Shown here: piece by piece, positions 1-64,000 of the stretch | Numbering within the stretch: position 1 is the first letter of the stretch | Layout: every line of letters begins with the position of its first letter | Assembly: GCA_021732785.1 (NCBI GenBank) | Contig: JAKFUG010000026.1 | Span: 62,001 to 126,000 of the forward strand | Direction of reading: 5' to 3' | Source: Planctomycetaceae bacterium | GTDB lineage: Bacteria > Planctomycetota > Planctomycetia > Planctomycetales > Planctomycetaceae | Length of the DNA: 64,000 bases | The notes under the pieces: model-generated | What the model was told of the DNA's origin: nothing | The model's database searches: none | The model's input: only the letters and a program-made list of their open reading frames with translations | Position numbers and translations under genes: made by a program

Positions 1-1474
1 CCTGGCTCCAGCGTTCACTCGGATGATGATGGCATTGGGCACATTCAATCCGCACGCCGAGAAACAACTGGCTCACCGACCGGGCGGCAACTTCCGGGGT
101 ATCGAGCGCTTTGAAAAATCCGGCGGGGCTTTCGGCTTGAATCGGTCCTTGCGCCGTCAGAATCTCCCGCGCCATTTCGTCGAAGGGACGGTTCGCCGCG
201 AACTGCGCCCGTAACCAGCGCGTCATCCCGACGGTGCCGGGCGTGGTGATCTTGATCTTGTCGGCCCGCAAAATATCGGCCCACTGCATCGCCCAATAGT
301 CGGCGTATTCGGGACGGTTCAGCAGGGCATCAACCAATTTGGCTCGTTTATCCGGTGACGGATCGGCGAGGAACTGCCGGGCTTCGGCGGCCGTTGGCAA
401 CGTGCCGATGGTGTCGAGCGCGACGCGGCGCAGAAAGGTGGCATCGTCGATGGGTTCGCTGGGGGGAATGCCGAGCCGCACGAGTTTGTCGCCGATGTGC
501 GTGTCGATGAAGTTCTTTTCCACAGGCCGCGTGGATGACGGATTCGGACGCGGCAGGGCAATCCGGCACGTGGTCACCTGATCGAGATACCGCACGAGAA
601 TCGCCGCTTCACCGGGAACCGCCGTCGATTCCATCAAGCCGTGCGGTGTCGTGCCAACAATCTGCGGTGCGTTTGAAACATACTCGGCCTGATGCGTCAC
701 ACATTGACGACGCCCGGCGGCATCGATCGCCGTGACACGGAGTTGCTGGCTCGACGACGGCAGCATCACCAAGTCGGCGGGTTCGACTTCGAGCTTCACC
801 ACCGGCTGATCGGCGGGGGAAGTCAACGGGGCGCCTTCGCGAACCCACCGCAGCAACAGCGCATAGTGCGGGCTGCTGTGATCGATCTTCAGACCGCCCC
901 CGTGCGGCATGCGGGCCGTTCCCTTGAGGAGCAGCAGGCTGGCATCGGGATGCGACAGATCCAACCGGCGACCGCGGCCTTCTTTCACGAGCGCGTCATA
1001 GTCCGATTCGTCATCGAAACCGAACAAACTCAACTTGAAGCCGTTCTGTCCTTCGGCTTTGCCGTGACACCCGCCGGAGTTACACCGGGCCTTGGTCAGC
1101 AACGGTTGCACGTCGTACCGAAACGAAACCGGCACCGGCTGTTGCCAGCTCGTCACCGAGATGGGAACGGTTAACTGGTCATTACCGCGGCGAATGGTGA
1201 GCGTGGTGGTCCCTTCGCCTTGCGGAAAGAGTTGACCGTGCGGCGTCACGCGGGCGATGGACGGATCGGCAACGAGATACTCGACGCCGCGCGTGAGGTC
1301 CCGTTTCGTGGAACCGTCGGTTTCCGTCACGAGCAATTGCTGCGAGGTTTCCGGCCGGTCGAGCAGCACGGTGGTGGGGCTCACGTCCAGCGGCGCGGCT
1401 TCACTGTTTTGAAGAAGCCAGCCCGAACCGCAGAGGATCGCCAATCGCAACAACGCACGCATGCGGCAACTCAT
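1..1474 (-). CDS. DUF1549-type secreted cytochrome-like protein, 3' part missing
   Basis: The reading frame is open from the ATG at 1474 to the window edge (491 codons), so the C-terminal part is outside. The start MSCRMRALLRLAILC gives a short hydrophobic signal; an alternative ATG lies four codons later at 1462. After a bacterial Ig-like N-terminal part comes a CNSGGCHGK haem-c-like motif (planctomycete cytochrome C domain), then a DUF1549 region ending in CAQCHHHPSERW just before the edge. Known family: planctomycete PSD1/DUF1549/DUF1553 exported proteins of unknown function, usually next to a DUF1501 gene. The DUF1553 half and any partner are not visible here. Family assignment is firm; function is unknown. 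Confidence 0.85.
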   Translation of the reverse strand, partial: MSCRMRALLRLAILCGSGWLLQNSEAAPLDVSPTTVLLDRPETSQQLLVTETDGSTKRDLTRGVEYLVADPSIARVTPHGQLFPQGEGTTTLTIRRGNDQLTVPISVTSWQQPVPVSFRYDVQPLLTKARCNSGGCHGKAEGQNGFKLSLFGFDDESDYDALVKEGRGRRLDLSHPDASLLLLKGTARMPHGGGLKIDHSSPHYALLLRWVREGAPLTSPADQPVVKLEVEPADLVMLPSSSQQLRVTAIDAAGRRQCVTHQAEYVSNAPQIVGTTPHGLMESTAVPGEAAILVRYLDQVTTCRIALPRPNPSSTRPVEKNFIDTHIGDKLVRLGIPPSEPIDDATFLRRVALDTIGTLPTAAEARQFLADPSPDKRAKLVDALLNRPEYADYWAMQWADILRADKIKITTPGTVGMTRWLRAQFAANRPFDEMAREILTAQGPIQAESPAGFFKALDTPEVAARSVSQLFLGVRIECAQCHHHPSERWSQ

Positions 1475-1597
1475 CCGTACAGAAGCCCAATGAAATCCGA
1501 GGCTGTGGTTGTGCGGAGCGATCACACATCGACGTCAGTTTATCCTTTGCCGGCGGCAAACGAAAGACCGAACGCTTCAAAAGCATCAATGAAAAGA

Positions 1598-1619
1598 CCC
1601 AGGGATCGGAATCCCTGGG
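1598..1619. terminator. 22-bp palindrome, likely terminator of the Cys/Tyr-rich gene
   Basis: Perfect arms CCCAGGGAT and ATCCCTGGG around a 4-base loop. Read on the minus strand, the direction of the gene ending at 1661, the hairpin is followed by TCTTTTCATT; on the plus strand it is followed by a T-run (CTTCTGTTTTTT). It could therefore stop transcription in both directions. The same palindrome recurs at 6427, 7198 and 8176, so it is also a member of a dispersed repeat family. Confidence 0.6.
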
Positions 1620-1660
1620 CTTCTGTTTTTTCGATGATCGCCGTGGCCAATCAACAATGA

Positions 1661-2311
1661 TTACCAGGAGACATCTTCCGCGGGCGGCAGCGGCGGGATG
1701 GACGGGATCGATTGCCCGACCGGAGAGTAGTAAGCGGACATCAGCGGATAGGCATCGCTGGACGGCATCACCGGCTGGCCTTGTCCGACCCGAATGTACT
1801 GCGGCGAACCCGCGGGCATCGGCGCACCGTAACCATATGCGCTGGTATACGGACTCGGTTGATAGGTGTACGGAGCGTACTCAGGACGACCGTAAGCGCT
1901 CGCACAGCCGGTCGGCAGAGCGTATTGACCAATCATCGGGTTCGGCAGGTAGGTATACGGAGCGTATTCCGGCTGACCGTACGAGGCGGCACAGCCGTAG
2001 TTCGGAACCGAACAACCGGCACAGCTCGGGGCGTAAAACGCCGGGCGGCTGCACGATGGGGCATAGCACGACGGCATCATGTACGCCGCTTGATAACCGT
2101 ACGGCGAGCCGCACGTCGGGGCATAACATCCCGAACAGCCGTAGTTGTACGGACCAGCACAACTCGACAGCGGCGCATGGCAGCCGACCATGACCGGAGC
2201 CGAGCAACCACCACAACCGCGCTTCCACCATTTCGAACCGGCACCGGCCTGATCGAGATGGCCGCTCATCAATGCGACCACGGCGACCGCGGCCCAACCA
2301 TAACGCTGCAT
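1661..2311 (-). CDS. Cys/Tyr/Pro-rich secreted repeat protein
   Basis: 216 aa from the ATG at 2311, preceded by GGGGGAAGACAGC, a good ribosome-binding site. Residues 5-20 are hydrophobic and look like a signal peptide. The mature part has 13 cysteines, mostly in short CxxC or YAPSC units (residues 33-136), followed by two near-identical blocks, YGQPEYAPYTYLPNP at 111-125 and YGRPEYAPYTYQPSP at 140-154, then a Pro/Ser-rich tail. No enzyme motif is present. Low-complexity Cys-rich exported proteins are common in planctomycetes; a structural or cell-surface role is only a guess. Confidence 0.7.
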   Translation of the reverse strand: MQRYGWAAVAVVALMSGHLDQAGAGSKWWKRGCGGCSAPVMVGCHAPLSSCAGPYNYGCSGCYAPTCGSPYGYQAAYMMPSCYAPSCSRPAFYAPSCAGCSVPNYGCAASYGQPEYAPYTYLPNPMIGQYALPTGCASAYGRPEYAPYTYQPSPYTSAYGYGAPMPAGSPQYIRVGQGQPVMPSSDAYPLMSAYYSPVGQSIPSIPPLPPAEDVSW

Positions 2312-2725
2312 GCTGTCTTCCCCCACAATGTCCGATTTCGAATCGGCGTGCCCCGGACCCGGACAACTCCGCCAGCGTTTCCCCCGCTGTGACCATCGAG
2401 CGTAATGTGCAGCGAAGCGGTCACAAGCGGTTTTCGCAGCGGGGAGGTCCAATCCCCGAAGGCTCGATACGAGCTAAACGGTTGTAGCGATTGTGACGAC
2501 GAGAGGTGGCGCAGATCAGTTCAAAGCCAGAGTGCATGGGGATCCTGCAAAGCGGCGAGTAACGATGAGCTTTTTCTGACCCTCAACCCTCGACCATCCA
2601 CTCTCCACCGCTCCGTTGTCTTGTGAATCACGTCGCGGCTGCGGTACAAAGACACAGATTGAAAATGAGCTGCGCGTTCGGCGGCAGATTCGGACCATCA
2701 AGGCTTGAGACGGGGAACAGCAACC
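2312..2725. other. Divergent intergenic spacer, no gene seen
   Basis: 414 bases between the divergently transcribed Cys/Tyr-rich gene and the leucine-rich-repeat gene. No convincing coding frame or large palindrome was seen. It presumably holds both promoters, but no promoter could be assigned with confidence. Confidence 0.5.
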
Positions 2726-3574
2726 ATGAGTCGTGGGACCGGTTGGATCGGTATCGTGCTGGTGTTTGTCGCGTTGGCCGGTCGGTCGTTGACGGCCGCG
2801 GACATTGAGTTTCCGGACCCGAATCTCGATCAGGTGATTCGCGAGATCCTCAAGAAGAAGCAGATCGACAAGCTCGACAAGAGCAAAAAGATCACCGACG
2901 AAGACGTCGCCACGATCTTCTTCCTCGAATTCCCCAACCGCGGCATTGAAAGCCTCGCCGGTTTGGAGAAGTGCAAGAATCTCGCGCAGGTGAAACTCAC
3001 CGGCAACAAGATCAAGGACCTCAAACCGCTCGAAGAATGCGTCAACATTCAGTCGCTCGATCTGGCCAAGAACCAGATTGCCGATATCGCCCCGCTGGTA
3101 AAACTGGTGAAGCTGCAATACCTGCAACTCGATGACAATCAGATCACCGCGATGGACGCCGTCGCCCCGTTGAAAGCGTTGACGGCGCTGTATCTCAGCC
3201 GCAATCAGGTCGTGTCACTGGAACCGCTGACAGGGCTGCCGAAGCTCACCTCGCTCTATCTGGAAAAGAACAAGGTCGCGGATGTCGGGCCGCTGAAGAC
3301 ATGCAAATGGTTGCAGAACGTCGATCTGAAAGGCAACCAGGTGAAGGACGTCAGCCCGCTCGCCGCGCTGACGGAACTGCGGTGGACGTTCCTCGACGGC
3401 AACCAGGTCGTCGAGATCGCCCCATTAGTGGAAGCCGCCAAAAAGGACGCCGCGGGGGAAAAACGGTACGCGCCATACTGGAATCTCTACCTCGGCGGCA
3501 ACCCGCTCAGTGACGCCAGCAAGGCTCAACTCGCCGAGTTGAAAGCGATTGGTGTGCGACTGCACGCCGATTGA
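2726..3574 (+). CDS. Secreted leucine-rich repeat protein, internalin-like
   Basis: 282 aa starting at ATG 2726 (MSRGTGWIG), with GGGGAACAG upstream; an upstream in-frame TTG at 2705 is less likely. A signal peptide covers about residues 1-26, ending near LTAAD. The body consists of about seven 22-residue repeats of the form LxxLxLxxNxIxDIxPL, for example KLQYLQLDDNQI and KLTSLYLEKNKV, the pattern of internalin-type LRRs. Such domains bind proteins; there is no catalytic motif. It is followed 46 bases later by the NIPSNAP gene on the same strand. A protein-interaction role outside the cytoplasm is likely, partner unknown. Confidence 0.85.
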   Translation: MSRGTGWIGIVLVFVALAGRSLTAADIEFPDPNLDQVIREILKKKQIDKLDKSKKITDEDVATIFFLEFPNRGIESLAGLEKCKNLAQVKLTGNKIKDLKPLEECVNIQSLDLAKNQIADIAPLVKLVKLQYLQLDDNQITAMDAVAPLKALTALYLSRNQVVSLEPLTGLPKLTSLYLEKNKVADVGPLKTCKWLQNVDLKGNQVKDVSPLAALTELRWTFLDGNQVVEIAPLVEAAKKDAAGEKRYAPYWNLYLGGNPLSDASKAQLAELKAIGVRLHAD

Positions 3575-3620
3575 TCCGCGCTCTCACAAAGCATCCTTCT
3601 CAAAATTCAGGAGCATTTCC

Positions 3621-4058
3621 ATGCGTTCTGTGCGAACACTGTTTGGTTTGAGTGCCATCATTGCCGTGACGTTTGCCGCCGGTTGGTTGGGCGGAGCGGC
3701 CAACGCTCAGAATACGGCCCCGGCTCCGATGACTTACGAACTGCGGACCTACACCACGCTGCCGGGCAAGCTGCCGAACCTGCATGCCCGCTTTCGCGAT
3801 CACACGGTCGCCTTGTTCGCCAAGCATGGGATGAAGAACGTTGTGTATCTCACGCCGCTGGAAGGCGACAAGAAGGATAACACGCTGGTCTACCTTCTCG
3901 CACACGAGAGCAAAGCCGCTGCGGAAAAATCATTCGCCGATTTCCGTGCCGATCCCGCGTGGATGAAAGCGCGCGAGGAGTCCGAAAAGGATGGAAAAAT
4001 CGTCGAGAAGTACGAGTCCGTCTTCTTCACGCCGACCGATTACTCGCCGATGAAGTGA
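3621..4058 (+). CDS. Exported NIPSNAP-family protein
   Basis: 145 aa from ATG 3621, with CAGGAG eight bases upstream. A signal peptide (MRSVRTLFGLSAIIAVTFAA to about residue 33) is followed by one NIPSNAP/dimeric alpha-beta barrel domain starting at MTYELRTYTTLPGK and ending in KIVEKYESVFFTP. Planctomycetes carry many exported single-domain NIPSNAP proteins of unknown biochemical function. It may be co-transcribed with the preceding LRR gene. Family call is good, role unknown. Confidence 0.85.
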   Translation: MRSVRTLFGLSAIIAVTFAAGWLGGAANAQNTAPAPMTYELRTYTTLPGKLPNLHARFRDHTVALFAKHGMKNVVYLTPLEGDKKDNTLVYLLAHESKAAAEKSFADFRADPAWMKAREESEKDGKIVEKYESVFFTPTDYSPMK

Positions 4059-4080
4059 ACGACCGTCGAAAGATCTCTGC

Positions 4081-4290
4081 AACCCGGAGGGTTGAAAGCC
4101 ATTAGCCGGGGGTTGAGCGCAGCGATACCCCCGGTCACGATACATGAAGTGGTTGCACCCCGGCAGGGGTGCCAGCGCTCCGAACATGCTGGCACCCCTG
4201 CCGGGGTGCATCGCAATTGTGGCCCGATTTCCGGGGGTGTCGCTAGGCTCAACCCCCGGCTAATGGCTGGGAACCCGAACGGGTTCCGCT
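4081..4290. repeat. Nested large inverted repeat
   Basis: Two nested palindromes fill the spacer between the NIPSNAP gene and mtnA. Outer arms are 4097-4118 and 4247-4268 (AGCCATTAGCCGGGGG...), exact reverse complements over 22 bases. Inner arms are 4155-4176 and 4188-4209 (GCACCCCGGCAGGGG...), also exact over 22 bases with an 11-base loop. Flanking AACCCGGAGGGTT and GAACCCGAACGGGTT add smaller palindromes. No coding frame is supported. A very stable RNA structure or a mobile REP-like element are both possible. Confidence 0.85.
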
Positions 4291-4366
4291 TGATGCACTG
4301 CCACTGTGAATCAATGATTTGACTGTAAGTCGCTCCGGTGAGTGAGCGATGATTGAGGAAACAACG

Positions 4367-5431
4367 ATGCAAACTCCAATCCCCGCGGTGCAATGGGTGG
4401 GCGATGAACGCGGCTGTGTGCGGTTGCTCGATCAAACGTTGCTTCCCACGGAAGAGCGCACCCTCGATTGCACGACTGTCGAAATGGTTTTCGAAGCCAT
4501 TCGATCACTGCGCGTCCGTGGGGCTCCGGCGATTGGTGTCGCCGCGGCGTATGGAGTGATCGTTGGTTGTCAGGCGAAGATCGAATCGCCTCGGGCAGAG
4601 TTCAACGCGCACTTCGAGCAGATCGTTGATTATCTCGCATCCAGTCGCCCCACCGCGGTGAATTTGTTCTGGGCACTCGACCGTATGCGGCGGGTGCTGC
4701 GAGCGCTCGACAATGTCTTTACCAGCCGTCAGGTGCTGCCGCGGTTGTTGTCCGAAGCCCAGATGATCGAAACCGAAGACCGGGCGATGTGTACCGCGAT
4801 GGCCCAACACGGTGCCCCGCTGCTCGCCAATTGCACCGGTGTCCTCACGCATTGCAACACGGGAGGATTGGCCACCGCGGGGGAGGGGACTGCGCTCGCC
4901 GTCATCATCGAAGCGGCGCGACGCAATTCCGCGCTGAAAGTCTACGCCGATGAAACCCGCCCCCTGCTGCAAGGGGCTCGGCTCACCGCGTGGGAACTGA
5001 TGCAGCGGAACATCAATGTCACGCTCATCTGCGATTCGATGGCCGCGTGGGTGATGAAGCAGAAGCGCGTGCAGGCGGTGATTGTCGGCGCGGATCGCAT
5101 CGCGGCGAATGGCGACGCCGCGAACAAAATCGGCACGTATGGGCTATCGGTCCTCGCCCACGCTCACGACATTCCGTTTTACGTGGTTGCTCCGTCGAGC
5201 ACCTTCGATCTGACACTCCCGAACGGTAACGGCATTCCGATTGAAGAACGGGCCGCGACGGAAATCACGCACGGCTTCGGTCGCCAAACCGCTCCGACCG
5301 ATTGCCCAGTCTTCAACCCCGCGTTCGACGTCGCCCCGGCCGAAAAGATCACGGCGATCATCACCGAACAGGGTGTGATCAGCCCCGTCACCACGGAAAA
5401 CGTCCGCCGCGGGTTAGCACATTCCACGTAG
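4367..5431 (+). CDS. mtnA: S-methyl-5-thioribose-1-phosphate isomerase
   Basis: 354 aa. The ATG at 4367 is chosen because GAGGAAACAACG precedes it; an in-frame ATG at 4349 has a poorer site. The enzyme converts methylthioribose 1-phosphate to methylthioribulose 1-phosphate in methionine salvage, in the cytoplasm. The family signatures are clear: RVRGAPAIGVAAAYG near residue 50, the catalytic cysteine in THCNTGGLAT (C163) and aspartate in VIVGADRIAANGD (D243), followed by NKIGTYGL. No other salvage genes are adjacent. The stop codon is the first base group of a palindromic repeat at 5428. Confidence 0.97.
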   Translation: MQTPIPAVQWVGDERGCVRLLDQTLLPTEERTLDCTTVEMVFEAIRSLRVRGAPAIGVAAAYGVIVGCQAKIESPRAEFNAHFEQIVDYLASSRPTAVNLFWALDRMRRVLRALDNVFTSRQVLPRLLSEAQMIETEDRAMCTAMAQHGAPLLANCTGVLTHCNTGGLATAGEGTALAVIIEAARRNSALKVYADETRPLLQGARLTAWELMQRNINVTLICDSMAAWVMKQKRVQAVIVGADRIAANGDAANKIGTYGLSVLAHAHDIPFYVVAPSSTFDLTLPNGNGIPIEERAATEITHGFGRQTAPTDCPVFNPAFDVAPAEKITAIITEQGVISPVTTENVRRGLAHST

Positions 5432-5542
5432 CCCTGTCGCTCCGCGACAGGATAGCCGAGCGCGCGGTACGGGTGTGAGTTGTCAGAAGCGATCAACGTC
5501 GTCGGAACCACCGGCTTTCCTGTCGCGGAGCGACAGGGCTAC
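5428..5542. repeat. Inverted repeat pair beginning at the mtnA stop codon
   Basis: Arms 5428-5452 (GTAGCCCTGTCGCTCCGCG...) and 5518-5542 are exact reverse complements over 25 bases, each also internally palindromic (CTGTCGC/GCGACAG). The TAG stop of mtnA is inside the left arm. It may act as transcription terminator and is one of the REP-like families in this window. Confidence 0.8.
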
Positions 5543-5632
5543 GTTCGGACAGGAATCTCTCTTGCCCCTTTCGTGCGGTCTCTGCTACACCGCGGAGTTA
5601 AACCGGATGGATACGGTCGGGGAGAGGCACGG

Positions 5633-6412
5633 ATGGCTCGTTCAAACGCAGCGAAACTCGGTGGCATGTGGACGCTGGCGCTCGCGCCGTTTCTGCTTGC
5701 AGTGGTCGTACATGTGGGGAAGCCGCCGGTGCCGCTGACGATTTCGTCGCCGCCGCGACCGGCGCTCGCGTTCGATCAATACCTCGTCGATCTCGGCCCC
5801 ACGCAACCCGTGGTCGAACTGCAAGGCAAGTTCCGCTTTCGTAACCGCGGCACGAAACCGGTCGCACTGAAGGAAGTCCGGCCGAGTTGCGGGTGTCTGC
5901 AACCGCTCGTCTCGGGGAAGGAATTTGCCCCCGGTGAAGACGGGCAGATCATGCTCCGTATGCGGCCGGCGAATGAGTCGCCCGGCAAGAAGGAATACTA
6001 CGCCGACGTGATTTACACCGATCCCGAACCGCGCGAAGTCCGCATCACGTTCAAGCTGGAACTCCCCGAGCGGGGCCTCATGGTGAAACCGCGGGCGATT
6101 CTGGTGTATCAACTCAGCGATGAAAAAACGGTTCAGGAACTGAAGATCATCGACAGCCGCGACAAGCCGGCGCGAATCAAAGATGTCTCGGTCAACAACC
6201 CACTGGTGGCGGTGGAACTCGGTGAACGGCGACCGGGCGAGGCGGGCGGGATAGAATCCATTGTGCAGGTGATGGTCGATGGCAAAGTCAGCCCCGGCCG
6301 TCATGATGCCGTGATTACCGTCCTCACCGACGACCCGGATACCCCCGAGCTGCGCGTTCCCGTGATCATTCAGGGTCCCCGCGCGAGTAATGCTGCGAAA
6401 CATGACCACTGA
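5633..6412 (+). CDS. DUF1573 domain protein, membrane-anchored or secreted
   Basis: 259 aa from ATG 5633, with GGAGAGGCACGG upstream. A hydrophobic N-terminus (residues 11-28, MWTLALAPFLLAVVVHVG) acts as signal or anchor. Residues about 45-145 carry the DUF1573 Ig-like fold with its hallmark PSCGC motif (EVRPSCGCLQP) followed by a beta-rich second domain with DPDTPELRVPV near the end. DUF1573 proteins are abundant in Planctomycetota and Bacteroidota; function is not established. Its stop overlaps the next gene by 11 or 23 bases, depending on the start used there, so the two are probably translated together. Confidence 0.85.
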   Translation: MARSNAAKLGGMWTLALAPFLLAVVVHVGKPPVPLTISSPPRPALAFDQYLVDLGPTQPVVELQGKFRFRNRGTKPVALKEVRPSCGCLQPLVSGKEFAPGEDGQIMLRMRPANESPGKKEYYADVIYTDPEPREVRITFKLELPERGLMVKPRAILVYQLSDEKTVQELKIIDSRDKPARIKDVSVNNPLVAVELGERRPGEAGGIESIVQVMVDGKVSPGRHDAVITVLTDDPDTPELRVPVIIQGPRASNAAKHDH

Positions 6413-7265
6413 TGCGATCGAAACATCCCAGGGACGGCAGTCCCTGGGCTTCCGGCGGCTGTTGCGGGGGTTGTGGTGCTGGGTGACGTTTCTGGTCGCG
6501 CCGCTCGGCTGGTTTTTTCGCGGGCGGTATGTGCAGCGACTGGAACCGGAACGGCTCGAACAGGGGCTGGTGCTGATTCTGCCCGGCATTGAAGGCCGCA
6601 GCTTTTTGAACATCTCGCTGATGCAGGGGCTGCTCGACGGCGGTGTGCCGTATGGATTGGAGATCGTCGACTGGACGACGGGGAACAAATTTCTCGCGAT
6701 CTATCACCTGCGGGCGTGGCGACGGAACCTGCGAATCGCCGCTCAACTGGCGGAACGGATCACACGGTATCAGCAGGATTATCCCGGCCGCCCGGTGTGG
6801 TTGGTCGGGCACTCCGGTGGGACGGGGATGTCCGTGTTGACGCTCGCTGCGCTGCCGGAGGAAACGAAGATTACCGGATTGGTGTTGATGGCATCCGCAT
6901 TGTCGCCGGGGTTTGATCTGTCGACCGCGTTCAGTCACGTGGAACGCGGCATCTGGTCGTTTCATTCGTGGAACGACTGGCTGTTTGTCGGGATCGGGAC
7001 GACGTTATTCGGCACCATGGATGGCTGGCACATGCCGGGCGCGGGCATGCTCGGCTTCCGTACCCCGCAGGAATCGCGACCGCTGAAACAGACCGGTTAC
7101 CATCCTGTCATGGCGACGCAATTCAATCTCGGCGGCCACTTCGGCTGCGTCCACCGCGTCTTCGTCGAAGAACGCATCGCTCCGATCATCAAGGACGCCC
7201 AGGGATCGGAATCCTTGGGTGTCAGGGGTCACTCCAACGGCATACGGCGTGGGCAGTCTGTGTAG
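6402..7265 (+). CDS. Alpha/beta hydrolase with repeat-derived ends
   Basis: 287 aa from ATG 6402; ATG 6390 is also possible and neither has a good ribosome-binding site, consistent with coupling to the overlapping DUF1573 gene. The core has a membrane-facing hydrophobic segment (GLWCWVTFLVAPLGWFF) and the serine-hydrolase elbow WLVGHSGGTG, with late HFGCVHR supplying a likely catalytic His. Substrate unknown. Odd feature: residues near the N-terminus (SQGRQSLGF) and C-terminus (AQGSESLGV) are encoded by copies of the dispersed CCCAGGGA palindrome, so both ends of the frame appear to have been extended by repeat DNA. Confidence 0.75.
   Translation: MTTDAIETSQGRQSLGFRRLLRGLWCWVTFLVAPLGWFFRGRYVQRLEPERLEQGLVLILPGIEGRSFLNISLMQGLLDGGVPYGLEIVDWTTGNKFLAIYHLRAWRRNLRIAAQLAERITRYQQDYPGRPVWLVGHSGGTGMSVLTLAALPEETKITGLVLMASALSPGFDLSTAFSHVERGIWSFHSWNDWLFVGIGTTLFGTMDGWHMPGAGMLGFRTPQESRPLKQTGYHPVMATQFNLGGHFGCVHRVFVEERIAPIIKDAQGSESLGVRGHSNGIRRGQSV
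6427..6448. repeat. 22-bp palindrome inside the hydrolase N-terminal codons
   Basis: Arms CCCAGGGA and TCCCTGGG with a 6-base centre (CGGCAG), followed by CTTC like the copy at 1598. It is translated as part of the hydrolase frame. Confidence 0.75.
7198..7219. repeat. 22-bp palindrome inside the hydrolase C-terminal codons
   Basis: CCCAGGGAT, CGGA, ATCCTTGGG: identical to the copy at 1598 except for one base in the right arm. It lies about 46 bases before the hydrolase stop codon. Confidence 0.75.
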
Positions 7266-7372
7266 GGTGGGCTGCATCCACAACCGGAATCCGCGCGAAC
7301 CTCAACGAACCAATGGGTGTCGCGTGCTCTCATGATCTGGTCGCAACCATTGCCCATTCCGACGAGGCCACG

Positions 7373-8173
7373 ATGGATACACGATTGGTTTCCGAGCGGT
7401 TCCCCCGATCTTCGGCCTATCATCCGGAATGGGTGATCGCCGGGGCAGGTGGCGGGGCGAATCCGCTGTGGTTGACCGAATGGCTGACGAGTGCGCTCGA
7501 TTTGAAGCCTGGCATGCGGGTCCTCGATCTCGGCTGCGGGCGGGCGATGTCGTCCATCTTTCTGCATCGCGAATTCGGCGTGCAGGTCTGGGCCGCCGAT
7601 CTGTGGTACAGCGTTGACGAGAATCATCGCCGGATTGCGGACGCCGGTGTGGATGATGCGGTCTTTCCCTTGCATGCGGAGGCGCGATCGCTCCCTTTCG
7701 CTGCGGGGTTTTTCGACGCCATCGTGTGCATCGACTGCTACTTCTACTTCGGCACGGATGACCTGATGCTGAACACGCTGGCACGGTTGTTGAAACCGAA
7801 CGGCGTGCTGGCCATGGCGGGTGCCGGGCTGCGGCACGAACTGGATGACGGCGTGCCCGAGCCGTTGCGCGCCTGGTGGGAACCGAGCATGTTTTGTCTC
7901 CACTCGGCGGCGTGGTGGCGAAGGCATTGGGAACGAACCGGGTTGGTGACCGTCGAGGTCGCGGACGACATGCCCGACGGCTGGCAGGCGTGGCTCGATT
8001 GGCAGCGAGTCATCTGCCCGGAGAACGCCGGAGAACTCCAGGCGGTGGAAGCCGATGCGGGCCGCACGCTCGGCTATGTCCGTGCGATTGCTCGCCTCCG
8101 CCCCGACGCCCGCCTGGAAGCCGCGGTCGCATCAGTCCCCACACAATACACACCGCAACCGCTGTCGCGCTGA
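7373..8173 (+). CDS. SAM-dependent class I methyltransferase
   Basis: 266 aa from ATG 7373, preceded by GACGAGGCCACG; an in-frame ATG at 7313 would add 20 residues. Residues 48-58 (MRVLDLGCGRA) are the glycine-rich SAM-binding motif I, followed by an acidic motif after strand 2 (VWAADLW) and FDAIVCIDCYFYFGT as motif II/post-II. The C-terminal part is tryptophan-rich (AWWRRHWERTG). This is the UbiE/type-11 small-molecule methyltransferase fold; the substrate cannot be told. It is separated from the hydrolase by 107 bases on the same strand and faces the sulfatase gene convergently. Confidence 0.85.
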   Translation: MDTRLVSERFPRSSAYHPEWVIAGAGGGANPLWLTEWLTSALDLKPGMRVLDLGCGRAMSSIFLHREFGVQVWAADLWYSVDENHRRIADAGVDDAVFPLHAEARSLPFAAGFFDAIVCIDCYFYFGTDDLMLNTLARLLKPNGVLAMAGAGLRHELDDGVPEPLRAWWEPSMFCLHSAAWWRRHWERTGLVTVEVADDMPDGWQAWLDWQRVICPENAGELQAVEADAGRTLGYVRAIARLRPDARLEAAVASVPTQYTPQPLSR

Positions 8174-8175
8174 AG

Positions 8176-8197
8176 CCCAGGGATTCCGATCCCTGGG
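8176..8197. terminator. 22-bp palindrome between convergent genes
   Basis: CCCAGGGAT, TCCG, ATCCCTGGG, the exact reverse complement of the copy at 1598. It begins three bases after the methyltransferase stop (8173) and ends ten bases before the sulfatase stop (8208), the position expected of a shared bidirectional terminator. T-rich tails are short (TCTCTT). Confidence 0.6.
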
Positions 8198-8207
8198 TCT
8201 CTTGGGA

Positions 8208-9554
8208 CTACGGCTTCGCGCCCGACGGCACCGCGTTCTTCATGAACGCCTCCCACTGCGCGCGCAGCGCTTTCACGCGCTCCGGTTCCTGACTGGCGAG
8301 GTTCGTCTTTTCGCCGATGTCGCTGGCGAGGTTGTACAGCGCGATTCCCTCGGTCACGGCATTCGCTTTCTTCTTTTTGCCTTTGGCGGTCCCGGCCGCG
8401 TTCTCGGCACCCTCTTCGACATCGTCGTTGATCATCAGCTTCCAGTCGCCTATCCGCACCGCCGCCGACTTCGGTGACTTCACGCAGAGAATCGCCTCGT
8501 GAGGGGATTTCGCTCCTTCGATCAGGACCGGCCAGATGTCTTTCCCGTCGATCGGTGATTTCTGATCGAGTGATCCCCCGGCGAGTTTGATCAGCGTGGG
8601 ATACCAGTCGATCACGTGGACCGGTTCCTTGATCCGCACGCCGCCGGGGATGTGACCGGGCCAGTTCGCGAATGCACAGCCGCGGACGCCCCCTTCCCAG
8701 ATCGAACCCTTATAGCCCCGGAGCGGTGTGTTGTCGGTCGGGGCCGGGCCGCCGTTGTCGGAGGAGAAGACGATCAGCGTGTTCTCCCGCATCCCCGCCG
8801 ATTCCAACGCCGCGACAATCTGACCGATGGCTTCATCCACCGCGGCGAGCATCCCCGCCAGCTTCTGTTTCACGCCGGTCAACAAGGAATACGGTTCCAG
8901 ATATTTGTCCGGCACCTGATGCGGCGCGTGGATCCCATTGAACGGCACATACAAAAACAGCGGCTTGGCTTTATTCCGCTCGGCGATCAACCGGCACGCT
9001 TCCTTCGCCACGAGGTGCGTCGAGTACCCCTCTTCCTTCAGCGGCTTGTCGTTGCGGTACCAGTCGTCCATACGGTCGCGAGTGTGGTCGAAGTAATCGA
9101 TGGCCCCGAAGTAGTGGCCGTACTGATGATCGAATCCGCGAGCCGTCGGAACGTACGCCGGGTCAAACTCGCCGAGGTGCCATTTGCCGGTGATCGCGGT
9201 TTCGTAGCCCGCCTCGTGAAGAGCATTGGCGAGCGTCCGCTCCTGCAGCGACAGCCCCCATTTCGCCTTGGGCCGGACAATCGTGTACACCCCCGTATGC
9301 GTCGCATACCGCCCGGTCATGAGCGCCGCCCGCGTGGGCGAACAGACCGGCTGCACATAATGCGACTCCAGCACCACCCCCGCCATCGCCAACCGATCAA
9401 TCTGCGGCGTCTGCGTCACCTTTCCGCCATTGAACCCGCAATCGGCGTAACCGAGATCGTCCACCAAAAGAAAAACGATGTTGGGTTTCGCTTCCGCCGC
9501 GGCCATCGTGGGCATGATCAACACGGCGATCAGCATCAGAACCATTCGCGACAT
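8208..9554 (-). CDS. Type I (formylglycine) arylsulfatase, exported
   Basis: 448 aa; ATG 9554 has GAGGAGCAGCGG directly upstream. A signal peptide covers residues 1-20 (MVLMLIAVLIMPTMAAA). Metal-binding LLVDDLGYADCG (D32, D33) and the sulfatase consensus CSPTR at 71-75 are present; Cys71 would be converted to formylglycine. GKWHLG and SSDNGG complete the active site. Known family role: hydrolysis of sulfate esters, in planctomycetes mostly on sulfated polysaccharides. No carbohydrate-degradation cluster surrounds it, so the substrate is open. A short Lys-rich insertion (AKGKKKKA) lies near residue 400. Confidence 0.95.
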   Translation of the reverse strand: MSRMVLMLIAVLIMPTMAAAEAKPNIVFLLVDDLGYADCGFNGGKVTQTPQIDRLAMAGVVLESHYVQPVCSPTRAALMTGRYATHTGVYTIVRPKAKWGLSLQERTLANALHEAGYETAITGKWHLGEFDPAYVPTARGFDHQYGHYFGAIDYFDHTRDRMDDWYRNDKPLKEEGYSTHLVAKEACRLIAERNKAKPLFLYVPFNGIHAPHQVPDKYLEPYSLLTGVKQKLAGMLAAVDEAIGQIVAALESAGMRENTLIVFSSDNGGPAPTDNTPLRGYKGSIWEGGVRGCAFANWPGHIPGGVRIKEPVHVIDWYPTLIKLAGGSLDQKSPIDGKDIWPVLIEGAKSPHEAILCVKSPKSAAVRIGDWKLMINDDVEEGAENAAGTAKGKKKKANAVTEGIALYNLASDIGEKTNLASQEPERVKALRAQWEAFMKNAVPSGAKP

Positions 9555-9716
9555 CCGCTGCTCCTCATTGATGGATGACCCAGGCGCCGTCCGCAGTGTC
9601 CGGGTTCACACGAGGCTACATCATCTCCGACGGAATGGAAATGACCGACGCCGATGTCCAAAGCGACATCCGGGGTGGCTCTAATCTGAGCCACACTCAA
9701 AACGGGCAACCGAGTT

Positions 9717-10850
9717 TCACATGCGGAGCCGGACGCGGTCCGGGGTGACCCATTCGTCCCATTCCGTGAGGTACTCGTCGTAATGCACGAAGTAGATTCC
9801 GTACCAACTGCGGCGGATGTGGCCCGGATACCATTTCTCAACCTTGCGATCTCGAATCTCCACTTTGGTCTCCGCGGCCCATTGGCTCGGTTCGAATTTT
9901 CGCGTCCGCTCGGACTCGACCCATTCGTCCCACTGGTCGGCGAACTTCACGTAATGGACCTTCACGCGGTGGGCATCGACGTCCAGAATCTGGGCGCGGT
10001 ACCATTTCTCGTGCCATAACACTTCCAGCCGTTCGCCCACCCGCCGGTGGTGCCGCGGCTTGGCGACCGCGATCTTCCATGTCCTGGGGAACTCGTCTGC
10101 CGCATGGAAGACGGCCCGTTGACGTTCGATAAACCCCATCTCCAGTTGGGCGTACTCGGCCAGCTCCGTCAGTTCGATCAGCCCGTCGGCATTGGCATCC
10201 AACGCCGCATCGCCTCGCAAGGCCTTCAGGATGGTGTCCGTATACGTCCAGGCCCCCGTCGACGTGTTATGCGAAAACGACGAGCACAGGCAGGCATAAT
10301 GGACGCGCGGCGTCCGGTGGAGCACTTCGTCCATCAGTCCGCCCGAGAAGCAACTATCCGCGATCAACACCGCCCGATCGCCGTGGAAGTGCTGCTCGAT
10401 GCTGTCCACAATCGACTTGACTGACCACGCGGATTTCCCGTCCGTGGAGTCGTAATTCGCGAAGTGAACGAGATGGGATTTCCGGTCGCGGAATCCGTGA
10501 CCGGCGTAGTACACAATCAACAGATCGTGCGGCCGGGTTTTGGCAAGCAACTGAGTCAGTGAACGTTGAATGCGGTCCAGCGTGGCATCGTGATCGGTTA
10601 ACGCGACAATCTGCGACGCCGGCACGCCCGCCGCGCGAAAATGCTGCACGATCTCTGCATCGCGCCGCTGCAGCTTGGCCTTTTCCATCGTCGGCCACTG
10701 ATCGGGATGCTGCCATTCCAGAATGCCCACCGCAAACACCCACGTCGATTGCGGCTTCCAGTCCGCCTCCGCACCCATTACCCACGATGCCGAACCGCCG
10801 AGGAGAATCAGACCGAAGAGCAGTCGGCAGATGGACGGGATGATCTTCAT
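9717..10850 (-). CDS. Exported caspase-like protein with EF-hand and two Tudor-knot domains
   Basis: 377 aa from ATG 10850. Residues 1-26 are a signal peptide ending VMGAEA. Residues 34-240 form a peptidase C14 (caspase/metacaspase) domain: the catalytic His is in YYAGHG (H118) and Cys in DSCFSGG (C167). Residues 218-229 (DANADGLIELTE) match the EF-hand calcium loop at positions 1, 3, 5, 6, 8 and 12. Residues 273-316 and 327-374 are two Tudor-knot/chromo-barrel-like repeats, each with an aromatic-rich core and the ending WDEWV plus a basic R, as in eukaryotic MYST and MRG proteins. Established: C14 domains are cysteine peptidases; EF-hands bind calcium. The combination and its role are inference; calcium-dependent activation is plausible. 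Confidence 0.85.
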   Translation of the reverse strand: MKIIPSICRLLFGLILLGGSASWVMGAEADWKPQSTWVFAVGILEWQHPDQWPTMEKAKLQRRDAEIVQHFRAAGVPASQIVALTDHDATLDRIQRSLTQLLAKTRPHDLLIVYYAGHGFRDRKSHLVHFANYDSTDGKSAWSVKSIVDSIEQHFHGDRAVLIADSCFSGGLMDEVLHRTPRVHYACLCSSFSHNTSTGAWTYTDTILKALRGDAALDANADGLIELTELAEYAQLEMGFIERQRAVFHAADEFPRTWKIAVAKPRHHRRVGERLEVLWHEKWYRAQILDVDAHRVKVHYVKFADQWDEWVESERTRKFEPSQWAAETKVEIRDRKVEKWYPGHIRRSWYGIYFVHYDEYLTEWDEWVTPDRVRLRM

Positions 10851-10983
10851 GGTTCAGAGTCGGGTGCCCCTGTTTGATCGCGTGGCTCAATTTGCTCTGC
10901 AATCCGTGGCCGGCGTGGCCCTGCTTGAAACACTTCAGCATCCGCGGACGTTCGAACTGTGCCACCCGAACAAGTTGTCGGAT

Positions 10984-11057
10984 GGAATGAGTCTTCGAGT
11001 TCCACCATCGGTGACGATGGCTCTCTGGATGGGTGGAACTCGCGGACTCGTTCCACC
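10984..11057. repeat. Inverted repeat of the GGTGGAACTCG family
   Basis: Arms 10984-11006 (GGAATGAGTCTTCGAGTTCC...) and 11032-11057 (GGTGGAACTCGCGGACTCG...) are near-complementary. A second copy of this element lies at 55553-55632. It occupies the spacer upstream of the caspase-like gene and downstream of the small membrane protein. Confidence 0.7.
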
Positions 11058-11090
11058 CGACGTCGCTGCGGCAAACCCGTCCGGTGACGA

Positions 11091-11270
11091 TTACTCTTTC
11101 TCGGAAGTGCCGCCGAAGGCGACCATCAGTCCGCCGATCACCGCCATCGCGATCCCCGCAATCATTTCGTACTCGCCAAAGATACTCACGAGTTTGAACT
11201 GCATTCCCATCATCGGCAGGACGAACGAACCCAGGCCAATGAGCAACAGTGTAACTCCCCAACCGCGCAT
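11091..11270 (-). CDS. Small two-helix membrane protein
   Basis: 59 aa from ATG 11270, with GTGGAGCGG upstream; an in-frame TTG at 11285 is a weaker choice. Two hydrophobic stretches (GVTLLLIGLGSFVLPMMGM and MIAGIAMAVIGGLMVAFGG) suggest two transmembrane helices joined by a short loop, with a charged tail TSEKE. No family is recognised. It lies 240 bases upstream of the caspase-like gene on the same strand, but a repeat sits between them, so co-transcription is uncertain. Confidence 0.6.
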   Translation of the reverse strand: MRGWGVTLLLIGLGSFVLPMMGMQFKLVSIFGEYEMIAGIAMAVIGGLMVAFGGTSEKE

Positions 11271-11629
11271 GCTGCCGCTCCACAAAGAGACCGGGAAAAC
11301 AGAACGATAAAACTCTGCCCGGCATCACAGAAACACCGGTTCGATCAGCACGGGTGTTATACGAATCCCGGTATGCACTGCCAAGTCTGTGTAAGTAGGG
11401 TGTGCCCGCTACGTTGGTGGACACAGCGGCGACGACGGATACTCAACCGGCAGGGTCACCCCGCTTGAATCACTTCAGCAACCGTGAATGTGCCACTGCT
11501 TCGTACTCGAAGCAGTGCTGTCGAACGTTTCGAGAAGCACTCGAAGACACTGCTTCGGGTACGAAGCCGTGGCACATTCATCTCGATCGTAACAGCTCAA
11601 GCTGTGCCGCCCCGCCGGTACCCTGTTGA
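11271..11629. other. Repeat-rich spacer without a gene
   Basis: 359 bases. The right half (11485-11580) is a nested palindrome with outer arms TGAATGTGCCAC / GTGGCACATTCA and inner arms built on CACTGCTTCG and CGAAGCAGTG. Near 11395 a fragment GTAGGGTGTGCCCGCTAC resembles the short palindrome at 12403. No coding frame is supported. Confidence 0.7.
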
Positions 11630-12046
11630 TCAGCACGCACAGCGGAATGGGGGCAATGTATTGCGGTATTCGCCCTGCGGAGCTTGCAGGCCGGTGACGA
11701 TTTCAAAGTTCTTCCACAGTTTCTCGCTGTAGGAATTAAAGTCATAGGGAGTATCAAAGTACAAGAAAAAGTCTCCATCGGTGTGCCGTTCAAGAAAGTA
11801 CAGAAACATCGCATACGGGGTATACATCCTGTCCTCTTCAGTTTCCTCGGCACCTTCCGACCAGCCGAAATCGGGGTGAGTACGAGCGAACTCGCGCAGC
11901 CATTCCTTGGCGGCAGGCCACTTCCGCTGGCGGTCTGCCTCTTCATGTTCGCCCTGCTCATCCAGCCAGTCGGCATAGACCATACGCGTCGCGACATCAT
12001 CCTCGTTGTCTTCCAGTGCCTTGAGGAACTTCTGTTTTACGCTCAT
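11630..12046 (-). CDS. TIGR02996 repeat-companion domain protein
   Basis: 138 aa from ATG 12046, with GGAGAAATTGCG upstream. Residues 5-45 match the planctomycete TIGR02996 signature: F-L-x-A-L-x-D-N-x-D-D, [13 protein letters not shown] and a charged helix EEADRQRKW. The rest is acidic and aromatic-rich ([18 protein letters not shown]) with no recognised motif. The family occurs in large paralogous sets in Gemmata-like planctomycetes, often beside repeat proteins; function unknown. The start overlaps the stop of the upstream gene in the sequence ATGA, so the two are probably translationally coupled. Confidence 0.75.
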
Positions 12047-12369
12047 CGCAATTTCTCCATGATCGCGACATGGGCAGCGGTGAAGACCGGGTGAGTCCAC
12101 ACATGTCTGAGGGAGGTAACCGTGCCGGGATAAAGGCAAAGCCAGAACCGTTGACCCGGTTCGATCTCATTCATCAAGTACGGATCCACAATGCCGATGT
12201 TGTGCTGGCACGGACCAACCAGTTCGACATTGCCTTCTTGAACCAACCCGACGTGTTGCCCAGGCTTCAGCCGTTCCACTGCCGTGACCGGAACGATCGC
12301 AATGTGCACCGCATCCCGCCGCCGCTCGCCGTCGTGGATCAATTCTCCAAGTTGCGGCCCTGCGTCCAT
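12043..12369 (-). CDS. Conserved-looking small protein coupled to the TIGR02996 gene
   Basis: 108 aa from ATG 12369 ([14 protein letters not shown]), preceded by GGAAGACC; an in-frame TTG at 12393 is also open. Features: [25 protein letters not shown], then [20 protein letters not shown] and [10 protein letters not shown]. It looks like a compact beta-rich domain and resembles small hypothetical proteins seen in planctomycetes, but I cannot assign a family. Its TGA overlaps the next ATG by four bases. Confidence 0.65.
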
Positions 12370-12402
12370 GTTTGGTCTTCCGTCTTGGATCAATCAGTAG
12401 TT

Positions 12403-12426
12403 GTAGGGTGGTTGTGCCCACCCTAC
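12403..12426. repeat. Short palindrome GTAGGGTGG / CCACCCTAC
   Basis: Nine-base arms around a six-base loop (TTGTGC), placed between the aminotransferase stop (12429) and the downstream gene start (12369). It may terminate the aminotransferase transcript. Confidence 0.55.
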
Positions 12427-12428
12427 GA

Positions 12429-13694
12429 TCACTCCACGGCATACGGCGTTGCCAGCCGGAACTTCGCGTGTTGATCGAGGTACTTCTGCACGCGGTCGGT
12501 GCGGGCGATGGCTTTGGGGAGGAAGTCGAGGGCTTGTTGCAGGCGGTCGTCGGGTTCGGCGCAACTGAAGCGGAGGAAGCCGCCGCCGGCGTCGCCGAAG
12601 CACTCGCCGCCGAGACACGCCACGCCGAATTGATCGTCGGCTCCTTCGAGCAGATAGAGCGCTAACCCGTGGCTGGTGATGCCGAGGCGGTTGCAGATCG
12701 GGGCGACACTCGGGAAGACGTAAAACGTCCCGGCGGGATCGAGCGATTTGAACCCGTCGAGTTTGTTCAACCCGGCGGTCAGCAGATCGACCTTGCGGCG
12801 GAATTTCTCCATCTGCCCATTGCGTTCGGTGGCATCGCGCTCGAGGGCTGCCTTCCCCGCGAGTTGCACCAGCGGCGGCGTGCAGGAGAGCGTGGTGTTG
12901 ATCATCTTGCCGATGGCGTCGGTCACCTCGGCACTGGCGACGGAGAAGCCAAGCCGCCAGCCGCTCATGCTGTACGACTTGCTGAAGGTATACGCCGCCA
13001 TGCACTGGTCGAGCATGCCGGGCTGAGCCAGCAGCGAGACGTGCTCACCCTTCCAGACCATGTGGCAATACGGCTCGTCACTGAAGACGGCGATGTTCTT
13101 GCCGCGAAGCAGGTCGGCGATGTTCCGCATGTCGTCGAGGGTCATCACGCCGCCGGTGGGATTGTGCGGCGAGTTAAAGAAGATCGCGCGGGGCGACGGA
13201 TCGGTGTTCAGAAAGTTCTCGATGGCCGACAATTCGGGCCGGAAACCGTTCGCTTGTTTCAATGCCGAAAAGACCGGACGGCCGCCGCGCCGCAGAATGT
13301 TCGGGAGGTACGTCGGGAAGTACGGGCTGAAGACGAGCACGCCATCGCCGGGATTGACGAACGCTTCACAGAAATACTGCTCGAAGACTTTTGCACCCGG
13401 CGCGACGCAGACATTATTCATCTGCGCGGGGATCTTGAATTCCTGCTTCACAAAGTTCGCGGCGGTTTCGCGAAACACCGGCAGTCCGGGCGACGGGCAG
13501 TAGTGGGACTGGTTGTCGCGGATGGCTTCGATGCCGGTCGATTTCGCGGACGCCGTGCTCTCGAACGGGCTGTCGCCGATTTCGAGTTCGACGACATCTT
13601 TGCCTGCGGCTTTCAATTGCTTGGCGATGGCCAGCACGCTGAATGCCGTTTCGACCGTTAACGACCGCGCGAAGTCACTAAGTTGCACCGCCAC
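12429..13694 (-). CDS. PLP-dependent class I/II aminotransferase
   Basis: 421 aa. The GTG at 13694 is chosen (VAVQLSDFARSLTVET) with AAGGAATCTCCCC upstream; longer in-frame extensions read as non-coding. Fold type I motifs are present: FFNSPHNPTGGVM for cofactor contact, FSDEPYCHM (Asp contacting the pyridine ring), TFSKSYSMSGWRLG with the Schiff-base lysine, and a C-terminal LRFSCA with the substrate-binding Arg. It transfers amino groups between an amino acid and a 2-oxo acid in the cytoplasm; specificity (aspartate, aromatic or LL-diaminopimelate-like) cannot be decided. No biosynthetic neighbours help. Confidence 0.9.
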   Translation of the reverse strand: MAVQLSDFARSLTVETAFSVLAIAKQLKAAGKDVVELEIGDSPFESTASAKSTGIEAIRDNQSHYCPSPGLPVFRETAANFVKQEFKIPAQMNNVCVAPGAKVFEQYFCEAFVNPGDGVLVFSPYFPTYLPNILRRGGRPVFSALKQANGFRPELSAIENFLNTDPSPRAIFFNSPHNPTGGVMTLDDMRNIADLLRGKNIAVFSDEPYCHMVWKGEHVSLLAQPGMLDQCMAAYTFSKSYSMSGWRLGFSVASAEVTDAIGKMINTTLSCTPPLVQLAGKAALERDATERNGQMEKFRRKVDLLTAGLNKLDGFKSLDPAGTFYVFPSVAPICNRLGITSHGLALYLLEGADDQFGVACLGGECFGDAGGGFLRFSCAEPDDRLQQALDFLPKAIARTDRVQKYLDQHAKFRLATPYAVE

Positions 13695-13809
13695 GGGGAG
13701 ATTCCTTGTGGGTTCATCGAGAGGGATTGTCCGTGGGGACAGTTTACTCGATGAAGACCACAGGGAGTAGGAGGGCAATGGGATGCTGCAAAGCGGCAAG
13801 CGTAGGCGG

Positions 13810-15120
13810 TTAACTCAACAACTTGGTGATGGGTACCCCATCATGCGCGACTTTGAACGGGCGGCCGCTCTTCGAGAAGATTTCTTCGCCGAGTTTCAAA
13901 CCCAGCGCATGCGCGATGGTGGCGTTGAAGTCGGCGACGGTGACCCCTTCGTCGTCCGGGCTGTGACCCTGCTTGTCGGACGCGCCCCACACCATTCCCC
14001 CCTTGACGCCGCCGCCCGCCAGCACGCCGGAGAAGACGCCGGGGTGATGATCGCGGCCGCCGTTCTGGTTGACCTTCGGCGAACGCCCGAACTCGGAGGT
14101 GATGACGACGACCGTCTTCTTGAGCAGCCCGCGGGACTTCAAATCGGCCAGCAAGGTGGCCACCGCATGGTCCAACCGCCCCGCGGTGGTGCCGACTTTG
14201 TCGTAGATGTCGGTGTGCATGTCCCAGTTACCGAAGGTGACTTCGACGAACTTGACATCGTTCTCGACCAGCCGCCGGGCGAGCATGCAGCCCTGGCCGA
14301 AGGCGTCCATGCCGTATTTCTCGCGCTCTTCCTTCTTTTCGAGACCGAGGTCGAACGCCTTCAAATCGGCACTCCCCATCAGCGCTTGGGCCTGACGATA
14401 GAACTCGGTGTAGGCTTCGACCTGCTTCTGCGGATACTTCTTGCGGAAGCTGCTGTCGAACTTGTTGACGAGATCGAGCCGCGCCTGGAACGAACCCGAT
14501 GTGAGGTATTCCGGCTGCTTGGTGTTCTGCAACCCATCGTTCGGATTGCCGAGCGGAATGGGGGTATAACTCGGTTCGAGGAAACCCGCGCCGGGGTGAC
14601 GGTTGTCGCCGCCGATGAGGACATTGTCGGGCAGCGTGCGGTCTTTGCGGATGCCGTTGAGCTTCATCATCCACGCACCGAGACCGGGATGCCGGATGGA
14701 GGCGATTTCTTTGTAGCTCGTCCGCATCAGATACCGCCCGGCGTCGTGATCCGCGGTCTCGGTATGCAGCGAACGGACGATCGCCATGTTATCGGTGTGT
14801 TTGGCGAGTTCGGGCAGCCAATTGCCCAACGTCATGCCACTGACTTTGGTTTGAATCGGCTTGGTTTCGCCTTCGTTCTCGCGCCCGCCGACCACATCGA
14901 ACGTGTCGAGGTGGCTCATCGCGCCGGTCATGAAGAGATAGATGACGTGGCTCGCCGTCCCGCCGCCGGGGAGCTTGGGCAGCGGTTTCTTTTTGTCATC
15001 GGCGGCGAAGGTGAACGACCCCAAGGCCGGGAGCACCGACACACCCAGCAGCGACTGCGCCGCGCGTTCGAGGAACAACCGCCGCGTGGTGATGTCGAGG
15101 TTTTTCAGGGCGTCGAACAT
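13810..15120 (-). CDS. DUF1501 protein (alkaline-phosphatase-like fold, probable Tat substrate)
   Basis: 436 aa from ATG 15120. The N-terminus has TTRRLFLERAAQSLLG, a Tat-like twin-arginine pattern, followed by a hydrophobic stretch. DUF1501 hallmarks follow: YLFMTGAMSHLDTFD, WLPELAKHTDNMAIVRS, VEVTFGNWDMHTD, VITSEFGRSPKVN and GRDHHPGVFSG. The family is a very common planctomycete exported protein of the alkaline phosphatase superfamily; biochemical function is not established. It lies directly downstream of a DUF1549/DUF1553 gene, the usual pairing, and the two probably act together in the envelope. Confidence 0.92.
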   Translation of the reverse strand: MFDALKNLDITTRRLFLERAAQSLLGVSVLPALGSFTFAADDKKKPLPKLPGGGTASHVIYLFMTGAMSHLDTFDVVGGRENEGETKPIQTKVSGMTLGNWLPELAKHTDNMAIVRSLHTETADHDAGRYLMRTSYKEIASIRHPGLGAWMMKLNGIRKDRTLPDNVLIGGDNRHPGAGFLEPSYTPIPLGNPNDGLQNTKQPEYLTSGSFQARLDLVNKFDSSFRKKYPQKQVEAYTEFYRQAQALMGSADLKAFDLGLEKKEEREKYGMDAFGQGCMLARRLVENDVKFVEVTFGNWDMHTDIYDKVGTTAGRLDHAVATLLADLKSRGLLKKTVVVITSEFGRSPKVNQNGGRDHHPGVFSGVLAGGGVKGGMVWGASDKQGHSPDDEGVTVADFNATIAHALGLKLGEEIFSKSGRPFKVAHDGVPITKLLS

Positions 15121-15138
15121 GATGGAATTCCGAATTCT

Positions 15139-15225
15139 GTAGGGTTTGCCGAGTCTTCGAGGCGAACCACGCTTTGGTCATGGATTAGTAAATGCGGTTC
15201 GCCTCGCGGACTCGGCAAACCCTAC
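15139..15225. repeat. Inverted repeat between the DUF1549 and DUF1501 genes
   Basis: Arms start GTAGGGTTTGCCGAGTC at 15139 and end GACTCGGCAAACCCTAC at 15225, with internal CGAGGCGAACC / GGTTCGCCTCG. The right arm is nearly identical, over 32 bases, to 53932-53963. Confidence 0.8.
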
Positions 15226-15229
15226 GAAT

Positions 15230-17173
15230 TTATTGAATGAACAGGAACTCGCGCGTGTTGACCAACGACCAGATCACGTTGCCATAGCCGCCGGCGTCGT
15301 GCTTGGCGATTTCGTCCAGCGCGATCTTGCGTTCTTCTTCCGTCGGGCGGCGGGAGAGGATCGTCATAAAGATGACGTTGATCCGTTCCTCCGGTTTCTT
15401 GGCTTCGGTGACGGTGTGATACATCAACGACTTTTCGTGCAGGATCATGTGCGTGATCGTACCATTGAACATCTGCAGAACCTGCGGCACCGACCCTTCT
15501 TCCGAAGAGGCTTCAATCGATTCGCGATCGGACTGACCGAACTGCCGCAGGAAATGGCCGGCGGGCATCGGCGACGGCAATTCCGAGGCGTAGGCGAGCA
15601 GTTGACCTTTGTAGGTGTAGTCCTTGTTGCGGGCATCGCGCACCTTGCCGGCCTGGGTGGCCCGGAGTTCGATGTCCCGTTTCATGATCTCTTCCGCCGT
15701 CGCCTTGCTGAGATCGAGATCGAGCAGTTCCCCCTGCACTTTCGCCGGTTCCGTCTGATATTTTTCCGGGTCCCACACGGCCAGCGTGATGAACGAATCC
15801 CACACCTGCTCCGGGGTCATCCGCCGCAACACCGGTCCCTGGAAATGGTAATCGTCGCTGGCCTGCACCTCGGCATGCGTCGCTTCCCGCTGGTAGGCTT
15901 TCGTGTTCAGAATGATCCGCAAATACTCTTTCACATCGAACTTCAACCGCACCATTTCGGACGTGAGGAAGTCCATCAGTTCCGGGTTTTCGGCGACCGT
16001 TTCGTCCTTCATGTCGTCGACCGGTTCGATCTGGCCGATGCCGAATAATCGCTTCCACAGGCGGTTGGCAATCGTCTTGGCGAAGCGGGGATTCTGCGGC
16101 GAGGTCAGCCATTTGGCGAAGATCACCCGCGGAGTGTCCCCCTTGGAAATCACCGGCTGCGGATCGAAGATGGTCTTCGGGTTGACCATCGCTTTCGGCT
16201 TGGCGTCGTCGTATTGATAATCCTGCGGCAACGCGAGCTTGGCTCCGTTGTCGTAGACTTCAATCAGGTTGCCTTGCAGAAAGCGGTTGTATTTCCCGCC
16301 CCCGTCGAACTTGTCGTCGATCTTCTTCAACTCGTCGCGCATTTTGTTGACGACGTTGCCGCCGCCGAAACGTTTGTCCCCGGCACCGCGGCGGGTGGAA
16401 GTCCCGAAGGTGAACGCGGCGACTTCGTAGAACTCTTTCCGTTTCCACTTGTCGAACGGATGGTCGTGGCACTGGGCACAGCCGATCTGCGTGCCCAGGA
16501 AAATGCGGACCGTGTTGTTCATCGAATCGAGCGGCATGCCCGAATCGCGGAGCAGATACCCGGTCGCGGGGTTGTCGAGGTACTTTCCCTCGGCGGTGAG
16601 CATTTCGCTCACCCAGCGGTCGTACGGCGTGTTGTGTTCGAGGTGCTCGCGAACCCATTCGTTGTACAACTTGCCGGGAGCGTTGTTGGTCACTTCGCGA
16701 TCGCGCAGCCGCAGGATATCGGCCCAGTAGTTGTACAAATTCCGGGCATAGCCCTCGTCGTTGAGCAATGTGTCGATGAGCTTCGTCCGCTTTTCCTTAT
16801 CGGTGTTGATCAGGAATGAACGGGTCTGCTTGTAAGTGGGAATGGTGCCGGTGATATCGATATAGACGCGGCGGACGAATTGATCGTCCGACGTCATGTC
16901 GTTGGGCTTGGTTTTCGTTTTGAGATAGTTGGCATCGATCAGCTTGTCGATCTTCGCCGCGGAAGTGAGGACCTGCGACTTGATCGTCGGGTCGACTTTG
17001 TCGATCGTGATTCGCCGGGTGGGAACGGGGACCGGCGGCTCGGGTTTGGCTTTCGGCTTCGCTTTGGCTTGCGCGAGGAGTGTCGAACCGGCAGACACTT
17101 CCAGCAGAAACGCCAGAACGCACACCGAAAGGCACCAGTGGGAAAAGCGTGACCGGAACCGCATGCGAGCCAT
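15230..17173 (-). CDS. DUF1549/DUF1553 protein
   Basis: 647 aa from ATG 17173 (ATG 17164 has a slightly better ribosome-binding site, AGGATGGCTCGC). A signal peptide covers residues 1-35, then a Lys/Pro/Ala-rich linker. The DUF1549 domain (about 55-270) ends with the diagnostic [21 protein letters not shown]1553 (about 340-630) has [33 protein letters not shown] and a terminal EFLFIQ. The family is planctomycete-specific in abundance, exported and of unknown function; the CxxCH motif could bind haem or metal. Pairs with the DUF1501 gene downstream. Confidence 0.93.
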
Positions 17174-17345
17174 CCTGCGAAGTCATTATCGCGCGAAGCA
17201 ACGTCTCAGTTTCTGTATTTTGACTGCCAGAATCCAGAGACGCAACGGGAAACCGCCGTCCGCCCGCAACTATGAACGGTCTTTAAGGTGAACACTCCGC
17301 CAAGATTTGCCGACGGAAGGGATTGTGCGCCGTTGTCACAAAATG

Positions 17346-18302
17346 CTAAACGAAATGCGAGCGGACGAGGCGTTTGAAATCCTGAAAATTCCGCACGGAC
17401 TGCACCGCGTCCCGGAACGCGGCAAACTCCGGCAGGAATTTGGCGAAGTAGCAGCTCACGCGCGGCAACCGTTTCAGCGCGAGATAATTGCCGTAGAACT
17501 CGAACTCACTTTCGACGAGTTGCAGCAGCACCCGGGCGCGGTCGTTGTGGGTCGGCGCGGCCATCGTGCTTCCGCCGAGAACGAGTGACCGGGCCTGCTG
17601 GAAGATCCACGGATTGCCGAGACACCCGCGACCGATCGCTACGCCATCGGCTCCGGTTTCCTGAAGAAAACGGACCACATCACCCGGTTCCCGAATACCG
17701 CCGCTGCCGAGAACGGGGAACGACACCGCCTCCTTCACCCGGCGGATGACCGACCAATCGGGACCACCGACATACGCCTGGGCGACACTGCGAGCATGGA
17801 CATCGACCGCTCCCGCGCCGGCCTGTTCCGCCAATTGGGCAATCTCGACTGCGGTCTCGCGCTCGGCGTCCGGGCCGCTGCGAATCTTCAGCGTCACCGG
17901 GATATCCACCGCTTTCACCACGGCGGCGACGATGCGCCCGATGGCGGGCGGGTCGGCCATCAGCGCGCCCCCTTCGCCGCGGTTGTGCAGCCGTTTGATC
18001 GGACACTCGAAATTCAGATCGACGATGGAGAAACCTTGTTCGACCACCACCCGTGCGGCTTCGGCCATCACCGCGGGATCGGCTCCGCTGATTTGTCCCG
18101 CAGCGGGGCGTTCCCCCGGCGTCGTCGAGAGGAGTTTGAGTGCTCGTTTATCGCGCTTGGCGACATCGGCGGCGTCAATCCGTTCCGTGCAGACGAAGCT
18201 CGCGCCGAACTGCTTGCACAACAACCGGAACGGCAAGCTCGTGTGCTCTTCCATCGGTGCGAGACCGACAGGATGGGCGATGCTGACGCGGCCGATGAGC
18301 AT
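17346..18302 (-). CDS. tRNA-dihydrouridine synthase
   Basis: 318 aa from ATG 18302 (MLIGRVSIAHPVGLAPMEEHT). The flavoenzyme reduces specific uridines of tRNA to dihydrouridine with NADPH. Dus motifs are visible: the N-terminal LAPMEEHTSLPFRLLC, DLNFECPIKRLHNRGEGGALM where the catalytic Cys lies in the ECP triplet, VTLKIRSG, DVHARSVAQAYVGG, and the FMN-phosphate loops VLGSGGIREPGD and GVAIGRGCLGNPWIF. Subfamily (DusA/B/C) not resolved. It lies 134 bases downstream of two membrane-protein genes. Confidence 0.93.
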   Translation of the reverse strand: MLIGRVSIAHPVGLAPMEEHTSLPFRLLCKQFGASFVCTERIDAADVAKRDKRALKLLSTTPGERPAAGQISGADPAVMAEAARVVVEQGFSIVDLNFECPIKRLHNRGEGGALMADPPAIGRIVAAVVKAVDIPVTLKIRSGPDAERETAVEIAQLAEQAGAGAVDVHARSVAQAYVGGPDWSVIRRVKEAVSFPVLGSGGIREPGDVVRFLQETGADGVAIGRGCLGNPWIFQQARSLVLGGSTMAAPTHNDRARVLLQLVESEFEFYGNYLALKRLPRVSCYFAKFLPEFAAFRDAVQSVRNFQDFKRLVRSHFV

Positions 18303-18432
18303 GGGGAATGGTGATAGTTGGTAGGTGGTAGTTGGTAGGTGGCGAAATGAAGCAAACAGAGGATTGTAAGTCACGGGACGGGTAATTTAGATATTTTTCC
18401 GCCTAATACCCATCACCTATCACCGACCACCT
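18303..18432. repeat. Short GGTAGTTGGTAGGTGG-type repeats
   Basis: The spacer upstream of the dus gene contains tandem GATAGTTGGTAGGT / GGTAGTTGGTAGGT units at 18310-18342 and complementary CACCTATCACCGACCACCTAC near 18412-18434. No gene is present. Confidence 0.55.
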
Positions 18433-18436
18433 ACTT

Positions 18437-19297
18437 TTACAGCCGCAGCCATTCGTAGAACAGAAACTCGAACCGTTTTGTCAGCAGTGTGATGCGGCCC
18501 ATGACGGTAAAGGCGAACGAGGCCCCGAACGCGATCATCAGGACCCACACGCCGAAACGGGCTACGCGGCCGACGACGCCCTTGTGTTCGAACGAGAAGA
18601 AGAAGTACATCAGGCACGACAGCAGGCTGACAATGATGCCCCAGTTCCGCAGGGTTAGCCAGAAATCGAACCGGCCATCCACGAGCACAATCAGCGGCAG
18701 CAGCGTGTTGCGGATCTGGGAGACGAAATCGGCATCGAGAAACAGCACCAGTCGCAGACCGGCAAAGGTTCCCACTACAAACGCCAGCGGCCATTGCGAC
18801 AACCAGCCGATCTTCGGCACGAAGCGCAGAAACAGCATGCCGCCGAGAATCAGCGGAACGAGGTACGTCCAGTCGGGCGGTTTGTTCACATCGATGCCCG
18901 GCAGCGCCCAGCTTTGCATCAGCTTGGGTGTCAGTTCCACCATCAATTGCGCAATGATCGAATCCCAGAAGCCGACCACCATCGTATAACCGGCCGAGAC
19001 GCCAACAATGACCGCTTCCGCCAGCTTGTAGCAGACGTTGTCACGATACAGGTAACTGAAGCAGGCCAGCGTCAGAAACGCCGCGACCCAGACGCCGATG
19101 GTCCGTGAGGGACTCCACACGGCTTGCGGCTCATCGGCTTTGGCACCGATGTACGTAATCACTTCCTTCGAAGCCGCCACACGGTCGGGTTTCACGTAAG
19201 CCTTGGCGAGACCCTTCTCGGTGAACAGCCCCTTCGCCGTCAGCAGCAACACGCCCACGAGCAGCAGACCATAGCCGATTTTCGCTTCGCGCGTCAT
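18437..19297 (-). CDS. Polytopic inner-membrane protein, unknown
   Basis: 286 aa from ATG 19297, whose ATGA overlaps the stop of the upstream gene. About seven hydrophobic segments are visible, including IGYGLLLVGVLLLTAKGLF, TIGVWVAAFLTLACFSYLY, WTYLVPLILGGMLFLRFV, WPLAFVVGTFAGLRLVLFL, TLLPLIVLV, GIIVSLLSCLMYFFFSF and FGVWVLMIAFGASFAFTVMG. No transporter or enzyme motif was recognised. The tight coupling to the 289-aa gene upstream suggests that the two proteins form one complex. Confidence 0.75.
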   Translation of the reverse strand: MTREAKIGYGLLLVGVLLLTAKGLFTEKGLAKAYVKPDRVAASKEVITYIGAKADEPQAVWSPSRTIGVWVAAFLTLACFSYLYRDNVCYKLAEAVIVGVSAGYTMVVGFWDSIIAQLMVELTPKLMQSWALPGIDVNKPPDWTYLVPLILGGMLFLRFVPKIGWLSQWPLAFVVGTFAGLRLVLFLDADFVSQIRNTLLPLIVLVDGRFDFWLTLRNWGIIVSLLSCLMYFFFSFEHKGVVGRVARFGVWVLMIAFGASFAFTVMGRITLLTKRFEFLFYEWLRL

Positions 19298-20163
19298 CGC
19301 CCGGCCCCCGTTCCGGCTTTCCGCTTCGTGGTGAAGTGGACGATGTTGCCGAGGACGATTAACCCCACCATTAAAAGGTGCGCCACGAGTTGCGGGGCCA
19401 TCCGTTTGATGGCGACGGTCTTCGTGGGATCGCGGTACTGTTCGTACTTCGCCCCGAGCGCGGCTTCATACTCCGCGGCCCCTTTGATCGCCGCCAGGAT
19501 GCCAATCACCTGATCCGGGAAGTAGGGATACATCTGCGGCGATTGCACGCCGGTGCAACCGACGGCGAGCCGCAGTTTGCCTTGCGTCCCGGCGTATTGC
19601 ACCCATTCCTTCGCCCCGGGATACCCCGCGGAAATGTTGAGCACGAGATCCATATCCCGCACGTTATTGATGTTCCGCGTCATGGGGATGTCGTCGAGGT
19701 TGGTCCCTTCGACATCAGACGTGTAGAGCTTGCGGAGATCGTTTGCCACGAGCTTGATGGCGACTTCATTGCCGGGTTTGAAGCCGAGATTGACGTAGTC
19801 TTCGCCGTACACCAGTTTGGAGTCTGCGAACTCGTCTTTGATGATGTCGCGAATGTTGGCATCAATCATCGGCGTGCCGGCGGGCCACAGCGTCAGGAAG
19901 TACATCTTATGGCGTTTGAGGCAGCAGTGGCGGACGAACGCGGTCGCCATCGGTGCCAGTTCTGCCGCCGAGCCGGGATCGTAATCGAGCGCCAGCATGA
20001 TCTTCGAACCGGGCGGCAGATTCTCGACGGTGTCGAAGACCACTTTCGTCTGCGGCGTCGGCGATTCCGGAAACGGGCGATCAATCAGAATCGGAATCGC
20101 GACTGCGAGCGCCATCGCCAGAAAAATCCAGCGTCGATCCAGCGTCGCCAACGATTCCCACAT
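19294..20163 (-). CDS. Membrane-anchored protein with large soluble domain, unknown
   Basis: 289 aa from ATG 20163. One N-terminal transmembrane helix (RRWIFLAMALAVAIPILI), a soluble domain of about 220 residues containing KIMLALDYDPGSAAELAPMA, YGEDYVNLGFKPGNE and a conserved-looking IPMTRNINNVRDMDLVLNIS, then a C-terminal helix (LVAHLLMVGLIVLGNIVHF). No family is recognised. The last four bases overlap the next gene (ATGA). Together the pair could be an envelope complex; the S1-domain gene ends 62 bases upstream on the same strand. Confidence 0.75.
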   Translation of the reverse strand: MWESLATLDRRWIFLAMALAVAIPILIDRPFPESPTPQTKVVFDTVENLPPGSKIMLALDYDPGSAAELAPMATAFVRHCCLKRHKMYFLTLWPAGTPMIDANIRDIIKDEFADSKLVYGEDYVNLGFKPGNEVAIKLVANDLRKLYTSDVEGTNLDDIPMTRNINNVRDMDLVLNISAGYPGAKEWVQYAGTQGKLRLAVGCTGVQSPQMYPYFPDQVIGILAAIKGAAEYEAALGAKYEQYRDPTKTVAIKRMAPQLVAHLLMVGLIVLGNIVHFTTKRKAGTGAGR

Positions 20164-20225
20164 GCGGGGTTTTCCTCACCGTGCGGATGGCTCAGTTTCA
20201 GCAACGCTTCGGCAGATCGCGGATA

Positions 20226-21947
20226 CTATTCGAAATTGGTCGGGTTGCCGAAGAGGCCGGTGCCGCCGGTGCCGCCGGTGCCCCCCTTGAGCGGTTCTTT
20301 CCGCTTGCTGACGTACGCCTGGCCTTTGCCGGGGGCGAGGTCTTCGTCCTTGGGTTGCTCGGGCTTTTCTTTCAGGGCTTTCAGCGAGAGGCTGATTCGC
20401 TGGCGATCGGGTTCGACTTCCAAAACGGCGGCCTGGATTTCCTGACCGACGGAGAGGACTTCCGTCACGCGCTTCACCCGACGGTGATCGAGTTCACTGA
20501 TGTGGATCAGACCTTCCACACCCTGTTCGAGTTCCACGAACGCACCAAAGTCGGTGGTGCGGGTGACGCGGCCCGTCACCGTCCGGCCGACGGCATATTT
20601 CTCCGCTGCGGCGTTCCAGGGGTTCTGCGCGAGTTGCTTCATCCCGAGGCCGATTTTCTGCTTCTCGCGATCGAGCGACAGAATCACCACATCGACCGGT
20701 TGGCCTTCCTGCAGGACTTCCGACGGATGCTTGATGCGGGTCCAGCTCATCTCGCCGACGTGCAGGAAACCATCGCAGCCGCCGAGGTCGATGAATGCCC
20801 CGTAATCCTTGATCGTCTTCACCTTGCCGGCGAATTGCTGACCCACTTCGACACCCGTCCAGAACGTCGCCGCGGCTTCTTTCCGTTCCTGAATCAACAG
20901 GGCGCGACGGCTGACGACGAGGTTCCGTTTGGCCGGATTGACTTCCGTCACCTGCACCGCGAACCGTTGGCCGACGTAGGTTTCGAGGGCCGCGATGAAA
21001 CCGAGATCCACCTGGCTGGCGGGCAGGAACGCCCGCATGTTGCTGACGGTGACTTCGAGACCGCCCTTGTTCGTCTTGTTGACGACGCATTCGACCACAT
21101 GACCGACGGCGAGGTCCTCCCAGTTGCCCTTCGGACGACGGGTCGCTTTCGGCAAGCTGACGAGAATCACACTGTTTTCAGGATCGAACCGATCCACCAC
21201 GACGAGGAACTCTTCGCCGATGTGCGGCTGTTTCCCTTGTGGAAATTGCTTTGAAGGCAGCAACGCCGGGAAGCGGAAGCCGACTTCGCAAAAGACGTTT
21301 TCGGGGTTCACCGAGACGACTTTGGCCTTGAGTTTTGAGCCGACTTCGACCTGGTCTTCGGACCCCGGGACGACGGCCCCGGCGACGGTCGACGGAGCAC
21401 CTTCCGACGCCACCGCGGATGCACCGGCCATGGTGCCAGACATTGCTGCACTGATTTCCGCTTCGAGGTCGGCTTCGAGCGGGGCGTCTTTCGCGGGGAG
21501 CGGAATCGGTTCGCGCGGGCTGTCCTGATACACCACCACTTCCGCCGGTGCCGGTACGGTTTGCCCCGGCTGAGACGGTTCCAGTTGCGATGTCGGCGAG
21601 CCCCCGGCACTGCCGTAGGTGGGAATCGCCTTCAACTGGTCGGCGGACGCGGACGGATTCAATTGAATCTTCCGCTTCTGCGGCGCGTCACCTTCCGCAC
21701 CATCGGCGGCGAGTTCGCTCACCGGCATCGGCGAATCGACAACGGCGGCGTGGGGTTCATCGGGTGAGACCGGCGCGACGAGGGCTTCCCCCTCTGGCGG
21801 TGCGGCGCATTCGACCTGAGCCGGCGCTCCGTTCTCACCCGGGGATGAACAGGCTGTTCCCTCCGCATGGGGAGTGGAATTCGTGTTGTTTTCCGGCGCG
21901 GACATCTCCGCGCCAGCCTCAGTCGGTACACCTTGATCGCCGTTCAT
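20226..21947 (-). CDS. Four-S1-domain RNA-binding protein, ribosomal protein S1-like
   Basis: 573 aa from ATG 21947 (MNGDQGVPTE), with GGGTGAGACG upstream. Residues 1-195 are acidic, Pro/Ala-rich and low complexity. Four S1 OB-fold domains follow at about 200-268, 280-350, 368-440 and 454-526; the last two are canonical (GKVKTIKDYGAFIDLGGCDGFLHVGEMSW and GRVTRTTDFGAFVELEQGVEGLIHISEL, shown here as family pattern K-x-x-x-D-[YF]-G-A-F). The C-terminus is Lys-rich and then Gly/Thr repeats. Likely the planctomycete counterpart of bS1, which helps mRNA onto the 30S subunit; a different S1 protein cannot be ruled out. Confidence 0.85.
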   Translation of the reverse strand: MNGDQGVPTEAGAEMSAPENNTNSTPHAEGTACSSPGENGAPAQVECAAPPEGEALVAPVSPDEPHAAVVDSPMPVSELAADGAEGDAPQKRKIQLNPSASADQLKAIPTYGSAGGSPTSQLEPSQPGQTVPAPAEVVVYQDSPREPIPLPAKDAPLEADLEAEISAAMSGTMAGASAVASEGAPSTVAGAVVPGSEDQVEVGSKLKAKVVSVNPENVFCEVGFRFPALLPSKQFPQGKQPHIGEEFLVVVDRFDPENSVILVSLPKATRRPKGNWEDLAVGHVVECVVNKTNKGGLEVTVSNMRAFLPASQVDLGFIAALETYVGQRFAVQVTEVNPAKRNLVVSRRALLIQERKEAAATFWTGVEVGQQFAGKVKTIKDYGAFIDLGGCDGFLHVGEMSWTRIKHPSEVLQEGQPVDVVILSLDREKQKIGLGMKQLAQNPWNAAAEKYAVGRTVTGRVTRTTDFGAFVELEQGVEGLIHISELDHRRVKRVTEVLSVGQEIQAAVLEVEPDRQRISLSLKALKEKPEQPKDEDLAPGKGQAYVSKRKEPLKGGTGGTGGTGLFGNPTNFE

Positions 21948-22106
21948 CGTCTCACCCAATTCTCGCGTTCCTGCGCGGCCGTCCATGACGGGCCGGTAGA
22001 ACAGTCTTCACCTTGGTTATCCAGGCACTCGGTCACGATAGCGAAACCACTGATGGGCCGCTACCTTCCGCACGCCGACTCTTGATTTCTAAAGTAAACC
22101 CCGTTC

Positions 22107-22973
22107 TCAGCTTTTCGGTTTCTTCGCCAGCACGCAGCGAAACCCGATGGCGTCATCCGCGCCGTCCGGCGCGAATTCTCGTCGAGCCGTACTCGTCAGC
22201 CGGTCCGCCTTGTCCTTCCATGATCCGCTCCGCAGCACGATCTTTTCCTGGTCATTCCGCGGCGATCGGGGCGTCTCCTGCACGTCGGTGTAATCCTTCG
22301 TCCAACTGTCGGACGTGAATTCCCACAGATAGCCGTGCATGTCGTACAGGCCCCACGCATTCGGCTTAAGAGCCCCCACCGGCGGGTCATTGCCGGCGGC
22401 GTTGCCGGTGTACCACGCGAAGTCGTTGATCTGCTTGGTCTCGTCGCCGAAACTGTAGCGCGTCTTCGTTCCCGCGCGGCAGGCGTATTCCCATTCGGTC
22501 TCGGTTGGCAGCCGGATTTCTTCGTCCGCGGCAATCAACTTCCGCTCTTGAAGAAGCTGCGTCAGCTTGCGACAGCATGCGTTGGCATCGCGCCACGTCA
22601 TCATCTCGACGGAGTTCCGCGGGCCTTTCCATTTGCTGGGATTCGTTCCCATCACGGCTTCGTACAGATTTTGCGGCATCTCGTACCGGGCGATCGAGAA
22701 CGGTGACTTTAACGTGATTTCCAGCAATGGACGCTCTTCCGGCGGACCATCGCTGCTGCCCCGAACAAAGCTCGCCGGGAATGTGTCCTGCCCCGGCGTG
22801 ATGCGGACGAACTCGTCGACGAAGCGCTTTAACAGCGCATCGAGGTTCGCATCCTCAGCGTGAGCCCATGATGTCACGGCAAGACTCATCGCGAAGAGGC
22901 AATAAAACGTGGCGTGCCGAAACAGCACGGCGGAACTCCCGAACGGGACGGAAAGGATCGGAACAGAACTCAT
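22107..22973 (-). CDS. SUMF1/FGE-fold exported protein lacking catalytic cysteines
   Basis: 288 aa from ATG 22973; the ribosome-binding site is weak and ATG 22889 inside the signal peptide is possible. The hydrophobic FYCLFAMSLAVTSWAHA at residues 23-39 is a signal. SUMF1-fold hallmarks: RLPTETEWEYACRAGT (154-169), NAWGLYDMHGYLWEF (205-219), RSGSW and AIGFRC near the C-terminus. The two cysteines used by true formylglycine-generating enzymes are not present in the RSGSWKDKADRLTSTAR stretch, so it is unlikely to activate the sulfatase at 8208. Most such planctomycete proteins have unknown, perhaps binding, roles. Confidence 0.85.
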   Translation of the reverse strand: MSSVPILSVPFGSSAVLFRHATFYCLFAMSLAVTSWAHAEDANLDALLKRFVDEFVRITPGQDTFPASFVRGSSDGPPEERPLLEITLKSPFSIARYEMPQNLYEAVMGTNPSKWKGPRNSVEMMTWRDANACCRKLTQLLQERKLIAADEEIRLPTETEWEYACRAGTKTRYSFGDETKQINDFAWYTGNAAGNDPPVGALKPNAWGLYDMHGYLWEFTSDSWTKDYTDVQETPRSPRNDQEKIVLRSGSWKDKADRLTSTARREFAPDGADDAIGFRCVLAKKPKS

Positions 22974-23491
22974 TTATGTACCGCGCACAGTGCTGAGTGT
23001 CGAGGGTCAAGTGCAATCGAAAAGATGTCTTCACACCGGTAAGACATCCGTTGATGAAATGGGTGCAGGATTGAATGGCCTTCAGCCCCGACGGGGGCGC
23101 GATTCGATAGCCCAGGGAAAAGCGTCTTCGCGCAGCCCTGGGTCATGGGATCAAAAGACGTCACCAAGCCCCACAGGGGCGCAACTGTTTTGTGCGTAAA
23201 AGTGTCCCGCCCCGCTGGGGCTGAGCGTTGATTTGAATCAGCAACCCAGGCCTCCGGAAGACCTGCGGGCTGGGCTCTCGAATCTCACCCCGTTGGGGCT
23301 CCGGACCAGAAAATGGCAATGAAGACTCTCGGATGCACCCCAGACATCCCACGAATTCCTTCTTATCGCTGTGCGGTTTCGCGTCCCGCACCGAATCCTC
23401 GCGGTGCCCCTCAACTTCCCCCACTCGATTGACCGCGTTCGCCACGGGGTCCCATAATCCGTGTATTGATTCTCACACTCGAAAGTGACGC
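22974..23491. other. 518-base divergent spacer filled with palindromes
   Basis: No gene is supported. From about 23083 to 23310 it contains a series of GC-rich hairpins: AGCCCCGACGGGGGC, AGCCCAGGG / CCCTGGGTC (23112-23142), AGCCCCACAGGGGCG, CCCGCCCCGCTGGGGCTGAG, AACCCAGGCCTCC / GGGCTGGGCTC, and CACCCCGTTGGGGCTC. These are REP-like units spread over the upstream region of trpB. Any trpB promoter should lie in the last 150 bases. Confidence 0.7.
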
Positions 23492-24712
23492 ATGACCGTC
23501 TCGATTGCCAGTCCCGCGACGTCGCAAGTTCCCGATCTCGAAGGCCGCTTCGGTGAGTTCGGCCGCCGGTTCGTGCCCGAAACGCTGATGTACGCCCTCG
23601 AACAGCTCACGACGGAGTATCACAAAGCCCAGCGCGACCCGAAGTTCCAGCAGCAACTCGACGGCTTGCTGCGGACGTTCGTCGGCCGTCCGAATCCGCT
23701 CTACTTCGCGGAACGGCTTACGAAAATGTGTGGCGGCGCGCAGATTTACCTGAAGCGCGAAGACCTCAACCACACCGGCGCTCACAAGATCAACAACACC
23801 ATCGGGCAGACGTTATTAACGCTACGGATGGGCAAAACTCGCGTGATTGCCGAAACTGGCGCTGGCCAACACGGCGTGGCGACGGCGACGGCCTGTGCGC
23901 GGTTTGGTCTGCCGTGCGTCGTCTATATGGGTGAAGAAGATGTCCGCCGACAGAAATTGAACGTCTTCATTATGAAGACGATGGGAGCCGAAGTCCGGCC
24001 GGTCACCAGCGGGTCGCGCACGCTGCGGGATGCCATCAACGAGGCGATGCGCGACTGGATGGCTTCGGTCGCCGACACGCATTACATCATCGGCTCGGTC
24101 GTGGGACCGCATCCGTTTCCGATGATGGTCCGCGATTTCCAGGCGGTCATCGGCCGGGAAGCGCGGGCACAATGTCTCGAAGAAACCGGCCGGTTGCCCG
24201 ATGAAGTGGTGGCGTGTGTCGGCGGCGGCAGCAACTCCGCGGGGATGTTCTACCCGTTCGTCGAAGACAAAACCGTCGCGCTCACCGGGATTGAAGCGGG
24301 CGGCCGCAGCAGTGAACCCGGTCAGCACGCCAGTACCCTTTCCTACGGCGCGAAGGGCGTGCTCCACGGCAGTTACAGCTACGTCCTGCAAGATGAAGAC
24401 GGACAGACCGCGGATGTCCATTCGATCTCCGCGGGGCTCGATTACCCCGGCGTCGGCCCCGAACACAGCTACTGGAAAGACACCGGCCGCGTGCAATACG
24501 TGGCGATTCGCGATCAGGAAGCCCTCGACACGATGCAGCTCGTCGCCCGCACCGAAGGCATTATCCCGGCGCTCGAAAGTTCCCACGCGATGGCATACGC
24601 CCTGCGCCGCGCGAAAGAACGAGCGAAGACAGACGTCATCGTGGTCTGCCTCTCCGGCCGCGGCGACAAAGATCTGAACGAAGTCGCCCGGTTGACCAAC
24701 CAGACGATTTAA
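23492..24712 (+). CDS. trpB: Tryptophan synthase beta subunit
   Basis: 406 aa from ATG 23492. It joins indole and L-serine to form L-tryptophan, using PLP, in the alpha2-beta2 complex. The TrpB signature [11 protein letters not shown] contains the Schiff-base lysine (K99); the PLP-phosphate loop [12 protein letters not shown] and the catalytic-region [12 protein letters not shown] are intact. Length is normal for TrpB1. trpA follows 89 bases later; other trp genes are not in the window, so this is a split trp pathway. A strong hairpin lies between the two genes. Confidence 0.98.
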
Positions 24713-24723
24713 GTCGCCGATCA

Positions 24724-24755
24724 GCACCCCGGCTGCTCCGAAGCAGCCGGGGTGC
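24724..24755. repeat. Strong palindrome between trpB and trpA
   Basis: Arms GCACCCCGGCTGCT and AGCAGCCGGGGTGC (exact, 14 bases) with a CCGA loop, followed by TCTCCGCGC. The same element, including the tail, is found at 61774-61805 inside a coding region. There is no U-tract, so it may attenuate or protect the trpBA transcript rather than end it. Confidence 0.75.
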
Positions 24756-24801
24756 TCTCCGCGCGATCACCCTTCTCCCGACTCCAAGACGTGACCCACA
24801 G

Positions 24802-25611
24802 ATGAATCCCATCGCCGAAGTTTTTTCGCAGCGCACGACCGCCGGACAGTTGGCGTTTATTCCGTTTGTCACCGCGGGGGATCCGGATCTGTCCGTCACC
24901 ACGCGGGTGATCACGGAACTGGCCCACGCCGGGGCAGACTTGATCGAAGTCGGCTTCCCGTACTCCGATCCGATCGCCGACGGCCCGGTGATTCAGGCGT
25001 CGTACACCCGCGCTTTGAACAACAAGATCAAGCTCGTGGATATCTTCGCCGCGGTCGAGTCGTTGAAAGGGCAGGTGAAGCCGCCGCTGCTGGCGATGGT
25101 TTCCTACGCGATCATTTTCCGTCACGGCCCGCAGGCGTTTGTCGACCATGCGGTGAAAGCCGGGTTTTCCGGACTGATTGTGCCCGATCTGCCGGGCGAT
25201 GAAGCGGCCGAATTCGCGAAGCTCGTCGACGCTGCCGATTTGGCGTTGATTCAACTCGTTGCGCCGACCACGCCTGCAGAGCGAATGAAAAAGATTCTCG
25301 AACAGGCGTCCGGTTTCGTGTACTGCATTGCCGTCGCCGGGACGACCGGGGCCAGGGAAGCGCTGCCGGGCGATCTCGCCGCGATGCTCAAATCGCTCCG
25401 CGCGACCACCACGCTGCCGCTTGCCGTCGGCTTCGGATTGAGCCGTCCCGATCAAATCCGCGCGTTGCATGGGCTCGCCAACGGGGGGATAGTCGGCAGC
25501 GCCCTGGTCAAGCATCTCGAAGCCGCCACGAATGCGGAGTCGACCGTCGTGGCGGTTCAACGCATCGCCGCCGCCGCCCGGGAACTCGCTCTGGCCGCCC
25601 ACGGAAAGTAA
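24802..25611 (+). CDS. trpA: Tryptophan synthase alpha subunit
   Basis: 269 aa from ATG 24802. It cleaves indole-3-glycerol phosphate to indole and glyceraldehyde 3-phosphate and feeds indole to TrpB. The TIM-barrel signature LIEVGFPYSDPIADGPVIQ holds the catalytic Glu49 and Asp60; FVTAGDPDL at 22-30 and the phosphate loop VGFGLSRPDQ are also present. Length is normal. It follows trpB on the same strand, and a convergent gene ends 21 bases downstream. Confidence 0.98.
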   Translation: MNPIAEVFSQRTTAGQLAFIPFVTAGDPDLSVTTRVITELAHAGADLIEVGFPYSDPIADGPVIQASYTRALNNKIKLVDIFAAVESLKGQVKPPLLAMVSYAIIFRHGPQAFVDHAVKAGFSGLIVPDLPGDEAAEFAKLVDAADLALIQLVAPTTPAERMKKILEQASGFVYCIAVAGTTGAREALPGDLAAMLKSLRATTTLPLAVGFGLSRPDQIRALHGLANGGIVGSALVKHLEAATNAESTVVAVQRIAAAARELALAAHGK

Positions 25612-25631
25612 GACCATTTCGGCCGTCACGG

Positions 25632-26165
25632 TCACAACACCGCCGAAACTTCCAGCAGGTCGACCGCGGGTTGGCGGTTGCAGAAGATCGTGGCCAGACG
25701 GCCGTAGGTGACGGCACCAAGGGGCATCTGCATCGCGGCGGCGAGCCCCGGACCCGCCGTGATTTCGAGAATCGCGCCCAGATCAATGTGGCGCAACACA
25801 TTGTGATTGATGAGGATCCGTCCGAGAGGTGTTTCCCCGGCGATGATTTCCCGCCGCACGGGTTCGATCACATAATTCAAGTGGAAGCGAACCAGTCCGT
25901 ACTGCACGGGAATGGTGGTGCCATGCTTCAGAAGCAAGATTTCGCGGGCATAAATGTCGCCGTCCTGGTGGTGCTGTAAAACCCGAACATCCACCGAACA
26001 CTGATGATACCGCTCCATGGAGACGGTCATGTGCTCGTGATGCACCAGCAGACTGTGATACGGCTCGGGAGTGACCGCCGACGGAATATGCTCCACGCGC
26101 TGAAAGAGGGGCTCGGCATGGGTGAACAGCGAGGTCAGTGACCGGAGGTCTTCCAAAGCGTTCAT
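25632..26165 (-). CDS. Chorismate pyruvate-lyase-like protein (DUF98/UbiC fold)
   Basis: 177 aa from ATG 26165; GGAGGG lies about 12 bases upstream, and an in-frame GTG at 26204 is a possible longer start. Visible blocks are LVHHEHMTVSMERYHQCSVD, YAREILLLKHGTTIPVQYG and the late ETPLGRILINHNVLRH, a pattern resembling the chorismate lyase fold, in which a late Glu and a PLG turn shape the product site. That enzyme removes pyruvate from chorismate to give 4-hydroxybenzoate. In mycobacteria a DUF98 chorismate lyase (Rv2949c) supplies the starter for a polyketide synthase. Here it is divergent from a polyketide synthase. Fold assignment is by eye and not certain. Confidence 0.6.
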   Translation of the reverse strand: MNALEDLRSLTSLFTHAEPLFQRVEHIPSAVTPEPYHSLLVHHEHMTVSMERYHQCSVDVRVLQHHQDGDIYAREILLLKHGTTIPVQYGLVRFHLNYVIEPVRREIIAGETPLGRILINHNVLRHIDLGAILEITAGPGLAAAMQMPLGAVTYGRLATIFCNRQPAVDLLEVSAVL

Positions 26166-27200
26166 AACTGAGGTGTTCCCTCCGTCGACAGGGGTCTCAT
26201 TCACAACCCGTCACCGTAAGAACGGGTCTTCAAAATCACGAATGTGTCATCGCGAACGGCGGAAAGCGAAGCGCGAAAGCCTGAAAATCTGGACTTTCAA
26301 AGTGTTTGGCTTTCCGCTTTTTGCTCTCCGCGAACGGGATTTGAAAACACGTTCCAGGGTTGCGGCAGACATCTACGAATCTGCGGATTTCATTCTGTTC
26401 GAGATGGCGTGTGAGCACCACCCTGCCCGCGAATCATCGCCTACTATGATCACTTCTCTCTCTCAATGGTAGAAACACCGATTCCAGCGGGCGCATGCAC
26501 AGCATTTGGAACTTTCTGCCGCAAGAATCGCTTCGATTGGTAAATTGAAAACGGATGGAGTTGTGAGCATAGAAGGTATGTTCCACTTCGTCGGCAAGGC
26601 TTGCGTAAGCTGCAATCCTTGGCAAATCTTCGACTTGCGCAGACGCTGGAGACGATGCAAGGTTGGCGGAACGAGTACGACGGCGGATGCGTCTCCAGCG
26701 AAATGCCGTTCTGGCGCGACAATTGCAGTTTTGGTGTGTGGGCTCGCGTACTCCAATTTGCAGAATTTGGTTTCAGTCGTGGCGGTCGATTGCCCGGTTT
26801 CACGAGTTCAAAAATGAAGAGTGTGAGAGATTTCCCTAAAAATCGGGGAGTTTGGCAATCCGCACTAGCGAATTTTTTCCTGACGGAGTGAAATGGAGTT
26901 CCTGCCAGTTTAAGTCGTGATCCCTGTCGAAGCGAATTGTGCGTTTTTTGAGTTGGGAAATGGCCTTTCCCATGCTCTTATCGCCCTTCGTTGGCAGCCC
27001 GGTGACGACCTGCCTTTTAGCGTCGAGCTGCATTTGAGGCGGCTCGGTTCCATCCCGGCTGAAGCGGAGTTGAGCTCCGACGAAGGCCCACCAGAGAACC
27101 TCGCCCCACAACGAAGTTCCCGATGCTCGCGCTTCACGGACGAGCCCGACATCGTGTCCCCCAGCCCCCTCGCACACATCGCCAGAAGGAGCCCGTTGTC
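26166..27200. other. 1-kb spacer upstream of the polyketide synthase, no convincing gene
   Basis: The region is noticeably less GC-rich than its surroundings, especially 26480-26960. Several short frames are open on both strands but none has a ribosome-binding site, family motif or consistent codon use. A weak candidate is a minus-strand frame ending at 26836 (last residues NSLVRIAKLPDF), perhaps a gene remnant. The spacer probably contains the promoter and control region of the polyketide synthase cluster. Confidence 0.5.
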
Positions 27201-30200
27201 ATGGGCGCGCGTCATCGTCCGCACCGAGAATTGAAAAACAGTGACATCGCCATTGTTGGTATGTCATGCGTTTTCCCAAAAGCGCCCAACCTGCGGCAAT
27301 ATTGGCAGAATATTCTCCAACGGCTCGACTGCATCCGCGAAATCGATCCCGCACGCTGGGATTCGAGCACGTTCTTCGATGAAGACCGGTTGGCCCGCGA
27401 CAAAATCTATTCCAAGTGGGGCGGCTTCCTCGAATCGATGCGCTTTGATCCGGTGAAGTGGAAGATTCCACCGGCAAGCCTGATGAGCATCGACCCCATC
27501 CAACTGATGTCGCTGGAAGTCGCCAGTCAGGCAATGATCGACGCCGGTTGGGACAAGAAAGAATTCCCCAAGGAAAGCACCGGCTGCATCTTCGCCTGTG
27601 CCGGGTCGCACGATGTCGGGGGGGACTATGCGTTCCGCACGATGCTGCAACACTATCTGCCCCGCGTGAAAGATCTCACGCCGGAGATGAAGCAGCAGAT
27701 TACCGACGATATCAACGCCACATTGCCGGAATGGTCGGAAGACTCGTTCCCCGGCTTCCTGATGAACGTGATCGCCGGACGGATTGCGAACCGGTTCGAT
27801 CTCGGCGGCCCGAACTATGTCGTTGACGCGGCGTGTGCGGCGTCCCTCGCGGCGCTCCATGCGTCGATGGGTCAACTGCGGCTCGGTTCGGTCGATGCCA
27901 TGATCGTCGGAGCGGCGGACGGGACGAACAATCCGTTCTGTTATATGAGCTTCGCCAAGACGCACGCGCTCTCACCCCGCGGAAAATCGCGGCCGTTCGA
28001 TAACTCCGCCGACGGCATCGCACTCGGCGAAGGCATCGCGGCGCTCGTCTTGCGTCGGCTGCCGGATGCCGAACGGGACGGCGACAAGATTTACGCCGTT
28101 ATCAAAGGGATTGGTGCGTCGAGCGACGGCCGCAATCGCAGCATGACGGCCCCGCATCCGCCCGGACAAATCCTGGCGATGAAGCGGGCTTACGAAGACG
28201 CCGATGTCCCGGCAGCAACGGTATCACTCGTCGAAGCCCACGGCACCGGCACCGCGGTCGGCGACAGCACCGAAATTACGTCGCTGCACTCGCTGTTCTC
28301 GCAGGCGACCACCGACGAGCAGTACGCCGCGGTCGGTTCGGTGAAGTCGATGATCGGTCACACCAAGACGTGTGCCGGGTTGGCGAGCCTCGTGAAGACG
28401 GCCCTCGCGCTCCATCACCGCGTGCTGCCGCCGACGTTGAATGTCGAGAAGCCGAACGAAAAGGTCGATTTCCGGCACAGTCCGTTCTACGTGAACACCG
28501 AAACGCGGCCGTGGTTTGACGAACTCGGCGAACACCCGCGCCGCGCCGGCGTGAGCGCCTTCGGGTTTGGCGGCACCAACTTCCACGTCGTAATGGAAGA
28601 ATATGACGGCCCGGCCGAGAACCGTCGCGACACCGATCTGTCGCCGCGTGCGACCGAAGTCTTCGTCTGGAAGCGGGGCACGCGAACGGACATCGTCGCG
28701 ACATTGCAAGCCTTGCAAGCAAACTTGCAAGATGCCCCGGCGCTCGATCTCGCTCAGCTCGCCCAATCGGTTTTGATCGACGGGCAGAACATCGCATCGC
28801 CGTCGAATGCGTGCCGTCTCGCGATCGTTGCCACCACCGTGGAAGACTTCCGGGCGAAGTTGAACAAAGCGGTCGAACAACTCGCTACGAAGTCGGCGTG
28901 GCAGGATCCGACCGGGATTTACTTCTCGGAAGCGGCCGCGATTGCGCCGGAACGGGTGGCGTTCCTGTATCCCGGTCAGGGGTCGCAGTCGGTCAACATG
29001 CTGCGGGATCTCGCGATCTCCAGCCACTGGGCTCAGGATCTGTTCGCGTCGGCCAATCAACAACTGCAAGACCGTTTCCCGGTCTCGTTGACGCGACTGA
29101 TTTTCCCCCCTCCGGCGTTCTCGCAGGAAGAAGACGACGACCGTCGGGCAAAGTTGAATGACACGGCGGTGGCCCAACCCGCTCTCGGTTTGGTCGAAGT
29201 CTTCGCCACGCAGTTGATGGAACGTTACGGGATTGTTCCCGCGGCGGTGGCGGGTCACAGCTATGGCGAATACGTCGCGCTGCATGCCGCGGGGGCGATG
29301 GATGTCGATGATCTGCTGGAAATCTCGGCCGAACGCGGCCGGGTCTCGGCGGAAGCGTCAGAACTCTGTCCGGGGGCGATGGCCGCCGTGATGGCCGGGG
29401 CGGACAAAACGCGCGACCTGCTCGCCCAGGGCGATATCCCCGCGGACCTGGCCAACCTGAATGGTCCCGAGCAGACCATCATTGCCGGTCCGGTGGACGT
29501 GATCGACAAGGCCGTCGCCTATCTGAAAGAGCACGGACTCCGCGCGAAACGCATTCCGGTCACCGCGGCGTTCCATACTTCGGCGCTTGCCCCAGCTGCG
29601 AAGCAACTGGCGAAAGCCCTCCAGGGAATTGCCTTCACGGTTCCGAAGAAGACGGTCTACAGCAACACCCTAGCTGCACCCTATCCTTCCAAAGGACCCG
29701 AGATTCGCAAGTTGCTACAGCGTCACATCGTCGAACCGGTCCGTTTCGAAGAACAGATGCGGCGGATGCGGGAAGATGGTTATGATGTCCTGATCGAAGT
29801 CGGACCGGGCCGCGTGTTGAGCGGACTCATCAGCCGCATTTTCGAGGACGATGTCCCGACGATTCTCACGCTGGATGCCGCAGGAAGAGACGGGGTGACG
29901 CAATTTGCACACCTGCTGGCTCAGGCCACGGTGTTGGGATTGAGCGTCGATTTGCATCCGTGGTTCTCGGCACGAGGATTGCAAGAAGACAGCAGTGAAA
30001 CTTACGTCGCCAACGCGAAAGCGGAAGCGAAACCGAAGCTGGCCGAATGGGTGATTTCGGTTGCCGGAGCGAAACCGGTGACCCCGTTGCCGACACGTCG
30101 CGGAAATCCCGGTGATGGGCTCCGCGCCAAATTTGGCGGCAAAACCGGTACGGTCAACGAGAACAAAGATGACGTGGTGGCACATTCAGCAAATGGGCTG

Positions 30201-31631
30201 AATGGGCCGAATGGAAAGGGCGATAAGCATAACGGAAGTTTGCCGGTTGTGAAGGTTGCGGCGGAAAGCGAGTCCCCGGTTGTCGGGGTGCCCAAGCCGC
30301 TTGCCAATCGCCTGCAGGCTTATGGGGAACCGACACCGGCGGCGGCACCCGCGCCGCTGCCACGCCCGGCCATCGTCGGTTCAAGAATGAACGGCTCGAC
30401 CAACGGATCCACGAACGGACATCACAAGCCAGCGAAAACAACGGCCGTTGAAAAGAACGGTCATGCTCATAGCAATGGAACCGCCACCGCGGTTCGTAAC
30501 GGACAGACGAACGGTCACGCGAATCGAATTTCCGCAGTTTTACCGGGGAGCAACGTACCGATGGCACCGTGCCTCCCGGTCGTCACTGCCCCCCAAATTT
30601 TCCAAGAACCATTGGCACCGTCAACAAGGTTGCATGCCGTGACGACGACGAACCCCATGACGAACGAATCCCACGTACCGGTGTCGGCCGGATCAGCCCA
30701 ACTGATTCTGCAATCTCAAGCTCTGATGATGCAGTTGCTCGATCTGCAGAAATGGCAGCAACAGGTCGCCTTGCGATTTGTCGACGCTCATCAGCAGCTC
30801 ATTCAGCAATGTGCGAATGGCTCCGGGATGCCCGCGCTGATGCCGATGGTCATGCCCTCGGTGGCGATGCCCCAGCCGATGCCCGCGGTGATGGAGCCGA
30901 TTCACGAACATGTGGTCGCTGTGGCTCCGGCCCCGATGCCGGTTGCGGCCCCGGTGGCACCGGCTCCCGCGCCAGTTGCCGTAGCCGCAGTCCCCAGGGC
31001 TGTCGCTCCGGTGGCCGTTGCCGTCGCTCCGAAGCCCGTGGCGGTGGTCGCTCAGAAAGTCGCCGCTCCGGTGGCCCGTGTTTCCCCGGCACCTGCTCCG
31101 GTGGCCAAGCCCGCCAGGACGGAATACGTCAACGGCCACGAACCCGGTCGGAATGGTACGGCTGTCGCCGCCCCGGCTCCGGCCCCCGTTGCGAAAGTAG
31201 CGGCTCCGGCCGCGGTTCCCGCTGGTGACTTGCCTCCGTCGCCCGAAGAATTCAAAGACGACTTGCTGCAAGCCGTGAGCGAACGGACCGGCTATCCAAT
31301 CGAAATGCTCGACCTTGCCTTGCCGATGGAATCGGGTCTCGGAATCGACTCCATCAAAACCGTCGAAGTCTTCAGTAACCTGAAGCGGTATCACCGGGCC
31401 TTCCAGGATGCCGACCAGGACGAAGAAGAAGCGTTGAAGGAATTCACGAACTTCAAGACCCTGGGCGATATCATCGGTGCCTACGAACTCCGCTACCAAG
31501 CGACGGTTTCGGGCACGGCCACCGGCGGAACGCCTGCGGCAACGAATGACGGAACCGTGCAGCGGTACACGTTGCAGACGGCGGATGCTCCTGCGGGTGC
31601 GGAAAAAAAAACTACCCGCGTAGTCAGCTGA
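27201..31631 (+). CDS. Polyketide/PUFA-type synthase, KS-AT-ACP
   Basis: 1476 aa from ATG 27201, with AGAAGGAG upstream. Ketosynthase about 12-465: Cys212 in VVDAACAASLAAL, His347 in EAHGTGT, His387 in KSMIGHTKT. Acyltransferase about 585-900: FLYPGQGSQ, Ser687 in GHSYGE, His792 in AAFHTS. A long linker (930-1340) has Asn-Gly-rich then Ala-Pro-Val-rich repeats. One acyl carrier domain at 1344-1425 carries the phosphopantetheine Ser1384 in GIDSIKTVE. The architecture matches PfaA of PUFA synthases and HglE-like synthases, except for a single carrier domain. The frame stops at TGA 31629 just after nine A; the missing ketoreductase continues in the -1 frame. Confidence 0.92.
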   Translation: MGARHRPHRELKNSDIAIVGMSCVFPKAPNLRQYWQNILQRLDCIREIDPARWDSSTFFDEDRLARDKIYSKWGGFLESMRFDPVKWKIPPASLMSIDPIQLMSLEVASQAMIDAGWDKKEFPKESTGCIFACAGSHDVGGDYAFRTMLQHYLPRVKDLTPEMKQQITDDINATLPEWSEDSFPGFLMNVIAGRIANRFDLGGPNYVVDAACAASLAALHASMGQLRLGSVDAMIVGAADGTNNPFCYMSFAKTHALSPRGKSRPFDNSADGIALGEGIAALVLRRLPDAERDGDKIYAVIKGIGASSDGRNRSMTAPHPPGQILAMKRAYEDADVPAATVSLVEAHGTGTAVGDSTEITSLHSLFSQATTDEQYAAVGSVKSMIGHTKTCAGLASLVKTALALHHRVLPPTLNVEKPNEKVDFRHSPFYVNTETRPWFDELGEHPRRAGVSAFGFGGTNFHVVMEEYDGPAENRRDTDLSPRATEVFVWKRGTRTDIVATLQALQANLQDAPALDLAQLAQSVLIDGQNIASPSNACRLAIVATTVEDFRAKLNKAVEQLATKSAWQDPTGIYFSEAAAIAPERVAFLYPGQGSQSVNMLRDLAISSHWAQDLFASANQQLQDRFPVSLTRLIFPPPAFSQEEDDDRRAKLNDTAVAQPALGLVEVFATQLMERYGIVPAAVAGHSYGEYVALHAAGAMDVDDLLEISAERGRVSAEASELCPGAMAAVMAGADKTRDLLAQGDIPADLANLNGPEQTIIAGPVDVIDKAVAYLKEHGLRAKRIPVTAAFHTSALAPAAKQLAKALQGIAFTVPKKTVYSNTLAAPYPSKGPEIRKLLQRHIVEPVRFEEQMRRMREDGYDVLIEVGPGRVLSGLISRIFEDDVPTILTLDAAGRDGVTQFAHLLAQATVLGLSVDLHPWFSARGLQEDSSETYVANAKAEAKPKLAEWVISVAGAKPVTPLPTRRGNPGDGLRAKFGGKTGTVNENKDDVVAHSANGLNGPNGKGDKHNGSLPVVKVAAESESPVVGVPKPLANRLQAYGEPTPAAAPAPLPRPAIVGSRMNGSTNGSTNGHHKPAKTTAVEKNGHAHSNGTATAVRNGQTNGHANRISAVLPGSNVPMAPCLPVVTAPQIFQEPLAPSTRLHAVTTTNPMTNESHVPVSAGSAQLILQSQALMMQLLDLQKWQQQVALRFVDAHQQLIQQCANGSGMPALMPMVMPSVAMPQPMPAVMEPIHEHVVAVAPAPMPVAAPVAPAPAPVAVAAVPRAVAPVAVAVAPKPVAVVAQKVAAPVARVSPAPAPVAKPARTEYVNGHEPGRNGTAVAAPAPAPVAKVAAPAAVPAGDLPPSPEEFKDDLLQAVSERTGYPIEMLDLALPMESGLGIDSIKTVEVFSNLKRYHRAFQDADQDEEEALKEFTNFKTLGDIIGAYELRYQATVSGTATGGTPAATNDGTVQRYTLQTADAPAGAEKKTTRVVS
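30290..31210 (+). other. Low-complexity linker of the first synthase
   Basis: This stretch encodes the AT-ACP linker. Its first third is rich in Asn-Gly (NGSTNGSTNG, NGHAHSNG, NGQTNGHANR; an earlier NGLNGPNG block lies near 30195), and its last part (about 30900-31210) is nearly pure Ala/Pro/Val (VAAPVAPAPAPVAVAAV). Such flexible linkers let a carrier domain swing between active sites. Confidence 0.7.
31603..31611 (+). other. Run of nine A: probable slippage site joining KS-AT-ACP to KR
   Basis: The sequence GCGGAAAAAAAAACTACC contains A9. Frame 0 reads GAA AAA AAA ACT and ends at TGA 31629; the -1 frame reads GGA AAA AAA AAC TAC and is open from 31550 to 33151. Both frames are open together only between 31550 and 31628, and A9 lies in the middle. 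Ribosomal -1 shifting or RNA polymerase slippage (A10 or A7 transcripts) would give a 1983-residue KS-AT-ACP-KR protein. A sequencing error in the homopolymer is the other explanation. Confidence 0.7.
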
Positions 31632-31657
31632 TTCTGCTGCTTGGCGAAGCCGCGGAA

Positions 31658-33151
31658 TTGACGTCGACTGTAACGGCCGGACTGACGCAGGAAGGTTACC
31701 GTTACCGCTGTATCCTTCCCGGATCGCGGGCGCGAAAGGTTTCTGCGGAAACCTATGAAGTCGACTTCGGTTCGCCGGAATCGTTGCAGGAATTGCGGCA
31801 ACTTCTCGTCGGTTCGTCGGGCGAAATCATCGGTGCCGCGATCAACTTCCTCGGGATCAGTCAGGCGTATGCGGCGACGGGGTGTGCCAGCGGTGAAGCT
31901 GCGTTGCAGGTCACGCTGTGGTCGTTCCAATTCCTGAAGGAATTCGCGAACGATCTCACCGCGGCGGCGCAGCAGGGGGGCGGCACGGTGATGAACCTCA
32001 CCGCGCTCGATGGCCGCCTCGGCTTGGGGCGCGGCGGACGAATGGCCCTCACCTCGTCGGGACTGCTCGGACTCTTCAAGACCTTCCAGCAGGAATATCC
32101 GACGCTGCGGGTGAAGACCGTCGACCTCGATCTCAGCGCGGGCAACACGATCATGGGATCGCGATTGCTCGACGAGTTGATGGTCGATGATCATCTCGTG
32201 GAAGTCGGCTTGAGTGCGACCGGGCGCTCCACGGTGCGGTTGGAGCGGACGACCGCCCATCCGACACAACTCGGGCCGCTGCCCTTGGACAAATCCTCGG
32301 TGGTGCTCATCACCGGTGGAGCGAACGGCATCACTTACGACGCTGCGTTGCGATTAGCCGAACTCGCGAAGCCGACGCTGATCCTGGTCGGCCGATCGCC
32401 GCTGCCCGAGCCGGAAGGGGACGACACGCGCGATCTCGACACCGCCAAGTTGCGGATGCACCTCATCCAGCAACGCAAAGCGCAGGGACAGCCGATGGTC
32501 CCCGCGCAGATCGAACAGAATCTGCGGCGGATCCTGAAAGACCGGCAGATTCTCGACAATCTCGCGGCGTTGGAAGCCACCGGGGCCACCGTCGAATATC
32601 ACTCGATGGATGTCCGCGATGAGGAAACGTTCGGAGGACTCATCGATGACGTCTACACCCGGTTCGGTCGCATCGATGGCGTAATCCACGGCGCGGGGGT
32701 CATCGAAGACAAGTTGATGAAAGATAAAACCCCGCAATCGTACAGCAACGTGTTTTCCACGAAGGTGGACAGCGCTTTAATCCTGGCGAAGCGGTTGAAG
32801 CCCGCGGAGTTGAAATTCCTCGTCTTCTTCTCCTCGGTCTCCGGGCGGTTTGGGAATGGCGGGCAAGCGGACTACAGCGCGGCCAATGAGTTCCTGAACA
32901 AGCTGGCGGATGACCTGGATCGCAAGTGGCCAGGCCGCATCGTCGCGATCAACTGGGGGGCTTGGGATGCTGGCATGGTTTCTGATGAACTGCGCAAACT
33001 TTATGCGGCACGCGACCTGTACATGATCCCGATCCCCGATGGGGTCCAATTCCTCGAAAATGAGCTGCGATTGGGCAGCCGGGGCGAGCCCGAAGTGACG
33101 ATTGCGTGTAGCATTCCCAAGTTAATTGAGATGGTGTCCGCTCGGCGGTGA
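31658..33151 (+). CDS. Ketoreductase domain (-1 frame continuation of the first synthase)
   Basis: Open to TGA 33151; the first possible start is TTG 31658, with no ribosome-binding site, and domain-like sequence (SQLILLLGEAAEL) begins before it. So it is probably read by frameshift from the upstream gene rather than started here. Residues are numbered from 31658. A structural subdomain about 1-205 precedes the NADPH-binding KR: ITGGANGI at 218-225, catalytic Ser in FFSSVSGRFG (near 393-395), Tyr406 and Asn410 in QADYSAANEF, and a late VAINWGAWDAGM. It reduces the 3-keto group after each chain extension. In PfaA this domain follows the carrier domains in one chain. Confidence 0.88.
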   Translation: MTSTVTAGLTQEGYRYRCILPGSRARKVSAETYEVDFGSPESLQELRQLLVGSSGEIIGAAINFLGISQAYAATGCASGEAALQVTLWSFQFLKEFANDLTAAAQQGGGTVMNLTALDGRLGLGRGGRMALTSSGLLGLFKTFQQEYPTLRVKTVDLDLSAGNTIMGSRLLDELMVDDHLVEVGLSATGRSTVRLERTTAHPTQLGPLPLDKSSVVLITGGANGITYDAALRLAELAKPTLILVGRSPLPEPEGDDTRDLDTAKLRMHLIQQRKAQGQPMVPAQIEQNLRRILKDRQILDNLAALEATGATVEYHSMDVRDEETFGGLIDDVYTRFGRIDGVIHGAGVIEDKLMKDKTPQSYSNVFSTKVDSALILAKRLKPAELKFLVFFSSVSGRFGNGGQADYSAANEFLNKLADDLDRKWPGRIVAINWGAWDAGMVSDELRKLYAARDLYMIPIPDGVQFLENELRLGSRGEPEVTIACSIPKLIEMVSARR

Positions 33152-33174
33152 TTTGCAGTTTGGATTAAGACCGT

Positions 33175-36100
33175 ATGTCATCAAATGACGTAGCGATTGT
33201 CGGGTTGGGATGCGCTTTCCCGCGCTCGGCGAACGTGCGCGAGTTCTGGCGAAATAACGTCAACAGTGTCGACTGCATTGAAACGCTTCCCGCGCATCGG
33301 CTGCCCCACGCGCGCAACTGGAAGCGACCGGTTACGGATGACGCCTGGTTGCCGTTCCCACGGGGGGGCTTTCTCCCGCCGGGAATCGGCACCGATCCGA
33401 TGCAGTACGGCATCACTCCGAACGTCCTGCGCTATGGTGATCCCGATCAGTTCCTGATGTTGAACGTCGTCGATCAGGCTTTGCAAGATGGCCACATCGC
33501 CGCGGATGATGTCCGCCGCGCACGGACCGACGTGATCGTCGGTCGCGGCAGCTATCCCGGCAACAAGGCGAGCGAGACCGGCCTGCGCGTCGAATACTTC
33601 GACACGATTCTGAACATGCTGGAGCGGAAGTTTCCCGAGCGCTTTCCGCGCGAACAGCGGGATGAACTCGAAACATTTTTCCGTTCGACATTGCCTCCCA
33701 GCGAAGCCGATTCGTTATCAACCGCGATCAACAACATCACGGCCAGCCGGGCGGCGAACCGGCTCAATCTCGGTGGGACCGCGCATTGCGTGGACGGGGC
33801 ATGTGCGTCCGGGTTGATTGCCATCGAGCAAGGTTTGGATCGCTTGCGGCTCGGCAAGGCGGATCTCGTTGTCGCGGGGGGATTCTTTCTCACGCAGACG
33901 CAGATTTTCATGCACGTCTTCACGCGCATCGGGGCGGTGTCGAAATCGGGCATGATTCGCCCGATGGACCGCCGCGCGGATGGTTTGCTGATCGGTGAAG
34001 GAGCCGGGGCGGTTCTGCTCAAGCGGCTCGAAGATGCGATTGCTGATGGCGACCACGTTTACGCGATCATCAAAGGGGCCGGGTCCGCGAGCGATGGCCG
34101 CGATGTGGACGTGCTCGCGCCGTCGATGCAGGGCCAACTCCGGGCGCTCCACCAGGCGTATCAAGACGCGAACATCGATCCCGCGAGCATCGGTTACCTC
34201 GAACTGCACGGCACCGGGACCGTGCTGGGCGATCTTACGGAGCTGGAGACCGTCAAGGAATTCTTCGGGCGGTCGAAGCATCCGCCGACGACGCGCGCGA
34301 TGGGGACGGTGAAGTCGATCATCGGCCACTGCATGCCCGCGTCGGGAATCGCAGCGGTGATTCGGACGGCATTGGCGCTGTCGAACAAAGTTTTGCCCCC
34401 GAGTTTGCACTGCGAAGAACCGCGGCCGGAACTGGTCGATTCGCCGTTCTACATCAACACCACCACGCGACCGTGGGTGCAGAACGAAGCCCGTGGGCCG
34501 CGCCGCGCCGGCGTCAATTCGTTCGGCTTCGGCGGCATCAACGGCCACCTCGTGCTGGAGGAAGTCGTCACCGCCGGGAAGTCGCGCCGCAAGACCAAGG
34601 CCATTCTGCCGCGACCGATTGAACCGACGGTCGATCGCCCCAGCGAACTCGCGGTGTTTGCGGCGAAGTCACCACAGGCGCTCATTCAACAGTTCCAGCA
34701 GTTGCAACGTTTCCTGACGGAAGACCAGCAGACCAAGACACCAGCCGGCATTGCGGCCGCATTGACGAAGCAGATTGACGCCGCGCAGCCGTGCAAGCTG
34801 GCGATCATCTTTCAGACACTGGAAGAACTCACCGACAAGCTCGATCGGCTGGTGCCGGAGTTGACCGGAGCAACCACCACCGCGACTTCCGGCGTGGGGT
34901 CCGGCAGCAATCAACCGCTCGGCGATGAGCAGATTTATTACTCCGCCGATGCCAAACAACCGCCCGGTAAAATCGCGTTTCTCTTCCCGGGAATGGGCTT
35001 TCCCGGCCTCATCGGCAACTATCCCGATCACGTTCTCGAACTCTGCCTCCACTATCCCGAACTGCGGCAGGAGTTCGATTATTTCGAAGAGCGCGACCGC
35101 CATCCGGATGACGATATCCCCACCAGTTCGGTCTTCGTGCCGCCCGCCTCTTTGCCGGAAGAATATCGTCAGAAGCTGAAAGCCCGCCTCGCGCCGCCGA
35201 AGAGCGAGAACGAAACGGCGAACGCCCCCGCAAAACCGGAAGAGCGGTATCTCGCGGCGATGGGCGTCACGCTGGTCAACTGGATCAGTTGGACGTTGCT
35301 CGAGCAGTTTCAGGTCCCCGTCGACATGATGACGGGGCAAAGCCAGGGCGAAATGGCCGCGCTCTGTGCTGCCGGGATGTCCGATTTCCACGAGACCGCC
35401 CCGGCGTATTGGAAGGTGCTCAACGTCGACTGGCGCGATGCGGCCGGTGGGCGATTGGCCTTCGTGTTTGCTTCCGCCGAGAAGGTGCAGCCCTACCTCG
35501 ACGAAGAACCGGGGACGTACATCGCGATCTACACGATGCCGTCGGCGATCATTCTCGGGGGCGATCGGAACGGGTTGGCCCGGATCGCCGAGAAGCTGCG
35601 GAAGGAAGAAATCTTCACGCAGTTGCTCCCGTATCCGCCGATCCACACGCCGTGCCTGAGTTACCTGCTCGAAGAGTTGCAGCAATCGTTGCAGGACCAC
35701 GAATTCAAAGTTCGTTCGCCGAAGGTGAAGCTCTATTCTTCGATCACGACGAAACCGTATCCGACGACAGAAGCGGAAGTCCGCAAGACGTTGATGCTCA
35801 ATCTCGATCATCCGCTCCGCGTGTGGGAAACCCTGCGGCGGATTTATGATGACGGAGCACGGGTTTTCGTGCAGGTGGGCGGCGGGCACATGTCGGCCCA
35901 CATGAAGCAGTTCTTCCCGGCCGGCGCGAACGTGGTGACCGCGGCGCTCGATGTCGACACCCGCAATCCGATCACGCAACTCAACCACCTCGTCGGTGGG
36001 TTGTTCACGGCGGGCGTGCCGATGACGCTCGACCCGTTGTATGCGCACCGTCGAATTGAGCCGCTCGATTTGTCCGCCCCGCGCGCGGCTGAACCGGTAC

Positions 36101-38055
36101 CGAAGATGTTCTTCCCGTTGCGGCTGGAATGGTCGCCGGAGTTTCATCCCAACGTGCCGCCCGCAGTGGAAGAATCAACCGACACACTTGCGCTTGGCGA
36201 AGTCCCAGCGCCCGCGACCGTTCCCGAACCCGCTCCTCCTGAACCCGCCCACATCGGCAATGGCGTGGCTCCCGTCACCGCGGCAGCCGAGTTGGTGATG
36301 CCCGCGCCCGAGCCGGAACCAACACCCGACCCGGATGCCGTCGGCCCGGCAGTCGTCGAATTCGATGTCCCGCTGCCGGTGCTGGGAACGGTCACGCACT
36401 ACGTTGCCGATCGGGAACTCGTCATCGAACGGATGATTGATGTCGATGACGATCTGTTCCTGCACGATCACCTGTTCGTGTACGCCCCGTATCGGCACGC
36501 GAAGGATTGCCTGCCGATTGTGCCGTTGACGATGAGCCTGGAATTCACCGCTGAAGCCGCGGCGTTGCTGTGCCCGGGTCTCGGTTTGATCGGTTATGAA
36601 AACGTGCGGGCGATGCGCTGGGTGGCGCTGGAAGACGTCCCGCGCAAGAAATTGACCATCATCGCCAACGCGGCTCCCAACGACGGTGAAGACGGTGTCC
36701 GCCGAATTGAAGTCACCCTGATGATGGGTGAAACCCGGTGCCTGTCGGCGCGGGTATTGTTTGCGGAGGCATACCGGCAGACAATGGAATTTGAATGGCC
36801 CGACAGCTCGCAGGATCCGGCGTGGCCGATCCACATCGACGAATTGTACGTCGAACGGCGGATGTTCCACGGTCCTTCGTTCCATGTCGTCTCGGCGCTG
36901 GGACAGTTCGGTAATCCCGTCAGCACTTCCCAATTGCGGGTGCTGCCGAAAGATAAACTCTTCCGCAATTTGCCGGAGCCTCAACTGCTGGTCGACCCGT
37001 GCCTGTTCGACGGAGTGGGGCAGATGGCGGGCCTGTGGTGCCAGATCTTCGACTGGTTCGTGCTGCCGACCGGTGTCGACCGGATTGAAATCTACGGTCC
37101 GACACCGCCGGTGGGGACCGACTGCGATCTGCGCGTGCAGATCACGAAGTTCGACATGGACACGAAGCAGATGCGGGCCAATATCGAACTGGGCGATGGC
37201 GCGGGGGGGGTGTGGGCGCGGTTTGAAGGCTGGGGCGACTGGCTGTTCCGGACGACGCAGAAATACATCCAGTTCCAGCGCGATCCGTCCCGTTGGGCAC
37301 TCATCGAGCCGGTCGACATTCCGGGATTGCCGGACGATGTGATCATTGGCTGGACCGACGATGCGTGTCTGGCGGGCGTGGAAATGCTGTGTGCCCAGCG
37401 GCAGATTCTGGAACCGAGCGAGTTCCCGGAATACGAACAACTCACGGGACACAAACCGCGCAAGCAGTTTCTGCTGAGCCGCATCGTTGCCAAAGACGCG
37501 GCCCGCGCCTGGGTCGCCCGGGAAACCGGCCAACCGCTGGCGCACCCCGGACAGTTCCGGATCGGTCACGATGACCGCGGCAAACCGTACGTGCTCGATT
37601 TGGCTGACGGACCACTGCCGGTCATTTCCGTCGCCCACAAGGAACGGACCGTCATCGCGGCGGCGGCGGGCGTGCCGATCGGGATCGACATCGAATCCGC
37701 GAGTCACGACACGGTGGCACTGCTGCCGACATTTGCCGCCGATGCAGAACGGGAATTGTTACAACCCTGGCTGGACGCCGACCCCGATGCCGTCTGGGCC
37801 ACCCGGTTGTGGTGTGCGAAGGAAGCCGCCGGAAAAGCCCGCGGGACCGGTTTAGACGGTCGGCCGAAACGGTTGCAGGTCGTCGAACTGGACGAAACGG
37901 GGCGGATGGTGATTCAAGACATGCACGATGGGGGGGTGTACGAAGTGCAGACCGCCATCGTGACGCAATGGGTGATCGCGGTGGCCTTACCACTGCTGGA
38001 GACTAGCGGTCGCACCGGACTTGCCGACTCGCACGAAGCGGAAGCGGCGAACTGA
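33175..38055 (+). CDS. Polyketide/PUFA-type synthase, KS-AT-DH-phosphopantetheinyl transferase
   Basis: 1626 aa from ATG 33175, 23 bases after the KR stop. Ketosynthase 4-465: Cys210 in VDGACASGL, His345 in ELHGTGT, His385 in KSIIGHCMP, so it looks catalytically complete. Acyltransferase about 598-945: FLFPGMGFPG, Ser723 in GQSQGE, His824. An Ala/Pro/Glu linker (1000-1060) leads to a hot-dog dehydratase about 1065-1370, with His1097/1099 in LHDHLF and Asp1274 in DPCLFDG. The end (about 1430-1600) is a 4'-phosphopantetheinyl transferase: PIGIDIES (Asp1505, Glu1507) and WCAKEAAGKA. No carrier domain is present, so it should act on the ACP of the first protein and also activate it. Confidence 0.93.
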   Translation: MSSNDVAIVGLGCAFPRSANVREFWRNNVNSVDCIETLPAHRLPHARNWKRPVTDDAWLPFPRGGFLPPGIGTDPMQYGITPNVLRYGDPDQFLMLNVVDQALQDGHIAADDVRRARTDVIVGRGSYPGNKASETGLRVEYFDTILNMLERKFPERFPREQRDELETFFRSTLPPSEADSLSTAINNITASRAANRLNLGGTAHCVDGACASGLIAIEQGLDRLRLGKADLVVAGGFFLTQTQIFMHVFTRIGAVSKSGMIRPMDRRADGLLIGEGAGAVLLKRLEDAIADGDHVYAIIKGAGSASDGRDVDVLAPSMQGQLRALHQAYQDANIDPASIGYLELHGTGTVLGDLTELETVKEFFGRSKHPPTTRAMGTVKSIIGHCMPASGIAAVIRTALALSNKVLPPSLHCEEPRPELVDSPFYINTTTRPWVQNEARGPRRAGVNSFGFGGINGHLVLEEVVTAGKSRRKTKAILPRPIEPTVDRPSELAVFAAKSPQALIQQFQQLQRFLTEDQQTKTPAGIAAALTKQIDAAQPCKLAIIFQTLEELTDKLDRLVPELTGATTTATSGVGSGSNQPLGDEQIYYSADAKQPPGKIAFLFPGMGFPGLIGNYPDHVLELCLHYPELRQEFDYFEERDRHPDDDIPTSSVFVPPASLPEEYRQKLKARLAPPKSENETANAPAKPEERYLAAMGVTLVNWISWTLLEQFQVPVDMMTGQSQGEMAALCAAGMSDFHETAPAYWKVLNVDWRDAAGGRLAFVFASAEKVQPYLDEEPGTYIAIYTMPSAIILGGDRNGLARIAEKLRKEEIFTQLLPYPPIHTPCLSYLLEELQQSLQDHEFKVRSPKVKLYSSITTKPYPTTEAEVRKTLMLNLDHPLRVWETLRRIYDDGARVFVQVGGGHMSAHMKQFFPAGANVVTAALDVDTRNPITQLNHLVGGLFTAGVPMTLDPLYAHRRIEPLDLSAPRAAEPVPKMFFPLRLEWSPEFHPNVPPAVEESTDTLALGEVPAPATVPEPAPPEPAHIGNGVAPVTAAAELVMPAPEPEPTPDPDAVGPAVVEFDVPLPVLGTVTHYVADRELVIERMIDVDDDLFLHDHLFVYAPYRHAKDCLPIVPLTMSLEFTAEAAALLCPGLGLIGYENVRAMRWVALEDVPRKKLTIIANAAPNDGEDGVRRIEVTLMMGETRCLSARVLFAEAYRQTMEFEWPDSSQDPAWPIHIDELYVERRMFHGPSFHVVSALGQFGNPVSTSQLRVLPKDKLFRNLPEPQLLVDPCLFDGVGQMAGLWCQIFDWFVLPTGVDRIEIYGPTPPVGTDCDLRVQITKFDMDTKQMRANIELGDGAGGVWARFEGWGDWLFRTTQKYIQFQRDPSRWALIEPVDIPGLPDDVIIGWTDDACLAGVEMLCAQRQILEPSEFPEYEQLTGHKPRKQFLLSRIVAKDAARAWVARETGQPLAHPGQFRIGHDDRGKPYVLDLADGPLPVISVAHKERTVIAAAAGVPIGIDIESASHDTVALLPTFAADAERELLQPWLDADPDAVWATRLWCAKEAAGKARGTGLDGRPKRLQVVELDETGRMVIQDMHDGGVYEVQTAIVTQWVIAVALPLLETSGRTGLADSHEAEAAN

Positions 38056-38058
38056 GCC

Positions 38059-38262
38059 ATGACGGCGGAGGAATCGCAAGGGGGGTGGACATCCTGTCCG
38101 ACCCTTCCTTGCACAGTGGTGTGCAGTGCGCGCCGGGAACGCATTCCGGTGGAAAACTGTGACGGCTGTGTCGACGTTATGGAGGATTACGATCGTGGCA
38201 TCCGGAACACATTCCAACCCGACCCCGGGCATCACCATTTCCGATCTCCAGCTCAAAGATGA
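38059..38262 (+). CDS. Possible small Cys-rich protein overlapping the adaptor gene
   Basis: 67 aa from ATG 38059, three bases after the synthase stop. It has six cysteines, arranged as SCPTLPCTVVCSARR and VENCDGC, a pattern that could bind zinc. The last 68 bases overlap the HlyD-like gene in another frame. No family is recognised and no clear ribosome-binding site is seen. It may be a real small operon member or chance. Confidence 0.3.
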   Translation: MTAEESQGGWTSCPTLPCTVVCSARRERIPVENCDGCVDVMEDYDRGIRNTFQPDPGHHHFRSPAQR

Positions 38263-39556
38263 CGAGCGGAGTAACGGCTCGTCCCTGTTGAGCAGCGGGC
38301 TGTTCTGGCTCGTCCTGCTCGGCCTGATTGGGGGCGGCGCGTGGTGGTATCAGAAGAGCGCCGGGGCCATGCCCGAATGGGGCGCGAAACTTTCGCCCGA
38401 GCTCGATACCGCCGTGGTGGCTCCCAAAGAGCATGAAGACGTGGCCCTGGAGCTGTCGGGCTTCATCGTCCCCTATCGCAAGGTGAACGTCTCGCCCCGA
38501 ATTCCCGGTACCGTGATGAAGCTGACAATCGACGTCGGCAAAACCGTTAAGGAAGGGGATCTCCTCGCCCAACTCGACGACATCACTTACCAAGCCGACG
38601 TGCAACAGGCGGATGCGGCCCTGAAAGCCGCGCGCAGCCGTCTGGAGGAAATCAAATCCGGCGCGTTGGCCGAGGAAATCGAACAGGCCCGCACGGGTGT
38701 CGAGGGTGCGAAGTCCAAAGTCGAGTACCTGAAGAAAGAACTGGCCCGCTCGGAATCGCTGAAGGACTCCGTGTCCCCGGCGGAACTCGACTCGCTGCGA
38801 TCGACGCTGAATGACGCCGATGTCAACGCGCGGGGGTTGGATCAGAAACTGCAACTGCTCATCAAGGGTGTCCGTGCGGAACGCCGCCAGGCCGCCGAAG
38901 CGGAAATTCAGCAAGCCGAAGCCGTGTTGACGAAAGCGAAATACATTCTCGAGAACACGAAGATCTTTGCCCCGCTCGATGGGACCGTCCTCGACAAGAA
39001 CGCGCAAGTCGGCGAAATTCTGCGACCCGAAGTGCTCGCCACCAGCCTGTGTGTTCTCGCTGATTTGACGATCCTGGAAGTCGAAGTGGACGTCCAGGAA
39101 CGCGATCTGCAAAAGGTTGAAGTCGGTCGGCCCTGCCACATCGTTCCCGATGCCTATGCTGACCGTAAATACGAAGGCAAGATCGACCGGATTCAACCGA
39201 TGGTCAACCGGGCGCGCGGCGTCGTGCGGGTGACAATTCGCATTACGGAACCGGACCGTTACCTGCTGCCCGATATGAACGTCCGCGCGATCATCGATAA
39301 CCCGGTGGAAACCGCGAGTGCGGCGGAGACCCTCTGGATTCCCGAGGCCGCCGTGGTGAAGGAAGCCGATCAGTCCGTCGTGTTTGTCCTCGACCAGGAA
39401 AAAGTTCGCCGACAGGTGGTGACCCTCGGTACGACGGAGGCGAAGAAGACGGAGGTGAAGGCCGGCCTCAAAGCGGGCGACGTCGTAGTGTTGCCGGGCA
39501 ATAAATCTTTGACTGACGGTCAAACGGTTCACACGAAAGCGGGCAAAACACCGTAG
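38195..39556 (+). CDS. HlyD/MacA/DevB-type periplasmic adaptor protein
   Basis: 453 aa. The GTG at 38195 is chosen because GGAGG lies nine bases before it; the alternative upstream frame has no site. One transmembrane helix (SSGLFWLVLLGLIGGGAWWY) anchors it. A biotinyl-lipoyl half (NVSPRIPGTVMKLTIDVGKTVKEGDLLAQLDD), a coiled-coil hairpin about residues 115-245, the second half (TKIFAPLDGTVLDKNAQVGE), and beta-barrel and proximal domains follow. Adaptors of this type connect an ABC or RND pump to an outer-membrane channel. It begins the export half of the synthase cluster, followed by an ATPase and two FtsX-type permeases. Confidence 0.92.
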   Translation: MASGTHSNPTPGITISDLQLKDDERSNGSSLLSSGLFWLVLLGLIGGGAWWYQKSAGAMPEWGAKLSPELDTAVVAPKEHEDVALELSGFIVPYRKVNVSPRIPGTVMKLTIDVGKTVKEGDLLAQLDDITYQADVQQADAALKAARSRLEEIKSGALAEEIEQARTGVEGAKSKVEYLKKELARSESLKDSVSPAELDSLRSTLNDADVNARGLDQKLQLLIKGVRAERRQAAEAEIQQAEAVLTKAKYILENTKIFAPLDGTVLDKNAQVGEILRPEVLATSLCVLADLTILEVEVDVQERDLQKVEVGRPCHIVPDAYADRKYEGKIDRIQPMVNRARGVVRVTIRITEPDRYLLPDMNVRAIIDNPVETASAAETLWIPEAAVVKEADQSVVFVLDQEKVRRQVVTLGTTEAKKTEVKAGLKAGDVVVLPGNKSLTDGQTVHTKAGKTP

Positions 39557-39631
39557 AATGAGACGCGTCTGAGCGCTTCAGCGCTCGATGGATGATGTTG
39601 GTCCTGTGCCGCTGCGAATGAATTGCCCCTT

Positions 39632-40372
39632 ATGTCCGACGTCATCGTTCAGGTCGATGAAGGTTTCAAAGAGTACTCCCGCGGCGCGGAGCGCGTGGAG
39701 GTTCTCAAGGGCGTGAGCCTGAAAATCTACCGCGGGGAATTCGTCGCGCTCATCGGCCCCTCGGGTTCGGGCAAAACGACATTGCTGAACCTGATCGCCG
39801 GGCTCGATCAACCGACGCGCGGCCGGGTGGTCATCAACGGTCGCGATATCAGCCGCATGAGCGAATCGGAACTGGCCCGCTGGCGCACGACCGCCATCGG
39901 CTTCGTCTTTCAGTTCTATCATCTCATTCCGGTGCTCACGGCGTATGAGAACGTGGAACTGCCGTTGCTGCTGCTGAATATGTCTGCGAGCCGCCGCCGC
40001 AAACAGGCGTTGAATGCGCTCGGGCTGGTCGGGCTGAGTCATCGTCTCACGCACCGACCGGGGCAGCTCTCCGGGGGGGAACAACAGCGTGTGGGGATTG
40101 CCCGCGCGCTGGTGACCGACCCGGCTCTCGTCGTCGCCGATGAACCGACCGGGGACCTCGACGGTCGCAAGAAAGAAGAAATTCTCGACCTGCTGCAACA
40201 ACTGCAGGAAGGGTTGAACAAGACGATTTTGATGGTGACGCACGACCACACTGCCGCATCACGGGCGCATCGCCTGCTGCGAATCAGCGATGGCATGTTG
40301 CTGGAAGAACACGCCGAGACGCGCGAAGAAGCCCTCGCCCTCGCCTTCCCCGACGCCAAACTCCGCCCCTAG
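39632..40372 (+). CDS. ABC transporter ATPase, MacB/LolD/DevA type
   Basis: 246 aa from ATG 39632 (MSDVIVQVDEGF); a TTG at 39623 is less likely. Walker A GPSGSGKTT (42-50), Q-loop FVFQFYHLIP (Gln94), ABC signature LSGGEQQR (146-153), Walker B LVVADEPTGDLD and the switch His in MVTHDH are all intact. The family powers FtsX-fold permeases for lipoprotein, lipid or macrolide export. It lies 75 bases after the adaptor and 85 before the first permease. Confidence 0.95.
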   Translation: MSDVIVQVDEGFKEYSRGAERVEVLKGVSLKIYRGEFVALIGPSGSGKTTLLNLIAGLDQPTRGRVVINGRDISRMSESELARWRTTAIGFVFQFYHLIPVLTAYENVELPLLLLNMSASRRRKQALNALGLVGLSHRLTHRPGQLSGGEQQRVGIARALVTDPALVVADEPTGDLDGRKKEEILDLLQQLQEGLNKTILMVTHDHTAASRAHRLLRISDGMLLEEHAETREEALALAFPDAKLRP

Positions 40373-40457
40373 TCTGTCCCCCAATTTGCAATTTGCATTT
40401 TTTCACTTACTAATTGCCAATCGTCCTGGCCCCCTCTCTGACAATCGCCGTTATTCC

Positions 40458-41630
40458 ATGTTGTTCAAGTTCATCAATCTCGTCTTCAAAAGCCTCGGAC
40501 GGAACAAGGTCCGGACGGCGTTGACGGGCATGGGGGTGATTGTCCTCGTCGCGATTTATGCGATCGTGACGAACGTCACCTCCACGGTGAAAAGCAAAAT
40601 CTCCGGCGGCGATCAGACGCGGTTGATCGTCTCCGAGCGCTGGACCATGCCCAGCCAGATTCCCTCGCGCTACGTCAGCGAAATCGCCAAATTGCCGGGC
40701 GTCAAAAACTTCACGACGTGGACGATCTTCGTCGGTTTTCTCGACAGGATTCCCCAGGCCGATCGGCAGGTCGCGGTTCTTTCCGTCCATCCGCAAACGC
40801 TGCGCGAGATGCACGGCGGCTTGATGGATCTCCCCGACGAGGTCTACGAAGAATGGCTCAGCACCAAGGATGCGGTCCTCGTCGGCCCGGGGATGATGAA
40901 GAAAATGAACTGGCACATCGGCCAGCAGTTCACGGTCTTCGGAGCCCGCTTCCCCCCCGTGGATGTGCAATACCGCATCATTGGGACCATTCCCGGCGGC
41001 GAATGGGCCAGTGCGATTTTTTGCCGACAGGATTATCTCGCGGATGCCTCCGACAACAGCGGTTCCGTCAATGCGATTCTCCTGTCGGTGGAGAGTGAAG
41101 AGCGGGCCAAGCAACTCGCGTCCGAGTTGTCGAAGGAGTACGAGAACCGTCAACCGGCGCTGAAGATTGAGACCGAATCCGCCGGTGTCGCGCGGTTCGC
41201 CTCTCGCAGCACCGCGGTGTTGCAGATCATTGACGCCGTGGTCGCGATTCTGCTCATCGACATGGTGATCATTCTCTCGAACAGCATCAGCATCTCGGTG
41301 CGCGAACGGCGGGTGGAAATGGCCGTGCTGAAGGTGCTCGGTTTTCAACCGCTGCACATCGCGATCATGATTATCGGTGAAGCGATGTTCGTGGGAGGGA
41401 TCGCCGGGATGATTGGGACGGGGATTGTCTGTTCCATCTCGACGCTCACGCTGTCGGGTGCGATTCCGCTCGCCAAGTGGAATTCGTTCCTGCTGCAGTT
41501 CCCGGTCCCGTGGTCCGCCGTTCTGTGGAGCGGTCTCCTCGGTGCCGGCGTGGGCCTCACCGGCAGCGTTTTCCCCGCCATGGCCACCCGCAAAGTGAAA
41601 GTGTCCGACGTGTTCGCGAGAATCGCTTAA
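40458..41630 (+). CDS. FtsX-fold ABC permease, first copy
   Basis: 390 aa from ATG 40458. Topology is that of the MacB/LolCE/DevC group: one N-terminal helix (VRTALTGMGVIVLVAIYAIV), a periplasmic MacB-PCD-like domain of about 220 residues, then three C-terminal helices (VVAILLIDMVIILSNS, ALKVLGF-type coupling motif VEMAVLKVLGFQPLHIAIM, and GLLGAGVGLTGSVFPAMATRK). The coupling motif contacts the ATPase. It works with the second permease, probably as a heterodimer. Confidence 0.93.
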   Translation: MLFKFINLVFKSLGRNKVRTALTGMGVIVLVAIYAIVTNVTSTVKSKISGGDQTRLIVSERWTMPSQIPSRYVSEIAKLPGVKNFTTWTIFVGFLDRIPQADRQVAVLSVHPQTLREMHGGLMDLPDEVYEEWLSTKDAVLVGPGMMKKMNWHIGQQFTVFGARFPPVDVQYRIIGTIPGGEWASAIFCRQDYLADASDNSGSVNAILLSVESEERAKQLASELSKEYENRQPALKIETESAGVARFASRSTAVLQIIDAVVAILLIDMVIILSNSISISVRERRVEMAVLKVLGFQPLHIAIMIIGEAMFVGGIAGMIGTGIVCSISTLTLSGAIPLAKWNSFLLQFPVPWSAVLWSGLLGAGVGLTGSVFPAMATRKVKVSDVFARIA

Positions 41631-41633
41631 GTG

Positions 41634-41723
41634 GTTGTCAGTTGTCAGTTGCTGGTTCTCAGTGAGGAATGAGATCTCAAGTGATGACCCGGAACTGAGA
41701 ACTGACAACTGAGAACTGACAAC
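41634..41723. repeat. GTTGTCAGTT-type repeats with inverted partner
   Basis: The spacer between the two permease genes starts with GTTGTCAGTTGTCAGTTG and ends with AACTGAGAACTGACAACT units, forming imperfect inverted repeats. It contains no gene. Confidence 0.65.
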
Positions 41724-41724
41724 T

Positions 41725-42873
41725 ATGATCCCCGTCAAATACAACGCGCGCAACCTCGTCGTCCGGTGGAAGACGACGCTCATGACCGCGTCGGGCTTCA
41801 CGCTGGTCGTGGCTGCGCTGGTGGTCATGCTGGCGTTTGTCGAAGGCGTGCAGCAGGTTTGTACGACGAGCGGCGAACCGCAGAATGTCATCGTCCTCGC
41901 CAAAGGGAACAACGACGAAGTCTTCAGCCAGCTCGATACGCGCTCGGGACGGGAAATCGAACGGACCAAAGGGATCGCGCGGCGGGGTGACGGGCAGATG
42001 CTCGCCAGCCGCGAAATCTTCCTCGTGATGCACCGCCATCTCGAATCGGCCAACGTCTTCAAATTCCTGCAGGTCCGCGGCGTCGAGCCCGTCGCCTTCG
42101 ATGTGCATACGCAAGTCAAGATCACCGGGGGGCGCAACTTCCGCCCGAACCAGAGCGAAATCATCATCGGCAGCGGCGTGCAGCGCGAGCACGAACTCGC
42201 GATTGGCGACAGCATGGCTCTCGGTCGCAAGCAATGGAAAGTCGTCGGTATCTTCACCGCCAACGGGACCGCGTTTGAATCGGAAGTCTGGTGCGATCAA
42301 AGCGAACTCGCCAGCCAGTTCCGCCGCGAAGGCGTGTTCAGTTCGATGGTGGTGCGGACCGACTCTCCTGCGCAGGCCGCCGAAGTGGTGGAACGCCTGA
42401 AGGACAGCCGGTCGCTTGTCTGCAACCCGATGACCGAAACGGAGTATTACTCGAAGCAAGCGGCACAGACGGAGATGATCACCGCCGCCGCGTGGGTGAT
42501 CGCGTGGTTCATGGGCATCGGGGCCATCTTCGGCGTGATGAACACCATGTTCGCGGCCATCGGTCAGCGTCGGAAAGACATCGCCGTGCTGCGCATCCTC
42601 GGCTTCAAACCGTACGAGATTCTCATCTCGTTTCTGCTGGAAGCGATTCTCATTTCCATTGTGGGCGGGTTTCTGGGCATCATGATCGGAATGGTGGTCA
42701 ACGGCTTCAGCCGCAGCACCGCCGTCGGGTCGCGCGAAGTCGAATTTGCCTTCAAGGTGACGCAAACCACCATTACGTTTGCTGCCGGGTTCTCGATCTC
42801 GATGGGCATTCTCGGCGGCCTGCTTCCCGCGCTGTCCGTCGTGCGCGTGCAGCCGCTGGAAGCGTTGAAGTAG
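41725..42873 (+). CDS. FtsX-fold ABC permease, second copy
   Basis: 382 aa from ATG 41725. Same layout as the previous gene: N-terminal helix (TASGFTLVVAALVVMLAFV), extracytoplasmic domain about 40-255, and three helices including WVIAWFMGIGAIFGVMNTMF, the coupling motif IAVLRILGFKPYEILISF and a last helix FSISMGILGGLLPALSVVR. The sequences of the two permeases are clearly different, which favours a heterodimer over a recent duplication. A repeat element follows the stop codon, likely ending the operon. Confidence 0.93.
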   Translation: MIPVKYNARNLVVRWKTTLMTASGFTLVVAALVVMLAFVEGVQQVCTTSGEPQNVIVLAKGNNDEVFSQLDTRSGREIERTKGIARRGDGQMLASREIFLVMHRHLESANVFKFLQVRGVEPVAFDVHTQVKITGGRNFRPNQSEIIIGSGVQREHELAIGDSMALGRKQWKVVGIFTANGTAFESEVWCDQSELASQFRREGVFSSMVVRTDSPAQAAEVVERLKDSRSLVCNPMTETEYYSKQAAQTEMITAAAWVIAWFMGIGAIFGVMNTMFAAIGQRRKDIAVLRILGFKPYEILISFLLEAILISIVGGFLGIMIGMVVNGFSRSTAVGSREVEFAFKVTQTTITFAAGFSISMGILGGLLPALSVVRVQPLEALK

Positions 42874-42907
42874 GGTTCTGTAGTGAGTCCGTTGAAATCA
42901 AAAGACG

Positions 42908-42978
42908 TCGGGGCAGGGGCCCCGACCTATGATTTCTGGTTAATTTTCTCATCCATAGGTCGGGGCCCCCGCCCCGAC
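42908..42978. repeat. Inverted repeat, copy 1 of a 73-bp element
   Basis: Arms GTCGGGGCAGGGGCCCCGAC and GTCGGGGCCCCCGCCCCGAC flank an A/T-rich centre. The same element in reverse orientation lies at 63812-63884, and similar flanks (CTTCAAACTGA) are shared too. It sits 34 bases downstream of the export operon and may end its transcript. Confidence 0.8.
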
Positions 42979-43113
42979 TCTTCAAACTGACCCACGAAGT
43001 CGGTTTTCGGGTCGACAGAATTCTGTCCCCGTTCGAACCGGCTGCTCGTTACAATAGACGCGGCGGAAACCGCCTCGATTCTTCTGCGGAAAACGGGCCG
43101 GCGAAAAGGTTCG

Positions 43114-44946
43114 ATGATGAGCAGGCCCCCCGATCTCAAAGCCCGGTTATTCACGCTGGTCTTGATTTGCGCTGCTGGCCCGAACCGCTCTGCTGACGCG
43201 CAGACCACCGTTGTCAATCCCCTCCCGGCAACGTCGCAGGCCACGTTCCACCACTTGCCCGAAGGAGGTGGCGTCCTGCCGATGATTTTGTATCGGCAAA
43301 TGGAAGTCATTGATGAGTCCACCGGCCAGTCGACCGGGCAAACTTTCGCCGAGCGCATGGCGCATTATGGTTTTCTGGAAGATGATGCGGCCGATCTGCC
43401 CATCGGATTCTCCGTCGTCCCGCTCGAACACGTCGGCGGATTGAAGGCCCTCAGTCTCAATTGTGCGGCGTGCCATGTCGGCGAACTGCACGTGGCGAAC
43501 AACGGCCCCGTGACCCGCCTGCGCATCGTCGGCGGCCCGAACATGGCGGATTTCCGGCAGTTCTCTCTGGATGTGCAGGCCTCTCTGTTGCGTCTGATCA
43601 CGTCTCCTGGACAACTCCTTCGGTTGCTGGTGAATGACGGCCGATTGCAGCCGGAGACGGTGGCATGGTTACAACGTCTGAGTTTCACGCCGAGCGGTCG
43701 GTTCGAGACGAAAGCCGGTAGCCCTGAAGCCGAAGCTTTGATCGCCGCTGTCGAAAAAGAGGCTCGGCGCATCCGTCAGGAATCGCGCGCGACCTCATCA
43801 AAGAACCGTCGTCGTGCCGAACTCACGCCGTTCAAAATCGACAGCGCTGCATCGTTTGCGAGCGACGGATCACCAGCGGCAGTGCTGGACCTTTTCCGTA
43901 ACGTGCAGCTTTTGATTGCAGAAGCGGAATACTTCCTCGCGCAGGGACGCTTTCCGCTGACCACGCGCGAGGGTTACGGCCGACTCGATGCCTTTGGCAC
44001 CGTGCGATATCTCCTCTTTCCCCATCAATCCGCCGAATTGCCCCTCAATGGACCGGCGAGTGTGCCTCACTTGTGGGGCGTTTCCACCAAGAAGTGGCTG
44101 CACTGGAATAACAACACCAACTCCACGCTTCAGCGAAACATGGCGCAATCGCTGGGGACGGGGGCCCTGCAGGTCCCTTCCGGCACACACAACATTCTGC
44201 TGCCAAATCTCGCCACACTCGAAGACATCGCCCAGCAAATTTCTGCACCCGCCTGGCCGGTCGATGTGCTCGGCGAACTGGATGCGGACCGTGTCGCCCG
44301 CGGAAAGACACTTTATCAAAGCCGCTGTGCGAACTGTCATGATGCGGGCGTCGTCGATCCGGTTTCCGGTCTGACGGAGTATCGAATGTTCTCCCTTGCC
44401 GAGGCCGGCACCGATCCGCAATACGCGCTGAACTTTCATCAGCCGGTCGGAACGAAACCGTTTGCGGAGGCCTTGCAGGCCCGCATGACAACGCTGGAAA
44501 GCTGGTACTACCATCGCCGCGACCCACAGCATCCCGTTCCCTTGTTGACGCAAGTGGCGTGGAGCGGCGGGAGCAGCCGTTTGCCCGTCGTCTGGCGCGA
44601 TCGGTTACAAACCGACTCGAATGCCCCGGTGTATGCGGCCCTTCCGCTGACCGGGGTGTGGGCCACCGCGCCCTATCTGCACAATGCGTCGGTTCCGACA
44701 CTGCGCGATCTGCTAAGACCGGCGGCGCAGCGCCCTGTGGTCTTCATGGTGGGCCCCCGCGATTTCGATCCGCTCAACGTGGGATATGCGACCCCCGCCG
44801 ATCCTACAGGCATTCCGCCGTTGTATCGGTTCGACACGCGCGATGTCGGCAACGCGAACACGGGTCACGACGGGCCCGCCTTTGGTGCCGCGGATCTGTC
44901 CGACGACGACATCGACGCCCTGCTGGAATACTTGAAATCGCTGTGA
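43114..44946 (+). CDS. RoxA-like di-haem cytochrome c, exported
   Basis: 610 aa from ATG 43114 (or 43117). A signal peptide covers residues 8-29. Two haem-c sites are present: CAACH at 117-121 and CANCH at 405-409. Between them lies the RoxA-type block VPHLWGVSTKKWLHWNNNTN and RNMAQSLGTG, and near the C-terminus GVWATAPYLHNASVPTL, typical of di-haem peroxidase/RoxA relatives. RoxA and LatA oxidatively cleave polyisoprene; bacterial di-haem peroxidases reduce H2O2. Which activity applies here is not decidable by reading. Acts in the periplasm. Confidence 0.85.
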   Translation: MMSRPPDLKARLFTLVLICAAGPNRSADAQTTVVNPLPATSQATFHHLPEGGGVLPMILYRQMEVIDESTGQSTGQTFAERMAHYGFLEDDAADLPIGFSVVPLEHVGGLKALSLNCAACHVGELHVANNGPVTRLRIVGGPNMADFRQFSLDVQASLLRLITSPGQLLRLLVNDGRLQPETVAWLQRLSFTPSGRFETKAGSPEAEALIAAVEKEARRIRQESRATSSKNRRRAELTPFKIDSAASFASDGSPAAVLDLFRNVQLLIAEAEYFLAQGRFPLTTREGYGRLDAFGTVRYLLFPHQSAELPLNGPASVPHLWGVSTKKWLHWNNNTNSTLQRNMAQSLGTGALQVPSGTHNILLPNLATLEDIAQQISAPAWPVDVLGELDADRVARGKTLYQSRCANCHDAGVVDPVSGLTEYRMFSLAEAGTDPQYALNFHQPVGTKPFAEALQARMTTLESWYYHRRDPQHPVPLLTQVAWSGGSSRLPVVWRDRLQTDSNAPVYAALPLTGVWATAPYLHNASVPTLRDLLRPAAQRPVVFMVGPRDFDPLNVGYATPADPTGIPPLYRFDTRDVGNANTGHDGPAFGAADLSDDDIDALLEYLKSL

Positions 44947-45825
44947 TCAGCGCTTGTCCGGTTTGATCGCCGCTGCCAGTTTGCGAATGCGCAGCGCCTT
45001 GGGTTCCAGCTTCTTTGCGGGCAAGCGCACGGCGTGGCGGACGATCCACCGTCGCGATTCGGCAAGGTGGGCTCGATCACCGTCGAGAGGATCTTCCAAC
45101 CAGCGCTCGCAAACATCATAGGCGAAGTTCGGATGATCCTTCGCGATGTCCGCGAGATGATTCGCCACCGATCGGCGGACATAAAGTTCGGAATCATCTT
45201 TCAGCGCTTCGAGCAACGCCAGCGTGTGCTGCGGATTCGCCTGGAATTCCGGCAACCGCATGGCCCACGGCAACCGTGGCCGCGTCCCTTCGCTGACGAG
45301 CCGACGGACATGCGGATTGGGACTTTTCACCCACCCCGCTAACATTTGCAAACTTTTCTCCCGATGCGCAATCAGGTACGGCCGGATGCTGAATTCCGCC
45401 GTGAAACGCTGCGTCAGTTCATAGTTCGCAAGCATGCCGGTGAGGAAGCCCGGTACCCCGTACTCCGCGATAAACGCCGCGTGCGGCATGTAGAAGAACG
45501 GAGCCAGCCCGTTCCCTTCCGTGGCGGTTAACGGCGGCCCGAACGAATCAACCAGCAAGAACGACGCTTCATCAAACTCGGCGGGAAGCTGTTCGGCCAT
45601 CGCGTGGGCAATGTGCAACGCCCGCTCTTTCAGTTCGAGCCCCGCCAATCCCCGCCACGCCCGTTTTTCAAAGCGAGCCGCATCGAAGTCGGGAACCGTC
45701 GCGGTCAGCGATTCCCCAATCAGCGCAATGAGCTTCCGCCCCAGCAACGCCTTCAGCGGCACCCCGGATTGAATCGACGACGGGGCAACGAAGCGCTGCG
45801 CGGGGTGTAAAATCACGTCTGACAT
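44947..45825 (-). CDS. DNA alkylation repair protein, AlkC/AlkD-like HEAT fold
   Basis: 292 aa from ATG 45825. The central block LVSEGTRPRLPWAMRLPEFQ, followed by YVRRSVANHLADIAKDHPN and a C-terminal RRWIVRHAVRL, is typical of the AlkC/YhaZ branch of HEAT-repeat alkylpurine glycosylases, which remove 3-methyladenine-type damage from DNA. It is convergent with the di-haem cytochrome gene, stop to stop with no gap. No other repair genes are nearby. Confidence 0.85.
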   Translation of the reverse strand: MSDVILHPAQRFVAPSSIQSGVPLKALLGRKLIALIGESLTATVPDFDAARFEKRAWRGLAGLELKERALHIAHAMAEQLPAEFDEASFLLVDSFGPPLTATEGNGLAPFFYMPHAAFIAEYGVPGFLTGMLANYELTQRFTAEFSIRPYLIAHREKSLQMLAGWVKSPNPHVRRLVSEGTRPRLPWAMRLPEFQANPQHTLALLEALKDDSELYVRRSVANHLADIAKDHPNFAYDVCERWLEDPLDGDRAHLAESRRWIVRHAVRLPAKKLEPKALRIRKLAAAIKPDKR

Positions 45826-45885
45826 AGCTTCCGTCGCTCGCGCTCCGGGCTGCGATGCGTCTCATTTCCGACGATCGTGGGCCAT

Positions 45886-47028
45886 CTACGGCAGTGCCAC
45901 GAACCGCACGCACACGGGGGCGCCGACGGCGATCGATTGGCCCGTCGGCGTGAGTTTCCCGGTGGCTTGATCGACGGCATGGACCACGACGGTGTTGCTG
46001 CTTTGGTTGGCGGCGAGGATCCACTTGCCGGTGGGGTCGATATTGAAATTGCGCGGGGTTTTGCCGCCGGTGGGGGCGTTGCCGAGCGAGGTCAATTTGC
46101 CGGTCGATGGATCGATGGCGTACATCGCCAGACTGTCGTGCCCGCGGTTGGAAACGTACACAAATTTGCCCGACGGATGAACAACGATCTCGGCGGTGGA
46201 GTTGCCCGGCGTCGGTTGCGGAATCGTGCTGAGTGTGTGCAGTTCGGTGAGGGCCCCGGTCTCGGCGTGGTAAGCGAACGCGGTGATAGTGCTCGTCATT
46301 TCGTTGCAGACGTAGGCGAACTTGCCCGACGGATGAAACGCAAAATGCCGCGGACCGCTACCGGGAGCGACCACACCGGCCGGGGGGTCATTCGGGGTGA
46401 GCGTGCTCTTGGCCGGATTGAACTTGTAGATGAGAATCTTGTCGAGACCGAGGTCCGCACAGAACGCGTACTTGTTGGCGGCGTCGAGGTTGATCGAATG
46501 CGCGTGCGGAGCTTCCTGGCGACCTTTGTCGACGCTGCTCCCTTTGTGCTGAATCGCCGAAGCGGCTTTGCCGAGCGTGCCATCCGCCGCGACCGGTAAC
46601 GAGGCACAACTGCCGCCGCCATAGTTGGCGACGAGTGCCGTCTTGCCGGCTTTGTCGACGATAACATGACACGGCCCGGTGCCTTCCGAGGATTGCTGAT
46701 TGAGCAACGTCAGCTTGCCCGTGGCGGCATCGATGGTGAAGGCACTCACGCCGCCGGTCTTTTTCCCCTGAAAATCGGCGATTTCACCCACGGCGTACAG
46801 AAACTTCTTCGTCGGATGGATCGCGACAAACGAAGGGTTCACCGTTTCCGCCGCGAGCTGCGGTTCGCCCAGTTTGCCGGTCTCGGCATCGAACGTGGCA
46901 ACGTAGATGCCCTTGCTGTCGTTGCCGGTGTAAGTGCCGAAGTAAACGCGGAAGGACTCCGCCGACGCGGGAACAACGATCATGGTGAGACTCAGCACAG
47001 CGAGAAGAGACGAACGCAATCCGAACAT
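45886..47028 (-). CDS. Exported lactonase-type seven-bladed beta-propeller (Pgl/YbhE family)
   Basis: 380 aa from ATG 47028, which has GAGG nine bases upstream; ATG 47037 is too close to that site. A signal peptide covers residues 1-22. Propeller motifs include YFGTYTGNDSKGIYVATFD, NPSFVAIHPTKKFLYAV, ALVANYGGGSCASLPV, GPRHFAFHPSGKFAYVCNE and GKTPRNFNIDPTGKWILAANQ. The family includes 6-phosphogluconolactonase, but exported planctomycete members are usually of unknown substrate. Confidence 0.9.
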   Translation of the reverse strand: MFGLRSSLLAVLSLTMIVVPASAESFRVYFGTYTGNDSKGIYVATFDAETGKLGEPQLAAETVNPSFVAIHPTKKFLYAVGEIADFQGKKTGGVSAFTIDAATGKLTLLNQQSSEGTGPCHVIVDKAGKTALVANYGGGSCASLPVAADGTLGKAASAIQHKGSSVDKGRQEAPHAHSINLDAANKYAFCADLGLDKILIYKFNPAKSTLTPNDPPAGVVAPGSGPRHFAFHPSGKFAYVCNEMTSTITAFAYHAETGALTELHTLSTIPQPTPGNSTAEIVVHPSGKFVYVSNRGHDSLAMYAIDPSTGKLTSLGNAPTGGKTPRNFNIDPTGKWILAANQSSNTVVVHAVDQATGKLTPTGQSIAVGAPVCVRFVALP

Positions 47029-47155
47029 CAGCAGCATCCTCGGAGAAGGCGACGGTGGTGGAAGTTCGTGGCAGTATAGCGGTCGCGCATGGTGAAGGAG
47101 AATTCCGTGCAAAGTGAGCAGTGAAAAATGCAAAGTGCAAAATGAACAGACGCTT

Positions 47156-47175
47156 GTGTGCCACGGCCGTGGCAC
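47156..47175. repeat. Perfect 20-bp palindrome
   Basis: TGTGCCACGGCCGTGGCACA is fully self-complementary. It lies in the divergent spacer between the lactonase and RraA-like genes, 99 bases before the latter's start. It resembles the GTGCCACTGG repeat family at 49296 and 51267; an operator is a less likely alternative. Confidence 0.6.
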
Positions 47176-47273
47176 ACTTGATGACCTTGGCACTGCATTC
47201 ATCCCTGCGCCGAAATATGGTACATCTCACGTCACTGTCAAACAGGGTCTGCAGATTAAGTCAGGAGACGACG

Positions 47274-47927
47274 GTGGCTGAGATTACATTGACGATGATG
47301 CGGGCCGAGTTGTATTCGGCGGTGGTGAGCGATGCCCTCGATGGGTTGGGATTTCCGCATCAATCCCCCCGGCTGCCGTTGCGACCCTGGACCGGCAACG
47401 AGTTGCTCGTCGGTCGCTGCAAAACGACGTTGTGGGTCGACATGGCCCACGTTGATCCGCGACCGTACGAACTGGAACTGCAAGCCGTCGATGCGTGCCA
47501 GCCGGATGACGTGCTCATCGCGGCGGCTGGGGGTTCGCTGCGATCGGGCATCTGGGGCGAGCTGCTCACCACGGCCGCAAAGAACAGCGGATGCGTGGGT
47601 GCCATCATCGACGGGGCCATCCGTGACGTTGCCAAGATTCGCCCGATGAATTTTCCGGTCTTTGCCCGCGCGACGTGTGTCTATGACAGCTTGAATCGGC
47701 AGCGCGTCGTCGATGTCGACATCCCGGTGGAAATCGACGGGGTCCGTTTCTGTGCGGGGGATCTCGTCTTCGCCGATGAAGACGGGATCGTGGTCGTCCC
47801 GCAAGCCGTCGAGAAAGAAGCGATCCAGAAAGCATGGGAGAAAGTCCACGCGGAGAACGAAGTTCGCGACGCCATCCGCAACGGCCTGAAAGCCGTAGAC
47901 GCCTTCGCCAAGTACGGCGTGTTGTAG
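47274..47927 (+). CDS. RraA-like family protein (aldolase/decarboxylase-type)
   Basis: 217 aa. The GTG at 47274 is chosen (VAEITLTMMRAELYS) because AGGAG lies six bases before it. RraA-fold signatures: VVSDALDGLG, the CxxD-like GAIIDGAIRDVAKI where Arg-Asp binds substrate or metal, and GDLVFADEDGIVVVP. Relatives are RNase E inhibitor RraA, HMG aldolase and oxaloacetate decarboxylase. Which activity applies is unclear; annotations as demethylmenaquinone methyltransferase for this family are historical. Confidence 0.9.
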   Translation: MAEITLTMMRAELYSAVVSDALDGLGFPHQSPRLPLRPWTGNELLVGRCKTTLWVDMAHVDPRPYELELQAVDACQPDDVLIAAAGGSLRSGIWGELLTTAAKNSGCVGAIIDGAIRDVAKIRPMNFPVFARATCVYDSLNRQRVVDVDIPVEIDGVRFCAGDLVFADEDGIVVVPQAVEKEAIQKAWEKVHAENEVRDAIRNGLKAVDAFAKYGVL

Positions 47928-47940
47928 GAGCTCATTACGA

Positions 47941-48003
47941 GCCGGAAGCGCGAGCGCCCGGTTCTTGCTTCGGACAGGAACCGGGCGCTTGCGCTTCCGG
48001 CTG
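47941..48003. repeat. Inverted repeat between convergent genes
   Basis: Arms 47941-47965 (AGCCGGAAGCGCGAGCGCCC...) and 47979-48003 are near-perfect reverse complements. A half-copy with AGCCCGAAGCGCGAGCGC is at 53863. It lies between the stops of the RraA-like gene and kbl and may serve both as terminator. Confidence 0.8.
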
Positions 48004-48031
48004 GTTTGGGTTTCCGCGTCGATCGAACGTG

Positions 48032-49216
<1,185 letters not shown>

Positions 49217-49295
49217 GTCCCATTCCGTCTTAGCCCCCCGTCAATGACGGGGGGGAATCGTATTGATAGGCGAACGTTTTAAGACAAACCACGCT

Positions 49296-49372
49296 GTGTG
49301 CCACTGGCTCTGCCAGTGTGAATTGTCACAATGACTTGCAATCAGAAGACACTGGCAGAGCCAGTGGCACAC
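49296..49372. repeat. GTGCCACTGGCTCTGCCAGTG inverted repeat, copy 1
   Basis: Outer arms TGTGCCACTGGCTCTGCCAG and CTGGCAGAGCCAGTGGCACA flank about 34 bases of A/T-richer loop. Each arm is itself palindromic (CACTGGC/GCCAGTG). Copy 2 is at 51267-51336, so the two frame the helical secreted protein genes. Confidence 0.85.
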
Positions 49373-49449
49373 GGAGACAAACTCCGAATATCTTTCTGCC
49401 AAAGGTCTTGAAGCTGCCATGCAAAACGTGGCATTGACCGGGGCGATGA

Positions 49450-50181
49450 CTACGGTTGCCGTTGCTGGCGCAGCTTTTCGATTTCGTTGCGGAGCGCCTT
49501 CACTTCCTGCCGCAAGGCCTCTTCCACCGATTTGGCAGGCGGTTGCGGGGCCTGTGGCAAGACCGTGGCTTCGTTTTCCAATTGTTCGAGACGCTCTTTC
49601 ACCGCATGCTCCATCTGCATCGACTTCTCACGCAGGGATTGCGCGAGGTCGGGCATGTCCGCGGCCTGGAGATGCTCGGACGCATTACGAAGATGCTCGA
49701 TCCGGTGAAGTTGTCCCTCCAGGTGATGCAGTGCCTCCTGATGCGTTCCCGGCTCGGCATGCGGGCGATGATGACCCCTCCGCTCCGCAATCCTGGCTTC
49801 CACTTGCTGAATGTGATGGCGAATGTCGAGGAGTTCTTCTTCCGGTGCATCCGACGTCCACAGTTCGTGGTTCGCCGCGTGCAGATCCTTCAACCGGGCG
49901 TGCAGGTGCTGGAGTTCCCGCTCGCGCCGTTCGGCCTCCGGCATCGCCTTTCCGCGCTGCATTTTTTCTTCGCGGTCGAGCATCTGGGCGCGGTCTCCGA
50001 GTTGCGTGGCTTCCTCCAGCAAACGCTGGGCGGTTTCTTTTTCGCCGCGCTGCATCAACTCGGCCGCTTTTCGCTTCAAATCGCCGGCCCGTTCACGAAG
50101 TTGGTCGGCTTCACTGGCACCCGCCACATTCAGCCCCAGCAACAGGCCGGCCATCACCGCAGTCCACAAATAGCGCATCAT
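49450..50181 (-). CDS. Exported coiled-coil protein
   Basis: 243 aa from ATG 50181 (GAGGACC nine bases upstream). A signal peptide covers residues 1-22 (MMRYLWTAVMAGLLLGLNVAGA). The rest is almost entirely charged helix with heptad-like spacing: DQLRERAGDLKRKAAELMQRG, QRLLEEATQLGDRAQ, HHIQQVEARIAERRGHHRPH and a C-terminal ALRQEVKALRNEIEKLRQQ. His-rich middle. No family recognised; an envelope scaffold or metal-sensing role is only conjecture. Confidence 0.75.
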   Translation of the reverse strand: MMRYLWTAVMAGLLLGLNVAGASEADQLRERAGDLKRKAAELMQRGEKETAQRLLEEATQLGDRAQMLDREEKMQRGKAMPEAERRERELQHLHARLKDLHAANHELWTSDAPEEELLDIRHHIQQVEARIAERRGHHRPHAEPGTHQEALHHLEGQLHRIEHLRNASEHLQAADMPDLAQSLREKSMQMEHAVKERLEQLENEATVLPQAPQPPAKSVEEALRQEVKALRNEIEKLRQQRQP

Positions 50182-50330
50182 GAGATTGGTCCTCAATTGA
50201 GCATCATGAAGAAACGGAAGTGTCTCTTGTGCAGCACACACCGTACCAAACTCCCCAACGCGACGCACGGAAGTTTGGGGTTCCGGTCAGCCGATCCGGG
50301 GGCGTCCCGGATTGTGAGAACTCATGGTTC

Positions 50331-51155
50331 TCAAGGCGATTTGCCGTCCGCACCCGCGGCACGAATCGGCCAGAGTCCGTAGTCGCGCAACAATGGCTCG
50401 CGCTGTTCGGCAGTCTTGACGAAGGCCACCGTCTGCTGCCATTGCTCGTCGGTCAACAGCGGTTTCAGTTCTTCACCGAGTTCGGCCGCCATCAGGACCA
50501 CCACGCTGACCGACATGGCCCCCGCCGGTCCCGGTCGCCATTCGGGATACCGCGATCGAAACAGCCGGGCAATGGATGCTTCCTGATCCTCATTCAACGG
50601 ACACTTGAGGCCGTAGATGGCACCGAGATGCGCGCGCGTCAGCGTCCGATCTTCCGCCTCTTCCAGGTTACGAAGCTGGCCCTGCTGCTCCATCGTCAGC
50701 ATCTTCCACAGCACTTTGTGAAATAGCGAATTCTCGGCGAACGGAGCCATCGCAGGAGCCAGCACGCGCCGGCGGATTTCCCACTGCATGTTCACATTCA
50801 CCACGCCCCGCTCGGCCCGCGCGGTCGATTCCGCCTCGATCCGAAACAGCTCGCCCATGATCCGTTGAATGTCCCCGCGGCCGGCCAGTTGCAGCTTGCG
50901 AACTTGCTCCACGGTCAACGCGCACTCGGCATCAACCTTGCCGATCTGCGACATCAGCGCGTAATCGAGGTGCGGCCGCAGGGTCGATGCGTTCGCCTGG
51001 GCCGAACCGCCGAGAATCTCCCCTTGCCGGTTGTTGACCGCGGTCGGCTTCTCGGGACGATCCCGAATCACGACATCATCGTCCGCCGAGAACGCGGGCG
51101 GCAGTGTGACGGCCATCCACACCGAGAGAGCGCTGCCCAGAAACTCAAGACGCAT
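50331..51155 (-). CDS. Exported helical protein, unknown
   Basis: 274 aa from ATG 51155, with GGGAGGCACCGC upstream. A signal peptide covers residues 1-24 (FLGSALSVWMAVTLPPAFSA). The body is helical, with LTVEQVRKLQLAGRGDIQRI, a LTMEQQGQLRNLEEAE block and LTDEQWQQTVAFVKTAEQREP: three segments of the Lt-x-EQ-x-x-x-L type seen in planctomycete periplasmic proteins. No catalytic motif. It follows the GTGCCACTGG repeat copy 2 and lies 149 bases upstream of the coiled-coil gene. Confidence 0.75.
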   Translation of the reverse strand: MRLEFLGSALSVWMAVTLPPAFSADDDVVIRDRPEKPTAVNNRQGEILGGSAQANASTLRPHLDYALMSQIGKVDAECALTVEQVRKLQLAGRGDIQRIMGELFRIEAESTARAERGVVNVNMQWEIRRRVLAPAMAPFAENSLFHKVLWKMLTMEQQGQLRNLEEAEDRTLTRAHLGAIYGLKCPLNEDQEASIARLFRSRYPEWRPGPAGAMSVSVVVLMAAELGEELKPLLTDEQWQQTVAFVKTAEQREPLLRDYGLWPIRAAGADGKSP

Positions 51156-51266
51156 GCGGTGCCTCCCCGAAGGACTGCACCAACGGTACGAATCCGCATG
51201 GGACACGGCAACAGAAATCTCACACGGGGCACGTGTTGTGCCATAAAATCGAGAGGCATTGAATCG

Positions 51267-51336
51267 GTGTGCCACTGGCTCTGCCAGTGTCTTTCCGATA
51301 AAGAAAAAAGCAGCACTGGCAGAGCCAGTGGCACAC
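51267..51336. repeat. GTGCCACTGGCTCTGCCAGTG inverted repeat, copy 2
   Basis: Arms GTGTGCCACTGGCTCTGCCA (51267 onward) and CACTGGCAGAGCCAGTGGCA (51314 onward), same core as 49296-49372 with a different A-rich loop. Confidence 0.85.
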
Positions 51337-51402
51337 AAGAATCCGCTCCCATCGGCGTGAAGCACGACACTCGCGCTCGAGGCTCAATCACCGCAATCCG
51401 AT

Positions 51403-53613
51403 TCAGTCGACCGTGTGTTGCAACTCGCGTTTCGGCATTTTCGCTTCCGCGAGGTGTTTCGCCTGGGCGGCGGACGTGTCCGCGGACAGCGTGAGCGTCA
51501 CCGACCAACGTCCGTCGGCGGGGGCGGCGAACTCCCAGTGCGGGATCACCGCGCAGCTTTGATGCACGAGTTCGAAGCCGCTTTCGGACTGGCTGACCGT
51601 TTGGATCGGCATCGCCCACATGCCCGCGGGGACTGATGATTCCAGCGCGACGTCGACGCCGAGCCATTCATCGACGAGGCCGATGCGATCCATCGGTTCC
51701 AGGCTCAACTGGGCGTCGAGCAGGCCCAGTGTGCGGCCGCGGTCATCGTAGTAGTAACGGTCACTCGCCCCGCCGGGCATCGCCGCGAAGTTGAACTCGA
51801 CGCCGAAGTGAATCGGCATTCCCGCGGGGAGATGTTCGAGTTCGTAGACAATTTCAAAGGTGCCGCTGTTGTCGGCGGTCACCCGGACCAGTTTCGTCAA
51901 CTTGATGTTGTATGGGCCGAGCTTACCGTCGCGCCATTGCTTCGCTTCCACCACTTGCGGCGCCCGTCGCAGCGACGATTGATACGCCCCCTCGGCGAAG
52001 TCGCCCACATGGCCTTGCCCACCGACGAACGTCTCGAACGAGATGCCGGGTTGCAGGAAATGGTCGACGAGACTCTTCCGCGGCCAATGATCGTAGCCGA
52101 GCTTCTGATCGAGTCCCGGTTGTTTGAAGCGGACGGCACCGTTGGGATCAACGCCGCCGCCGTGTTCCGAGACATTGCCCGAGCGCGCGGCGTCACGGAT
52201 GCGGTCGTGATACGGTTCAAACCGGCGATTCAATGTGGCCAACAGATTCACGCCGATAGTGCGGAGATCCCATTCGTAGAGATGCCCCCCCTTGCTCGGC
52301 ACTAGCCAGCCAATCATGCGGTCGGTGGCGATACGGAGTTCCTTGCGGGCGTCGCCGTTGTAGTCATCGGCGTCGAGTTGCACCCAGTTTTCGGTCCGGC
52401 CGTGGAACTGTTCGAGCAGAGTGTCGGCCTGAATCAACCGGCTGTAAACCGCGTTACGCAAGTGCGGCAGATATAGCCCGCCGAACGCGCCGTGCCAGTA
52501 CGAACAATTGCACTGCGCCTGATACAGCAGCGTGCGGGCCTCGCGGAGCAAGTGTCCATTTTCACGGACTGCCGGGTGTGACTCCGCCGCTTCGACCCGC
52601 CGGCTGACATCGAGCATCCGGCAATACATCTCGTTCGATTCGGGATACTTCACCAGGAAGTTGCGCCAAAAGCCCGCTCGATAAAACGGCTTGATCCGCG
52701 GCCAGTCGGTCAGCAGTTCGAGCGACTTCTGCTGATGCTTGTAGTGAAGCTGCTTCTCCGCGGGGAGCGCCCATTCGGTCATTTCGCGGTAACTGGCATC
52801 GGGCAGATATTGCCGTCCGAGCGGCGACACATGATCGACGGCTTCCGCCATCGTGGTCACTTTCAGCCAGTGCTGATGCTCGCGCAGCGTCTGGAAGAAC
52901 CGTCGCAGCCAACCGTCGCGATAAACGTGATCCTTCGATCCCGGCCAGACGCCGAATTTCTCGCCGTCATCGCCGAAGACGAGAATCGGGTTGTGGAACC
53001 GTTCGTTGATCTGCCCGCAGTGCTGAATGATCTCGTGCGGATGCGAATAGGGAATGAGATACCGCAGCCGTTCACTGCCCGCAAAGACTTTCACGATGCG
53101 GCCATCGTTCTCGGTGAGATAGAAGCCGTGCAGATCGTCATCACTGAGACCGGCGTTACGGAAGTGCGTGTCGTCGAGCAGCGTGTATTCAATGCCCGCT
53201 TCGGCGATATCGCTGGCGAAGCTCTGTTCCCACACGCGCTCGGGAACCCACATCCCACGGACTTGGGCACCGAGCGTCTGTTCGAGAAACGCCTTGTACG
53301 ACTTCATCTGCCCGATGCGATCACGGCGAGGCAAACAGGCGAGAATCGGTTCGTAGAACGGGCCGCCGAGGATTTCGACCTGCCCGCGGGCGATCAATGT
53401 GCGCAGGCGATCGATGTATTCGGGATGCGCCTGCACCAGCCATTCAAAGAGTGAGCCGGAGTTATGCAGGACGACGGGAATCTCGGGGAACTCATCGAGC
53501 AGGTCGAGGAACGGGGCATAGCTGTCGACGTAAGCCCCTTCAAAAACACCGTCGAAGTTGCCGATCGGCTGATGATTATGCAGCGTGAGAATCAGTCGTG
53601 TCTGGCCCGACAT
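51403..53613 (-). CDS. GH57 4-alpha-glucanotransferase/alpha-amylase-like enzyme
   Basis: 736 aa from ATG 53613. N-terminal GH57 barrel: LTLHNHQPIGNF, GGPFYEPIL, the nucleophile Glu125 in GMWVPERVWEQ and the acid/base Asp in ILVFGDDGEKFGVWP (215-216). The helical DUF1925-like part contains CNCSYWHGAFGGLYLPHLRNA, and the C-terminal beta-sandwich (DUF1926-like) covers the last 300 residues. It fits Thermococcus-type 4-alpha-glucanotransferases that rearrange alpha-1,4-glucans, in the cytoplasm (no signal). Role in glycogen metabolism is likely. Confidence 0.92.
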   Translation of the reverse strand: MSGQTRLILTLHNHQPIGNFDGVFEGAYVDSYAPFLDLLDEFPEIPVVLHNSGSLFEWLVQAHPEYIDRLRTLIARGQVEILGGPFYEPILACLPRRDRIGQMKSYKAFLEQTLGAQVRGMWVPERVWEQSFASDIAEAGIEYTLLDDTHFRNAGLSDDDLHGFYLTENDGRIVKVFAGSERLRYLIPYSHPHEIIQHCGQINERFHNPILVFGDDGEKFGVWPGSKDHVYRDGWLRRFFQTLREHQHWLKVTTMAEAVDHVSPLGRQYLPDASYREMTEWALPAEKQLHYKHQQKSLELLTDWPRIKPFYRAGFWRNFLVKYPESNEMYCRMLDVSRRVEAAESHPAVRENGHLLREARTLLYQAQCNCSYWHGAFGGLYLPHLRNAVYSRLIQADTLLEQFHGRTENWVQLDADDYNGDARKELRIATDRMIGWLVPSKGGHLYEWDLRTIGVNLLATLNRRFEPYHDRIRDAARSGNVSEHGGGVDPNGAVRFKQPGLDQKLGYDHWPRKSLVDHFLQPGISFETFVGGQGHVGDFAEGAYQSSLRRAPQVVEAKQWRDGKLGPYNIKLTKLVRVTADNSGTFEIVYELEHLPAGMPIHFGVEFNFAAMPGGASDRYYYDDRGRTLGLLDAQLSLEPMDRIGLVDEWLGVDVALESSVPAGMWAMPIQTVSQSESGFELVHQSCAVIPHWEFAAPADGRWSVTLTLSADTSAAQAKHLAEAKMPKRELQHTVD

Positions 53614-54107
53614 GCCACCGCCTTGAATCGAAGAAATCTGGCCCGCACACCACCGAGCACCGGCAGTCGAGTCACCGTTTGCGACGGAGCGATCGCGTCA
53701 CCCGATGTGAACGGACGATCCCCGACCCCGCCGTTACGGTCCCTCTAATCGGAATCATCGTCCATTCCGGCACAGAACTTCAACCGGCGAGAAGCGTTGA
53801 GAGTCGCGGGTTGAAAGTTGAGGGAAAGATCTAAAGTACGCGCAGAATTGTCCAAACTAACCAGCCCGAAGCGCGAGCGCCGGGTGCTTTCTTTCCTCCT
53901 TAATGAAACTCACGTCCTTCCGGCGTCACTCCGGTTCGCCTCGCGGACTCGGCGAACCCTACGGTTTCGTGGATGTTCCGCTGCAGTCGTACGGCGAGCA
54001 TCTTGACGTCCGGTCGGTCAATGATGAAGCTATGGACTCAAATGCTCTCTCACGCGGACATTCTGCCGGCGTGCTGAACCGGATCGTCACTCTGAGCGAG
54101 TCTCATC
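53614..54107. other. Spacer with repeat fragments, no gene
   Basis: 494 bases between divergent genes. 53863-53889 is a half-copy of the repeat at 47941 (AGCCCGAAGCGCGAGCGC), and 53932-53963 is a 32-base match with one difference to the right arm of the repeat at 15139. Nothing else was recognised. Confidence 0.65.
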
Positions 54108-55532
54108 ATGCCCGCGCCGAACGTCGTGGAATGTCCGGTCTGCTTTGCCACGCTGAAGCTCAAAGCGCCTCCCAAGCCGGGGATGCGTTTGAAGTGTCCC
54201 AAATGTGCCGGGGTCTTCTCGCCGACGGATGATGCCCCCGCCCCCGCTGCGGAAGAAGACGATTTCGAAGCCGAAGCGCCGGTCGCGCGGCCGAAATCGC
54301 GCGGCAAAGCCACGGGAAAGAAAAAGAAGAGCAAGCCCGTCAATCTGATGGTGCCGCTGCTCATCGGCGGGGTGTTGCTGCTGCTGATCGGGCTGGGCGT
54401 GGGGTTGTATCTCGCGAAAGACATGCTCTTTGCCGGAACGCCGACGGTCGATCTGGCGTATTGCCAGGTGCCCAATCGGTCGATGTCGCTGGAATTCCGC
54501 GTGCAGGAATTTCTGCAATCGCCCGCGGTGACGGATGCCATTCGCAAGGGACCGCAGTTCGGCGAATCCTCGGTGGCGATGAAAGAATTAATCGGTGCGG
54601 AGATAGGCGATGTCGATGTGATGCAAGCGCAGATGTCGAGTCCCCCGGGCGGATTCAACCCGATGATGGGAGCCGCGCAGCCTGCCGACGCGCTGGCGAT
54701 CCTCAAGTGTAAGAAGACGCTCACCCCGCCCGCGTCCGGCTCGTTCGATCATCAGGGAATCAAGTGTTACCGGCTGATTGAAAGTGCGGGGACCGACTCC
54801 ATCGGCTTGAAGACCGACACCATGTTCTTCCCGAACCCGACCACGGTGGTCATCGGCAAAGAGGCCACGATCCGGCAGATCCTCGACAACTGGAAATCGA
54901 ACGGGCCGAAACCCGCCGCCGGAATTGCGAACAGTGGGGCAACGATGTTCTTTGTCGCTGAGCAAAGCCTCGTGAGTTCCACCATGTCGCAGATCACCAC
55001 TGGCAATCCGCTGATGATGATGGGGCCGGCCGCGGGCATGGCGGACGATCTCAAGTCCACCGGGCTGGTGTTGAGTCAGCACGCCACGGCGTTCAGCGTT
55101 TCAGCTCAACTCAACAGCGGCCAGGTCGCGTGGTCAGCGGCGGTGCATGGCCGCGATGCGTCCGGGGCGCAACAAATTCAGGTGGCACTCGATGGCTTGC
55201 GGGCCAAGCTGCTGGCTCTCGTCACCACCTTCCTGCAACCGGGCTTGCCGATCCCGGAAGCGAACAAGAAAAACTTTGAAATGGCCCAGCAGGCCTTGAG
55301 CACGCCGTTGCAAGCGATGGGCGATCGCGTGGCGATTGCGGTGCCCATTCCTGCCGATCAGCAGGCGAACAGCATCGCAATGCTGGCCGGAATCATGCCG
55401 CCAATGAAGAGCCTGAAAATCAATAACGGGACGGCACCCACGGCAACACCAACGACGCCGCCGATGCCTGTGATGCCGACGAATATGCCGACCACTACGA
55501 TGCCCACGCCGACACCAGCGACGGCACCGTGA
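54108..55532 (+). CDS. Zinc-ribbon membrane protein with large extracytoplasmic domain
   Basis: 474 aa from ATG 54108. Residues 9-33 hold two CxxC knuckles (CPVC at 9-12, CPKC at 30-33), an MJ0042/zinc-ribbon pattern. A Lys-rich linker precedes one transmembrane helix (LMVPLLIGGVLLLLIGLGVGLYLA), then a domain of about 330 residues with no recognised family, and a Thr/Pro/Met-rich tail of 40 residues. The layout, cytoplasmic zinc ribbon plus anchor plus outer domain, is frequent in planctomycetes; the outer domain's role is unknown. Confidence 0.8.
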   Translation: MPAPNVVECPVCFATLKLKAPPKPGMRLKCPKCAGVFSPTDDAPAPAAEEDDFEAEAPVARPKSRGKATGKKKKSKPVNLMVPLLIGGVLLLLIGLGVGLYLAKDMLFAGTPTVDLAYCQVPNRSMSLEFRVQEFLQSPAVTDAIRKGPQFGESSVAMKELIGAEIGDVDVMQAQMSSPPGGFNPMMGAAQPADALAILKCKKTLTPPASGSFDHQGIKCYRLIESAGTDSIGLKTDTMFFPNPTTVVIGKEATIRQILDNWKSNGPKPAAGIANSGATMFFVAEQSLVSSTMSQITTGNPLMMMGPAAGMADDLKSTGLVLSQHATAFSVSAQLNSGQVAWSAAVHGRDASGAQQIQVALDGLRAKLLALVTTFLQPGLPIPEANKKNFEMAQQALSTPLQAMGDRVAIAVPIPADQQANSIAMLAGIMPPMKSLKINNGTAPTATPTTPPMPVMPTNMPTTTMPTPTPATAP

Positions 55533-55552
55533 CGAGACCCACGGTTCAGCTC

Positions 55553-55632
55553 GTAGGGTGGAACGAGTCCGCGAGTTCCACCCGTTTGTCCATCGACGTT
55601 GGTGGAACTCGCAAAGCCTCGTTCCACCCTAC
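55553..55632. repeat. Inverted repeat of the GGTGGAACTCG family, copy 2
   Basis: GTAGGGTGGAACGAGTCCGC begins the left arm; the right arm GGTGGAACTCGCAAAGCCTC continues to GTTCCACCCTAC. Related to 10984-11057. It follows the zinc-ribbon gene and may end its transcript. Confidence 0.75.
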
Positions 55633-55719
55633 TTGAATTACTGATCCGCATTGCTCAACGATGACAGGCATCTTGCAAACCGTCTCCCTGTTCGCCACGA
55701 TAAATCCGAGGAGCTGGGA

Positions 55720-55971
55720 ATGACCCTGACAGAAAATCAGCAGCAGGCGGTTGAAAACGGCCAAGCCGTTCCGGTTCATGTCGGGAATTTCGAATGTATC
55801 GTCATTCGGAAAGATATCTACGACCGGGTAAGAACCGTTCTGTACGACAACGCCGAAGTCAGCGACGAAGAAGCGATCCGGCTGGGATGGGAATCGGGAA
55901 CTTCGATTGGTTGGGCGACCCCGGAAATGGCCGAATATGACGATTACGATACCCACCGGAAGACGCCATGA
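55720..55971 (+). CDS. Probable antitoxin of a MazEF/PemIK-type pair
   Basis: 83 aa from ATG 55720, with GAGGAGCTGGGA upstream. Acidic protein; LTENQQQAVENGQAVPVHVG then FECIVIRKDIYDRVRTVLYD. It resembles small antitoxin-like proteins that precede PemK toxins in planctomycetes. No clear DNA-binding fold is visible. Its TGA overlaps the toxin start (ATGA), giving translational coupling. Confidence 0.75.
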   Translation: MTLTENQQQAVENGQAVPVHVGNFECIVIRKDIYDRVRTVLYDNAEVSDEEAIRLGWESGTSIGWATPEMAEYDDYDTHRKTP

Positions 55972-56315
55972 ACCGCGGGGCCATTGTCTTGGCCGATTAT
56001 CCGCACGCCGATGGCACGTCGTCAAAACGGCCAGTTCTCGTGATTCAATCGGACGTCTACAACAGACGGATTGAGAACACCATCGTCGCTCAGATTACCT
56101 CGACGATGATCCGTACGGGAGATGCCGCCCACCTTGAGATCGACATTTCAACAACGGAGGGCAAACGCTCTGGCCTTCTTCGAAACTCCGTCGTTTCCTG
56201 CAACAACATTCATACCATCGAACAAAAACGACTGCGCAGGCAAATCGGCGAACTCTCGGCGGACCTGATGCACCAGATTGACCGATGTTTGAAGTCGGCC
56301 CTCGGAATTGAGTGA
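55968..56315 (+). CDS. PemK/MazF-family toxin
   Basis: 115 aa from ATG 55968. Family features: the N-terminal RGAIVLADYPHADGTSSKRPVLVIQSD, a middle IVAQITSTM and SGLLRNSVVSCNNIHTIEQ near residue 70-90, where MazF enzymes place the catalytic Thr/Ser after the conserved strand. Known role: sequence-specific mRNA endoribonuclease held in check by the antitoxin. Length is normal. It ends three bases before the argH stop (56319), convergent. Confidence 0.88.
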   Translation: MNRGAIVLADYPHADGTSSKRPVLVIQSDVYNRRIENTIVAQITSTMIRTGDAAHLEIDISTTEGKRSGLLRNSVVSCNNIHTIEQKRLRRQIGELSADLMHQIDRCLKSALGIE

Positions 56316-56318
56316 GAG

Positions 56319-57698
<1,380 letters not shown>

Positions 57699-57747
57699 GA
57701 TGCCGGTTTCCTTTGTTTGTCGCTATCAGATCCCGTCGGCGATCATA

Positions 57748-57856
57748 GCCATTCGCCGGTGGTTGAGCGAAGTGCCACCACCGGCGACAGACTGAGCGGC
57801 ACGGCGCTAGCCGCCGGTTCCACCGTGAAGAACCGGCGGCTAGCGCCGTGCCGCTC
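57748..57856. repeat. Two adjacent inverted repeats upstream of argH
   Basis: 57748-57787 has CGCCGGTGGTTGAGCG opposite CCACCACCGGCG. 57794-57856 is a strong palindrome with 27-base arms (GAGCGGCACGGCGCTAGCCG... and its exact complement) around CACCGTGAA. No gene lies here; the argH promoter must lie in or beside them. Confidence 0.8.
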
Positions 57857-57936
57857 ATGAATTCAGGCCAACTTCTCTGCAAAACCATCACTTCCGGGAT
57901 GTAACGGAATCATTCCGTCATTTTGATTCAACCGTC

Positions 57937-58257
57937 CTACCAGCCCCATTGCGTCAGCGTCTCATCCACCGCTTCAAACTGTGTATCGTAAAACACATGC
58001 ACCGCGGGGGAGACTTCGTAACAGGCAATCAACGGCGCGTAGATTCCCTGAATGAACTGCTCGCCGAGGGGAATCGAACTGCGATTCATGATCGGCACAA
58101 TCACGATTGGCGATTCGATGTACCAGATCAAAAGCACAATGACCGCGATCGTCCATTTCTTCCACGGCCGTATCCCTGCGAACCAGCGCCACGGGGCGAA
58201 CCATGTCACATGACCGGGCAGCGGTGAGACGTCATTCAACAAAACTGGTGCGGTCAC
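57937..58257 (-). CDS. Small membrane protein, unknown
   Basis: 106 aa from GTG 58257 with GGAGATGAGCC upstream. A single strong transmembrane helix (WTIAVIVLLIWYIESPIVIVPIM) follows a Trp-rich N-terminus (WFAPWRWFAGIRPWKKW). The outer part has YAPLIACYEVSPAVHVFYDT. No family recognised. It is divergent from the NHL-type propeller gene. Confidence 0.65.
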   Translation of the reverse strand: MTAPVLLNDVSPLPGHVTWFAPWRWFAGIRPWKKWTIAVIVLLIWYIESPIVIVPIMNRSSIPLGEQFIQGIYAPLIACYEVSPAVHVFYDTQFEAVDETLTQWGW

Positions 58258-58422
58258 GGCTCATCTCCGAATCGGCTCGCATCGCAGGAGTACCGGCCCA
58301 TCATCAATCGCCGGGAAAAAGAGTTCAATCCCGGTTCGCTCCCGTCGCCGGTCACCACTGTGTATGCTGATGCGTCGCTCCGGTCCCGGTCGCTTCCTTC
58401 ATCACCCCCAGGAATCCTCACC

Positions 58423-59427
58423 ATGAAATGTCGTTCGCTGGCGTTTGCATTCACGACAATGTGCGTCTTGGCTGCGCCCCTGTTTGCTGCGGAACCGGTC
58501 AAACCGGTGCGAATGGGTTGTGGCCTCATGACCTTCGACACGGTTCCCGGCTGGGGTCTTGGCGAAGACGGCAAATCGGTTCTGGGCTCGACACACGGCG
58601 GCGTGGCGCTCGACAAAGCGGGCAACATTTACACCAGCGCCTACATCGGAATCTTCGTTTTCACGCCCGAGGGGAAAGTCCTCCGCCGGTTCGTGGGCGA
58701 TGCCTACAGCCACATCCACGACATTGAAATCCGTCAGGAAACCGATGGCGAGTTTCTGTACGGGGCCCGCAACAACGCCGGGGAAGGCGTCAAAATTCAT
58801 TGCGAGACCGGCGATGTCGTGCTGAAAATCGGCATCCCCGCGGAGTCGGGTTTGAACCTCACCAAATGGAGCCCGACCGCAATCACCGTCGCCCCGAACG
58901 GCGACATCATTCTCGCCGACGGTTACGCCAGTAATCACATCTTCAAGTTCGACAAGACCGGCAAGTACCTCAAGCACTTCGGCATCAAAGGCAACGGACT
59001 CAAGGAATTCAACACCTGTCACGGAATGACGCTCGACACCCGTTACGACCCGCCGCGGCTGCTGGTCTGCGACCGCAATCACACGCCGAAAGGCCGGTTG
59101 CTGCACTACGATCTCGACGGCAACTACATCGATGAAATCATCACCGGCCTCGGCATGCCGACGTCGGCGGCCGTGCAGGGCGATTACGTTTCGGTGCCCG
59201 ATTTGCTCGGCCGCGTGGTGATTCTCGACAAGACCAACACCATCATGGCGGTCCTCGGCTACAACCCCGATCCGGCAAAAGGCCGCAATTTCGGCATCCC
59301 GCAGGAGCAGTGGCAGGAAGGAATCTTCAGTGGTACCCACGGTTCCAACTGGGACAAGGACGGCAATCTCTACGTGCAGGACTGGAACGTCTCCGGCCGC
59401 ATCATCAAGCTGGTCCGCGTGAAGTAA
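58423..59427 (+). CDS. Exported NHL/SMP-30-type beta-propeller protein
   Basis: 334 aa from ATG 58423, with CAGGAATCC upstream. A signal peptide covers residues 1-21. Propeller repeats: THGGVALDKAGNIYTSAYIG, NLTKWSPTAITVAPNGDIIL, ADGYASNHIFKFDKTGKYL, GSNWDKDGNLYVQDWNVSG. Exported six-bladed propellers of this kind are very common in planctomycetes; most have no assigned substrate. No catalytic residues could be singled out. Confidence 0.85.
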   Translation: MKCRSLAFAFTTMCVLAAPLFAAEPVKPVRMGCGLMTFDTVPGWGLGEDGKSVLGSTHGGVALDKAGNIYTSAYIGIFVFTPEGKVLRRFVGDAYSHIHDIEIRQETDGEFLYGARNNAGEGVKIHCETGDVVLKIGIPAESGLNLTKWSPTAITVAPNGDIILADGYASNHIFKFDKTGKYLKHFGIKGNGLKEFNTCHGMTLDTRYDPPRLLVCDRNHTPKGRLLHYDLDGNYIDEIITGLGMPTSAAVQGDYVSVPDLLGRVVILDKTNTIMAVLGYNPDPAKGRNFGIPQEQWQEGIFSGTHGSNWDKDGNLYVQDWNVSGRIIKLVRVK

Positions 59428-59677
59428 TTCTGCCGACACGTTGTGAAATGAGGACACGGCGATCCGTCGAAACGGTTGCCGTGTCCTTTTTCGTATCGCG
59501 CGCTGCAAAATTGGGACGGTCCGCAGAAAGGCGATCGTCGTTGCGGCAAAGACCGCTCGCACCGATTGCATGCGGCCGAGGTCGAATCGTGTTGACGCGG
59601 GTCTGGCCGATGGTATGGACTGGTAACCGACTTCGATTTGTCGCGTTCCGAACCCGTCCTCCGCAGGAGCATATCGA

Positions 59678-60112
59678 ATGCGTTACCTCATGAGTTTGGC
59701 CTTCGTCGCAGGCCTGTTGACCGCCGAAACCGCATCGGCTCAAGCACCGTCCGTCGCCGGTCCGTGGTCGCTCAACATTCCGCAGATCAGCGGATTGCCC
59801 GGCACGCCGATCTGGTTCCTCACCGATGCACCCACGGGCTTTGACGGCTCATGGGTTCTCACCTATCAGCAAGTGATTGAAGTTGATGGCACGATGACCG
59901 GTCGACAAATCTACGGACCGATCTATGTTGCCGATGCGTCCTTCACTGCGAAAGTGCTGGTTCCGGGCCTCCCGGTGCCGATTCCCGCGCTGCCGACGGT
60001 GAAAGCGCTCGTCTTTGTGAACGGAAACACGATGACCGGGCTGGCTTTGCAGTCCCTCAACGGCGCACCGCTCAGCGTCGTACAAGTCCACGGCACGCGG
60101 TTGGTGCCGTAG
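59678..60112 (+). CDS. Small exported protein, tandem paralogue 1
   Basis: 144 aa from ATG 59678 with GGAG seven bases upstream. A signal peptide (MRYLMSLAFVAGLLTAETASA) precedes a beta-rich domain: SVAGPWSLNIPQI, IEVDGTMTGRQIYGPIYVAD, ALPTVKALVFVNGN and the end VHGTRLVP. The next gene has the same blocks in the same order. No known family recognised; by shape it could be a lipocalin-like beta barrel, but this is a guess. Confidence 0.75.
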   Translation: MRYLMSLAFVAGLLTAETASAQAPSVAGPWSLNIPQISGLPGTPIWFLTDAPTGFDGSWVLTYQQVIEVDGTMTGRQIYGPIYVADASFTAKVLVPGLPVPIPALPTVKALVFVNGNTMTGLALQSLNGAPLSVVQVHGTRLVP

Positions 60113-60283
60113 TCGTGTCGCTGGATTGTCCGGTCGTCGGAAAACGGCGCGAGGGATCGGTTCGAACGACCGCCATTGCAGAGTCATCTTGACTGAAGTC
60201 CGTTACAGCCGATACGTTCCGGCTTCGGTATTTGTTCGTCGGTTTCACGGAACCGAAATGAATCTTGATCGAAAGCGTCGACC

Positions 60284-60715
60284 ATGCGGATCATTCTGAG
60301 TCTCGCTTTTGCAGCCACCCTGTTTTCTGCGAATGCAGAGCGCGTTCAGGCCCAGTCGGTTGCCGGGCCCTGGTCGCTGCACATCCCGCAGATCGACATT
60401 GGTACCGGGCCTCGCATCTGGAACTTTCAAGACGCCGCGGCAGCGTTCACGGCCACGACGGTGATCAACATCGCCCCGGGAATCGAAATTGACGGCACGT
60501 TAATCGGTCGAAAAGTTTTCCATTCGATTTATGCGATTGACGCGTCTCTCACATTCAAAAACTCGAACCCCGGTGTGGGAGCGAACCCGGCTTTGCCAAC
60601 AACTAAGGCGGTGGTTTTCGTGGCCGGAAATAAGATGATCGGTTTGGCCGTGGACACACTGCAGAATGTCCCGTCCGCGGTCTACTTCGTGGATGGGACC
60701 CGCCTGGTCCCGTAG
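60284..60715 (+). CDS. Small exported protein, tandem paralogue 2
   Basis: 143 aa from ATG 60284. Signal peptide (MRIILSLAFAATLFSANA), then SVAGPWSLHIPQI, IEIDGTLIGRKVFHSIYAID, ALPTTKAVVFVAGNKMIGLA and the identical ending DGTRLVP. It is a diverged duplicate of the gene 171 bases upstream; middle regions differ strongly while the ends are kept. The stop lies five bases before the stop of the convergent GTPase gene. Confidence 0.75.
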   Translation: MRIILSLAFAATLFSANAERVQAQSVAGPWSLHIPQIDIGTGPRIWNFQDAAAAFTATTVINIAPGIEIDGTLIGRKVFHSIYAIDASLTFKNSNPGVGANPALPTTKAVVFVAGNKMIGLAVDTLQNVPSAVYFVDGTRLVP

Positions 60716-60720
60716 GCCGG

Positions 60721-62613
<1,893 letters not shown>

Positions 62614-62701
62614 GCGCGCCCGATATCCGTGATGACACGATCCAAGGTGTGTTGCGACAGTCTAAAGAACATCCCCTGTGAACGAATAGTCCATCGACAC
62701 A

Positions 62702-62820
62702 GTCCCTTCTCCCCCGTCTGCGGGGGAGAAGGTGTCCGAAGGACGGATGAGGGGGCCGTGCGTTTCAATCCGCCCCCTCACCCTAACCCTCTCCCCCGCA
62801 GACGGGGGAGAGGGGACCGG
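62702..62820. repeat. Large inverted repeat with CTCCCCC arms
   Basis: Left arm CCCTTCTCCCCCGTCTGCGG..., right arm ...CTCCCCCGCAGACGGGGGAG; internal GATGAGGGGG / CCCCCTCACCC. It is the type of repeat found in many genomes downstream of genes. It lies between the divergent-looking GTPase start and the PPK2 stop. Confidence 0.8.
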
Positions 62821-62846
62821 AGTTTGCGCCATCCCACCTCGTGATC

Positions 62847-63755
62847 TCATTCAACGGCGTCTTCGGCGAGGAGCTGTTGCTTGGCGATTTCCATCTCGCG
62901 AAGGGCGTCGTCGCTGAGCGTGGGCCATTTCAAATCGAGATCGTCAATCGTCCGGGCAATGAGCGCTGCCACCGCCGCGCGGGTCACCCATTTGTGGTCC
63001 GCGGGAATCACGTACCACGGGGCCCATTTCGTGCTCGTTTCGGTCAGCATTTCGGCATACGCCTTCTGGTAATCGTCCCAGTGCTGCCGTTCGCGGATGT
63101 CGCCGGTGGCGAATTTGTAGTGCTTCTGCGGGTCGTCAATTCGTTCGAGAAACCGCCGCCGCTGCTCGTCTTTGGAAATGTGCAGGAAGCACTTGATGAT
63201 TCGCGTGCCGTTGCGAGTGAGGTGATGTTCGAAGGCGTTGATGTCCTCGTAGCGGTGGTTCCAGAATTTCTTCTTCGCGGGATCGGCATCGGGCAAGCGC
63301 TGGGTTTGAACGAAGCTCTGGTGGACTTTCACCACCAGGACTTCTTCGTAGTACGAACGATTGAAGATGCCAATGTGGCCGCGCTCGGGCAGGGGTTTCG
63401 CACACCGCCAGAGGAAATCGTGATCGAGTTCTTCCGCGGTCGGGGCTTTGAAGCTGGTGACCGTCACGCCTTGCGGATTCGCGCCCGACATCACGTGCTT
63501 GATAGTCCCGTCTTTCCCCGCGGCATCGATCGCCTGCAGAATGACCAGCACCGACCAGGAATCGCTGGCGAACAGCAATTCCTGCGACTGGGCTACCGCC
63601 TCGCGGCTTTCTTCGAGAATCCGCGCGGCGGCTTCCCGGCGGTCCGCTTCCGGGATGTCCTCGTTCCCTTCCCAGCCGGGATCGAAGTCTTTCAGCTTGC
63701 ACTTCTTGCCGGGTTCGACCAGAAAGCGTTTGAGGGTCTCGGCACGAAGATCCAT
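62847..63755 (-). CDS. Polyphosphate kinase 2 family protein
   Basis: 302 aa from ATG 63755. Family motifs: QAIDAAGKDGTI with a Walker A-like loop (74-85), GVTVTSFKAP, GIFNRSYYEEVLVVKVH (129-145), the Arg/Lys-rich lid EQRRRFLERIDDPQKHYKF and the late PWYVIPADHKW. PPK2 enzymes use polyphosphate to phosphorylate nucleotides (AMP, ADP or GDP). The single-domain length fits class I or III; substrate preference cannot be read. Cytoplasmic. Confidence 0.93.
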   Translation of the reverse strand: MDLRAETLKRFLVEPGKKCKLKDFDPGWEGNEDIPEADRREAAARILEESREAVAQSQELLFASDSWSVLVILQAIDAAGKDGTIKHVMSGANPQGVTVTSFKAPTAEELDHDFLWRCAKPLPERGHIGIFNRSYYEEVLVVKVHQSFVQTQRLPDADPAKKKFWNHRYEDINAFEHHLTRNGTRIIKCFLHISKDEQRRRFLERIDDPQKHYKFATGDIRERQHWDDYQKAYAEMLTETSTKWAPWYVIPADHKWVTRAAVAALIARTIDDLDLKWPTLSDDALREMEIAKQQLLAEDAVE

Positions 63756-63811
63756 GATCGTTCTCGACGGAAAGAAGGCGCGGCAACAATGGGTCGCGAA
63801 GCAGTTTGAAG

Positions 63812-63884
63812 AGTCGGGGCGGGGGCCCCGACCTATGGATGTGAAAACAACTTGAAATCATAGGTCGGGGCCCCTGCCCCGACG
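63812..63884. repeat. Inverted repeat, copy 2 of the 73-bp element
   Basis: Reverse-complement copy of 42908-42978: same GTCGGGGC arms and similar A/T-rich centre (CCTATGGATGTG and TGAAATCATAGG). It lies upstream of the PPK2 gene. Confidence 0.8.
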
Positions 63885-63950
63885 GCTTTGGATTCAAACT
63901 GAGCCACGACCCTGCAACGCAGTGTCGGCGGGGGAGTGTCCGGAATGCAA

Positions 63951-63981
63951 CAGAACCCGGCCGGTAACCGGTCGGGTTCTG
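63951..63981. terminator. Terminator-like hairpin at the right edge
   Basis: Arms CAGAACCCGGCCGGT and ACCGGTCGGGTTCTG differ at one pairing position, with an AACC-centred loop. Whether it ends a gene beyond the window cannot be seen. Confidence 0.5.
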
Positions 63982-64000
63982 CGAGAATCGTGTTGAATTG

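Follow-up and report, generated by a model that had tools for sequence, protein, structure and literature searches.

Bacterial chromo-like domains were reported by Kaur et al. in 2018 to occur consistently in secreted proteins, where a caspase-like peptidase, seen in planctomycetes, cyanobacteria, bacteroidetes and chloroflexi, is among their commonest linkages and where EF-hands are also linked to them (PMC5906684). The ligands proposed for them are groups resembling methylated lysine on peptides of murein or matrix; nucleic acids in the extracellular matrix of bacteria were raised as a further target, and the secreted bacterial versions were put forward as the ancestors of the eukaryotic histone readers (PMC5906684). 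Because this architecture was described by Kaur et al., we assign to the published class a protein encoded in a window of 64,000 nucleotides from a Planctomycetaceae bacterium (contig JAKFUG010000026.1, positions 62,001 to 126,000), which possesses the signal peptide, the caspase-like peptidase and the chromo-like domains that define it. The likeness extends to the tandem arrangement of the chromo-like/Tudor domains, to the aromatic cage and to the presence in both planctomycetes and cyanobacteria, and we found no difference in kind. The combination of a secreted caspase with chromo-like domains, having been described in 2018 (PMC5906684), is hence not new. What we add is the placement of a calcium-type loop inside the catalytic domain, the conservation of the catalytic dyad, putative S1 acids, loop and cages as counted over 53 proteins, a mixture of Sec- and Tat-like export signals, and members from further phyla; Verrucomicrobiota, Acidobacteriota, Myxococcota and Melainabacteria go unmentioned in the sentence of Kaur et al. 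on the caspase architecture.

The open reading frame was recovered with the same position, strand and length as in a preliminary description of this DNA (Table 1), and the hydrophobic, Sec-like signal at its N-terminus agrees with the export claimed there. Its product is probably an exported caspase-like protease, predicted to be catalytically active. Both Pfam models that had been suggested for a profile search scored above their curated cut-offs, namely Peptidase_C14 (PF00656) with 27.4 bits against 21.4 (E 3.4e-6) and Tudor-knot (PF11717), in two stretches, with 27.4 bits against 20.8 (E 3.2e-6).

Table 1. Features of the exported caspase-like gene and its product (positions in the window)
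Feature	Coordinates	Strand	Basis
Whole CDS, exported C14 / tandem Tudor-knot protein, 377 aa	9717..10850	-	ATG start; 52 full-length relatives
N-terminal hydrophobic signal, Sec-like, residues 1-27 (MKIIPSICRLLFGLILLGGSASWVMGA); cleavage site guessed	10770..10850	-	heuristic; low-confidence N-terminus of the model; Sec-/Tat-like N-termini of relatives
C14 caspase-haemoglobinase catalytic domain, residues 34-262	10065..10751	-	PF00656 above cut-off; model compared with AtMC4
His118, catalytic, in YYAGHG	10497..10499	-	invariant, 53/53
Cys167, catalytic, in DSCFSG	10350..10352	-	invariant, 53/53
Asp64, predicted acidic S1-pocket residue	10659..10661	-	invariant, 53/53; S1 role presumed from knowledge of metacaspases
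Asp165, predicted acidic S1-pocket residue, Cys minus 2	10356..10358	-	invariant, 53/53; aligned with the Asp of DSCHSG in metacaspase-4
EF-hand-type calcium loop DANADGLIELTE, residues 218-229	10164..10199	-	pattern fit in relatives; secondary structure of the model
Tudor-knot / chromo-barrel 1, residues 270-318; putative cage Y284, Y300, F303, W307	9897..10043	-	Pfam; model; alignments
Tudor-knot / chromo-barrel 2, residues 326-375; putative cage Y341, Y357, Y360, W364	9726..9875	-	model; alignments

An AlphaFold2 model of the full protein, for which 38 family sequences served as input, reached a pLDDT of 92.6 and a pTM of 0.88. Its residues 34-260 superpose best on Arabidopsis metacaspase-4 (6w8r; Z 21.3, 2.3 A over 208 residues), followed by metacaspase-9, legumain, caspases and MALT1. 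The H118/C167 pair that had been ascribed to family C14 is borne out by the motifs in which it lies and by its conservation: G42, R62, D64, T90, Y114, G117-H118-G119, D165, C167 and G170, and likewise S190, T198, W201, T202, D218 and Q244, are invariant in all 53 aligned proteins. The invariance of the dyad together with that of D64 and D165 argues that the family has been selected as an active enzyme and is no pseudo-protease. The protease belongs to the orthocaspase/metacaspase side of C14, sharing with metacaspase-4 (6w8r, 6w8s) the caspase-haemoglobinase fold, the His-Cys dyad and an Asp two residues before the Cys. The two invariant acids, D64 and D165, are candidates for the S1 pocket, of which D165 alone is placed by alignment with metacaspase-4, the position of D64 being presumed from metacaspase structures. 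An acidic S1 pocket is a predicted feature of this protease. In metacaspase-4 the GHG motif is followed by the acidic run GEDDDTGFDE, which the exported family mostly lacks, except for one Asp (D134, 52/53); another C14 protein of the same genome (L126) retains a TGFDETIVPHD motif. Relative to orthocaspases and metacaspases, the exported family adds export itself, an EF-type loop further on in the chain and the C-terminal barrels.

This loop had been read in the preliminary description as a textbook calcium loop from an EF-hand fused to the protease. The first part of that reading stands, as a canonical 12-residue loop with the pattern D.[DNS].[DNS]..[ILVMF]...[ED] (D at position 1, [DNS] at 3 and 5, a hydrophobic residue at 8 and [DE] at 12) is present in 52 of the 53 proteins, the sole misfit (L054) having Thr at ligand position 3. 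The second part does not, because in the model residues 218-229 lie within the catalytic C14 fold, flanked by helices 202-211 and 227-242. EF-hand domains are normally paired; here there is a single loop, which does not qualify as a separate EF-hand domain, and the EF-hand Pfam models found no match in the window protein and weak ones in 11 of 38 relatives. Among 17 other bacterial C14 proteins sampled by way of their caspase domain, 10 have the same loop at the same place, including ones without Tudor-knots, and we therefore rejected the loop as a diagnostic of the caspase and Tudor-knot architecture.

Being thus untied to that architecture, the loop could be a fixed structural element of bacterial caspases and no switch, with autoprocessing or substrate availability setting the activity and the barrels acting only as anchors or inhibitory domains. 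An extracellular setting that is often replete in calcium would fit such an arrangement, as does a review of the field in which orthocaspases are described as calcium-independent, with MaOC1, which autoprocesses without further activation, as the one characterized member (PMC5756287); on this ground the loop may be structural only. However, 52 of 53 proteins, with identities of roughly 30-50%, retain the calcium ligands, which points to real metal binding, and the plant metacaspases, which are among the nearest folds, are described as strictly calcium-dependent (PMC5756287). We hold a purely structural loop to be a tentative but serious possibility, and prefer a loop that binds calcium and that may substitute for the metacaspase calcium site.

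The two C-terminal repeats, each closed by WDEWV (W307-V311 and W364-V368), had been likened to the Tudor-knot or chromo-barrel of MYST and MRG proteins, a proposal made to hinge on a structural match to Tudor-like barrels. Such matches were found: modelled alone, the C-terminal 112 residues form two five-strand barrels (pLDDT 95), whose matches include MRG2 in complex with H3K36me3 (4pll; Z 9.6, 0.9 A over 52 residues), MRG15 (2f5k; Z 9.1, 1.3 A over 57 residues), KAT5 (4qqg; Z 8.2), Eaf3 (3e9g; Z 8.2, 0.8 A over 51 residues) and also MSL3. A predicted model could echo known folds, but a profile search, which draws on sequence alone, also matched MRG701 and MRG2 with E-values of about 3e-8 and MRG15 with about 1e-6. 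The family's barrels share with the chromo-barrels of MRG15, MRG2 and Eaf3 and with the MYST Tudor-knots the five-strand barrel, the signature HY..(W/F/Y)...WDEWV and superposition to ~1 A; they differ in being bacterial, exported, in tandem and situated behind a protease. Alignment to MRG701, MRG2 and Eaf3 shows the putative aromatic cage residues intact in both repeats of the window protein, at positions (Table 1) that also follow those of MRG chromo-barrels. Over the family, an aromatic residue is kept at Y300 in 53/53, F303 in 48/53 and W307 in 27/53 proteins in the first barrel, whose final cage position is thus non-aromatic in about half of them, and at Y357 in 53/53, Y360 in 49/53 and W364 in 34/53 in the second.

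Binding of nucleic acids or other polyanions such as extracellular matrix DNA, in place of modified peptides, would direct the protease to biofilm or nucleoprotein. Pfam names the Tudor-knot as the RNA-binding knot of the chromodomain, Arg, Lys and His abound in the C-terminus of the window protein, and matrix nucleic acids were among the targets considered by Kaur et al. (PMC5906684); the basic residues are, however, on the whole less conserved than the aromatics of the peptide cage, and we regard this mode of binding as unlikely.

The layout is widespread in environmental bacteria and well beyond what chance would give. A search of 59 related genomes yielded five full-length relatives from other planctomycete genera at 34-45% identity; a single-sequence scan of genome contigs gave no relatives, and an alignment-based scan of 84,980 species genomes gave 80 loci. 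An alignment was built of the window protein and 52 full-length proteins from these loci (n=53). The architecture for which a survey of planctomycete homologues had been suggested is thereby found in planctomycete relatives and in other groups alike, these 52 being spread over at least eight groups of bacteria, namely Planctomycetota, Verrucomicrobiota, Cyanobacteriota, Melainabacteria, Acidobacteriota, Myxococcota, Chloroflexota and Bacteroidota. In a representative set of 38, C14 was matched in all 38 (E 0.1 or better) and Tudor-knot in 35. The claim that Tudor-knots are rare in bacteria fared unevenly: the Pfam model matches one of the 59 related genomes, as rarity would have it, but profiles built from the family itself pick it up in 22 of 397 genomes of the class, a patchy occurrence, and the barrel profile in 17 of 199 genomes of the phylum, most of the readable ones being caspase fusions. 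Phyla are intermingled in the tree, where 13 label changes stand against a minimum of 7 and the starred branches require at least 5 for Planctomycetota. This suggests horizontal transfer of the family, which stays short of proof because the deep branches are weak.

By a simple heuristic, at least 41 of the 53 proteins begin with a signal of Sec, Tat or lipoprotein type, the remainder being affected by uncertainty in start sites. Tat-like N-termini containing RR were noted, in place of Sec-like ones, in four members from Myxococcales/Deltaproteobacteria (L044, L046, L051, L054) and in one from a cyanobacterium (L021), which suggests that in these lineages the enzyme is exported folded. Apart from the full-length family, a cyanobacterial ORF of 79 aa from Tychonema (L086) matches the second Tudor-knot only (51% identity over 37 residues) and is possibly a remnant or a frameshifted tail. 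Three planctomycete proteins with Tudor-knot repeats and without a recognizable C14 motif (L142, L143, L145) are other contexts of exported chromo-like domains.

Comparison of the family loci revealed no neighbor of the caspase gene conserved beyond close relatives. An apparent cluster of kinases and regulators in 15 loci was considered and set aside, its members being scattered 0.03-7 kb away and a mixture of unrelated multi-domain signalling proteins; it is probably background. Weak matches of the window protein to the NCBIfam model caspase_w_EACC1 (NF047832; 57.2 bits) and to a PADLOC caspase model (E 5.7e-8) bring to mind an effector role in conflict or immunity, like that of the EACC1-associated caspases. 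Yet the NF047832 score is far under its cut-off of 140, the protein carries an export signal and has no conserved partner gene, and searches for carriage by mobile elements gave no relative in phage records and a single partial caspase match in plasmids. Such a role is disfavoured and appears highly improbable.

Downstream of the gene in the window lies a sulfatase (8208-9554). The upstream intergenic region holds, at 11485-11580, a 47-nt inverted repeat (83% complementary, 2-nt gap) that includes two 24-nt copies of a palindrome-like unit and looks like a small palindromic repeat element. A second inverted repeat at 10977-11061 has 30-nt arms that are 87% complementary and separated by 25 nt, and a 33-nt direct repeat joins the intergenic areas at 10919 and 11459. 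Also upstream are a possible small membrane protein of 64 aa with a TTG start (11091-11285, minus strand) and a 169-aa ORF with no Pfam match (11630-12139, minus strand), a stretch of which, as we take it, resembles the planctomycete repeat-companion domain TIGR02996.

The preliminary description had suggested calcium-controlled proteolysis guided by a binding module outside the cytoplasm. Both the calcium control and the guidance are what we likewise infer, and our preferred reading, in which we place about even confidence, is of an exported Lys/Arg-specific endopeptidase that is stabilized or gated by calcium and tethered by its cage barrels. The protein would leave the cytoplasm by way of its N-terminal signal and, as a caspase-like cysteine endopeptidase, would cleave after Lys or Arg; calcium at the loop would stabilize or gate it, and the aromatic-cage barrels would anchor it to peptides of the cell wall or the extracellular space. 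No partner gene is conserved, and the enzyme would work alone, locally turning over or processing proteins of the envelope or matrix, or directed at other cells. The literature that we searched contains no experiments on any family member and identifies no ligand for a secreted bacterial chromo-like domain, and no methylated ligand outside the cells of these bacteria is known to us.

With its 377 residues, a pLDDT of 92.6 and a predicted protease and cages that are intact, the window protein is a tractable case for the ligand and the calcium control of such enzymes, and for the role of bacterial caspases outside the cell. A bolder version, which we consider decidedly unlikely, is that a calcium-gated extracellular protease recognizes methyl-lysine or methyl-arginine as marks on proteins of the envelope or matrix through its tandem chromo-barrels and cleaves the marked ones. 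If true, this would be a reader-guided protease acting outside the cell, drawn from the very pool of domains proposed to have yielded the eukaryotic histone readers.

Follow-up and report, generated by a model that had tools for sequence, protein, structure and literature searches.

The window, that is the whole 64,000-nucleotide stretch of the Planctomycetaceae contig that was analysed, carries on its forward strand the gene of a multidomain lipid or polyketide synthase, which is split over two reading frames at a run of nine A, and a KS-AT-DH-phosphopantetheinyl transferase gene downstream of it. The features of the locus are as follows:

27186..27191, + strand: likely ribosome-binding site of the synthase gene, AAGGAG, 9 bases upstream of the ATG at 27201 (sequence reading)
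27201..31631, + strand: zero-frame ORF encoding KS-AT-ACP, 1476 aa, with a TGA stop at 31629-31631 (ORF reading; KS and AT by Pfam)
27240..28448, + strand: ketosynthase (KS) domain, PF00109 and PF02801 (Pfam)
28962..29894, + strand: acyltransferase (AT) domain, PF00698 (Pfam)
31260..31391, + strand: single acyl carrier protein (ACP) domain with a GIDSI motif (PF00550, 20.4 bits, cut-off 20.8)
31550..31628, + strand: zero frame and -1 frame open together, 79 bases (frame reading)
31603..31611, + strand: putative A9 slippage site, A-AAA-AAA within zero-frame GAA AAA AAA ACT (sequence; A9 or A10 kept in ten genomes)
31610..33151, + strand: -1-frame ketoreductase (KR) part, 513 aa, predicted to be joined to KS-AT-ACP only upon slippage (ORF, Pfam, selection, structure model)
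32300..32968, + strand: catalytic KR subdomain, PF08659 (Pfam; KR fold by structure match)
33175..38055, + strand: downstream gene encoding KS-AT-DH-phosphopantetheinyl transferase (PPTase), 1626 aa (Pfam; similar frame in relatives)

The zero frame was open from 27063 up to the TGA, and the ATG at 27201 with AAGGAG upstream is likely the start of the synthase, which would give 1476 aa. The -1 frame was open from 31550 to 33148 and ended with the stop codon 33149-33151; a chain joined at the run would have 1470 + 513 = 1983 aa. KS, AT and KR gave strong Pfam matches, and the lone ACP fell marginally below its cut-off. The initial annotation had read frame 0 as KS-AT-ACP ending at 31629, had placed KR in the -1 frame and A9 within the short overlap, and had given product sizes of 1476 and 1983 aa. 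Direct reading of the frames, the Pfam matches and the summed lengths bore this out, with the KR intact. The junction reads GCGG-AAAAAAAAA-CTACCC, and the codons at A9 are GAA AAA AAA ACT in the zero frame and AAC TAC CCG in the -1 frame. At the position of the window's KS-AT-DH-PPTase gene, relatives have open frames of about 1600-1990 codons.

Relatives of the split synthase were searched among 40 relatives, among 398 genomes of the class, across families and the phylum, and among 84,980 species genomes. Ten members with the split layout were obtained (the window genome, G001, G032, G143, G153, G157, G246, G275, G318 and L061); L060 (JAHBXV010000018.1) is the same as G143 and was counted once. 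The members span at least five families, the window genome having the same family code as G143, and the nine that were aligned share 39-73% identity with the window KR. When the homologues were compared at the ACP-KR junction, as the initial annotation had proposed, KR stood in the -1 relation to ACP in 10/10 members with the A-run exactly at the junction. The run was A9 in five members and A10 in the other five, counts that are not fully independent given the shared kinship. Its edges varied by substitution (GAA AAA AAA ACT, TCA AAA AAA AAT, CAA AAA AAA AAT, TCA AAA AAA AAA CCT), and no one-base indel merging the frames was found among the runs of the ten members.

Such runs are rare in these genomes. 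Five A9 were counted on both strands of the 6.69-Mb window genome, and by simple arithmetic the chance of an A9 on the correct strand in one 79-base overlap is roughly 3e-5. The member genomes (5-10 Mb) held 5-17 A9 each, counted as window hits. AAA was the minority codon for Lys in all ten members, accounting for 11% of Lys codons in the synthase genes of the most GC-rich one (73% GC round the locus). Furthermore, 73 runs of at least nine A were inspected across nine genomes; 11 of them were classed as -1 frame switches, and nine of these 11 were the synthase. An error of sequencing or assembly in an ordinary one-frame gene might be suspected, since homopolymers are error-prone and the window comes from a 96-contig draft. 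However, the same relation was seen in ten genomes from different projects, whose flanks differ by substitution and whose runs carry no merging indel. Because ten members share the A-run and the -1 KR though A9 is rare, sequencing error was refuted as the cause; its probability is practically negligible, and the split layout was confirmed as real.

Nine-A runs also slip in replication, and the KR could then have been caught in an off state of phase variation or be dying. Against phase variation, a mix of on and off states was not found across the genomes: 10/10 members were in the same -1 state, a coincidence with a probability of about 2e-5 for three equiprobable states and independent members. 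Decay is opposed by the KR itself, which is free of stops. Between the window and G001, its differences by codon position were 120/73/295 over 512 codons, with pN of 0.18 and pS of 0.73, and in the first 20 codons past the run they were 3/2/8, indicating purifying selection on the -1 frame right from its first codons past the run. Phase variation across genomes was thus rejected, and together with decay it is very improbable.

In nine members an aromatic residue and a proline directly follow the run, then a hydrophobic strand ending with G and an acidic residue; G157 has two additional residues past the run and L061 is more divergent there. When the KR part was modelled with AlphaFold (mean pLDDT 86, pTM 0.87), residues 6-11 after the run formed the first strand, and the modelled chain matched ketoreductases of polyketide synthases over its whole length, for example 5d2e, 2fr0 and 3mjv. 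The KR could also be a separate protein of the pfaA2 kind, made from its own start or by reinitiation past the TGA. Separate pfaA1 and pfaA2 genes do occur in clusters of types D and H (PMC3098273). In the window a TTG lies at 31658, and a GTG or TTG stands no further than about 60 nt from the run in several members. However, no conserved start codon for the KR frame was found among the members, the first in-frame ATG/GTG/TTG past the run lying at 376 nt in G001, 180 nt in G318 and 101 nt in G143, and a separate KR would leave the conserved A9/A10 unexplained. In most members the residues upstream of the first start were conserved and structured, and an independent start was rejected as very unlikely. 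Since selection acts from the run onwards, the fold begins shortly after it and start codons are unconserved, the most likely form of the KR is a fusion that is entered via the run.

A tree of 61 KR regions grouped the ten slippage members with L070, a Planctomycetota MAG, at 99/99 support. L070 has no A-run, and its ACP and KR lie in a single frame. It was nested within the slippage group at 93/94 support. L064, also in frame, was sister to the slippage group plus L070, and the more distant relatives were almost all in frame with no such run at the junction. A frame break in L075 was unrelated. Loss of the A-run in L070 is likely, although a topology keeping L070 outside the ten slippage KRs was not rejected (p-AU 0.38). 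L070 serves as a natural control: since the run is missing and the frames are fused there, KS-AT-ACP-KR is a sensible target product.

If the frames are joined by a programmed event, slippage in transcription (A9 to A10) is probably the route. The run was never shorter than nine A across the members while its edges shifted relative to the codon phase. A large share of bacterial genomes show evident selection against slippage-prone runs once these reach nine nucleotides, and the A9 of Thermus dnaX gives 50% short product (PMC1088944); efficiencies of about 15-55% are known for genes with polymerase slippage (PMC4256274). The initial annotation had named both routes without choosing between transcription and translation. 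Ribosomal -1 frameshifting on A-AAA-AAA could join the frames instead, as in E. coli dnaX, with polymerase slippage in a minor part. A-AAA-AAA, named from the start as a -1 slip motif, is indeed in the phase usable by the ribosome in 10/10 members, and G157 has A-AAA-AAG. However, the heptamer decides nothing because it is present in each phase of any A9; moreover, seven bases suffice for the ribosome, yet no run below nine was seen. Shine-Dalgarno (SD)-like sequences were commoner before the run than at other positions of these genes (mean percentile 0.16), but this signal was gone in the synonymous-codon control (mean p 0.47) and appears to reflect the amino acids encoded in the linker, which is acidic and rich in glycine. 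An SD-stimulated ribosomal slip is accordingly unlikely as the main route. The downstream 60-nt folds were somewhat stable by position (mean percentile 0.29), but their z-scores were mixed and little was left in the synonymous-codon control (mean p 0.32); with no consistent selection, a conserved downstream RNA structure is also unlikely. Transcription is favoured because of the run length of at least nine, the SD and fold signals that show no consistent selection, and a length that is slippage-prone.

A second gene of the window genome bears on this choice. One of its five A9 (L003/L165) splits a gene unrelated to the synthase, whose glycine-rich product has a TPR-like C-terminal part and gave no match above cut-off to a curated family. 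The frame switched at the run in 26 of the 30 loci fetched, by A9 and -1 in 22, by A9 and +1 in two (L167 and L193), by A8 and -1 in one and by A10 and -1 in one. No SD-like signal was found at this gene, and in several other families it is unsplit, with one frame of 1330-1621 codons. The +1 loci would be consistent with polymerase slippage, whose products have several lengths, and could alternatively be sequence errors. Taken at face value, these two loci require +1, which is impossible by a -1 ribosomal slip, and for the synthase the ribosomal route is unlikely as the principal one, though ribosomal slippage may contribute beside polymerase slippage.

The surroundings of the run bear on the two products of the synthase. 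The zero-frame stop lay 0-10 codons past the run in 10/10 members and the third frame was closed within 11 codons. These stops lay closer than is typical of other positions in the genes concerned, with mean percentiles of 0.20 for the zero frame and 0.16 for the third, the members being related and the counts non-independent. Such near stops fit a defined short KS-AT-ACP beside the long KS-AT-ACP-KR. In the proposed mechanism, unslipped message would give KS-AT-ACP of 1476 aa, whilst RNA polymerase would insert one non-templated A (A9 to A10) into some of the messages, and the A10 message would bring KR in frame and give KS-AT-ACP-KR of 1983 aa. We infer that both products accumulate, and their ratio would set the frequency of beta-keto reduction. 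The short product may have a role of its own and the ratio may be regulated. A regulated dual output had been proposed initially and is partly supported: two products follow from the architecture, but a particular ratio and its regulation would go beyond it. Because of the conserved run and layout, the selection on the -1 frame, the domain boundary at the run and the in-frame L070, we consider that the gene encodes one synthase in two frames which programmed slippage on A9/A10 between ACP and KR would join, with a probability of roughly 0.8 as judged from sequence.

The slippage mechanism itself has known precedents in Thermus dnaX, mxiE and tssM. In the literature searched, which covered a minority of subscription papers, we found no report of a polyketide or fatty-acid synthase that depends on programmed frameshifting or slippage, nor of any planctomycete case. 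Whether A9 polymerase slippage is a general expression device of planctomycetes we regard as evenly balanced. Here it would yield two forms of the synthase in a set ratio, one of them lacking the reducing domain; RNA polymerase, rather than separate genes, would fix the product spectrum of this iterative synthase, and a second, unrelated conserved gene would be expressed likewise in most of the family. If this is true, gene-calling tools split these synthases and misjudge their chemistry, and polymerase slippage can determine which domains an iterative synthase carries. Further planctomycete genes may be hidden likewise, as the second A9 gene suggests.

The heptamer in phase is shared with E. 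coli dnaX, where A-AAA-AAG serves a ribosomal -1 event, but neither a selected SD element nor a conserved stem-loop was found here. A parallel in mechanism is Thermus thermophilus dnaX, in which an A9 near a domain boundary leads by polymerase slippage to a long and a short product (PMC1088944). However, its standard frame is the long one and the slip shortens, whereas here the standard product would be short and the slip would lengthen it, and dnaX and the synthase are unrelated classes of gene. In Shigella mxiE and the spa genes and in Citrobacter tssM, overlapping ORFs are likewise joined by an added nucleotide into short and long proteins at 15-55% efficiency (PMC4256274, PMC1088944), but these are secretion or regulator genes. 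Among synthases, the order KS-AT-ACP-KR, with KR counted in the -1 frame, is that of the PfaA type, and PfaA was the best NCBIfam match. TIGR02813 scored the halves separately: KS-AT-ACP reached 816 bits and KR 226, each below the 1010-bit cut-off. The locus differs from the PfaA type by one ACP in place of a tandem ACP array and by a downstream gene that is KS-AT-DH-PPTase. The initial statement that ACP and KR form one chain in PfaA-like enzymes was too strong, as pfaA1 (KS-AT-ACP) and pfaA2 (KR) are known as separate genes in types D and H (PMC3098273). That split falls at the same ACP-KR boundary as the one described here; there the halves are two genes, whereas in these planctomycetes they lie in overlapping frames and would be joined by slippage.

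Besides the run between the ACP and KR frames of the synthase, A9 runs were found at other sites of the same genome, and a synthase of conventional type was also present (C, contigs of this genome):

C22, about 69284-71199, minus strand: second A9-split gene (L003/L165), with its A9 run at C22:70717-70725
C54:14989-14997: A9 run (L005) in an IS3-type transposase, between its OrfA-like and OrfB-like frames
C39:37076-37084: A9 run (L004) read in frame as AKKKKR
C8:182495-184264: conventional one-frame PfaA-like synthase, open frame of 2319 codons

The protein encoded by the second A9-split gene is rich in glycine, and its C-terminal part, 477 aa and TPR-like, is encoded in the -1 frame beyond the run. 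The frame switched at the run in 26 of the 30 loci fetched for this gene (A9 with -1 in 22, A9 with +1 in two, A8 in one and A10 in one), and in several other families the gene was one fused frame. At loci L167 and L193, in the related genomes G001 and G005, the downstream frame lay at +1 versus the upstream frame at A9, indicating either that a different slip product is in use or that the sequence contains an error.

The presence of the PfaA-like gene on C8 means that both synthase types coexist in one genome. Among the relatives, the synthase of JAJSAJ010000314.1 clustered with the slippage synthases; it lacked the A-run, its ACP and KR shared one frame, and it is a natural fusion control for them. 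In BPKO01000001.1 (Candidatus Tectomicrobia), the KR frame differed from the long synthase frame upstream, and no homopolymer of at least 7 was present; this difference is either an error or another kind of split. Directly downstream of the synthase genes, at 38126-42873 of the window, were genes for an HlyD-like protein, an ABC ATPase and two MacB/FtsX-like permeases, which possibly export the synthase product.

The L005 transposase carries rve and HTH_21 domains, and IS3-type transposases are a known class of frameshift genes. The L004 run sits in frame within a 1002-codon open stretch, and therefore slippage there would shorten a product, similar to Thermus dnaX, in which slippage likewise gives a shortened product.
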